The notes beneath the pieces are model-generated. The model had not been told where the DNA came from. It saw only the letters and a list, made by a program, of their open reading frames with translations, and did not search any database. The position numbers and the translations under genes are program-made. A stretch of DNA of 37,889 nt from a bacterium (GTDB lineage Bacteria; CLD3; SB21). Position 1 is the first letter of the stretch. Each line of letters starts with the position of its first letter. Shown here in pieces: positions 1-37,889 of the stretch. Location: positions 1 to 37,889 of the forward strand of contig JAIBAF010000035.1 of the NCBI GenBank assembly GCA_019695335.1, in the 5' to 3' direction.

Positions 1-850
1 TGGTTGTGGAGAGGATGAAATATTGGGTCCGCCTCAGATAGGAATTGGCGGGACGATTACCATCGGTTCCCTGCTGATTCAGACCAATTATGATACGACT
101 TTGATGGTTCGGAATCTGGGTGAAGATCGCCTGACCATCCAGAGCTTTTCTGTCAACGATGCCGAATTGATACAGATTAATCTTGAGACGCCCAAAAGCA
201 TCGAAGCAGGCGACAGCTTGGCCGTGAGCATCCGTATCCGTGCCAATAACAGCGGACGTTTCACTGATACCGTTACAATCAATACAAATGACGATGCCAA
301 CCCGACGGTTGAAGTTCCGGTTGTGATCACCACATTATCTTACGAAAAAGTTCAATCCGGATGGACGAAATTCTCGGCCGCTGATTTTGCAGGTGCGATC
401 ACCGATTTCAATGACGCGGTCGGATTGGATGCGAACTACGGTGAAGCCTATACCGGCCAGGGCTGGACCAGGCTGAAACAGGATCAATTGGCTCCGGCGA
501 TTACCTCATTTACGAATGCATTGGCTCATGGCGGCGGCAACGATGCGCATGCCGGTAAAGCTTTTGCAGAACTCAATTCACAAAATCATGCCAATGCCGT
601 TACGGATGTGGATGCGGTGGTTACCATTACAGGCACTACGGCCAGTAGCTATACGTTTAGTCACGACAATACCATTACACAGACTGACTTATTATGGGTG
701 AAAGCACGGGCTCATTTCTTACTGGGACAGTATGCTCAGGCCCAGACGGTGGTCAATGTACTCGCTCCGTCGAATACGCTGAATCCGGGCAGCCCGACAT
801 ACCAGCAGGACTTGGCTGCGCTGATTGAAAGCCTTCGCGGTACTGTGTAA
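1..850 (+). CDS. 5'-truncated lipoprotein with ASH/HYDIN-like domain and TPRs
   Basis: The frame is open from base 2 and starts Gly-Cys-Gly-Glu-Asp, which looks like the end of a lipobox, with the lipid-carrying Cys at bases 5-7. The start codon and signal peptide therefore lie upstream of the window, and the TTG at 23 is not the real start. About 282 residues are visible. The first ~105 form a beta-sandwich of the choice-of-anchor D / HYDIN-ASH type, with a TDTVTINTNDDANP segment typical of that fold. The next ~150 contain TPR-like helical pairs (segments around DFAGAITDFNDAVGLD and LAPAITSFTNAL). It is probably a periplasm-facing scaffold. It ends 27 bases before the T9SS cargo gene at 878, so the two are probably cotranscribed. 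No enzymatic motif is visible. Confidence 0.8.
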   Translation, partial: GCGEDEILGPPQIGIGGTITIGSLLIQTNYDTTLMVRNLGEDRLTIQSFSVNDAELIQINLETPKSIEAGDSLAVSIRIRANNSGRFTDTVTINTNDDANPTVEVPVVITTLSYEKVQSGWTKFSAADFAGAITDFNDAVGLDANYGEAYTGQGWTRLKQDQLAPAITSFTNALAHGGGNDAHAGKAFAELNSQNHANAVTDVDAVVTITGTTASSYTFSHDNTITQTDLLWVKARAHFLLGQYAQAQTVVNVLAPSNTLNPGSPTYQQDLAALIESLRGTV

Positions 851-877
851 CACAAACAACTACAAAGGAAAAATATC

Positions 878-3800
878 ATGAAAAAGTTTTATGCATATAT
901 GTGGTTGCTGGCGTTGCTCATGACGGGTGTTCAGGGCTTCGCTCAGCAAATTGCCGTCGCACCGGACAGCTTATGGATTGTCGTCGGTGCTGGGGATTCC
1001 GTGAAAAGAACAATTACTATTCAAAACGTCGATTTAAGTAATGTATTAAACTGGAGAATAGTCACGAATTCGGAATCGTCGCCTAGTTTTTCGGCTTATC
1101 GAGAGAGTGCCATTTCGCCGAGGGCCGGTTTTTCTTTTTTCACATCAAACTTCAGCGTCACGTCATCCAAAGTTCTGGTTCTAATATCGAGTTCGACAGG
1201 TGGCTCAGTAAATCGAGCATTAAATGAATTACAGGTTCCGTTTGATTCAATAAATATTCCACTGGATTCGATTGACGCAAGAAATCTCATCACAGGGATT
1301 GATTATTCGAATTATCATACCATTTTTGTCTCTTTGAACGGGGCTTACGTGGATGAAAGAAGTATAGAAGCACTTGCCAATGCTGCCTTATCAGGAAAAA
1401 CACTGTTTATAATGGGAGGCACCGACTACTCCCGTTATTATGACGGAGTTAACAACTTTTTATTGTCTCATAATAATATACACGGATGGAACATTTCAAA
1501 TACGCCGCACTTCAGTATTGCCGATCCTTCCAATCGCCTTGCGTACAATCTTCCGGGCACATATAACTTTGAAAATCCTCAAACAGCTTTTTACTCATTA
1601 CGAATTACTGACCCACTGGCATCAACGGTTGCGGTAAACGGTGATGGTTATCCGGCATTAGTCGAGAAACGCATTGGCAGTGGCAGGTTGATATATTTTT
1701 TAAGTCCCGGTGACAATTACTATTGGGGCTCTTCAAATGATTTTGACGTTTTAAAAATAATAATTAGGAACTCGTTACAACCGTTTTGGCTAACGGTTAA
1801 TCCTCACGAAGGTAGTGTGGCTGCCAATTCAAGCGTGCAGGTGGGCGTAACGATTGACGGATCGTTTCTATATCCCGGGGATTATGAGGCTTCCATTAAA
1901 ATTTACAGCAACGACATGAATCCTGCTGATACAATAATTACCTTGCCGGTTAAAGTGACGGTGCTTCCACCACAGATGTCTGTTACTCCTGATACGTCTT
2001 TTGATATTGAGTGTGCGTTGGGTGATACAACTGATTTGGCTCTTTCAATTAATAATATAGGAGGGCAAGGAAGGTTATTCTGGTACGGATCGATTATGGA
2101 ATCCTCAGGTCTTCCGGTTCAATTGCTTCCATCATCAGGAAATATAGCTCAGAATGGAATGGGTGAATTTTTGATTAAGTTACTGCCGGCTTACATCCCA
2201 GGCTCCTACGATGTCAAAGTTAAAATCGTAAGTAATGATCCTGCCAATCCGACTGATTTGGTTTCAATTCACGCTACGGTATTGCCGCCTGAAATCAATG
2301 TCAGCACCGAAGCGATTGTTAAAAGAGTAGAAAAAAACGGAAATGCCAGCGCTACTCTGTCGATCAATAATAACGGATCGGGCAAATTATTTTGGAATCT
2401 TTCATTACAAAATAATGTTCCACATCAGCAAACAATTCAGATTCATCGTAACGTGCATAAAGGTTTTAATAGTAACCGTCAAACACAGAAAGGGTCGTTT
2501 GATAAATTATTGCCATCGTCTCAAACGTTTTCGACTCAAACGTATGATTTGATACCGGGCTCATTCGATGAACTGGCATCCGCTGAAGATATTTTGACAT
2601 GTTTTACAGCCGACCCTCAGACCGGATTAATTTATACACAAGAAGATCATGGATATAGATTCTATCAATACGATCCTACGACCAATAGCTGGATAGCATT
2701 AGCCAACGCTCCAATTTTTAGCGGTGAGAATGGCAGTGCGGTTGTACTTAATGGCAAAGTTTATACAAGTTATGTGTGGCAAAATGTTATAGGTATATAT
2801 GACATCGCTTCAAATACTTGGACGTATATGGACTCTCCGGTTTCATCGGGTTTACTTGAAGCCTTCGGTGGAAAAATTTATCAAGCCGATCAATACCTCT
2901 TTGTGAATTATGATCCGGTTACTACACTGTGGGATACATTGCCTCACCCGGGAGAAATTAATTTAAATTTTTATTACGAAAATAATTGGGGTGGGTTACG
3001 CTATTACAACGGTTACATGTATGACCTTGCCGGTGATGGTGACACGACATTTGCAAAATTTAATCTCATGACGGAAGAATGGACGATGTTGCCAGCTCCG
3101 CCGCGCGGTGTGGTGCTTGGCACAGCCGTCGACCCGGGTAATCATATGCTGTATGCGGCCGGAAACTACGGTGATGACGGCGATTCCAGTCTCTTTGCGT
3201 TCAATTTCCTTACCGAGCAATGGGGCGTCGTCAGCGGCATGCCATTTTCATTCGTCAGTGACATGGGTATGGCGTACGTATCAAACGGAGAGTATCGCGG
3301 ACTATACCTTATCGAGGGTGAAAATGGTGCAGGTTTCGTACGTTATAATACGGCGTCGGGCATAGACTGGCTTAGCGCGAATGCATATTCGGGAACTATC
3401 AATGGCAACAGTTCGGCTAATGTAATGCTGAATTTTATGCCCGATACGTTAGCTTTGGGAGACTATACAGCTAACCTTTATTTATCCAGTAACGACAACG
3501 GGAATCCGTTATTCGCCGTTCCGGTAACTATGCAGGTTATTGCCGATGGCACCGGTCCGGTGACCGGCATCAGTTTTTTCCAAGACAAATATCTTTCGCA
3601 ATACATCGATGTGATCGCGACGGCTGATGAACCATTGAGCGGTCAACCGCTTATTAAAGTTACGAAGCCTAACGCTTCCCAGGAGACACTGACGACGATT
3701 ACGGTCGATGCAGCCAAACAGGTGTATTACGGTCACTTTAAATTGGATGCGTCCGGCAATTATTCCTTTACCGTGACGTCGAAAGATACGGCCAGTAATT

Positions 3801-4516
3801 TAAAAGACAGTGTTCGTACTTTGGCAGCCGCGCTGGCGAAACCTGGCGACAATATAACTCTCAACAGTGTGGATGGTGTCACGATGATGAAGATTGCCGA
3901 CAATACGATGAAATCGGATGCTTATCTGACCGTTACCGCCGAAGGTATTGAAACCTACTCTTCAGAAGGGGTTTATTCCTTAACAGAAGCATATTCGTTC
4001 GGGCCGTTCGGAATGGATTTAAATGAATCAGTTGCTATCACGTTTGATTATAGTAAACTGGATGGAGTGGATGAAAATCATTTGACGATTTATCGTCGTA
4101 CGAAAGATGGTCTTGAAATGATGAAGACGACGGTGAACAAAACCACCAAAACCGCTTCCACGACGACGATGAAGATGGGCAAATACCAGCTATTCTATAA
4201 CGCGAATGTTGCGTCAGAAATCGAAGGAGCGTTACCGAAGGAGTTTGCATTGTTCCAGAATTATCCAAATCCCTTCAATCCAACGACAACAATTCGATAT
4301 GCGTTACCGAAGGAAACGAGAGCAATAGTAACGGTGTACAACGTATTAGGACAAAAAGTGAAGACATTGGTCAATGAAGTTCAGGAAAGTGGTGTAAAGA
4401 GTGTGTTATGGGATGGTAAGAACGATGCCGGTCAATCTGTGAGTTCGGGTATTTACTTCTACAAAATTCAAACCAAAGAATTTACGGCCACCCGTAAGAT
4501 GCTTTTTGTGAAATAA
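878..4516 (+). CDS. large secreted T9SS cargo protein with GATase-like, ASH/BACON-like and kelch-like regions
   Basis: A 1212-aa protein with an N-terminal signal peptide ending near GFAQQ. The ATG has an AAAGGA ribosome binding site 8 bases upstream. Residues ~85-300 resemble a class I glutamine amidotransferase-like / DUF4350-type fold (VLVLISSSTGGS near the start, FIMGGTDYSRYYDG in the middle, GSGRLIYFLSPGDNYYWG near the end), with no catalytic Cys evident. Residues ~305-510 contain three ASH/BACON-like beta-sandwiches, two opened by a PPQMSV or PPEINV phrase. Residues ~570-830 hold kelch/propeller-like repeats, such as YDPTTNSW and YDIASNTW. After a further ASH unit and an Ig-like part, the last ~85 residues are a type A T9SS sorting domain (NYPNPFNPTTTI, LGQKVKTL, SGIYFYKI). 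It is probably surface-attached or released; its substrate is unknown. A strong terminator follows. Confidence 0.85.
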   Translation: MKKFYAYMWLLALLMTGVQGFAQQIAVAPDSLWIVVGAGDSVKRTITIQNVDLSNVLNWRIVTNSESSPSFSAYRESAISPRAGFSFFTSNFSVTSSKVLVLISSSTGGSVNRALNELQVPFDSINIPLDSIDARNLITGIDYSNYHTIFVSLNGAYVDERSIEALANAALSGKTLFIMGGTDYSRYYDGVNNFLLSHNNIHGWNISNTPHFSIADPSNRLAYNLPGTYNFENPQTAFYSLRITDPLASTVAVNGDGYPALVEKRIGSGRLIYFLSPGDNYYWGSSNDFDVLKIIIRNSLQPFWLTVNPHEGSVAANSSVQVGVTIDGSFLYPGDYEASIKIYSNDMNPADTIITLPVKVTVLPPQMSVTPDTSFDIECALGDTTDLALSINNIGGQGRLFWYGSIMESSGLPVQLLPSSGNIAQNGMGEFLIKLLPAYIPGSYDVKVKIVSNDPANPTDLVSIHATVLPPEINVSTEAIVKRVEKNGNASATLSINNNGSGKLFWNLSLQNNVPHQQTIQIHRNVHKGFNSNRQTQKGSFDKLLPSSQTFSTQTYDLIPGSFDELASAEDILTCFTADPQTGLIYTQEDHGYRFYQYDPTTNSWIALANAPIFSGENGSAVVLNGKVYTSYVWQNVIGIYDIASNTWTYMDSPVSSGLLEAFGGKIYQADQYLFVNYDPVTTLWDTLPHPGEINLNFYYENNWGGLRYYNGYMYDLAGDGDTTFAKFNLMTEEWTMLPAPPRGVVLGTAVDPGNHMLYAAGNYGDDGDSSLFAFNFLTEQWGVVSGMPFSFVSDMGMAYVSNGEYRGLYLIEGENGAGFVRYNTASGIDWLSANAYSGTINGNSSANVMLNFMPDTLALGDYTANLYLSSNDNGNPLFAVPVTMQVIADGTGPVTGISFFQDKYLSQYIDVIATADEPLSGQPLIKVTKPNASQETLTTITVDAAKQVYYGHFKLDASGNYSFTVTSKDTASNLKDSVRTLAAALAKPGDNITLNSVDGVTMMKIADNTMKSDAYLTVTAEGIETYSSEGVYSLTEAYSFGPFGMDLNESVAITFDYSKLDGVDENHLTIYRRTKDGLEMMKTTVNKTTKTASTTTMKMGKYQLFYNANVASEIEGALPKEFALFQNYPNPFNPTTTIRYALPKETRAIVTVYNVLGQKVKTLVNEVQESGVKSVLWDGKNDAGQSVSSGIYFYKIQTKEFTATRKMLFVK

Positions 4517-4593
4517 GTTGAACATGAATCGCTAAAATTTAATCAAAGACATGAATATGACTCCTTATTAATATTCTCTCTATCAGCAACAAC

Positions 4594-4630
4594 AATACCT
4601 GCGATATAGGGTCATCGCAGGTATTTTTTT
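4594..4630 (+). terminator. Rho-independent terminator after the T9SS cargo gene
   Basis: A perfect 12-bp stem (AATACCTGCGAT at 4594-4605, complement at 4614-4625) with an 8-base loop is followed by a T run. It lies 78 bases after the stop codon and separates this unit from the substrate-binding protein gene. Confidence 0.9.
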
Positions 4631-4690
4631 GTGCAGTGTAATGTGAATAAATTTTAAACTGAACGATTCAACAACTTATCGCAGGCTGGT

Positions 4691-6256
4691 ATGAAAAAAA
4701 TACTGATTTTCATGGCACTTTTGCTTAACGCATGCGGAATAAATGACAAAATTAAAACGCAGGATAATATAGCGCCAAAATACGGCGGGAAGTTTATATA
4801 TGCAGAAAGTGGATTTGTTGTTGGATTAGATCCAATCCTAATAAAGGAAACAGGATCTATACCGGTCGTATCCAATATTTATGATGGATTGGTCAACCAA
4901 AGCGCCGGTAAAACCGGGATCGATCCTGGTATTGCCCGTTCATGGCAAATTTCAAAAGATGGTCTCCTCTACACCTTTCACTTAAGAACTAATGTACAGT
5001 TCCATGATGGCACTCAATGTAATGCCGCAGCCGTCGTATTCAATTTCGAACGCCAGCGGAATAAGCGACACCCCAATTACAATCCGAATAATATATCATG
5101 GAAATCTCTAAAGATGGACAAGATTATTTCCGATATTCGTGCTATCAATGACTCAACAGTTGAATTTAAGTTAAACAAACCCGATGCAACTTTTCTAAGC
5201 CTTTTATCGCATACAATGTGTTTCATAGCAAGTCCTAAGGCAATAACTCAATATGGAAATGAATTTTACAAACATCCCGTAGGGAGTGGACCTTTCCAAT
5301 TTGTTAGCTGGGATTCAGTGAACGGAATATCAATTATGACGTCATTCGATCGTTATTGGAATGGGCGACCCTATATCGATACATTGGTCGTACAATCGAT
5401 TTTAGACTCAAAAAAAAGTTGGGAAGCATTGAAAGCCGGACAAGTTGATATGATGGAATCGCCTACGGAAGACGATCTTGAAGAGAGTGTAAAAACTCCG
5501 GGCATGAAACATTTAAAACAACTTGGCGTCAACGTGATGTATATGGCATTTAATTGCGAGAAGAAACCTTTTACAGATCAACGGGTGCGCGAAGCGATAA
5601 TATATGCTATTGATCGGGAGAAATTTGCCAATAAAATCTTTGGAAATTTCGGACGACTTGCAAAAAACCCGATTCCACCGATGCTCATCGGTTATAATGA
5701 TAATATTCGTCTAACACCTTTTGATCCTGCTAAATCGAAAGAATTATTGGCATCTGCAGGATTTCCTAACGGTTTCAAAACGCAATTATGGACAATGCCA
5801 AATTCGATAATGCAAAAAGCGAGTATATTACTTCAAAATGATTTAAGAAACGTTGGCATAGAAATAGACATTATCAATCCGGGATGGGAAGACTACTTGA
5901 ATCAAACGTATAGTGGAAAGCATACCATAGCGTTCGGCGCCTGGATTGCGGATATTCCTGATCCGGATAATTTCTTTACACCTCTGTTGGATTATACCGG
6001 AACGCAGCCTTCAGAAAACATGGCCTATTATTCAAGCAAAGAGATGCATCAGTTGATTGAAAAGGGAAGAACTACAACGGATCCACTTATTCGGAGCGAT
6101 GTGTATAAAAAAGCGTGCAAAATTTTTAATCGTGATCTTCCTTGGTTTACAATGGCACATACATTTACAATCGTGGTGATGAAAGAAAAAGTTATGGATT
6201 TTCATGTTCATTCAACATCGATCCGGCGATTCGATAAATTATGGTTAAATATATAA
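4691..6256 (+). CDS. peptide/nickel-type ABC substrate-binding lipoprotein (SBP family 5)
   Basis: A 521-aa protein of the OppA/DppA/NikA family (SBP_bac_5). It has a short signal peptide with lipobox Leu-Asn-Ala-Cys and lipidated Cys15. Family signatures are visible: an N-terminal GGKFIYAESG strand, LVNQSAGKTGIDPGIARSW, the FHLRTNVQFHDGT block, KHPVGSGPFQFVSW, and the hinge segment DQRVREAIIYAIDREK. Such proteins capture oligopeptides or similar ligands in the periplasm and pass them to a DppBCDF-type importer. No permease or ATPase gene of that type is in the window, so it is an orphan here. The neighbouring amidohydrolase, of a family that includes Xaa-Pro dipeptidases, makes a peptide-scavenging role plausible. 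The ligand cannot be read from the sequence. The start is the first ATG, with only a weak ribosome binding site. Confidence 0.88.
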   Translation: MKKILIFMALLLNACGINDKIKTQDNIAPKYGGKFIYAESGFVVGLDPILIKETGSIPVVSNIYDGLVNQSAGKTGIDPGIARSWQISKDGLLYTFHLRTNVQFHDGTQCNAAAVVFNFERQRNKRHPNYNPNNISWKSLKMDKIISDIRAINDSTVEFKLNKPDATFLSLLSHTMCFIASPKAITQYGNEFYKHPVGSGPFQFVSWDSVNGISIMTSFDRYWNGRPYIDTLVVQSILDSKKSWEALKAGQVDMMESPTEDDLEESVKTPGMKHLKQLGVNVMYMAFNCEKKPFTDQRVREAIIYAIDREKFANKIFGNFGRLAKNPIPPMLIGYNDNIRLTPFDPAKSKELLASAGFPNGFKTQLWTMPNSIMQKASILLQNDLRNVGIEIDIINPGWEDYLNQTYSGKHTIAFGAWIADIPDPDNFFTPLLDYTGTQPSENMAYYSSKEMHQLIEKGRTTTDPLIRSDVYKKACKIFNRDLPWFTMAHTFTIVVMKEKVMDFHVHSTSIRRFDKLWLNI

Positions 6257-6360
6257 TTTTGAGAACCATGAAAAAATTATTACTATGTTCAATAGAAGAA
6301 TCATAAATTGATTTTCAATTACATGTCAATAAAACGACATGGATTGTGAGAGGAAGAATC

Positions 6361-8127
6361 ATGAGAAATATCAACAAAATTTTTATGTCAATCATGTTGG
6401 TTGGCCTTTTTCAAAACATGTCAGCTCAACAGACTAAAACAACAATCGCTCTTACTCATGTTAATATTATTCCCATGGATAAGGAAGAGATTCTGAAAGA
6501 TCAAACAATTGTGGTTGAATCGGACCGAATTATAGAAATCGGTTCTTCTGCGAAAGTTAAAATACCAAAAGATGCTCGAACAATTGATTGCAAACAAAAG
6601 TATCTTATTCCTGGGCTGGTTGATCTGCATGTGCATCTTACGAATACAACGGAAATGGCTGTCCATCTGTCTCAAGGCGTAACAACTATTTTTAATTTGG
6701 ACGGAAGGCCTCAACATCTTTTTTGGCGTGATCAAATCAATAAGAAAAAAATGTTAGGTCCTTCGATTTTTACTTGTGGCCCTATGTTCTATTCTCCGCG
6801 TTCAGCTGAGGATGCTATTAAAGAAGTTGAACGCCAGTTTCAAGCCGGTTATGATGGAGTTAAAATCTATAATTATATTTCAAAAGAAGAATATCCCGGC
6901 ATTATTCAGGCAGCTAAAAATCACGGAATGATCATAGTTGGACACGTAGCCAGAAAAGTAGGACTTGAAGAAACACTGGAAAGCGGTCAATCCATAGCAC
7001 ATGCCGAAGAGTACATGTATACGCTATACGGTGATGTTGATAACCCGGGGAAGAACATTGAACGTTTTGATGAGAGCAAACTGGACTCTGCCGTCGAATT
7101 AACTCTCAGAAATAAATGTTATGTGATAGCAACACTCGTGACGTACAATGAGATTGTAGAACAAGTATCCGATATTAATCGGTATTTGCAAAGAGAGGAC
7201 TATAAGTATTTAGTTCCATTTTGGGTAAAGTTGCGTTCTCCTGAAAATAACAGGTATTTAAAAAGTTTTGGGAGTTCGGATGTGCCGGGCTTAATGAAAA
7301 ACTTAGACTTTCAAAAAAAACTGATTAAACGGCTTCATGAGGCAGGTGTTCAAGTTCTAGCCGGAACCGATGCTGTTTCCGTAGGGCCTGTTCCGGGTTT
7401 TGCACTCATTAAAGAATTAAAAAATTTTGTTTCGATCGGCTTTACGCCTTATGAAGCTTTACGGACAGCTACTATTGATGCGGCCTCTTTTCTTAAATCC
7501 GATGATTTTGGCGTGCTGGCAAAAGGAAAGAAGGCCGATTTCGTTTTGATCGATGGAAATCCGCTGGCCGACATCTCGGCTCTGGACCATATTCAAGGCG
7601 TCATGGCGCACGGCGCTTGGCTCGACAAAGATGCGCTTTCTTCAATGCTTGAATCCCTGCCTGCAAAGTATGAGAAAGAAATTGAACATATTGCTAAAAA
7701 TATGGGAATCAATGAACAACAAGCAGTAACCTACCTTGATCAAAACGATCCCAATGGTATTCTTTCAGCCGATGTGCTCGATAAGATGGCTTCAACCGTT
7801 GATTTTGATTCGTTAGGATTAATTTTAAAAAGGGTGCGACAGACACAGCCTGATGCAATTATTGTTGGTGAAGAAACATTGAATAATTTCGGATATTCAC
7901 TTGTTACTAAGGGGTTGATGGATTTAGCGGTCAAAGTTTTTGAATTGAATGTTTCTATTTATCCACAATCTTCCAATGCATACGATAGTTTGGGAGAAGC
8001 CTATTATCATCAAGGGAAAATAGACATGGCGGCTAAAAGTTATCAAAAAGCTTTAATGATCGATCCCTCATATCCGAACGCCGAATATGCAAGGAAGATT
8101 GTAAACGAAAACCAAAATAAGAAATAA
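6361..8127 (+). CDS. exported amidohydrolase with C-terminal TPR
   Basis: I place the start at the ATG at 6361, where GAGAGGAAG precedes it by a few bases, rather than at the in-frame GTG at 6346; this gives 588 aa. A signal peptide ends near NMSAQQ. The body is a binuclear-metal amidohydrolase of the imidazolonepropionase / Xaa-Pro dipeptidase group. The metal set looks complete: His90-x-His92 in LVDLHVHL, Lys168 in DGVKIYNY (candidate bridging carbamate), His195 in VGHVA, His214 in AHAEE, and Asp337 in AGTDA. A fusion follows: from about residue 500 to the end there are TPR helices (SSNAYDSLGEAYYHQGKIDM). It lies between a peptide-binding lipoprotein gene and another lipoprotein gene, with only 8 bases to the latter. 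Hydrolysis of a peptide or cyclic amide in the periplasm is likely; the exact substrate is unknown. Confidence 0.85.
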   Translation: MRNINKIFMSIMLVGLFQNMSAQQTKTTIALTHVNIIPMDKEEILKDQTIVVESDRIIEIGSSAKVKIPKDARTIDCKQKYLIPGLVDLHVHLTNTTEMAVHLSQGVTTIFNLDGRPQHLFWRDQINKKKMLGPSIFTCGPMFYSPRSAEDAIKEVERQFQAGYDGVKIYNYISKEEYPGIIQAAKNHGMIIVGHVARKVGLEETLESGQSIAHAEEYMYTLYGDVDNPGKNIERFDESKLDSAVELTLRNKCYVIATLVTYNEIVEQVSDINRYLQREDYKYLVPFWVKLRSPENNRYLKSFGSSDVPGLMKNLDFQKKLIKRLHEAGVQVLAGTDAVSVGPVPGFALIKELKNFVSIGFTPYEALRTATIDAASFLKSDDFGVLAKGKKADFVLIDGNPLADISALDHIQGVMAHGAWLDKDALSSMLESLPAKYEKEIEHIAKNMGINEQQAVTYLDQNDPNGILSADVLDKMASTVDFDSLGLILKRVRQTQPDAIIVGEETLNNFGYSLVTKGLMDLAVKVFELNVSIYPQSSNAYDSLGEAYYHQGKIDMAAKSYQKALMIDPSYPNAEYARKIVNENQNKK

Positions 8128-8135
8128 CGATTTCG

Positions 8136-8846
8136 ATGAAACTTCGACCAATAATTTTACTAAATTTTATTTTTATAATCGGATGCAGTCCGGTTTATTA
8201 TGTGCCTAGTACACTCAATGTACCTTTACTGCAAAAGAAAAATGATGGAAATGTATCGTTTCAAATCGGCGATCATCGGGCGGAATTACAGGGCGCATAC
8301 GCTATGCACAATAATTTTGGTTTAATGGTCAATGGTTTTTTTATAAAACCTTCCGAGGATAAAGATGGTGATGGCGGGAAAGGCAGCTTTATTGAAGCCG
8401 GGATAGGTTATTTTAGACAAGCACAACCTTTGGTGTTTGAGATATATGGACTCACCGGTTATGGTCAGTTAGAAAATCATTTTCCATCCACTCTTCAAGA
8501 CTATCCCTATACAACAGGTAAGATCAAGGCCAGATTAATTCGATACAGTGTTCAGCCATCGACAGGAGTGCGGACTAAATTTTTTGATATGGCAGTTGCG
8601 ATTCGGTTGAGCCTTTTACATTATTATGATATTAATGGTAATTTGATTTTTGAAGATCAAAATCAAATTCAATACTTACGTGATCGGTCTAATCAATTCA
8701 TCGTTGATCCCGCCATTATGATTCGAGCAGGTTATGAACGCGTTAAATTTCAACTTCAGCTTGGTAAAAGTTATAACATGACCAATCCTGATTTCAATCA
8801 ACAAATGGGATATGTGACATACGGCCTTATTTTTTATTTAAATTAA
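8136..8846 (+). CDS. hypothetical lipoprotein, beta-rich
   Basis: A 236-aa protein I do not recognise. It starts 8 bases after the amidohydrolase stop, so it is probably translationally linked to it. The N-terminus is a lipoprotein signal ending Ile-Ile-Gly-Cys (Cys17). The rest alternates short hydrophobic/aromatic strands with turns (GAYAMHNNFGLMVNGFF, GSFIEAGIGYFRQ, YVTYGLIFYLN at the C-terminus). This pattern and the final aromatic residue-rich strand suggest a small beta-barrel or lipocalin-like fold at the outer membrane. No motif assigns a function. Confidence 0.7.
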   Translation: MKLRPIILLNFIFIIGCSPVYYVPSTLNVPLLQKKNDGNVSFQIGDHRAELQGAYAMHNNFGLMVNGFFIKPSEDKDGDGGKGSFIEAGIGYFRQAQPLVFEIYGLTGYGQLENHFPSTLQDYPYTTGKIKARLIRYSVQPSTGVRTKFFDMAVAIRLSLLHYYDINGNLIFEDQNQIQYLRDRSNQFIVDPAIMIRAGYERVKFQLQLGKSYNMTNPDFNQQMGYVTYGLIFYLN

Positions 8847-9086
8847 TCCTTGAGGAATTATGAAGTTAGAATCTTCAATTTGAATCAACTGATGCAGCAG
8901 CTTCGGAGCAATTTCAAATTGATAAAACACACTTTCTAAAGCTTTTCAGTCCAATTAATTTCTTTCCAAAATCATTTCCGCATTGTATATTCTTCCTGAG
9001 ATTCCATCCTTTCTTTCCTGATTTGTGTCTTTCTGTAAAGCCCATCTGCATGCCAATCCCGGCGTGCTTAACATAGGAGGAGTGAT

Positions 9087-9479
9087 ATGGTAAAAATGAT
9101 TATTGCCGTAGTGGCTGTGTTTATTGCATGGTCGGCACTGGATTTTGTCATCCATGGCGTCATTTTGCAAAGTGCATATGCCAGCATGCCCCAACTTTGG
9201 CGCCCGATGGAAGAAATGAAAATGGGATTGATGTATTTCGTAACATTTTTGAATGCCGTTATTTTTACCATGATTTATTCAAAATTTATTACTCAAAAAA
9301 CCTTGGCCAATGCATTGTCGTTCTCGATTATGTACGGCTTGGCAGCCGGTTTGTCGATGGGATACGGTACTTATTCCGTACAACCCATTCCTTATACGAT
9401 GGCGTTAACATGGTTTTTGGGTACCCTCGTGGAGATGGCTGTTGCCGGCGCCATTGTCGGATTGGTCATTAAAGAATAG
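9087..9479 (+). CDS. small four-helix integral membrane protein, unknown function
   Basis: A 130-aa protein with four predicted membrane segments (about residues 2-24, 46-66, 76-98 and 105-128) and almost no soluble part. The start is well supported by an AGGAGG-type site (ATAGGAGGAG) 5 bases before the ATG. It somewhat resembles DUF1761-like small membrane proteins (ALDFVIHGVILQ near the N-terminus, GLAAGLSMGYGTY in the third helix), but I am not sure of that family. It is a single-gene unit closed by its own terminator. The 240 bases before it hold no convincing gene. Confidence 0.75.
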   Translation: MVKMIIAVVAVFIAWSALDFVIHGVILQSAYASMPQLWRPMEEMKMGLMYFVTFLNAVIFTMIYSKFITQKTLANALSFSIMYGLAAGLSMGYGTYSVQPIPYTMALTWFLGTLVEMAVAGAIVGLVIKE

Positions 9480-9505
9480 TTTATAATTTGTAATGATCTT
9501 CTTAT

Positions 9506-9543
9506 AGAGCGAAGCAGTGACCAGACTACTTCGCTCTTTTTTT
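9506..9543 (+). terminator. Rho-independent terminator
   Basis: A perfect 9-bp stem (AGAGCGAAG, 9506-9514, with 9529-9537), extended inward by AGT/ACT across one mismatch, is followed by six T. It ends the four-helix membrane protein gene and isolates it from the AlkD-like gene that starts 15 bases later. Confidence 0.9.
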
Positions 9544-9557
9544 AAAATAATTCTGCT

Positions 9558-10268
9558 ATGACCTCGCTGCTACCGAAAATAAAAAAAGAAATGCGTGTGC
9601 TGGCCGATCCGAAAAGGGCCGCGATTTCAAAATGGTATTTCAAAACCGGTCCGGGCGAATACGGTGAATCGGACATATTTATCGGGCTTTCGGCGCCTCA
9701 GATGCGTGCATTAGCAAAGAAATACCGTGAAACAAATTTTTCGGATATCGTGATATTGTTGGGTTCGCCGATTCATGAGGAACGAATGCTGGCGTTATTA
9801 ATTTGGACATTGCAGTTTTCTAAAGCCGATTCTGTACAACAGAAAAAAATTTATACAGCTTATTTGAAATATACTCGTTATGTCAATAATTGGGATTTGG
9901 TTGATCTTTCAGCGCCATTAATTATCGGTGCATATTTATTGGATCGCGATAAGAAAATTTTGCTGCGACTGGCGAAATCAAAACTGTTATGGGAAAGGCG
10001 GATTGCAATTCTATCTACATTATATTTTGTTCGTAAGGGCGTGTTTCAACCGACAATGGACATTGCCGAGGAGTTGCTTTTGGACGAAGAAGACTTGATT
10101 CACAAGGCGGTTGGTTGGATGTTGCGTGAAATCGGTAAGCGTGACAGGACAGTGGAGGAAAAATTTTTGAAGCGCCATTACAAGACAATGCCGCGGACTA
10201 TGTTGCGATACGCGATCGAAAAGTTTCCCGAAGTTAGACGCAAACAGTATCTGCAAGGAAAAATTTAG
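9558..10268 (+). CDS. AlkD-family DNA alkylation repair protein
   Basis: A 236-aa all-helical protein of the AlkD/AlkC HEAT-like repeat DNA glycosylase family, at the usual family length. These enzymes excise alkylated bases such as 3-methyladenine and 7-methylguanine without base flipping. Residues matching the Bacillus cereus AlkD active site are visible: Trp112 and Asp116 in NNWDLVD (family Trp109/Asp113), Arg148 in WERRIAIL and Trp187 in VGWMLREIG. All catalytic positions are therefore present and activity is likely. It is cytoplasmic. The start ATG has a weak ribosome binding site. It is followed after 8 bases by the DUF962 gene, so the two form an operon. Confidence 0.92.
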   Translation: MTSLLPKIKKEMRVLADPKRAAISKWYFKTGPGEYGESDIFIGLSAPQMRALAKKYRETNFSDIVILLGSPIHEERMLALLIWTLQFSKADSVQQKKIYTAYLKYTRYVNNWDLVDLSAPLIIGAYLLDRDKKILLRLAKSKLLWERRIAILSTLYFVRKGVFQPTMDIAEELLLDEEDLIHKAVGWMLREIGKRDRTVEEKFLKRHYKTMPRTMLRYAIEKFPEVRRKQYLQGKI

Positions 10269-10276
10269 GAGCCTTT

Positions 10277-10582
10277 ATGGAAACAACTTTCGCTTCGTTT
10301 CATGATTTTTATCCGTATTATCTTTCCGAGCATTCCAATTCTACCTGCAGGAAGTTCCATTTTTTTGGGACCACATTGGTATTACTGACGCTGGTTTATG
10401 TTATCATCACGCATCAGTGGATTCTGCTATGGCTGATGCCGATTTTCGGTTATGGATTCGCATGGGCTGGACATTTTTTCTTTGAGAAAAATCGTCCGGC
10501 AACTTTCAAATATCCTTTCTACAGTCTGGCCGGCGATTTTGTCATGTACAAAGACATATGGACAGGCAAAGTAAAATTTTAG
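10277..10582 (+). CDS. Mpo1-like / DUF962 membrane protein
   Basis: A 101-aa protein with the two DUF962 blocks. The first is YYLSEHSNSTCRKFHFFGT at residues ~14-32. The second starts WAGHFFFEKNRPATF and continues to GDFVMYKDI near the C-terminus. Two hydrophobic helices lie between them. The yeast member Mpo1 is a 2-hydroxy fatty acid dioxygenase acting in alpha-oxidation, with conserved His residues binding iron. The His residues in SEH, KFH and AGH here fit that. In bacteria the substrate is not established. The ribosome binding site GGAG overlaps the stop codon of the AlkD-like gene, which indicates translational coupling. Confidence 0.85.
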   Translation: METTFASFHDFYPYYLSEHSNSTCRKFHFFGTTLVLLTLVYVIITHQWILLWLMPIFGYGFAWAGHFFFEKNRPATFKYPFYSLAGDFVMYKDIWTGKVKF

Positions 10583-10602
10583 ACATCAAAGCAGGAGTTT
10601 TT

Positions 10603-11055
10603 ATGCGGGATTACATTGTGTTTGCTATGATCGCGGGATTGGCGTGGGGTGTTGGCGGGTATTTCGAAAAAGCCGGATTACGAGCAATGGGAATCCCACC
10701 CATTGCAGGAATTACGCTGCGAACGGCTGTGGCGCTTGTGGTGCTTGGATTGCTGTCCATTCCGGCGTGGAAAATGATTCAAAATCCTTCGGACATTTCC
10801 GCTTGGATTATGATTATTATCGGCGGTGGTATAGTCGCGGGTAGCCTTGGGATGTGGAGTTTTTATAAATCGCTTTCGGTGTCGGAAAATTTAGGCGTTA
10901 CATTAGCTATCGCTTTTTCAGTTTCGCCTCTTGCAGGAACGGTAATGGGATTAATTCGAGGTAATCAACCGATGGATTGGAAAACAGCGACAGGGTTGAT
11001 CGCCATCATAGCCGGAATTGTTATTTTACAATTGTCACACAAGCCTGGCAAATAA
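10603..11055 (+). CDS. half-size EamA/DMT-family membrane protein
   Basis: I choose the ATG at 10603 (AGGAG 7 bases upstream) and reject the ATG at 10558, which would overlap the DUF962 gene. The product is 150 aa with five predicted membrane helices and one EamA domain. The signature LAWGVGGYFEKAGLRAMGIP at the N-terminus and ATGLIAIIAGIVIL at the C-terminus are typical of drug/metabolite transporters. Full-length EamA exporters have ten helices; this single-domain form would need to dimerise, as SMR-type proteins do. Substrate unknown. It is the last gene of the AlkD / DUF962 / EamA operon, before a bidirectional terminator. Confidence 0.82.
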   Translation: MRDYIVFAMIAGLAWGVGGYFEKAGLRAMGIPPIAGITLRTAVALVVLGLLSIPAWKMIQNPSDISAWIMIIIGGGIVAGSLGMWSFYKSLSVSENLGVTLAIAFSVSPLAGTVMGLIRGNQPMDWKTATGLIAIIAGIVILQLSHKPGK

Positions 11056-11086
11056 AAAAAGGCCGAATTCTAAATCCGGCCTTTTT
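11056..11086. terminator. bidirectional Rho-independent terminator between convergent genes
   Basis: AAAAAGGCCG (11056-11065) pairs with CGGCCTTTTT (11077-11086) around an 11-base loop. The A and T runs make it work in both directions. It lies exactly between the EamA gene stop and the stop of the giant subtilase gene on the other strand. Confidence 0.9.
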
Positions 11087-11092
11087 CATACA

Positions 11093-14000
11093 TTATTTCA
11101 AAAATATCATTTTCTTCGAGAAGGATCCTTCCGGTGTACTCAAACGGTAGATATAAATGCCGCTCGCAACTTGTAATCCTTTTGAATTCCTGCCATCCCA
11201 TACGGCATCATAACGGCCGATTTCTTTGACGCCGCTAGCCAACGTTTTAACCTCTTGTCCCATAATGTTGAAAATTTTCAAAGTAATTTTCGATTTGACT
11301 GACACTTCATATTTAATTGTTGTGTTCGGATTAAAAGGATTGGGGTAGTTTTGGCCTAAAGCATAAGCTTGTGGTAACGGCTGAACCATCGTACCTAGAA
11401 TCGATAATTCCTGTAAATCACCATTATACGCTACGGCGGGTAGTGCTGATGAATTAATCGAAACTACCGGTAAATTTTGCTGTGTTGTGAATTTCAAGAC
11501 CAAAAGTGTGTCGCCAACGGGTAAAGTCGTTCCGCTCGCCGTCGGATCATCCCAACCAATGTTGATTTTACCTTCACTGACAAGACTCATTCCGATGTAA
11601 TTTCCAATTCTGTCATAAGAGGCTGAGAAACTTAATTCGGCTGGATCGTACTGGAATGTAAATTGATAGGCTGCAATGTTATTGAAGTTTTTTGTGCAAA
11701 TGGCATATTCAATCGATCTGTCTTGTCCTTGGATAGAAGGGCGGATTTCAAAGTGCAAATCCGACGTGAGAACTTTGTTTTCTTTCGTCAGTGCTGTATC
11801 GGGTTTCCACGATTCGTTGATATCGCCGAATTTAATTGCAGTAAAATTCAGATCATTCCTATTACTCGGATTATTGATTGTCAAAAGAGTGTCGTAAGAG
11901 AAAGGCTGGGTTAGATCATCAAAAACAAAATTCGATGGGATAAATGTCCAAGCGTTCCCGGACGGATAAGTATTAATGTCACCCAAGATCATCGAACGAA
12001 GTAGTGTCACGTCAAGATTAGAGATTTGTCCAGACTGATTAATATCGGCGGCGATTATCCGGTACGGTGATTCCAATAGTTTGATACCAAGAACATGCCG
12101 CCGCATCAAAAGAACATCCAACGTCGTCAAGCCTTTACGGATATTGGATTCGCCATATCGGTTGACAAAAATTTGATAGTTTCCATAAGAATGTGCATTG
12201 GCCAGATATTGACCTGCTTGATTACTCATATCGTTACTGACGATACCGTTACTTGCAATAGTAACCATGGCGTTGGGAAGGGGAGTTCCCGATCCGTTTC
12301 GTATCAATCCACTCAATGTAACTGGCTGATATTCGACAAGATTGATGTAACCGAATTGTACAGCATAAGCCAATTCGTTTAAGTTATGATCGATGAATTC
12401 TATAGCCGTTGGATTTTGAATAATGCGAACATCAGTCGATTGATTAGTTGTTCCGATCACATGAAATTTGACGTTAAATATTATTGCATCGTCTGTCAAA
12501 CTGCGCGGTAAGAGGTCCGGGCTCAGCCATGCAAAAGCCAACTGACCTGACTCAGTATTTGTAAATCCAAATGAGGATGAGTCCATTCCATCCAATCCGG
12601 ACTGTTCAATTCCATCAAATGAAACTATGGCAGGATTCCAGTCCAATGTAAATTGGGCTGAAATGATATCCTCAAAATTGCGCGCTCGAATCGGCAATAT
12701 TATATCGGCATCATGCCAGGTAGTGATAGTATCGGCCCAAACGCCCACTGTAGTAGGTTGGAGGGGCTCATTGCGTGGCCGAATATATGAGCCGACAGAG
12801 AAAGCAGGTGATAACGAATATTCAATGGAGTTGCCACTCACATCCTTCGCACGAATCATGACATCGAATCCAACGGAGTCTTGATTATTTAATGAAGTGA
12901 AATCGGCTTCGTAATGCATTCCATAGTAAGTATCTTCAAAAAGCGCTTTTAGTGGCAACGATTGCCAAGCTTGGCTTCCATAGTATCGGGTAAGGAATTC
13001 AACAGTTGTTGTGTCGACGCGATAGTAGGTGTGTTCTTTGATCAAATGATCAGCGAGTGAAAATTTTAACCGTAGCGGTTCCCCTTTAACCGGTTTTTGC
13101 ATATGGACGTGATAATCATCTTTGTACAATCGCATGGAAGTAAGTTGGGGAGGATCGGCGTCGTAAAGCCTTAAATCGAATTCATGTTTTAGTTTGGCGC
13201 GACCTGCAATATTTTTTTCTGTGAAAAGCGTATCTTTGAATTCTACTGTATATCGATCAAGAGCAAGATTCATAGCGATATTACTGCCCTCTACGTTTTG
13301 GGCTAAGTAAGCTCCCGATGAATCATAAATAGTGAATTGAGATTTTATTTGCTCATAATGTTTGTATTCGTCAATGCCGCCGTATGTGTAAAATGACATA
13401 TAGGTGTTATTTCCGTATGAGTTTGGACTACCGGGGTCACCATTGTGAGGAACCGTCCAAATGTACGTTGGATTTTTGCCAGGTTGAATTGTATCACCGG
13501 CCGGATAATACATCGCATTGGGCGCTGTAACATCATCTAAAGTTGTCAAAGTATCATTGCGGCTTTCCCAATCAGATGTGTTGTAGATAACGGTATTATC
13601 CTGATTCAACGTATAAGCTCGGTTTCCCCATTGATATTTAGGAGCATATTTGGAGGAAACCAATTTCACTGTCTTGGTTGCATCATACTCCCATCCTCCA
13701 AAAAAAAGCCAGGCATAGTAATGATTACTGTCATCCCGACGGGCTGCTAATGCGAACGGGCTAAATACCGTAAGGTCGGTATTCGAATAAGAAAAATTGA
13801 TGTTGGATAAATAATTAGTGAACAAATCGGAAGATAAATTACTGACAGTAATATTAGAAGTTAATCCGTTGCTAATGGTTGGAAAATGAATTAAACGAAA
13901 TACATTTGTATTTGCATCTCCATCCAAGACTGTGGGTGTGACTTTGATCCGATCGGAAAATTGTGTGATGGAACTTGGATTGTTTTGAGCTTCGACAACC

Positions 14001-16069
14001 CAATTGGTGAGAATAGAATTTTCAGGAAAGGTAATGATATAATCCAATATCGGAGTATCCATCGCAGAGCCATTCTCATTAACGCCATTGACTTGGATGG
14101 TATTGGTCAAGTCGTTTTTTGAAACATGAATGACAGCGCCAGGCGAAACCGATACATTTTCTTTAATGATGATTCCTCTTTGAAATATGAATGAGGCGAC
14201 TAGATCATAGTTCCCAGGTTCAACGTCAATCTCATATTCTTCCCACTGCTTTACATCATTTGCTTCATACCATGTCACAAAATCATTTTGGTTGGTTAAT
14301 GCAAAATCCCATGAAAATTCGTCGAAGACTAATGTTGCAACGGTTGATTTAAAAAATGCCCACGGTAGCTTGAGTGTGTCTGATGAACTGGCTACGATCA
14401 TTTTTCCCTCATAACAGGAAGAAGCATTGGTTGGGTAGGGCAAAATCATGTTATTAACTTGCAGGCTTACAATGATTTCCCGCGTTTCGCCCGCATTTAA
14501 AGTGAATCCTGCTGGCGTAGCTGTTAACTGGATGCCGGTTTGAACGCCGCTGAATGTTGCATTAAAGGTTTGGCTCGATCCGGAAGAATTGCGGATAAGT
14601 ATGGTATCGCTGACTGTCCAGAGATTGTCATTTGGATCGCGACCGAAACTCAAGTGAGCCGGTTCGGCGAAAACATCGGTCTCTACTGCTTTTAATGGTT
14701 GAACGCGTCCGGCGCCCTGAGCCATCACATCTTTGCCGATATCCAATGCCGTAGTCATCAATGCTGATTTCATTTGGCGCGGCGTCCACGTGGGGTGTAA
14801 GACTTTCAACAATGCGCATACACCAGCAATGTGAGGCGTGGCCATCGACGTACCGTTTAAAGATTGATATTGTCCTGATAAAACAGTTGAATTGATCGCT
14901 GCGCCTGGAGCAACGATTTCCGGTTTGATTGAAGCAATATCTTCATTGGGTCCTTTTGATGAGAACGAGGCAATGTCGTCGGATTTATCCGTTGCACCGA
15001 CAGTAATCGCTTCGCGTGCGGTGCCTGGGCTCCCAATCGTACGATAATTATATGAATTTCCGGCTGCGATGCAGAAAATCACGCCGGCATTGACGGCGTT
15101 ATCGACGGCAGTACTCATAGCATCATCAGGTCCTCCCGAACCGCCTAAACTCATATTGACAACATCCAGGTGATCGGAGAAGTCGCCATCATCATTGGGA
15201 TCGACTGTGCGTTCAATAGCCGCTATAATATCATCCTCGGAACCGTTTCCGCCGGCGTTCAGAACTTTGTAGGCCATTAATTTTGCTTTGGGAGCGACAC
15301 CTTTTAAAACGCCATTGGCCGCGACGATGCCGGCAACATGGGTTCCGTGCCGATTGTCGTCCATCGGGTTATTATCATTATTGACAAAATCATAGCCACC
15401 GATAACTTTGAACGTTGGCCCTATGCCGGCGCCTAAATCGGGATGCATGTAATCAATACCGGTATCAATAATTCCAACAATAACGCCTTCACCTTGTGAA
15501 CCGTATTGATACCAGACAGAATCGGCCTTGATCAAGGATACGCTTTGTTCCAATACGGCTTCAACTTTTTTTATAAAATGAATTTTTTTGACATACGGCA
15601 AGCGACTCACCTGCTGAATCACCGAAAGAGGCGCATCCATGCTCACGCCAAAAAATGTTTTTTCAAACATCCGGCGCGTTCTGACGGTCTGAACAGTTTT
15701 TAATAATTTTTTATTGTGCTGTTGAAGTTGATTTTGTATTCGCGTGACGTCATCGACAAATTGACGGTGACGATTACTGAAAAACAACCTCGATAGTCGC
15801 GTCGTTGTTTTAAATTGCTGAACGATCAAGGGCTCTTCTTTAAATTCTATAATGACTTCCATGATTTCATCAATAGAAGGATGTTTTTTAATGCCTTCTT
15901 TTGTGTAGGCTCCCTGAACAGTTCGATCATGATTGTCTTTTGTTTGTATTAAATTGTAAAGGATTGCCTCAAGATTTCTGCCGGTTTTTTCCTGTGCATA
16001 TAGATCCTGAAGGAAGGGCAAGGTGAGTAAAAGAAATAAAAAACAATTTCGTAACGCGTAATTCTTCAT
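11093..16069 (-). CDS. giant secreted subtilase with cohesin-like, dockerin-like and T9SS sorting domains
   Basis: About 1658 aa. I prefer the ATG at 16069 to the GTG at 16075, because GGAG lies 10 bases before the ATG but only 4 before the GTG. A signal peptide ends near LYAQE. A pro-region (~30-180) precedes an S8 peptidase domain (~185-450) with a complete triad: Asp202 (IIDTGID), His241 (HGTHVAG), Ser408 (GTSMATPH), and oxyanion Asn338 (AAGNS). An Fn3-like domain follows at ~465-560, then a long beta-rich region. A cohesin-like domain lies at ~1105-1245, and a carboxypeptidase-regulatory-like plus dockerin-like part at ~1250-1375 (loop Asp1342-x-Asn1344-x-Ser1346, Asp1353). A second cohesin-like domain spans ~1433-1565, and a T9SS type A domain ends the protein (NYPNPFNPNTTI). 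It is probably an extracellular or surface protease. Coding both cohesin-like and dockerin-like modules in one chain is unusual. Confidence 0.92.
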   Translation of the reverse strand: MKNYALRNCFLFLLLTLPFLQDLYAQEKTGRNLEAILYNLIQTKDNHDRTVQGAYTKEGIKKHPSIDEIMEVIIEFKEEPLIVQQFKTTTRLSRLFFSNRHRQFVDDVTRIQNQLQQHNKKLLKTVQTVRTRRMFEKTFFGVSMDAPLSVIQQVSRLPYVKKIHFIKKVEAVLEQSVSLIKADSVWYQYGSQGEGVIVGIIDTGIDYMHPDLGAGIGPTFKVIGGYDFVNNDNNPMDDNRHGTHVAGIVAANGVLKGVAPKAKLMAYKVLNAGGNGSEDDIIAAIERTVDPNDDGDFSDHLDVVNMSLGGSGGPDDAMSTAVDNAVNAGVIFCIAAGNSYNYRTIGSPGTAREAITVGATDKSDDIASFSSKGPNEDIASIKPEIVAPGAAINSTVLSGQYQSLNGTSMATPHIAGVCALLKVLHPTWTPRQMKSALMTTALDIGKDVMAQGAGRVQPLKAVETDVFAEPAHLSFGRDPNDNLWTVSDTILIRNSSGSSQTFNATFSGVQTGIQLTATPAGFTLNAGETREIIVSLQVNNMILPYPTNASSCYEGKMIVASSSDTLKLPWAFFKSTVATLVFDEFSWDFALTNQNDFVTWYEANDVKQWEEYEIDVEPGNYDLVASFIFQRGIIIKENVSVSPGAVIHVSKNDLTNTIQVNGVNENGSAMDTPILDYIITFPENSILTNWVVEAQNNPSSITQFSDRIKVTPTVLDGDANTNVFRLIHFPTISNGLTSNITVSNLSSDLFTNYLSNINFSYSNTDLTVFSPFALAARRDDSNHYYAWLFFGGWEYDATKTVKLVSSKYAPKYQWGNRAYTLNQDNTVIYNTSDWESRNDTLTTLDDVTAPNAMYYPAGDTIQPGKNPTYIWTVPHNGDPGSPNSYGNNTYMSFYTYGGIDEYKHYEQIKSQFTIYDSSGAYLAQNVEGSNIAMNLALDRYTVEFKDTLFTEKNIAGRAKLKHEFDLRLYDADPPQLTSMRLYKDDYHVHMQKPVKGEPLRLKFSLADHLIKEHTYYRVDTTTVEFLTRYYGSQAWQSLPLKALFEDTYYGMHYEADFTSLNNQDSVGFDVMIRAKDVSGNSIEYSLSPAFSVGSYIRPRNEPLQPTTVGVWADTITTWHDADIILPIRARNFEDIISAQFTLDWNPAIVSFDGIEQSGLDGMDSSSFGFTNTESGQLAFAWLSPDLLPRSLTDDAIIFNVKFHVIGTTNQSTDVRIIQNPTAIEFIDHNLNELAYAVQFGYINLVEYQPVTLSGLIRNGSGTPLPNAMVTIASNGIVSNDMSNQAGQYLANAHSYGNYQIFVNRYGESNIRKGLTTLDVLLMRRHVLGIKLLESPYRIIAADINQSGQISNLDVTLLRSMILGDINTYPSGNAWTFIPSNFVFDDLTQPFSYDTLLTINNPSNRNDLNFTAIKFGDINESWKPDTALTKENKVLTSDLHFEIRPSIQGQDRSIEYAICTKNFNNIAAYQFTFQYDPAELSFSASYDRIGNYIGMSLVSEGKINIGWDDPTASGTTLPVGDTLLVLKFTTQQNLPVVSINSSALPAVAYNGDLQELSILGTMVQPLPQAYALGQNYPNPFNPNTTIKYEVSVKSKITLKIFNIMGQEVKTLASGVKEIGRYDAVWDGRNSKGLQVASGIYIYRLSTPEGSFSKKMIFLK

Positions 16070-16112
16070 GAACACAAAGCTCCTTTTTATGTAGTCAGCA
16101 GATTATAATAAC

Positions 16113-16139
16113 CTTATACAAAAAAGTTCTATGTGTCAA
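16113..16139 (-). promoter_or_regulatory. candidate promoter of the subtilase gene
   Basis: On the minus strand TTGACA (16134-16139) is followed after 15 bases by TATAAG (16113-16118); with a 17-base spacer the -10 would be the poorer TAAGGT. The spacing is short, so this is a tentative call. It lies about 45 bases upstream of the start codon. Confidence 0.4.
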
Positions 16140-16281
16140 CAGTCCAAGGGGGTAGATTTTGATTATTTTCTTTAATATACTGTTCGATATGACAGGTATA
16201 GCTTCAAAATCTGCTTGCCGTTTAAATTGTGTCATCGTACTTTGCACTGCTTCTCAAAAAAAATAATAGAAAGGGATTATT

Positions 16282-18165
16282 ATGCACAATATCGAATTAA
16301 CCGGGATCATGCTCTTTTGTTTAGTCTTTGCAACAGTAAGCGCTTTTGCCCAGGAAAAAGACCGTACCAAAATTGCCGATCAATATAAATGGGACCTCAC
16401 TCATATTTATCCGTCGGATGATGCATGGAAAACGGCTAAAAAAAAACTCGTCCAGGATTTTAAAAAAATCAAAGCTTATGAAGGCACATTGAATCAATCG
16501 TCCCAGCAATTGCTCGGATGTTTGGATCTGGTTACCGAATTGAATAAGACGTTTACCCGCATCTACGTGTACGCCAGTATGAATTCGGATCAGGATACGC
16601 GGGAATCCAAATACCTCGGTATGGTTCAGGAAATGAGCCAGGTTGGATCAGAATTTGGAGCGATCACGTCGTTTGTTGAACCTGAAATTCTGAAAATGGA
16701 TAAGAAGATCGTCGACGGATTTATTGCCAAAGAAAAGAAACTTGAAATTTATAGATTCTATCTGGATGACTTGCTTCGCCGCCAGGCGCATACCGGTACT
16801 GCCGGCGAAGAAAAAATTATTGCCGATGCCGGGCTGATGGCCGATGCGTCCTACAGCATCTTCAATATTTTTTCTAACGCTGAATTTCCTTATCCGGAAG
16901 TCACTTTAAGTGACGGTCAAAAATTAAAACTCGATCAGGCCAACTTTCAAATCGGACGGACGCTGCGTAATCGCGAAGATCGTAAAAAAGTATTTGCTAC
17001 TTTTTTTGGTAAGATTAATGAATTTCGGCGTACGTACGGCACTCAATTATATGCCGGCGTCAAACGGAATATGTTTTTTGCAAAAGCCAGGAAATATGAT
17101 TCCGCTATGGAATCCGCACTCGATGCCAATAACATTCCGGTCAGCGTCTATCAAAGCCTCGTCAAAGGCGTGAACGATAATTTGGCAACGTTTCACCGAT
17201 ATCTGAAATTGCGCCAGAGGATTCTTGGTTTAGATCAATTGCATTATTACGATCTGTATGCGCCGTTGCTCGATAATGTCGATCTGAAGTATTCCGTCGG
17301 CGAGGCCGAGCAGAATATTATCGCTTCGCTTGCACCGCTGGGCAATGACTATATCGGCGTGACAAAAAAAGCCTTTTCGGAACGTTGGATCGACATGTAT
17401 CCAACGGAGGGTAAACGCTCAGGCGCGTATTCCAACGGCGGCGCGTACGACGTGCATCCGTACATGTTGATGAATTATAACGGCAAATACGACGATATGA
17501 GTACGCTGACACATGAACTTGGTCACACGATGCAAAGCTATTATTCCAATAAAACTCAGCCGTACGCGACGGCCAATTATCCCATCTTTGTTGCGGAAGT
17601 TGCTTCGACGTTCAATGAAGCGCTGCTCATCGATTACATGTTGAAGCAGATCAAAGACGATAAAGTGAAGTTGTCCCTGCTCGGTAGTTATTTGGAAAAT
17701 ATCAAAGGAACGGTTTTCCGCCAGACGCAATTTGCAGAATTTGAGATGAAAATTCACGAAGCTGCCGAAAAAGGCGAAGCGCTAACGGGCGATAAATTCA
17801 ACGAGATCTACATGGAATTGACCAAGCGATATTATGGTCATGACAAAGGCGTGTGCATCGTTGATGATGAAATGAAGACGGAGTGGGCGTATATTCCTCA
17901 TTTTTATTATAATTTCTACGTGTATCAATACGCCACGTCGTTTACCGCTTCGGCAGCTTTGTCTGAAAAAGTTTTAGCCGGCGATAAAGAAGCGACTAAA
18001 AAATATATGGAATTTCTCGCGGCAGGCGGTTCGGACTATCCCATCAATTTGCTCAAAAAAGCCGGCGTCGATATGACAACATCTCAACCATTAGAACTGA
18101 CGATGAAGAAAATGAATCGAGTGATGGATGAGATGGAGAAGATATTAGATAAGATGAAAAAATAA
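16282..18165 (+). CDS. pepF: oligoendopeptidase F (peptidase M3), exported
   Basis: A 627-aa zinc metallopeptidase of family M3 (PepF type), which cleaves short oligopeptides. The zinc site is complete: His411-Glu412-x-x-His415 in THELGHTM, with the third ligand Glu439 in VAEVAST. The N-terminal PepF domain begins YKWDLTHIYPSDDAW. Unlike the cytoplasmic Firmicutes enzymes it has a signal peptide ending near SAFAQE, so it acts in the periplasm or outside. The ATG has a good AAAGGGA site. It is a single-gene unit divergent from the subtilase gene and closed by a terminator. Both are proteases, so the pair may serve protein scavenging; that is inference. Confidence 0.93.
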   Translation: MHNIELTGIMLFCLVFATVSAFAQEKDRTKIADQYKWDLTHIYPSDDAWKTAKKKLVQDFKKIKAYEGTLNQSSQQLLGCLDLVTELNKTFTRIYVYASMNSDQDTRESKYLGMVQEMSQVGSEFGAITSFVEPEILKMDKKIVDGFIAKEKKLEIYRFYLDDLLRRQAHTGTAGEEKIIADAGLMADASYSIFNIFSNAEFPYPEVTLSDGQKLKLDQANFQIGRTLRNREDRKKVFATFFGKINEFRRTYGTQLYAGVKRNMFFAKARKYDSAMESALDANNIPVSVYQSLVKGVNDNLATFHRYLKLRQRILGLDQLHYYDLYAPLLDNVDLKYSVGEAEQNIIASLAPLGNDYIGVTKKAFSERWIDMYPTEGKRSGAYSNGGAYDVHPYMLMNYNGKYDDMSTLTHELGHTMQSYYSNKTQPYATANYPIFVAEVASTFNEALLIDYMLKQIKDDKVKLSLLGSYLENIKGTVFRQTQFAEFEMKIHEAAEKGEALTGDKFNEIYMELTKRYYGHDKGVCIVDDEMKTEWAYIPHFYYNFYVYQYATSFTASAALSEKVLAGDKEATKKYMEFLAAGGSDYPINLLKKAGVDMTTSQPLELTMKKMNRVMDEMEKILDKMKK

Positions 18166-18187
18166 TAAATTCTTATTAAATCAGGTG

Positions 18188-18221
18188 AAAAGGCTATCCT
18201 TGAAACGGGATAGCCTTTTTT
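18188..18221 (+). terminator. Rho-independent terminator after pepF
   Basis: A perfect 12-bp stem (AAAAGGCTATCC, 18188-18199, with 18208-18219) and an 8-base loop, ending in a T run. It is 22 bases after the pepF stop. Confidence 0.93.
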
Positions 18222-18251
18222 GTTTAAAAATCGTGTTTTTGCAATTCGTTA

Positions 18252-18280
18252 TTGACAAACGGCAATTCATATCTTATATT
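18252..18280 (+). promoter_or_regulatory. sigma-70-type promoter of the Rrf2-family gene
   Basis: TTGACA (18252-18257), a 17-base spacer and TATATT (18275-18280) make a near-consensus promoter. The expected transcript starts near 18287, giving a leader of about 14 bases that still contains the GGAG ribosome binding site. The TT of the -10 is also the first part of the palindrome at 18279-18298, a position suited to repression. Confidence 0.82.
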
Positions 18281-18298
18281 AGGATAAAGGAGTCCGAA
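18279..18298 (+). promoter_or_regulatory. candidate Rrf2 operator, autoregulatory copy
   Basis: TTAGGA, 8 bases, TCCGAA: an inverted repeat with 5 of 6 arm positions paired. It aligns without gaps to the palindrome before the RIC gene (TTAAGA, 8 bases, TCTTAA). Where the left arm changes A to G, the right arm changes T to C, as expected for a conserved symmetric protein site. It overlaps the -10 and start point of the Rrf2 promoter. Because it also covers the ribosome binding site of this gene, part of its sequence is under a second constraint. Confidence 0.65.
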
Positions 18299-18300
18299 TT

Positions 18301-18747
18301 ATGATACTCTCCAAAAGTTGCGTATATGCGATCAGGGCTGCACTTTATGTCACCGCCAATGGTAAGAACGGTTATGTATCTATTCGTGAAATTGCGGAGA
18401 AGCTTGATATTCCTTTTCATTTTTTAACTAAGATTTTACAGACACTTACTGAAAATAATCTTATGACTTCGTTTAGGGGAGCCAAAGGTGGAGTAGCTTT
18501 GGCAAGAGCAGAAGATACCATTTCTTTGATCGAAATTGTAAAAGCGGTTGATGGCATGGATCTTTTTAAAGAGTGCGTTTTAGGCCTTCCCAATTGCGGT
18601 TTTGATAAACCATGCCCGCTCCACGATGAAATGGTAGGAGTCAGAGATCAAATTAAACGAACTTTTGAACAAACATCCCTGGGACACCTTGCTCGAAAAA
18701 CAAAAGACAATAATTTCAGGATTTCATCATTAGCAATAACAGTATAA
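18301..18747 (+). CDS. Rrf2-family transcriptional regulator with Fe-S-type Cys motif (NsrR/IscR-like)
   Basis: A 148-aa DNA-binding protein of the Rrf2 family. The winged helix lies at residues ~1-65 (YAIRAALYVTANG, then SIREIAEKLDIPFHFLTKIL as recognition region, then GAKGGVALAR as wing). A ligand segment has Cys92-x6-Cys99-x5-Cys105-x2-His108, close to the C-x5-C-x5-C-x2-H motif of IscR and the cluster Cys of NsrR. It can therefore be expected to sense NO, O2 or Fe-S status through a cluster. It lies directly upstream of the RIC Fe-S repair gene and the nos cluster, and both promoter regions carry matching palindromes. The best reading is an autoregulated repressor of nitrosative-stress and N2O genes; the exact signal is inferred, not shown. 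Confidence 0.88.
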   Translation: MILSKSCVYAIRAALYVTANGKNGYVSIREIAEKLDIPFHFLTKILQTLTENNLMTSFRGAKGGVALARAEDTISLIEIVKAVDGMDLFKECVLGLPNCGFDKPCPLHDEMVGVRDQIKRTFEQTSLGHLARKTKDNNFRISSLAITV

Positions 18748-18797
18748 GTATCAAATAATCAATATATTATTAATTAAAGCTATTTTTTTGAATCAAA

Positions 18798-18817
18798 TTA
18801 AGATAAAAGAGTCTTAA
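18798..18817 (+). promoter_or_regulatory. candidate Rrf2 operator before the RIC gene
   Basis: TTAAGATAAAAGAGTCTTAA, a palindrome with perfect 6-base arms and an 8-base spacer. It lies 21 bases before the start codon and does not overlap the ribosome binding site (AAGGAG, 18825-18830), so its similarity to the site at 18279-18298 is not explained by ribosome binding. A TACAAT (18819-18824) lies just after it as a possible -10, with no clear -35. Confidence 0.65.
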
Positions 18818-18838
18818 ATACAATAAGGAGATAAATCA

Positions 18839-19561
18839 ATGGATTTTCAGACGTCAACTTCGATCGGTGAAATTGTTAAGAATGATTTTCGGACTGCAGC
18901 TGTTTTTGAGCAATATGGTCTTGATTTTTGCTGCGGTGGCAAAAAGTCGCTCGGTCAAGGATGTGCGGAAAAAGGAATCGACCCGGAAAAAGTTCTGAAC
19001 GATGTAGCACAATTGAAAAACACTGCAGGTCGGGTTGAAAATTTTGATGCATGGGAAATCGATTTTCTCGCTGACTACATCGTCAACCGGCATCATAGTT
19101 TCGTTCGCAATCAATTACAGGTATTGACCGCTCACCTTCGAAAATTAATCGAAGTTCACGGCTCACGTCATCCGGAACTAGGCTCCATCGGCTCTCACTT
19201 CGAGGCTGTTAAAGAAGAACTTATTCGGCATATGCACAACGAAGAGAACATACTCTTTCCATTCATCAAAAAATTGATTGACATCCGCGACGGTCGTATT
19301 TCTAAAGAATATCCGCCATTTGTCACCGTCGAAAATCCAATTCGCGTGATGGTAATCGAACATGAAGAAGCCGGCGATGCCTTGAAACAAATTCGCCGTC
19401 TGAGCAATAATTTTACTCCGCCGGAAGACGCGTGCACAACTTATCGCGTATGTTTTGCCGAATTGGAAGAATTTGAACGTGATTTGCATCAGCATGTTCA
19501 CCTCGAAAACAATATTCTGTTTCCTAAAGCCATTGAACTCGAAAAACAAGTTAACTTATAA
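18839..19561 (+). CDS. ric: iron-sulfur cluster repair di-iron protein (RIC/YtfE/ScdA family)
   Basis: A 240-aa cytoplasmic protein with the two RIC domains. The N-terminal DUF542/ScdA_N region carries the Cys31-Cys32-Gly-Gly motif in LDFCCGGKKSL. The hemerythrin-like four-helix domain from ~80 has His85-His86 (VNRHHSFV) and the HMHNEENILFP, MVIEHEEAG and HQHVHLENNILFP blocks that bind a di-iron centre. RIC proteins restore Fe-S clusters damaged by NO and oxidants. The start has a strong AAGGAG site. A palindrome matching the Rrf2 operator lies upstream, and the lipo-cytochrome c and nosZ genes follow after 20 bases and further. Its position ties NO damage repair to N2O respiration. Confidence 0.94.
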   Translation: MDFQTSTSIGEIVKNDFRTAAVFEQYGLDFCCGGKKSLGQGCAEKGIDPEKVLNDVAQLKNTAGRVENFDAWEIDFLADYIVNRHHSFVRNQLQVLTAHLRKLIEVHGSRHPELGSIGSHFEAVKEELIRHMHNEENILFPFIKKLIDIRDGRISKEYPPFVTVENPIRVMVIEHEEAGDALKQIRRLSNNFTPPEDACTTYRVCFAELEEFERDLHQHVHLENNILFPKAIELEKQVNL

Positions 19562-19581
19562 ATCAATTGATTGGAGGAATT

Positions 19582-20088
19582 ATGAAAACCAAAATAATGC
19601 TTATGGTTCTGCTCGTTACCAGCGTCATGCTCTGGTCGTGCGGAGAAGCTTCCGGAGAAAACGGCAAAGAGCCTGTTAAAACCGCGGCCAATACCGGATC
19701 GAATGTAGTCAAATCGAATCCGTCGGGACTCAACACGTTTCAACTCGAACACGGAGTCGGACCGATTACGGCCGAATTTAAACTGGCGGCCGTCAACGCA
19801 ACATTAGCCAAAACCGGCGAGAAAGTTTTTGAGACCAAATGTTTTTCCTGCCACCGGTTGGACGACCGTTATGTCGGGCCGCCGCTCCGTGAAGTCACGA
19901 AACGCCGCAAACCGGAATACATCGTCAACATGATTCTCAATCCGGACGAAATGATCAAAAAACATCCGGATGCTAAGAAATTATTGGCGGAATTTATGAC
20001 ACCGATGACATTCCAAAATGTCACGAAGGACGAAGCGATGGCCATTTTGGAATACTTCCGTTATTCGGCAGAACAGAAGAAGAAGTAA
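19582..20088 (+). CDS. lipoprotein c-type cytochrome of the nos cluster
   Basis: I choose the ATG at 19582 (TTGGAGGAATT just before it); the ATG at 19567 lacks such a site. The product is 168 aa. The signal peptide ends in Leu-Trp-Ser-Cys (Cys20), so the protein is a membrane-anchored lipoprotein. A class I cytochrome c domain follows. It has the haem motif Cys87-Phe-Ser-Cys90-His91, a DDRYVGPPLREV segment, and an axial Met candidate at 139 or 142 (FMTPM). It is probably the direct electron donor to NosZ, a role known for cytochromes c in clade II nos clusters. It sits 20 bases after ric and is separated from nosZ by about 100 bases that hold two hairpins. Confidence 0.88.
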   Translation: MKTKIMLMVLLVTSVMLWSCGEASGENGKEPVKTAANTGSNVVKSNPSGLNTFQLEHGVGPITAEFKLAAVNATLAKTGEKVFETKCFSCHRLDDRYVGPPLREVTKRRKPEYIVNMILNPDEMIKKHPDAKKLLAEFMTPMTFQNVTKDEAMAILEYFRYSAEQKKK

Positions 20089-20098
20089 TTGTTGTCTA

Positions 20099-20117
20099 CG
20101 CTGAAACGATTTCGGCG
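20099..20117 (+). other. hairpin 1 in the cytochrome c / nosZ intercistronic region
   Basis: CGCTGAAA and TTTCGGCG form an 8-bp stem (one G-U pair) with a 3-base loop. There is no T run after it, so it is not a standard terminator. It could mark processing or protect the transcript end. Confidence 0.5.
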
Positions 20118-20128
20118 TAATAACTATA

Positions 20129-20148
20129 GCTGCAATGGCGATTGCAGC
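20129..20148 (+). other. hairpin 2 in the cytochrome c / nosZ intercistronic region
   Basis: GCTGCAAT and ATTGCAGC form a perfect 8-bp stem around GGCG. It starts 11 bases after hairpin 1 and ends 37 bases before the nosZ start codon. It also lacks a T run. It covers an in-frame upstream ATG at 20135. Confidence 0.6.
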
Positions 20149-20185
20149 GAACTTAACATCAACTCACATTAGGTGGAGGTGGATT

Positions 20186-22147
20186 ATGTTTTCGACTTGG
20201 AAACGAACCGGCGTGAAGATAGCCCTCGCGCTGGCCGTAGGATTTATATTCTGGTGGGGCTGCTCCGGCAAAAAAGAAATGGCCGGCTCGAGCGACGCGG
20301 CGTCCAAAGTCTATGTGGCTCCGGGAAGCTATGACGAATTCTACGCGTTTTTGTCCGGCGGTTTTAGCGGGCAAGTAGCGGCGTATGGATTACCCAGCGG
20401 GCGCTTATTACGCGTCATTCCAGTGTTTGCCGTTAATCCGGAGAACGGTTATGGATACACTGATGAGACGAAAAATATGTTAAATAGTACCCACGGATTC
20501 ATCCCGTGGGATGACAGTCACCATCCGGAACTGTCAAAAACCAACGATGTACCCGACGGTCGGTGGTTGTTTATTAATTCCAACAATACGCCGCGTATTG
20601 CCCGCATCGATCTGTCTACTTTCCGTACGGCCGAAATTCTTGAAATTCCCAACAGCGGCGGTAATCATGCTTCACCTTTCGCTACGGAAAATACGGAATA
20701 CATCGTTGCGGCAACACGCTTCAGCGTGCCGATTCCCGATCGCGATGTTCCAATCAACAGTTTCAAAGAAAATTTTAAAGGCAGTCTGTCATTTGTCAAA
20801 GTGAACCCGCAGTCCGGCGATATGAGTATTGCGTTTCAAATTCTGGCTCCCGGATTTAACTACGATCTGAGCCATGCGGGAAAGGGGCCTTCCAGCGGGT
20901 GGTTTTTCTTCTCGACGTATAATACCGAACAAGCCCATACGTTATTGGAAATTAACGCGAGCCAAAAAGATAAAGATTTTATTTTGGCGGTTAACTGGAA
21001 AAAAGCCGAAGAGTATGTGAAGCAGGGAAAAGCCAAAGATTGGGGCGGAGAATATTATCACAACGTTTTTAACGAATCGACCCAAATGGCGGAATCCAAT
21101 CTGAATAAAGGCGTCAAAATGCTGATACCGGCGGATTGTCCGGACATGATGTATCTGATTCCTTGCCCAAAATCACCGCACGGCGCAGACGTTGATCCGT
21201 CAGGCGAGTATATTGTTGGCGGAGGAAAATTAGCCACCGTCATTCCGGTATTTGCGTTTGCAAAAATTCAAAAAGCTATTGAAGACAAAGCGTTTGACGG
21301 TGAGGTGGAAGGAATTCCAGTACTGAAATACGATGCGGTGATTGCAGGTGAAGTTCAGGAAGCCGGTCTGGGCGCATTGCATACGGAATTTGACGGAAAA
21401 GGATATGCGTACACATCGCATTTCGTCTCATCTGAAGTGACAAAATGGAAATTAGGAACGTGGGAAGTTGTCGATCGTATTCCTGCTTATTATTCCATCG
21501 GTCACTTGATGATTCCGGGCGGCGATAGCCACAAACCCTGGGGAAAATATCTTCTCGCGATGAATAAAATTACCAAAGACCGCTATCTTCCGACCGGACC
21601 TGAATTAAATCAATCCGCACAATTGATCGATATTAGCGGCGACAAAATGAAACTGCTGTTGGATTTTCCAACGGTAGGCGAACCTCATTATGCACAAGGA
21701 ATCGCGGCAGAATTAGTGACGAAAAATCAGAGAAAAATTTATGACATCAACGAGAATAAGCATCCGTATGTGACCAAGAGCGAAAAAGATGCGCGGGTCG
21801 AGAAGAAAGGCAAGGAGGTACACATTTACATGACTGCGTCGCGTTCACACTTCACTCCCGATAATATCGAAGGAGTAAAAGTCGGCGACGAAGTATATTT
21901 CCATGTGACTAACCTCGAACAAGACTGGGATATTCCTCATGGATTTGCGATCAAAGGTGGCAATACGGCCGAACTCTTGATCATGCCGGGTGAGACTTTG
22001 ACCTATCGTTGGACGCCGAAAAAAGCCGGAATCTATCCGTTTTATTGTACGGATTTTTGTTCTGCGCTGCACCAGGAAATGCAAGGCTATGTTCGTGTAT
22101 CGGAAACCAATACTAACGTGCCACTTTCGTTTGGAACAGGCAAATAA
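20186..22147 (+). CDS. nosZ: nitrous oxide reductase, clade II (Sec-exported)
   Basis: The start is ATG 20186, preceded by AGGTGGAGGTGG, not the in-frame ATG at 20135. The 653-aa enzyme reduces N2O to N2 in the periplasm. The N-terminal seven-bladed propeller shows CuZ His candidates, including Asp110-Ser-His112-His113, and later blocks GGNHASP, LSHAGKGPS, SPHGADVDPSG, GHLMIPGGDSHKP and GEPHYAQG. The cupredoxin domain holds the CuA set: His585 (DIPHGF), Cys621, Cys625, His629 and Met632 in CTDFCSALHQEM. The signal region has no twin arginine, which marks the Sec-dependent clade II form. It contains Trp-Trp-Gly-Cys26, so a lipid anchor is possible, though Trp at -3 is atypical. It is followed by a hairpin and the maturation genes. 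Confidence 0.96.
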   Translation: MFSTWKRTGVKIALALAVGFIFWWGCSGKKEMAGSSDAASKVYVAPGSYDEFYAFLSGGFSGQVAAYGLPSGRLLRVIPVFAVNPENGYGYTDETKNMLNSTHGFIPWDDSHHPELSKTNDVPDGRWLFINSNNTPRIARIDLSTFRTAEILEIPNSGGNHASPFATENTEYIVAATRFSVPIPDRDVPINSFKENFKGSLSFVKVNPQSGDMSIAFQILAPGFNYDLSHAGKGPSSGWFFFSTYNTEQAHTLLEINASQKDKDFILAVNWKKAEEYVKQGKAKDWGGEYYHNVFNESTQMAESNLNKGVKMLIPADCPDMMYLIPCPKSPHGADVDPSGEYIVGGGKLATVIPVFAFAKIQKAIEDKAFDGEVEGIPVLKYDAVIAGEVQEAGLGALHTEFDGKGYAYTSHFVSSEVTKWKLGTWEVVDRIPAYYSIGHLMIPGGDSHKPWGKYLLAMNKITKDRYLPTGPELNQSAQLIDISGDKMKLLLDFPTVGEPHYAQGIAAELVTKNQRKIYDINENKHPYVTKSEKDARVEKKGKEVHIYMTASRSHFTPDNIEGVKVGDEVYFHVTNLEQDWDIPHGFAIKGGNTAELLIMPGETLTYRWTPKKAGIYPFYCTDFCSALHQEMQGYVRVSETNTNVPLSFGTGK

Positions 22148-22153
22148 AGGATA

Positions 22154-22195
22154 AAAAGGGGTTGTCGAAACAATTTCGGCAACTCCTTTTCTTTT
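22154..22195 (+). terminator. long hairpin terminator/attenuator after nosZ
   Basis: A 17-bp stem (22154-22170 with 22174-22190, including two G-U pairs) with a 3-base loop, then TTTTCTTTT. It starts 7 bases after the nosZ stop but lies inside the nos cluster, 25 bases before the next gene. It probably reduces read-through so that NosZ is made in excess over its maturation proteins, or protects the nosZ mRNA end. Confidence 0.8.
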
Positions 22196-22219
22196 AAATT
22201 TGATTGTGAAAGAATTGTC

Positions 22220-22840
22220 ATGAAATCATCATCGAAAATCATGTTACTGGCTGCGTCACTGATTCTTATCGGTTTGTACTTTACGCCGCTGTGGTGGATC
22301 AAGCTTGATGCGCCTCAATATCCTGAAGGATTGGGATTGTATATCTGGATCGATCAGATTACCGGTCAAAATCCTAATGATCTGAAAACGATCAATGGAC
22401 TCAATCATTATATCGGAATGAAAATCATTACACCTGAATCGATTCCTGAATTAACACTGATGCCGTATATCGTCGGCTTTTTGATCGTGTCAGGGTTTTT
22501 AGTAACATTTCTCAGTGACCGAAATTGGTTGTTGGTTTGGATTGGAATTTTTTTAATAGTCCTTGTAGCGGGTTTGGTCGATTTTTATTTGTGGGAATAT
22601 GATTACGGACATAATTTGAATCCCGATGCGCCGATCAAAGTTCCGGGTATGACGTATCAGCCGCCGCTGATCGGGACCAAGCAACTGCTCAATATGCGAA
22701 CGACATCGTTGCCTTACATCGGCGGCGCGTTAGCGGGGTTATCATTCTTATTGGCCGTGATCGTGTGGTACAGAGAAAAACGTACAACAAATATTTCATC
22801 GAAAGATGCAAAAAATGAAAACGTATTGGTGGCTCATTAG
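22220..22840 (+). CDS. nos-cluster integral membrane protein of unknown function
   Basis: A 206-aa protein with four predicted membrane helices (about residues 6-26, 80-100, 103-125 and 165-187) and two external loops. The first loop carries INGLNHYIGMKII, and the third helix is followed by FYLWEYDYGHNLNP. I recall similar proteins next to nosZ in clade II clusters; this may correspond to what has been called NosB, but I cannot confirm it. It overlaps the start of nosL by 35 bases, so it is clearly in the same translation unit. The conserved-looking His and Tyr residues could bind metal or quinone; that is a guess. Confidence 0.75.
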   Translation: MKSSSKIMLLAASLILIGLYFTPLWWIKLDAPQYPEGLGLYIWIDQITGQNPNDLKTINGLNHYIGMKIITPESIPELTLMPYIVGFLIVSGFLVTFLSDRNWLLVWIGIFLIVLVAGLVDFYLWEYDYGHNLNPDAPIKVPGMTYQPPLIGTKQLLNMRTTSLPYIGGALAGLSFLLAVIVWYREKRTTNISSKDAKNENVLVAH

Positions 22841-23255
22841 TTTGATCATCATCGGATGCAACCGGCAGCCTGAAGGAATTCAATATGGACACGATGCCTG
22901 TGCTCATTGCCGCATGATCATTGCCGATGAAAAATTCGGATCAGAATTGATTACTCAAAAAGGAAAAATTTATAAATTTGATTCTATAGAATGTCTTGCC
23001 GCGTACTTAGGACAAATTCCAGATAATGAAATTCATTCAATGTGGATTACCGATTTTAAAAACCCTGGAAAATGGATACGTACCGATGAGGCTCAATTCC
23101 TGCAAAGTACGAATATTCCAAGCCCGATGGGAATGTTTCTTTCAGGTTATGCTGATGTCAATGATGCACGTTCGATGCAAACACAGTTTGACGGCGATGT
23201 TCTGGATTGGCAACAAGTCAAGGTGCGTGTGGAATCGCATCACACGAACAAATAA
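22806..23255 (+). CDS. nosL: copper chaperone lipoprotein NosL
   Basis: A 149-aa lipoprotein (Ile-Ile-Gly-Cys18). NosL binds Cu(I) and delivers it to NosZ in the periplasm. The metal motif is Cys32-x-x-Cys35-Arg-Met37 in DACAHCRMII, followed by the family blocks KIYKFDSIECLAAYL and SPMGMFLSGYAD. The reading frame begins inside the preceding membrane protein gene; ATG 22815 (three codons later) is an equally possible start. nosD follows after 7 bases. Confidence 0.93.
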   Translation: MQKMKTYWWLISLIIIGCNRQPEGIQYGHDACAHCRMIIADEKFGSELITQKGKIYKFDSIECLAAYLGQIPDNEIHSMWITDFKNPGKWIRTDEAQFLQSTNIPSPMGMFLSGYADVNDARSMQTQFDGDVLDWQQVKVRVESHHTNK

Positions 23256-23262
23256 CGCATAA

Positions 23263-24489
23263 ATGAAAAAAGTTTTTTACATATTTTTAATGTGGATCAA
23301 CATTGTTTCGGCCAAGGAATTGATTGTCGGAGAAAGTGGTGAGTTCCGAACGATCCGTTCTGCCATCGAATCTGCCCGAGATGGCGACCGTATTATTGTC
23401 AAATCAGGTATCTATAGAGAAGGAGCGCTTGAAATCACTCGCGCGATCACTTTGACCGGAGAGAACGGGGCGGTGCTTGACGGTGAAAATAAATTTCAAA
23501 TTCTGACAGTCAAGGCCTCCGGCGTTACGGTCAACAATTTAACTTTTGAAAATGTCGGCGTGAGTTACGTTCAAGACAACGCCGCAATAAAACTCATTGA
23601 ATCCGATAACTCAAATATCATCGATAATCGTTTTCGTAATGCTTTTTTTGGCATTTATTTGTCAAAGTCCGGGTTTTGTACGATTCGTGGAAACGATCTT
23701 GTCGCTGCGGCTGAGAAAGAAGCCAGTTCCGGTAATGGTATTCACTTATGGAATTGCCACGACATTACTATTGAGAATAATTCCATTCAGCGCCACCGCG
23801 ACGGAATATATTTTGAATTCGTCAAACGTTCGACGATTACCGGCAATCACAGTATCGGCAATCTTCGTTATGGACTTCATTTTATGTTTTCAGATACGTG
23901 CGTATATAAAAATAACCTTTTCAAAGGTAACAGCGCCGGAGTTGCGGTGATGTATACCAAAAACATAACGATGCAAGGCAACCGTTTCGAAGATAATTGG
24001 GGAGCGGCTTCATACGGCATTTTGTTAAAAGATATCACCGGAAGCGAAATTACCGGTAATACGTTTATGAATAATACCGTCGGTATTCACGCCGAAGGCA
24101 CGAGCCGGAATCGCATTTCGGACAACGAATTTCTAAACAATGGCTGGGCGGTGCGCATTATGGCGAATTCTACGGACAATGTGTTTTCCCAAAACAATTT
24201 CATAGGAAATGCCTTTGATGTTGCAACGAACAGCCGCCAGAATTATAACGTATTCGATTCCAATTACTGGAGCGCATACGAGGGGTACGATCTTAACCGC
24301 GACGGCGTCGGCGATGTACCGTTTCGTCCCGTCCGTTTATTTTCATTATTAATCGAACAATATCCGACCGCATTGATTTTACTTCGTAGTTTTCTGATCG
24401 ATGTGATCGATGCGGCCGAATCGGTGATTCCGGCGCTGACACCTGAAACGCTGACCGATGCGAATCCACGAATGCGGAGATTGCCATGA
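23263..24489 (+). CDS. nosD: NosD, periplasmic maturation factor
   Basis: A 408-aa protein with a signal peptide ending near VSAKE and a right-handed parallel beta-helix built from NosD/CASH repeats at ~60-335 (GNGIHLWNCHDITIENN, DGIYFEFVKRSTITGN, YGLHFMFSDTC, NTVGIHAEGTSRN). The C-terminal part ends with the NYWSAYEGYDLNRDGVGD and PFRPV segments diagnostic of NosD. With NosF and NosY it forms the ABC-type complex that assembles the CuZ cluster of NosZ. Its stop codon overlaps the nosF start by ATGA. Confidence 0.95.
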   Translation: MKKVFYIFLMWINIVSAKELIVGESGEFRTIRSAIESARDGDRIIVKSGIYREGALEITRAITLTGENGAVLDGENKFQILTVKASGVTVNNLTFENVGVSYVQDNAAIKLIESDNSNIIDNRFRNAFFGIYLSKSGFCTIRGNDLVAAAEKEASSGNGIHLWNCHDITIENNSIQRHRDGIYFEFVKRSTITGNHSIGNLRYGLHFMFSDTCVYKNNLFKGNSAGVAVMYTKNITMQGNRFEDNWGAASYGILLKDITGSEITGNTFMNNTVGIHAEGTSRNRISDNEFLNNGWAVRIMANSTDNVFSQNNFIGNAFDVATNSRQNYNVFDSNYWSAYEGYDLNRDGVGDVPFRPVRLFSLLIEQYPTALILLRSFLIDVIDAAESVIPALTPETLTDANPRMRRLP

Positions 24490-25217
24490 TACGGATTCAA
24501 TCGCTTGAAAAAAGCTATCAAAAGCTTCAAGTGCTCAAAGGTATTAATTTATCCGTGGAACCGGGTAAAGTTACGGCCATCGTGGGACCCAACAGCGCCG
24601 GTAAAACGACATTGATCAAAAGCGTTCTCGGGCTCGTATTCCCTGATCGGGGCGAAATTTTGATCGATAACGAGCGGGTCAACGGTCGATCGGATTATCG
24701 GCGAAAAATCGGCTACATGCCGCAGCTCGCCCGATTTCCCGAGAACCTCACCCTCAAAGAATTGATCGCACTTGTACAGGATTTACGGCATCGTCCCGGC
24801 GAAACGGATATGGAACTTTTTGAAGCATTTGATCTTGGCAAGGAATGGGATAAACCGATACGGACTCTTTCCGGAGGCACGCGTCAGAAAGTCAGTGCGG
24901 TGATTGCGTTTTTATTTAAGCCGCAAATTTTGATTCTGGACGAGCCGACCGCGGGACTCGATCCGATTGCCAGCAGTAATTTGAAAGATAAAATTTTAAA
25001 AGAACGTGATAACGGAAAAACGTTTATTCTCACGTCACACATTATGAGCGAATTGGAAGAACTTTCCGAACATATCGTATTTTTACTGGAAGGAAAAATT
25101 TACTTTGAAGGCTTGACCGAGGAACTGGTGCGCTTTACCGGTGAACGCAATCTTGAGCGCGCGATAGCAACTTTGATGAAAGGACGGCCGGCATGGACGG
25201 AACTGCAAAAATCCTGA
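24486..25217 (+). CDS. nosF: NosF, ABC ATPase for NosZ maturation
   Basis: A 243-aa ABC ATPase with every motif: Walker A at residues 34-42 (GPNSAGKTT), Q-loop YMPQ, signature LSGGTRQK, Walker B ILILDEPTAGLDP, and H-loop TSHIMSE. It powers NosDFY, which supports CuZ assembly. It overlaps nosD by 4 bases and nosY by 25 bases. Confidence 0.95.
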   Translation: MIRIQSLEKSYQKLQVLKGINLSVEPGKVTAIVGPNSAGKTTLIKSVLGLVFPDRGEILIDNERVNGRSDYRRKIGYMPQLARFPENLTLKELIALVQDLRHRPGETDMELFEAFDLGKEWDKPIRTLSGGTRQKVSAVIAFLFKPQILILDEPTAGLDPIASSNLKDKILKERDNGKTFILTSHIMSELEELSEHIVFLLEGKIYFEGLTEELVRFTGERNLERAIATLMKGRPAWTELQKS

Positions 25218-25984
25218 AGTATGAATTTCATAACATCTTGCGCAGCAAGTGGATGGCCGGTTATGCAATATTTTTTCTTGTTATTACCGATGGGCTTTTC
25301 CGGTTTGCCGGTACGGATGCCAAAGTCATTGTCAGCCTGATGAATATTATTCTCGCTGTCATCCCGCTTGCGAGCATTATTTTTGGCGCGATGTACGTCT
25401 ATCATTCTCGCGAATTTATTGAATTGCTGTTATCGCAGCCGATTGATCGTAAAAATATTTATTGGGGCATTTATTGCGGGCTCAGCTTTACGCTTTCGGC
25501 CGGATTTGTATTTGGAACAGGCTTACCATTTTTATTAGAAGGCGCTGTGGACGCCCGGTATTTTTCATCCCTAATATTGCTGCTTATTACCGGCGTATTG
25601 CTGACGTGGATTTTCACGGCAATCGCTTTCTGGATAGCTATTCGCTACGAGGACAAGGTCAAAGGCATCGGAGCAGCGATGTTGATCTGGATGTTTTTTA
25701 CCGTTGTGTACGACGGTTTTATTTTGTTGATAATTTATTGGTTTGACGATTATCCTCTGGAGACTGTGATGATCGGTATGAGCATGGCCAATCCTGTTGA
25801 TCTTGCTCGCGTCATGCTGCTTTTGAAATTTAATGTTTCGGCGATGATGGGTTATACCGGCGCGGTATTTCATCATTTTTTTAGCGCCGGCACTGGTCTC
25901 GGTATATCGATGACCGTTTTAATTTTGTGGATCGTGACGCCATTTTTCTTGGGCTTGCGATATTTTCGTAAAAAAGACTTTTAA
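25193..25984 (+). CDS. nosY: NosY, ABC permease for NosZ maturation
   Basis: A 263-aa integral membrane protein with about six helices, the membrane partner of NosF. It belongs to the ABC-2 family: an N-terminal amphipathic ILKYEFHNILRSKWM, YHSREFIELLLSQPIDR, and the later PVDLARVMLLL segment are typical of NosY. The start codon lies inside nosF with an AAAGGA site 9 bases before it. The next gene begins 4 bases after the stop. Confidence 0.94.
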   Translation: MDGTAKILKYEFHNILRSKWMAGYAIFFLVITDGLFRFAGTDAKVIVSLMNIILAVIPLASIIFGAMYVYHSREFIELLLSQPIDRKNIYWGIYCGLSFTLSAGFVFGTGLPFLLEGAVDARYFSSLILLLITGVLLTWIFTAIAFWIAIRYEDKVKGIGAAMLIWMFFTVVYDGFILLIIYWFDDYPLETVMIGMSMANPVDLARVMLLLKFNVSAMMGYTGAVFHHFFSAGTGLGISMTVLILWIVTPFFLGLRYFRKKDF

Positions 25985-25988
25985 ACAT

Positions 25989-26498
25989 ATGCGTTTGTGG
26001 TATCTCATATCAATTTTTCTTCACGTGTTGAGCGCGATGGTTTGGATCGGCGGATTGATGTTTTTTGTTACCACAATGGTTCCCATGGTCAGAAAAAAAG
26101 AATTTCAGGGCATGGCCGGTTCAATGGTTGAATGGATTGGTTTGCGATTTCGTTATGTCGGGTGGCTAAGTTTATGGACGTTGCTTCTGACAGGTTCGAT
26201 CAATTTATATTTCAGAGGTTATCGGTTGCCGGATTATTTTTCATCAGGGATGTGGACAGGATATTTTGGAGAAACGCTTGCTGTTAAGTTAGTTCTGGTC
26301 GCTATTATTTTTATGCTCAGCGCGATTCATGATTTTTATATCGGGCAGAAAGCAACCGCGCATTGGAAAGAAAACTCCGATTCACAGGCTTCACAAAATT
26401 ACCGCAAAGTGGCAAGCTGGATCGGGCGAGTCAATTTGATTTTAGGATTATGCGTTCTGATGTGTGCGATCATGCTAATACGTGGGTGGCCTTGGTGA
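25989..26498 (+). CDS. CopD-like membrane protein of the nos cluster
   Basis: A 169-aa protein with four predicted helices (about 5-25, 55-75, 95-115 and 147-167). The opening ISIFLHVLSAMVWIGGLMFF is characteristic of CopD / DUF4149-type membrane proteins, whose His residues are thought to bind copper or haem. It starts 4 bases after nosY and so belongs to the nos operon. A copper-related or electron-transfer role next to a copper enzyme is reasonable but not proven. Confidence 0.75.
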   Translation: MRLWYLISIFLHVLSAMVWIGGLMFFVTTMVPMVRKKEFQGMAGSMVEWIGLRFRYVGWLSLWTLLLTGSINLYFRGYRLPDYFSSGMWTGYFGETLAVKLVLVAIIFMLSAIHDFYIGQKATAHWKENSDSQASQNYRKVASWIGRVNLILGLCVLMCAIMLIRGWPW

Positions 26499-26576
26499 AG
26501 ATTGCACACTCCAGAGTTCGTAAAACAACCCGAACTGATAAAGACTATTTTATAAAAAATACTTAATAAAACCATT

Positions 26577-26990
26577 ATGCCCGCTCTATCACGTTGGTTT
26601 ATTAAAACAGGGCTCGTTTATTTTGTAGCCAGTTTTATACTTGGCGTTACTCTGAAAATTCCATCTCTCTTTGACGCATGGCTTTTTATGCCGGCGATGA
26701 CGCCGGTGTATTTTCATCTGTTTATGATCGGATGGATCACCCAAATTATCATTGGCGTCAGTTGGTGGATGTTTCCCGCGCAGTCACGCGAACACCCGCG
26801 TGGATCGGATCGAGTCGGATGGTTCGTTTACTTCTGCATTAATGCCGGACTTTTAGCGCGTGCTGTTGGTGAACCTCTCGTATATGTACGTCCGGATCAG
26901 CCTATACCTCTTTTGGTATCGGCTGGTTTATTGTGGTTCGGTGGAGTAGTTTATGCGGTGCAGATATGGAAGCGCGTGAAAGGAAAATGA
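26577..26990 (+). CDS. small four-helix membrane protein, first tandem paralogue
   Basis: A 137-aa protein with four predicted helices. It clearly aligns with the next gene: MPALSRWFIKTGLVYFVASF against MPSLSVWFIRAALLYFVAGF, then HLFMIGWITQIIIGVSWWMFP against EWLFIGWMLNLVFGVAYWILP. The fold and the FMIGW / WMFP phrases recall helices of NnrS and of haem-copper oxidase subunit I, but it is only about a quarter of their size. A His (YFH) precedes the third block. No clear ribosome binding site is seen. It ends one base before the start codon of its paralogue. A haem-binding or quinol-linked role is a hypothesis. Confidence 0.72.
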   Translation: MPALSRWFIKTGLVYFVASFILGVTLKIPSLFDAWLFMPAMTPVYFHLFMIGWITQIIIGVSWWMFPAQSREHPRGSDRVGWFVYFCINAGLLARAVGEPLVYVRPDQPIPLLVSAGLLWFGGVVYAVQIWKRVKGK

Positions 26991-26991
26991 A

Positions 26992-27396
26992 ATGCCGTCA
27001 TTAAGCGTTTGGTTCATTCGAGCTGCATTACTGTATTTTGTTGCCGGTTTTTCAATCGGTGCTTTAATGTTGGTCAATAAAGGGATACCATTATCGCCGT
27101 TGATATGGCGATTGCTCCCGGTGCACATCGAGTGGCTTTTTATCGGGTGGATGCTCAATTTAGTGTTTGGTGTTGCGTATTGGATACTTCCACGACATGG
27201 AATCGAGCCGGTGCGCGGACGTTTATGGCTTGTGTGGACGATCTTCTTATTGCTCAATACCGGAGTTTTAACCATATGTTCCTCAGAAATTTTTTTATGG
27301 GAAAATACGTTTATTTTAATAGGCCGGTTGATGGAAATAGGGTCTGCCGTCGGCTTCGCTGTCCATGCATGGCCTAGAATTCATCCTTTCGGATAG
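26992..27396 (+). CDS. small four-helix membrane protein, second tandem paralogue
   Basis: A 134-aa paralogue of the preceding gene, with the same length, helix layout and block order, arising by tandem duplication. It has His in PVHIEW at the place where the first copy has YFHLF, and a further His near the C-terminus (HAWPRIH). The start codon is one base after the stop of the first copy, preceded by AGGAAA, so the two are made together and could form a heterodimer. Last gene of the nos region. Confidence 0.72.
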   Translation: MPSLSVWFIRAALLYFVAGFSIGALMLVNKGIPLSPLIWRLLPVHIEWLFIGWMLNLVFGVAYWILPRHGIEPVRGRLWLVWTIFLLLNTGVLTICSSEIFLWENTFILIGRLMEIGSAVGFAVHAWPRIHPFG

Positions 27397-27538
27397 TACA
27401 GAGCTGAATAAGTATGGAAATTCATCCGAAAGTAGTATTGATTTTTAGACATATATTCCAGATATTCAAAGTATGAATGAAGTGGGGTGGTTCTCACTAA
27501 GTTCAAAATTTATAATATTTCAAGGATTGTTTTCGGCT

Positions 27539-27553
27539 TGGCATTTTTTATGC
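27539..27553 (+). promoter_or_regulatory. candidate sigma-54-type promoter before the orphan gene
   Basis: TGGCA, six T, ATGC: the GG and GC pairs are separated by 10 bases, as in -24/-12 promoters, with one mismatch in the -12 part. The same TTGGCA could also be a sigma-70 -35 with a weak TAAAAC 17 bases downstream, so the sigma factor is undecided. Confidence 0.35.
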
Positions 27554-27590
27554 CTTTAATTAAAACTGATTGTAATTTTTAATTAAAGGC
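27552..27590 (+). promoter_or_regulatory. 14-bp perfect inverted repeat covering the ribosome binding site of the orphan gene
   Basis: GCCTTTAATTAAAA (27552-27565) and its exact complement (27577-27590) are separated by 11 bases. The right arm contains AAAGGC, the only ribosome binding site of the gene starting at 27597. If transcribed, the hairpin would hide the site; as DNA it could be an operator overlapping the promoter. Confidence 0.7.
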
Positions 27591-27596
27591 GAGCAT

Positions 27597-28040
27597 ATGA
27601 ATCCGAGTGATAAAAAAGAAAAAAAAGTTTTTTTGACCGAAAACGACCTGGCTTTGGAAAATTATATACTACGAGTCAAGAGCAAAGCACACAACCGCTC
27701 AATTAAGGATTCGGCCATGAAGTTCATTCAAGATGTTGAAAAAATTGTAGGGGAAAATTCATTAAGGCGTACGGTTTCATTGAACGCCAGAGAGTTGTCC
27801 CGTCTACAAGTAACGGATGAGTGTAAAGCAATTTTCAAACAGATTGCTGATGACCTCGAGACGGCATTGGATGAAATTCATGAATTGATCAAAGAAGAAT
27901 TTGTTATCTCGACAGACATTGAAGACCGGATGGAAACTTTCATCCATTCGTTGAGCCAACAAAAAGATGAATCAATCACTAAACGACCGATGACTTCCGA
28001 TGGTCCGGTCGCTCCACAAGTAGTTCCCCATTTTAGTTAA
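27597..28040 (+). CDS. orphan helical protein, unknown function
   Basis: A 147-aa protein I do not recognise. It has no signal peptide or membrane helix, so it is cytoplasmic. It is charged and predicted almost wholly helical up to residue ~125 (amphipathic ECKAIFKQIADDLETALDEI and IEDRMETFIHSLSQQ), with a Pro-rich disordered tail (SDGPVAPQVVPHF). The gene stands alone between a hairpin leader and a terminator, and both argue that it is a real, regulated gene. A small stress or regulatory adaptor is possible; no motif supports a specific role. Confidence 0.72.
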   Translation: MNPSDKKEKKVFLTENDLALENYILRVKSKAHNRSIKDSAMKFIQDVEKIVGENSLRRTVSLNARELSRLQVTDECKAIFKQIADDLETALDEIHELIKEEFVISTDIEDRMETFIHSLSQQKDESITKRPMTSDGPVAPQVVPHFS

Positions 28041-28058
28041 CCGTCTCTCCACATGAAG

Positions 28059-28082
28059 GGCCGCTTTCGGGCGGCCTTTTTT
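28059..28082 (+). terminator. Rho-independent terminator after the orphan gene
   Basis: GGCCGC (28059-28064) pairs with GCGGCC (28071-28076) around TTTCGG, followed by six T. It works in the plus direction; read from the other strand it lacks a T run, so it does not obviously end the convergent exporter operon. Confidence 0.88.
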
Positions 28083-28085
28083 ATT

Positions 28086-29204
28086 TTAATCGCTTACTTT
28101 TCTATATCGTAAAACCGCCATCGACAACATCAGAACCGCAAAAACCGATAACGCTGCAATGTGATCGTACAAATCCAAAAATCCGGATCCTTTCAATAAA
28201 ATGCTACGCATCATTAGTACATAATGAGCAACAGGATTGAACAGCGTAACTTTTTGAGCCCAGGCCGGCATGCTGTCAATCGGTGTAAAAAGTCCACCCA
28301 TTAGGAGAAAGATCACCATAAAAAACCAGGCAATAAACATTGCCTGTTGCTGCGTATCCGTAACAGTAGAAATAAAAAGTCCGATACCAAGTACGACCAA
28401 CAAATAGATCGCCGCCGTTCCAAAAATCAGTGCGAAACTTCCCGTAATTGGTAAATTGAAAACAAATTTTCCTACTACAAGGCCAAAAGCCAATTCAAAC
28501 AAGCCGATCACCCAAAATGGCAATAATTTACCGATGATGAATTGATGCTTTTTGATCGGTGTAACGTTAAGTTGTTCAATAGTACCGATCTCTTTTTCAC
28601 GTACAATATTCATACCACTGAGAAATAATCCAATCATCGTGACCAGAGCAACGAGAATTCCTGGAATCATGTATGTTTTATAATTGAGTTCTGGATTGTA
28701 CCAAAAAGAATGTTCGATCTGAATAGTATTAGGAAGCGCTACACCGGGCGTTATGTTTTTACCCGCTATTTCCTGTGCGAAATTGGAAATAATTGTCGCC
28801 GAATACGATTGGATGAGTCCGGCCGAATTGCCGTCTTCCGCATTAATCGTAAGTTGAACCTTTGCTTTGCCGGTATTCTCTAAATCGCGCTCAAAAAATT
28901 TCGGAATTTCCAACGCCATATTCACCGTATTGCTTTTCAAATCTTGCTGGGATGCATCGTTTGAAAATGAAGCATTTTTAAGAATAAAGTATCCTGATGC
29001 GCTGAATTTTTCAGCCAATTGTCTAGACACGGTTGTTTGATCTTTGTCGATAAGATGAAACGTCACGTTCTTAATATCAAATGTTGCCGCATTGGATAAA
29101 ATGAGTAATTGAACAATTGGCATGACAAAAATAATAGGCAACATGCCTTTGTTTCTGAAAATCTGCAGGAATTCTTTTTGAACTAAAAATTTAATGGTTC
29201 TCAT
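28086..29204 (-). CDS. ABC-2 permease of the exporter (second subunit)
   Basis: A 372-aa permease of the YhhJ/YbhR/YbhS type. One N-terminal helix (~20-40) and a large periplasmic domain (~45-170) are followed by five C-terminal helices. The family phrases REKEIGTIEQLNVTPIKKHQF and GGLFTPIDSMPAWAQKVT are present. It pairs with the permease encoded upstream to form the membrane part of a tripartite exporter. Its ribosome binding site (AAAGG, 29211-29215) is intact. The inverted-repeat cassette lies only 17 bases upstream of the start codon, so this gene is now separated by about 500 bases from the rest of its operon. Confidence 0.92.
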   Translation of the reverse strand: MRTIKFLVQKEFLQIFRNKGMLPIIFVMPIVQLLILSNAATFDIKNVTFHLIDKDQTTVSRQLAEKFSASGYFILKNASFSNDASQQDLKSNTVNMALEIPKFFERDLENTGKAKVQLTINAEDGNSAGLIQSYSATIISNFAQEIAGKNITPGVALPNTIQIEHSFWYNPELNYKTYMIPGILVALVTMIGLFLSGMNIVREKEIGTIEQLNVTPIKKHQFIIGKLLPFWVIGLFELAFGLVVGKFVFNLPITGSFALIFGTAAIYLLVVLGIGLFISTVTDTQQQAMFIAWFFMVIFLLMGGLFTPIDSMPAWAQKVTLFNPVAHYVLMMRSILLKGSGFLDLYDHIAALSVFAVLMLSMAVLRYRKVSD

Positions 29205-29221
29205 AGCTTGCCTTTAATATT

Positions 29222-29238
29222 GCCACAGAGACACGGAG
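29222..29238 (+). repeat. left terminal inverted repeat of the GxxExxY cassette
   Basis: Reads gccacagagacacggag. It is the inverted counterpart of the repeat at 29681-29697, with one mismatch at the tenth base. Confidence 0.85.
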
Positions 29239-29291
29239 GTCCCAGAGTGCTTTTATAATATGAAACGTTTAATGCCGTCTTTTAATATTTT

Positions 29292-29621
29292 TTAATTAAA
29301 ATTAATCAACAGCCCAATTCTATAATTTCCTAATTTCATATAGCTCAGAATTTGTGCGTGAAAAACCGGATCCATTCGCTCTACGCTTTTGAGTTCAACT
29401 ACGATCTGGTTTTCAACGATTAAATCAGCGCGGAATTCCCCGATTGATTTATTTTTATATACAACAGGGATTGATTTTTGTCTTTCAAAAGTCAATCTTG
29501 ATTCTTCTAATTCAATACAAAGAGCTGATTCATAAATCGATTCAAGTAATCCAGGTCCTAAGGTTTTGTGTACATTAATTCCACAGCCGATGATTTTCTC
29601 GGTAATTTTATTAATTTCCAT
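29292..29621 (-). CDS. GxxExxY protein (PDDEXK_3-like), truncated by an in-frame stop
   Basis: A 109-aa protein of the GxxExxY family, named for Gly24-x-x-Glu27-x-x-Tyr30 (PGLLESIYE). The restriction-nuclease-like core is visible: Asp66 (FRADL), Glu76-x-Lys78 (VVELKS) and Gln90 (HAQILSY). The family function is unsettled. The reading frame stops after GLLINFN. The same frame then continues for 12 codons as KILKDGIKRFIL to a second TAA at 29253-29255, which is the usual C-terminal end of this family. The TAA at 29292-29294 is thus probably a nonsense mutation (for example GAA to TAA) that removes the tail. The core remains, so partial function is possible. It lies inside an inverted-repeat cassette. 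Confidence 0.85.
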   Translation of the reverse strand: MEINKITEKIIGCGINVHKTLGPGLLESIYESALCIELEESRLTFERQKSIPVVYKNKSIGEFRADLIVENQIVVELKSVERMDPVFHAQILSYMKLGNYRIGLLINFN

Positions 29622-29680
29622 CGTCTATTTTCCTTAGTGGTTGCGACAGCTTAGTGTTATTTAATAACCATCTCTGTGTT

Positions 29681-29697
29681 CTCCGTGCCTCTGTGGC
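29681..29697 (-). repeat. right terminal inverted repeat of the GxxExxY cassette
   Basis: On the minus strand it reads gccacagaggcacggag, matching 16 of 17 bases of the repeat at 29222-29238. Confidence 0.85.
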
Positions 29698-29702
29698 GAA
29701 TT

Positions 29703-30809
29703 TCACTGTAAACGGATCTTAAATTTTTTTACGCTGATGGATATTAGGAACACCATCATTCCGCCGAGGATCAGCGTTTCTTTCCACAGATATTCAATGC
29801 CGACGCCTTTGAGCATAATGCCTTTCACAATGATCAGGAACCATTTGGCCGGAACAATATTGCTGATGATCTGAAGGGCTGCAGGCATGCTCGAGATCGG
29901 AAAAATAAAACCGGATAAAATAATGACCGGCAGCATCAGCCCGGCCAACGAAAACATCATAGCCGTCTGTTGTGAATTGGCAATCGTCGAGATCATGATA
30001 CCCAGTGATAAGGCCGTTACAACAAACAAAAAAGACTCGAAGAAGAAAAAGCCATAACTGCCGTTAAACGGCACACCAAACACGTATCGCGCCAGCAGCA
30101 GGATCGTCGACGTATTGACGAACGATAAAAACAAATACGGAATAACTTTTCCGATAATGATTTGTACCGGCTTAAGCGGTGATACCAGCAGGATTTCCAT
30201 TGTGCCCAATTCTTTTTCGCGTGCAATAGTGATCGACGTCATCAAAGCCGATACCAACATCAGCAGCAGCGCGATAAGACCCGGAACAAACAAGTAAACG
30301 CTCTTTAATTCGGGATTGTACAGCATTTTAACTTCAGGATTGATCTGAACGAGCGGGCCGGTCTGACCACGCAATCCTGTTTGATAATCGCGAATGATCG
30401 ACGATGTATAATTGATCAGCATATTGGCCATATTGGGTTCCGTCGCATCGGCAATGATCTGAACTGCGGCTCTATTCTCGCGCAGAAGGCGTTGAGCAAA
30501 ATGCGGTTCAAAAACGATCACTTCTTTGACGCGATTTTGTTTGAAAACCGATTCGATGTCACCGCCAGGTTTCAATTGATCGATGATTATAAAATATCCG
30601 GATGAAGCGATTTTTTGAGTAAGTTCCTGAGTCATATAATCGTTGGATTGATCGAGAATGGCAATCCGGGCATCGTTGACTTCATTGCGGATGGCGAATC
30701 CGAAAAGGATCAATTGGATGATCGGCATGCCGAACAAAATCAGCATGGTTCTTTTGTCACGAAAAATGTGATAAAATTCTTTGATAATAAAACCGCGAAA
30801 ACTTTTCAT
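29703..30809 (-). CDS. ABC-2 permease of the exporter (first subunit)
   Basis: A 368-aa permease, homologous to the one at 28086-29204 (same layout: N-terminal helix, periplasmic domain ~45-170, then five helices). Family phrases are REKELGTMEILLVSPLKPVQI and SGFIFPISSMPAALQIIS. It starts within the last 4 bases of the preceding ATPase gene (ATGA-type overlap), so it is translationally coupled to it. The YbhS/YbhR pair of Enterobacteria is the nearest functional model: a drug exporter working with an HlyD-like adaptor and TolC. Confidence 0.92.
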   Translation of the reverse strand: MKSFRGFIIKEFYHIFRDKRTMLILFGMPIIQLILFGFAIRNEVNDARIAILDQSNDYMTQELTQKIASSGYFIIIDQLKPGGDIESVFKQNRVKEVIVFEPHFAQRLLRENRAAVQIIADATEPNMANMLINYTSSIIRDYQTGLRGQTGPLVQINPEVKMLYNPELKSVYLFVPGLIALLLMLVSALMTSITIAREKELGTMEILLVSPLKPVQIIIGKVIPYLFLSFVNTSTILLLARYVFGVPFNGSYGFFFFESFLFVVTALSLGIMISTIANSQQTAMMFSLAGLMLPVIILSGFIFPISSMPAALQIISNIVPAKWFLIIVKGIMLKGVGIEYLWKETLILGGMMVFLISISVKKFKIRLQ

Positions 30810-31549
30810 ATTAAATTTTCCTTCTTCTGCGGACGTGCTAGTTTTACAAAAACATCGTTCATCGAATCGGCTGCGAAGGTTTGTTTCAAGCCTCGCGGCG
30901 TATCGAGCGCCTCGATTTTGCCGTCAACCATGATCGATACGCGATCACAATATTCCGATTCATCCATATAATGCGTCGTGACAAAAATCGTGACGCCATC
31001 GGCTGCGGCTTCGTAAATCAGATTCCAAAATTGCCGCCGTGTGATCGGGTCTACGCCGCCGGTCGGTTCGTCAAGAAAAACAATCTTCGGCTCGTGCAAA
31101 ATGGCCACCGAAAAAGAAAGTTTCTGTTTCCAGCCGAGCGGCAATGAACTGATCATCATATCCGCGGCGTCTTCTAATTGCAGTTTATGAATCAGAAAAT
31201 CCGTTTTGTTTTTAATTTGTTCATCGCTCAGGCCATATATGCCGCCGTAAAAACGAATATTTTCGCGAACCGTCAGATCTTCGTACAATGAGAATTTCTG
31301 GCTCATATAACCTATACTGCGCTTAATGCTTTCCGTTTGAGTGAATACATCGTAGCCGGCGACGCTCGCTTTTCCGGTCGAAGGTGATAATAAACCGATC
31401 AACATCCGGATCGCCGTTGTTTTGCCGGCGCCATTAGCGCCAAGAAATCCGAAGATTTCGCCTTGTTTGACGTCGAAGGTAATGGCGTTCACGGCAATAA
31501 AATCACCGAAACGTTTGGTCAGGTTTTCAGCTTGAATTGCGTAACTCAT
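30806..31549 (-). CDS. exporter ABC ATPase with degenerate signature motif
   Basis: A 247-aa ATPase. Walker A is at 37-45 (GANGAGKTT) and Walker B ends Asp160-Glu161. The H-loop His193 is present (TTHYMDE). The signature is not LSGGQ but Leu136-Pro-Leu-Gly-Trp140 (SLPLGWKQK). It corresponds to the second half of fused YbhF/RbbA-type ATPases. The gene overlaps both neighbours by 4 bases. It presumably dimerises with the ATPase encoded just upstream, which has the complementary defect. Confidence 0.93.
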   Translation of the reverse strand: MSYAIQAENLTKRFGDFIAVNAITFDVKQGEIFGFLGANGAGKTTAIRMLIGLLSPSTGKASVAGYDVFTQTESIKRSIGYMSQKFSLYEDLTVRENIRFYGGIYGLSDEQIKNKTDFLIHKLQLEDAADMMISSLPLGWKQKLSFSVAILHEPKIVFLDEPTGGVDPITRRQFWNLIYEAAADGVTIFVTTHYMDESEYCDRVSIMVDGKIEALDTPRGLKQTFAADSMNDVFVKLARPQKKENLI

Positions 31550-32460
31550 GCGTGATGCTCCATCAGGGCCATAAAACTATCTTCAATTGTCGGTTGCGTC
31601 CATGTTGTCTCGATGTTTTGAAGCCCTTGTTGTGTTAAATAATTGATGACTTCCTTCGGCTCGAATTTTCCCCGGCGGTCTGTGTAGTGCATGAATTCAC
31701 CGAAAGGAAAAACCGAATAAGCATCTGGGAATTTTTTAAGTGCAGTTAGCAGGCCGAACATGTTCGATGACTTAACGGCCAATATCGGTCTGTCAAATTT
31801 CTTAACCACATTATCCGGCGAGTCTATGTCCAGAATATTGCCGTTTTGAATAAGCGCTACGCGATCGCACAAACTCGCTTCATCCATGTATGGCGTCGAC
31901 ACGATGATCGTAATGTTTTTAGCCTGAAGCCGTTTCAACATTTCCCAGAATTCTTGTCGCGATACGGCATCGACGCCGGTCGTCGGTTCATCGAGAAAAA
32001 GAATTTCCGGTTTGTGGATCAACGCGCATGACAGAGCAAGTTTCTGCTTCATTCCTCCGGATAATTTTCCGGCCCGCCGGTCTTTGAAAGGCTCGATCTG
32101 AATGTAAATATCTTTGATCAGGTCGTAATTTTCTTCAATAGTTGTACCGAAAACCGTTGCGAAAAATGCCAGATTTTCCTGAACGGTCAGATCCTGGTAA
32201 AGTGAAAACCGTCCGGGCATATAGCCGATTTGCGGACGCAGTTTTTTGAAATCCTTGACCACGTCCAATCCAATCACGTTAGCGTCGCCGGAGTCGGGAA
32301 TGAGTAACGTCGTCAGGATCCGAAACAGCGTCGTTTTACCGGCACCGTCCGGGCCAATGAAACCGAACAGTTCGCCTTTGCTGACTGTAAAATTCAGTCG
32401 GTTAATAGCCGTTATCTTTCCGTAAGTTTTGGTAAGATCGTTTACTGTAACTGCGTTCAT
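31546..32460 (-). CDS. exporter ABC ATPase with canonical signature but no H-loop His
   Basis: A 304-aa ATPase. Walker A is at 36-44 (GPDGAGKTT), the signature is Leu133-Ser-Gly-Gly-Met137, and Walker B ends Asp157-Glu158. The switch histidine is replaced by Pro190 in VSTPYMDEA. The C-terminal ~80 residues form an extra accessory domain. It corresponds to the first half of YbhF-type proteins. It lies 18 bases after the adaptor gene. Confidence 0.93.
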   Translation of the reverse strand: MNAVTVNDLTKTYGKITAINRLNFTVSKGELFGFIGPDGAGKTTLFRILTTLLIPDSGDANVIGLDVVKDFKKLRPQIGYMPGRFSLYQDLTVQENLAFFATVFGTTIEENYDLIKDIYIQIEPFKDRRAGKLSGGMKQKLALSCALIHKPEILFLDEPTTGVDAVSRQEFWEMLKRLQAKNITIIVSTPYMDEASLCDRVALIQNGNILDIDSPDNVVKKFDRPILAVKSSNMFGLLTALKKFPDAYSVFPFGEFMHYTDRRGKFEPKEVINYLTQQGLQNIETTWTQPTIEDSFMALMEHHA

Positions 32461-32478
32461 ATTAAATGTATTTTCAGT

Positions 32479-33360
32479 TTATTCTTTAATAAAATTAATT
32501 TCGCCCGGCATACCGATTTTCAGGCGACCGTCGTTTTGTATTTTGATTTTTACGGCATACACCATGTTGACGCGTTCTTCTTTGGTCTGAATGATCTTCG
32601 GAGTAAATTCTGCTTTTGACGAAATCCAGTTGACTTCTCCTTCCATTGATTGATTGTCACTTTTTGTTTCGTCGATCAAAACTTGCACTTTCTGGCCGAT
32701 GGCGACGTGCGGCAATTGATCACCGCTGATATATACGCGGAGGAACATGGTTTGCAGGTCAGCGATTTTATATAAAGGCTTGCCGTACGCTACGATTTCC
32801 TTAGGCTCGGCAAATTTAGTTAACACGGTTCCGTGCACGGGATTGACGATTACGCTTTTACGGATCTGGTCGTTAATTTGAGCGATTTGAGCGTCCAGTG
32901 ATTTGACGTCGCTGAGCACAGTGGCGTTCTGCGTTTCAATCGAAACGATCTGCCGGTCGATCACATTGATCTGCCCGTTCACGTCATCCAGTTGTTTTTG
33001 AGTGGCTGCATTTTCGCCGAATAATTTTTCGAGGCGTTTTTTATCCGTTTCGGCAACGCGACGCTGTTCTTTGAGTACGTCGATCTGGGCAAGAATACTG
33101 GCGACTTTGGCGCTGACGCTTTGACGCGTGGCAAGCAGTTGCGCACGCTTCAGCTCAAGCTGAACAGTGTCGACATATCCGACAGCTTTGCCGGCTTCAA
33201 TCGTTAATCCTTCTTCAATTTCAAAAGCGAGCAGCTTGCCGGACGCTTCGGCCGAGACGACAATTTCGGTTGCTTCAAAATTGCCGTAGGCGTCGGATTT
33301 ATGATTATTGCCGGAACAACCGACAAGCAAAATGATTCTTAAAATCCAAATGTGTTTCAC
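32479..33360 (-). CDS. HlyD-family periplasmic adaptor lipoprotein of the exporter
   Basis: I place the start at GTG 33360, with GGAG 7 bases before it and only 2 bases after the TolC stop. This gives 293 aa and a clean lipoprotein signal (Leu-Val-Gly-Cys15), whereas the longer frame to 33408 has no signal. The lipoyl/barrel-sandwich halves lie around residues 30-60 and 185-205 (VNPVHGTVLTKFAEPKEIV). Between them is a coiled-coil hairpin of about 110 residues (~65-175) rich in Gln, Lys and Glu. A beta-barrel domain follows, with FLRVYISGDQLPHV. It bridges the inner-membrane ABC complex to the TolC-type channel, as YbhG does. Confidence 0.9.
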   Translation of the reverse strand: MKHIWILRIILLVGCSGNNHKSDAYGNFEATEIVVSAEASGKLLAFEIEEGLTIEAGKAVGYVDTVQLELKRAQLLATRQSVSAKVASILAQIDVLKEQRRVAETDKKRLEKLFGENAATQKQLDDVNGQINVIDRQIVSIETQNATVLSDVKSLDAQIAQINDQIRKSVIVNPVHGTVLTKFAEPKEIVAYGKPLYKIADLQTMFLRVYISGDQLPHVAIGQKVQVLIDETKSDNQSMEGEVNWISSKAEFTPKIIQTKEERVNMVYAVKIKIQNDGRLKIGMPGEINFIKE

Positions 33361-33362
33361 GT

Positions 33363-34613
33363 TTATTCTCCTATGGTGGTTAAATAATCTTGTTGAGCGC
33401 GCAGCCACTGGAGCTTATGCACTTCCAGCGTCAGGCGTGCCTGATGTTCAGAATTAAGTTCGGTCAAATATTCCGACGACGTTACGACGCCGTTATCTAA
33501 TTGACTGGATAATTGTTGAGTCACTTTTTTACGTAATGCAATGATGTCCTGATCCAATTTGATCAGCGTTTCCATCTTTTTCATTTCGGATAATAATTTT
33601 TCAGCGGCAACCGTCAGATTTTGAGTGAACGATTCTTTCTGCGTCCGGACAATGTCCTGTTGCAATTTATAAACTTGCCGGTCCCGGCCGTCTGTATTCC
33701 AGTTCCAGAAATTCCAAGTAACACGAAGTCCGACGACATAATAGGTATGGAAATCTTTTTCGTACACATTCAATCCGGGTTGTCCGAAGGAATATTGACC
33801 GAAGGCTGAAATTTTCGGCAGATTGCGGCGTGAAGTCCATTCGGCATAACGATCAAGCCGCTTTTGCGACCATGCAAAGGTTGCATATTCCGGTCTTTTT
33901 TCGGCAGAAACCGGCGTGAATTGTGTGTGTACATTGGGTACGATCAGGACAACATTATCGCTGACATCGCGGTGTAATAATGTTTTCAAAGTCGTAACGA
34001 GCGTTTTGCGATTGGCCGTCACTTCGGCGCGATTTTGGCGAATCCGAAGTAATTCAGCGTTCAGAATATCGGCGTTGCTAGGTAAAATCGCTCCGTTTTT
34101 GACGCGTGATTCAATTGCCGATAATTTGGAAAGGACGTCTTCTTCAGTCAGTTGCAGCGATTTTTCCTGTTCCTGCAACAATAACAATCCAAAATACGCA
34201 TCGTTGACTTGCGCGCGGAGTTTGTACAATTCCGTTTCCACGCTTTTTTGATCGACCATCTTTTGCGATTCCTCGATAGCTTTTTGTTTCGCGATCGAAC
34301 CGAAGTCGAAGATCAATTGATTGCCATTAAGCGTTAATTGATAGGCATCCTTATCCGGTTTCGGCACGGACACGCCCGGCAATTGAATAGGTACGGACGT
34401 AACTTCCGACTGATAAGCCGCTTGTCCTGTCAACGAAAGTTCAGGCAAAAATTTCGCGTTCAGGTTTTTGAGTTTTAACTGCGTGATGTTTTCGTACAGT
34501 TGAGTTTGACCGCTCAGCGGATAAGCCGAGACGGCTTCGTCATAACACTGTTCCAGGCGAAGCGTGTCGTTAGGCGACGAAAACATCAGGCCGATGAAAA
34601 GTAATACGTTCAT
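33363..34613 (-). CDS. TolC-family outer membrane efflux protein
   Basis: A 416-aa outer membrane channel subunit with a short signal peptide, then two TolC repeats rich in long helices. Segments such as LRAQVNDAYFGLLLLQEQEK and LKNLNAKFLPELSLTG belong to the outer membrane efflux protein (OEP) family. The second half ends with GVVTSSEYLTELNSEHQARL, which matches the usual late helix. The start codon overlaps the TetR stop (ATGA), so regulator and channel are cotranscribed. Confidence 0.92.
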   Translation of the reverse strand: MNVLLFIGLMFSSPNDTLRLEQCYDEAVSAYPLSGQTQLYENITQLKLKNLNAKFLPELSLTGQAAYQSEVTSVPIQLPGVSVPKPDKDAYQLTLNGNQLIFDFGSIAKQKAIEESQKMVDQKSVETELYKLRAQVNDAYFGLLLLQEQEKSLQLTEEDVLSKLSAIESRVKNGAILPSNADILNAELLRIRQNRAEVTANRKTLVTTLKTLLHRDVSDNVVLIVPNVHTQFTPVSAEKRPEYATFAWSQKRLDRYAEWTSRRNLPKISAFGQYSFGQPGLNVYEKDFHTYYVVGLRVTWNFWNWNTDGRDRQVYKLQQDIVRTQKESFTQNLTVAAEKLLSEMKKMETLIKLDQDIIALRKKVTQQLSSQLDNGVVTSSEYLTELNSEHQARLTLEVHKLQWLRAQQDYLTTIGE

Positions 34614-35224
34614 TTCTTTTTGATCCCGTTTAATATGAATTCAGGAAGTTGTTCTTTACGTTGATTAATAAATTGATCGAATTTTTCGTCGTCCATTCCT
34701 AATGCGACTTTTACCATCGGTTTTGCAACGAATGGAAAAATACAGGCTGCGAGAACGCTTACGAGAATTTGTTCGGGCGCGATCGTTATGTACCGGCCTT
34801 CGTCCATTCCTTTTTGCAATTGTTGCAAAATTTTCGGCGGTGCGCTGGCAACTCCGACCGATCGTACCATATTGGTCAGTCGTTCAGGATTGCGCGTCAT
34901 TTCATGTAATACAAAACCCGGCAAATAAGGATGTTGTTTGATCGTTTCGATGTACGTGGGTATGAATTTCATTAGATTTTGTTCAACCGTTTCGTCCGAC
35001 ATGAGTACACTGAGCAACATAGGAAAAATTCTTCCGAGCGCCTCTTTGAAAACGGCTTCAAAAAGCTGATCTTTGCTTCGGAAATAGTAATGGAGCATGG
35101 CTTTATTGATTCCGGCTTCGTCAGCGATTTCTTGCATCCGGGCACCGTCAAAACCCTTTCGGTGGAACACATTACGTGCAGCTTCGATAATTTTGGCTTC
35201 AGAAATAGTCGTTTCGTGTTGCAT
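34610..35224 (-). CDS. TetR/AcrR-family regulator of the exporter operon
   Basis: A 204-aa regulator. The helix-turn-helix lies at ~28-50 (MQEIADEAGINKAMLHYYF), followed by the typical FRSKDQLFEAVF. The ligand domain covers ~60-200. It is the first gene of the operon TetR, TolC, HlyD, ATPase, ATPase, permease, permease. Upstream are a near-consensus promoter and, between promoter and start codon, a 25-base palindrome. It is most likely a self-regulating repressor that releases the operon when an exported drug or metabolite binds. Confidence 0.93.
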   Translation of the reverse strand: MQHETTISEAKIIEAARNVFHRKGFDGARMQEIADEAGINKAMLHYYFRSKDQLFEAVFKEALGRIFPMLLSVLMSDETVEQNLMKFIPTYIETIKQHPYLPGFVLHEMTRNPERLTNMVRSVGVASAPPKILQQLQKGMDEGRYITIAPEQILVSVLAACIFPFVAKPMVKVALGMDDEKFDQFINQRKEQLPEFILNGIKKK

Positions 35225-35252
35225 AATTCTTTAAAAATTAATGTTTAATCGC

Positions 35253-35291
35253 TTTAACTGTTTAATTTAACCATTAAATTTAACTAATTGG
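35253..35291 (-). promoter_or_regulatory. TetR operator region with palindrome and 13-base iterated TTTAAC
   Basis: At 35260-35284 GTTTAATTTAA and TTAAATTTAAC flank CCA, pairing at 10 of 11 positions. TTTAAC also recurs at 35253, 35266 and 35279, exactly 13 bases apart, with a GGTTAA following. The region lies downstream of the -10 and upstream of the TetR start codon, an ideal place for repression. Confidence 0.7.
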
Positions 35292-35302
35292 TTAATAATC
35301 GT

Positions 35303-35331
35303 AATATAGCGTCCGTTTGAGCATTTGTCAA
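35303..35331 (-). promoter_or_regulatory. sigma-70-type promoter of the exporter operon
   Basis: On the minus strand TTGACA (35326-35331), a 17-base spacer and TATATT (35303-35308). The hexamers and spacing are identical to those before the Rrf2 gene. The candidate TetR operator begins about 19 bases downstream of the -10. Confidence 0.85.
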
Positions 35332-35441
35332 GAAATTTTTAAAAAAAGCCTGATTTTTTTTAAAATTTTAATGCAAATGTTTGTTTTTTCTTCTTGCAAA
35401 AAAAAATAATGTTGTCTATTGTATTTTATTCAGGGTGAAAT

Positions 35442-36002
35442 ATGCTGATCGACAACATTTTATCGGAATATCAATTTTCGGAGTTTCATTCTATTCGAAT
35501 TCGGGCTTCTGCGGAATCAGTCTATCGTTCGCTGCATGCCTTCGATTCGAGTCAACTGTACATTGGAAGGCTGTTGATGTTCATTCGCAGTTTTGGGAAT
35601 GCAAAACCCAAAGTAATTGCCAAAGGATTTACAGGCATTGGCTTTATTCCGCTGGCGGATACTTCTCATGAAATTGTTTTGGGATTGGTAGGTCAGTTTT
35701 GGAAACCAAGGGGAAATATTTCAAAAATAGATCCGGAAGATTTTAATACATTTAATACGCCGGGGTATGCCAAAGCCGTTTGGAATTTCAGAATTCAGGC
35801 GATCACCGAGAGGTCGGTCGTTCTGTCAACCGAAACACGGGTTCGGTGTTTGGATAAAAGCAGTCGGATGAAATTCGCTTTTTATTGGCTGTTTGTGCGG
35901 CCATTTAGCGGGTTGATTCGGATTGAAATTTTAAGAAAAATTAAAAAACAGGTTGAAGCAATTAGCCATGAATATAACCAAATTAATGCGGAGAAATCAT
36001 GA
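35442..36002 (+). CDS. SRPBCC-like cytoplasmic protein, unknown function
   Basis: A 186-aa protein. It resembles the SRPBCC/START-like helix-grip fold: an early RIRASAESVYRSLHAFD, where a polyketide-cyclase-like domain has its first strand and helix, then alternating strands (GFIPLADTSHEIVLGLVGQF, SVVLSTETRVRC) and a long C-terminal helix. I am not sure of the subfamily. The start has GGGTGAAAT before it. It overlaps the next gene by 4 bases (ATGA). No partner suggests a ligand. Confidence 0.72.
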   Translation: MLIDNILSEYQFSEFHSIRIRASAESVYRSLHAFDSSQLYIGRLLMFIRSFGNAKPKVIAKGFTGIGFIPLADTSHEIVLGLVGQFWKPRGNISKIDPEDFNTFNTPGYAKAVWNFRIQAITERSVVLSTETRVRCLDKSSRMKFAFYWLFVRPFSGLIRIEILRKIKKQVEAISHEYNQINAEKS

Positions 36003-36385
36003 AAATATTTACAGGGCTTCTGTTGTGCAGCTTGCTATGTTTTTCTTTGCAAGCGCAGGAATCTAAAGAGACTAAGAAATTGCAATTTGCTTATGTGTTG
36101 AAATTAATTCCGCGATTACTTGACGATAAAAACTGGACTCAAAGCGATAACGAAGCTGTCGGTGCGCATTTCAAACAATTAAAAACCTACTTGAGTGAAG
36201 GCAGACTCATCATGGCGGGACGTTCGTTGAATTCCGATGCAAGCCAGTTCGGTCTCGTTGTTCTTGAAGTTGATTCTGAGGCTGAAGCGCGGACGATCAT
36301 GGAAAATGATGCGGCCGTAAAAGCGGGAATTATGACGGCGCAATTGGTGCCGTTTTACACCGCTTTAATGCGAAAAGCGGAATAA
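35999..36385 (+). CDS. exported YCII-domain protein
   Basis: A 128-aa protein with a signal peptide ending near SLQAQE, followed by a YCII/DGPF-like alpha-beta domain (KTYLSEGRLIMAGRSLN, FGLVVLEVDSEAEARTIMENDAAVKAGI). YCII proteins are usually cytoplasmic and of unclear function, so an exported one is less common. It is translationally coupled to the SRPBCC-like gene. It ends 2 bases from the stop of the convergent gene, and no T-run terminator separates them. Confidence 0.8.
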   Translation: MKIFTGLLLCSLLCFSLQAQESKETKKLQFAYVLKLIPRLLDDKNWTQSDNEAVGAHFKQLKTYLSEGRLIMAGRSLNSDASQFGLVVLEVDSEAEARTIMENDAAVKAGIMTAQLVPFYTALMRKAE

Positions 36386-36387
36386 CG

Positions 36388-37488
36388 TTATCGCTCAAAA
36401 AAACGGTAATAAATATCTTGTTGTCCTTCAGGGCCTTGTACCCAAACGCCCAGATAAATTCCGCGCGATGGTGTCGGTGAAATTCTGTGCGAATAGCCGT
36501 TACCCATTCCTTCAATAGTCAGCAGCGCGTTTTTTTGGATTCCGGATGGATATTGATCGGCATTGTCTATTGGAATTTCATAAACTTCGGGCGTTCCTGA
36601 ACGCGTGGACAACCAAACAAAATTCCACCCCTCTTTTGAATCGCCAAATATTCCTGGGAAAAGATTAACTACCGATCCCGTATCGGTTGTAAGTTGATGA
36701 GGCGCTTGCCAATTCAAACCGTTTTGCGATGAACTGAACCACACGCTGGATTTTGGATTGAGCCATGGTAGAGCTTGGGAAGTATCATAACGAACCCACG
36801 TCAGTGTAATACTATCGCCTGTTCGTTTGGCAAATGGCAGGTGATCGTGCAGCGTCATGCTATTAATTCCAGTGGCCGGAACAGGTTCGCTCCAAGTGTT
36901 TGAACCTGCTGACTTAGTTGTGACGTAAATTTCATTAGTGCGATTGATCGCGTCACGTTCGTCGCTGACGAAATAAATCAACAATGAACCATCGGCGGAT
37001 GGTACTAAAGTCGGAACCCAATCGTCAACGCCAGCCGTGGTTGTGACCTTGACTTCGGCGGTTGTATCCCATGTTACGCCATCGGCTGAAGTATTGTACC
37101 AGATGTTTCCCAAAAAAGGCGCCGTCCATCGAAACCATGTAAGGTGAAACTGTCCGTCCGGCGTTTGGATAAGGCTTGGATTAAAATCGCCTCCGGGATC
37201 GAACGTTACGCGTACCGGCGGGCTCCATATCATCGAGGTATCGATATGGGTAATGTAAATATCCGGATTATTACCACGATCGGAGAACCATGCGAGATAC
37301 AGTTTGTTATCCGATGCAAGGATCAAGCTGGGATCTTCATCTTTTGTGGGGCTGCCTTCAGAAAGTAATAATGCTGGTGTCAGAGAGAAAAGTGGATCTG
37401 TGTTCTTTTTTTTATCGCAACTCATCACACCGACGATGATCAGGGTCATAAAAAATGAAAACAGGAGCTTCATATTTTTAATTTTCAT
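36388..37488 (-). CDS. Asp-box (BNR-like) lipoprotein
   Basis: I choose the ATG at 37488, because it overlaps the upstream gene's TGA by ATGA. The longer frame to 37764 lies over that upstream gene and is rejected. The 366-aa product has a lipoprotein signal ending Val-Met-Ser-Cys24. The rest is a beta-propeller-like array with Asp-box motifs (SADGVTWD, SSQNGLNWQ) and repeats like DPSLILASDNKLYLAWF and NPSLIQTPDGQFHLTWF. The fold resembles sialidase/BNR propellers, but no sialidase catalytic set is seen. It is probably a surface or periplasmic binding protein. Confidence 0.8.
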   Translation of the reverse strand: MKIKNMKLLFSFFMTLIIVGVMSCDKKKNTDPLFSLTPALLLSEGSPTKDEDPSLILASDNKLYLAWFSDRGNNPDIYITHIDTSMIWSPPVRVTFDPGGDFNPSLIQTPDGQFHLTWFRWTAPFLGNIWYNTSADGVTWDTTAEVKVTTTAGVDDWVPTLVPSADGSLLIYFVSDERDAINRTNEIYVTTKSAGSNTWSEPVPATGINSMTLHDHLPFAKRTGDSITLTWVRYDTSQALPWLNPKSSVWFSSSQNGLNWQAPHQLTTDTGSVVNLFPGIFGDSKEGWNFVWLSTRSGTPEVYEIPIDNADQYPSGIQKNALLTIEGMGNGYSHRISPTPSRGIYLGVWVQGPEGQQDIYYRFFER

Positions 37489-37889
37489 GTGCGTGAATAA
37501 TACCGTCGGGCCATGTATGATATAGGCCAACCGATGGCTATCATTAAAATGATCGCAGCTATTGTCATTCGCAATGGATCGCTTTTGAATTTGGATGTAT
37601 TGGAAAGGGGCAGTACAACTTGGCTCATGATAATCCATACAACGATGCCGTAACCAACTGCGTTGGCGGCTACGCTTTTCCAGAGAAAAGAAATTTTTGG
37701 GTATAATAAAAAAAACAGCGTTGTCCAGGAAGTCGCAATACCATAATGGAACAGAGCTCCCCAAACGGCCATGATTGGTCCCCCGGCAAAAGCATCCCGT
37801 CCAAATACGCCGCTTGCAATAAATTGTAAAACGACTATCGGACCTGAACCTGATGAAATAGAAGCATTGATGAAGGCAGCTAAGATATC
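37485..37889 (-). CDS. integral membrane protein (YagU/DUF1440-like?), 5' end outside window
   Basis: The frame is open to the end of the window, so at least 134 residues are present and the start lies beyond 37889. The ATG at 37772 is internal. Visible are at least three or four helices: an Ala/Gly-rich segment ending ASGVFGRDAFAGGP, then IMAVWGALFHYGIATSW, FFLLYPKI, GYGIVVWIIMSQVVLPL and IAAIILMIAIGWPISYMA. The overall look recalls YagU-type inner membrane proteins, but I am not certain. It is translationally coupled to the Asp-box lipoprotein. Confidence 0.72.
   Translation of the reverse strand, partial: DILAAFINASISSGSGPIVVLQFIASGVFGRDAFAGGPIMAVWGALFHYGIATSWTTLFFLLYPKISFLWKSVAANAVGYGIVVWIIMSQVVLPLSNTSKFKSDPLRMTIAAIILMIAIGWPISYMARRYYSRT

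Follow-up and report, generated by a model that had tools for sequence, protein, structure and literature searches.

The window, i.e., the whole stretch of 37,889 nucleotides that was analysed, carries an operon encoding two ABC-2 permeases, and a cassette of 476 bp (29222-29697) is inserted between the two permease genes, all on the minus strand. The features of the cassette and its surroundings are listed below with the basis of each assignment in brackets, G000 denoting the genome of the window, G001 a sister species of the same genus, and G002-G006 five genomes of the same family.

28086..29204, minus strand: downstream ABC-2 permease gene of the interrupted operon (profile match)
29205..29221, no strand: gap of 17 bases from the cassette to the downstream permease start (sequence)
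29222..29697, minus strand: whole inserted cassette, in operon sense (absent from G002-G006, same junction filled in G001)
29222..29247, plus strand: 3' end array, inverted copy, GCCACAGAGACACGGAGGTCCCAGAG (sequence; iteron rule)
29224-29230, 29232-29238 and 29241-29247, plus strand: iterons of the 3' array, CACAGAG, CACGGAG and a degenerate unit, respectively (iteron rule)
29262..29291, minus strand: family match beyond the TAA, untranslated, where the final helix and strand of the fold and the invariant Arg would be encoded (profile match; predicted fold)
29292..29621, minus strand: GxxExxY/PDDEXK_3 ORF of 109 aa with a premature stop (ORF and profile matches)
29630..29635, minus strand: Shine-Dalgarno-like AAGGAA preceding the ATG (sequence)
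29672..29697, minus strand: 5' end array in the sense of the gene, GCCACAGAGGCACGGAGAACACAGAG (sequence; iteron rule)
29689-29695, 29681-29687 and 29672-29678, minus strand: iterons of the 5' array, CACAGAG, CACGGAG and CACAGAG, respectively (iteron rule)
29698..29702, no strand: gap of 5 bases from the upstream permease stop to the cassette (sequence)
29703..30809, minus strand: upstream ABC-2 permease gene of the interrupted operon (profile match)

The two ends of the cassette (29222-29247 and 29672-29697) are complementary at 22 of 26 positions, and at 16 of 17 in the outer 17 bp, which agrees with the near-matching inverted ends that the first-pass annotation ascribed to a 476-base unit; its flank score was reached by none of 300 shuffles (p=0.003). 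The placement described there was also confirmed, with the stop codon of one permease gene 5 bases outside the unit (29703) and the ATG of the other 17 bases outside it (29204). The cassette carries the PD-(D/E)XK gene only, as had been reported, and no transposase gene was found in it either in the ORF list or with Pfam profiles, among which only PF13366 matched. Promoter-like sites within the cassette numbered 0 against 2.1 expected, an Rfam search gave no match of note and no sign of a group I or group II intron RNA structure, and a search for phage carriage gave no match. Elsewhere in the window (23263-25984), a NosD-like gene is followed by genes for an ABC ATPase and a membrane permease, an arrangement that, judging from the translations only, resembles a nitrous-oxide-reductase accessory cluster.

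Relatives were found by searching with the upstream permease, and their permease junctions were then read. In the five genomes G002-G006 both permease genes are directly adjacent and have no cassette between them, and in G001 a cassette with an intact gene occupies the same junction. The comparison upholds the earlier claim of an insertion, and the window unit is a discrete one. Because G001 is filled and G002-G006 are empty, the cassette was either gained after the genus split or cleanly lost elsewhere, a gain being simpler than clean loss in the other family members. The G001 cassette (L069) has two successive right-end arrays and the window cassette has one. A target duplication, suggested for checking in the earlier annotation, did not emerge: flanking direct words show no excess over permutation.

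The window ORF matches Pfam PF13366 (PDDEXK_3; E 1.5e-41, 142 bits, cut-off 22) and NCBIfam TIGR04256 (GxxExxY; E 1.7e-42, 144.5 bits, cut-off 35). A premature TAA leaves it short of the full family length, with the Pfam match running on to 29262. The missing C-terminal part holds the final helix and strand of the structure model as well as the invariant Arg119, and the window copy is probably inactive. The other invariant residues of the family, D66, E76, K78, Q90, and Y94, fit a PD-(D/E)XK site, with Q90...Y94 as the RecB/Cas4-type QxxxY motif. The structure predicted for the GxxExxY protein (mean pLDDT 95.9) found its best PDB folds in lambda exonuclease (E 2.3e-3, TM 0.51), SSO0001 (a Cas4 protein), and LHK exonuclease, while R2 endonuclease and XisH matched weakly; nothing in the PDB matched by sequence, and the resemblance is at fold level only. 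Copies at the same site in different species gave dN/dS values of 0.06-0.08 at dS up to 1.6 (Nei-Gojobori, nine pairs, two of them identical), so the ORF, where kept at one site between species, is under strong purifying selection. A purely selfish element would not usually show such low values at fixed sites, and a host function may be the reason.

In many phyla GxxExxY genes are likewise found between inverted end arrays, in line with the earlier proposal that the ends belong to the gene. With inverted ends counted where at most 1% of shuffles matched the flank score, they were present at 38 of 46 GxxExxY loci in a first set, which included 23 loci from other phyla fetched by similarity and in which orthologous loci are non-independent. 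An independent set, taken from 145 genomes solely by family match, gave inverted arrays at 45 of 61 loci from other genera; the family occurs in 33 of these 145 genomes. As a control, 93 ordinary ORFs of comparable length were taken from 400 kb of host sequence, and only 3 of them had such ends. In part of these tests the shuffles preserve only two-base blocks, the genomes are mostly MAGs, and ORFs at unannotated loci were chosen greedily. The small size of the repeat is the one point in favour of an inverted repeat that arose by chance beside an ordinary gene of the operon, but that explanation is refuted by the shuffles, by the ordinary-ORF control, and by the empty sites, and its probability is negligible. 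The window unit belongs instead to a widespread class of single-gene cassettes of about 400-550 bp.

The arrays of this class follow the rule C-[AG]-C-N-[GA]-A-[GT] (CRCNRAK), with units every 8-10 nt that point inwards (346 forward versus 46 reverse-complement), and 126 of 160 ends have two or more units. The iteron word is specific to each element and alike at both of its ends. Among elements of the host family the words include CACAGAG/CACGGAG, CACGGAA/CACGAAA, ACGGATTAACACTGAT, CGCAAAG, and GCAGATTTCGC; the fixed 17-base terminal repeat envisaged in the first-pass annotation has therefore to be given up, since the inverted ends of the other GxxExxY gene in the host use a different word. 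This second gene (contig C60, 2918-3440) lies between genes for a PorX-like regulator and urocanate hydratase, has ends of ACACTGAT type, and is common to the sister species. Similarity between ends drops with protein distance (Mantel r -0.42, n=30, 0 of 2000 permutations, with related elements treated as exchangeable), a co-variation of word and protein that would be expected if the GxxExxY protein reads the word. Alternatively, the iterons could serve solely as autoregulatory binding sites. The inverted match extends outside the iterons by 2.6 nt against 0.85 expected, and part of this extension may belong to the element. One cassette (L207, approximately 1372-1999) lies in a purine-rich inverted array of GGGAAGAGAGGGG type whose symmetry continues for about 80 bp past the iterons. 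The idea that ends are better conserved than spacers was rejected, as same-site copies showed only a small difference (78% versus 74%), with one pair affected by a contig end.

GxxExxY cassettes are intergenic and mostly lie in the sense of their neighbours. According to names taken from translations, their sites include sdhC-sdhA, nuoB-nuoC, pdxS-pdxT, and positions upstream of gyrB and of hutU; in Bacteroides finegoldii a cassette lies between radA and the next gene, and in Sphingomonas parapaucimobilis at fabD-fabG. Among co-directional neighbours the ratio of sense to antisense was 34:0 and 33:5 (67:5 in total) for GxxExxY cassettes and 23:0 for four-helix cassettes. The five antisense cases all come from the family-match GxxExxY sample, some of them on doubtful ORF calls. 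The sense bias fits a dependence on operon transcription; orientation was dropped as proof of mechanism, since ordinary genes of the host genome in co-directional surroundings are comparably biased (57:9). The variety of sites also bears on a homing-like element, in which the nuclease would cut an empty site, repair would copy the cassette in, and the gene would be selected at one site. A lone PD-(D/E)XK nuclease in the insert and low dN/dS at fixed sites are compatible with homing, but the sites are mutually unrelated, specificity apparently lies in the element's own ends, and coding genes are uninterrupted at the sites examined, which makes homing quite improbable.

Comparison within the family showed that cassettes decay to gene-less hairpins, their ends staying in place. 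Upstream of an aspartokinase-like gene, G006 carries a 452-bp element and G004 and G005 carry remnants of 145 bp and 188 bp, both with the two ends kept, while G000 and G001 have nothing. At nuoB-nuoC, G005 has a full element with a frameshift, remnants are found in G004 (145 bp) and G006 (108 bp), and G000 and G001 are empty. At both sites the species with remnants share a genus with the species holding the full element. A gcvT-like site holds a four-helix cassette in G004 and a 98-bp GxxExxY-type hairpin in G005 and G006. In the host genome there is one solo iteron hairpin of window type; the presence of many solo copies there was rejected after a 400-kb scan that gave terminators and at most one iteron hairpin. 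This gene-less hairpin, of about 70 bp with two window-type iteron ends, lies on host contig C125 (3222-3296) between two co-directional genes.

Hairpins are far more numerous in Gemmatirosa kalamazoonensis, where the GxxExxY gene is flanked by complete 77-bp hairpins. BLAST located the hairpin at 37 places on one plasmid and at no fewer than 40 on the other, a strict pattern matched 9 perfect hairpins whereas its reversed control matched 0, and nine 50-kb segments of the plasmids (450 kb) contained 33 hairpins, of which 8 enclose another and one is three layers deep. They make up a REP-like family of repeats tied to a genome with a GxxExxY gene. Nested examples (L315, 12301-12556; L313, 15489-15648; L316, 37558-37728) show the fixed order CGCGGAG, CGCAGAG, CACAGAG. 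Nesting would reflect either insertion into hairpin loops or the spread of composites, the latter being possible because several nested copies have loop sequence in common. The gene-less hairpins also speak to the possibility of a host-beneficial gene (e.g., for defence or repair) spread by homologous recombination or passive transfer, with the iterons as operators or binding sites. Its dN/dS at fixed sites and the co-variation of iteron word and protein would suit such a gene; operators, however, would not have to flank an insert on both sides as inverted arrays or to occur as gene-less hairpins by the dozen, gene deletions leave the ends in place, and the family is confined to a minority of the genomes searched, so that this explanation appears unlikely.

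A counterpart with a different gene is found in cassettes encoding four-helix proteins of the S23 family (PF05635, 23S_rRNA_IVP). Inverted arrays surround 23 of 27 S23/four-helix loci, and 20 of 26 in a wider set, with a period of strictly 7 nt (identity of 0.65, 0.68, and 0.64 at lags 7, 14, and 21, respectively, versus 0.34 expected). GxxExxY and S23 genes co-occur by genome, both being present in 23 of 145 (Fisher p 1e-6, with cut-offs that differ slightly between the searches). The host genome has six S23 matches, two of which are pieces of one gene; the genes lie on contigs C10, C36, C48, C74, and C83 (L126, L119, L123/L131, L104, and L112), that on C48 being split in two, and the flanks that were read show inverted heptamer-type arrays. 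On plasmids of Nostoc, Trichormus, and Geminocystis (L298-L301, L303), S23 genes lie between inverted TAGGGAG, GGGAAAA, GGGAACA, and CAGAATT heptamers, and a Nostoc edaphicum plasmid carries one antisense between two ribonucleotide reductase subunit genes. These plasmid cassettes provide a tie to the heptameric simple-sequence repeats reported in Xanthomonas and Nostoc, intergenic 7-nt arrays often located between aligned genes (PMC4692102), and invite comparison with the TAACTGA repeats, also intergenic 7-nt arrays (PMC4679880); neither paper found them linked to a gene. The two kinds of reported repeat are like the S23 cassettes, since Nostoc plasmid S23 genes carry inverted heptamers of GGGAACA/TAGGGAG type, and differ from the GxxExxY cassettes in period (7 versus 8-10).

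An S23 gene also resides in the 23S rRNA intervening sequence (IVS) of Coxiella burnetii, which is 428 nt long, contains an S23p ORF, has complementary borders, and is excised by RNase III (PMC4990558). By analogy, the cassettes could be IVS-like RNA elements whose ends pair in the operon mRNA, with RNase III or the cassette nuclease cutting the insertion out and DNA movement following some other rare route. The Coxiella example, the plan shared by the S23-family cassettes described here, the mostly sense orientation, and the folding of the window cassette RNA with its ends as the closing stem (z -4.7) all agree with such an element. Selection on a sense-RNA stem was nevertheless not supported, as the G.U excess that was sought turned out to be the opposite bias (mismatches at GxxExxY ends comprise 66 G.U versus 100 A.C in the sense RNA), and the host sites are intergenic, not in rRNA. 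Overall, an RNA-level element appears a real possibility, though not a probable one.

We consider it moderately probable that the unit is a nuclease-encoding minimal mobile cassette whose ends are read and cut by its own GxxExxY protein in a REP/RAYT-like manner. Under this model, the protein, a small PD-(D/E)XK enzyme resembling RecB, Cas4, and lambda exonuclease, would recognise the iterons at the ends of its own element, probably in their paired, hairpin form, and would cut there; strand transfer or repair by the host would then move the cassette, or the hairpin alone, and no target duplication would arise. Having no promoter of its own, the cassette would be read by operon transcription and would survive mainly where it landed in sense between operon genes, and decay of the gene would leave the ends behind as hairpin repeats. 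The system would therefore be REP/RAYT-like while built on a different enzyme. The mobile unit proposed in the first-pass annotation thus stands with regard to the insertion, whereas we can only infer nuclease-driven movement, which is plausible, and the window copy is truncated.

Four-helix/S23 cassettes, of which the 23S rRNA IVS is the known example, are built on the same plan but have iterons of 7 nt. That the GxxExxY and S23/four-helix cassettes form two branches of one minimal mobile-element class, with mobility via self-matching inverted iteron arrays and not a fixed terminal sequence, is a tentative and somewhat doubtful proposal. If true, it would account for 23S rRNA IVSs, for REP-like CRCNRAK hairpins, and for some or all of the cyanobacterial heptameric intergenic repeats, and would imply a new enzyme chemistry in which a lone RecB-like nuclease moves DNA (or RNA-derived copies). 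Metagenomes commonly contain GxxExxY and S23 genes. A real class would place two orphan protein families within defined elements whose DNA substrates can be tested, offer an origin for the spread of 23S rRNA IVSs and for the over-representation of heptamers between cyanobacterial genes, and make the match of word and protein a direct readout of binding specificity.

The literature searched, mostly without subscription papers, contained no description of the unit, consistent with the earlier view of it as undescribed, and the 23S rRNA IVS is its known relative. In that literature only two papers mention GxxExxY, the end words are absent, and PDDEXK_3 is never linked to inverted repeats, an absence that is weak evidence with subscription papers mostly outside; one of the two papers mentions GxxExxY in passing, with nothing on its surroundings (PMC8934634). 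Among described elements, the 23S IVS comes closest to the cassette (PMC4990558). The two are alike in size (approximately 430-480 bp), in a single short, decaying ORF within complementary ends that can pair as a long stem, and in sporadic distribution. However, the IVS lies in rRNA helices and carries S23p (PF05635), whereas the window cassette separates two ABC-2 permease genes and its ORF encodes a nuclease (PF13366). REP/RAYT systems consist of an HUH/Y1 transposase gene with inverted short hairpin repeats around it and solo hairpins dispersed in the genome. The cassettes resemble them in having a single gene, flanking inverted short hairpins, and solo hairpins elsewhere in some genomes (dozens in Gemmatirosa, one in the genome of the window), but their enzyme is of PD-(D/E)XK type, no HUH/Y1 gene was found in the window cassette, and their ends are iteron arrays with a word that varies among elements. 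MITEs and IS elements have inverted ends and are discrete insertions, IS elements with a recognised transposase and a target-site duplication. The likeness to these extends to internally deleted copies; the cassette differs from them in having no DDE, HUH, serine, or tyrosine recombinase gene, no target duplication, and no fixed terminal sequence. On the best reading of these comparisons, the cassette would work in a REP/RAYT- or IVS-like way and be a member of neither group.
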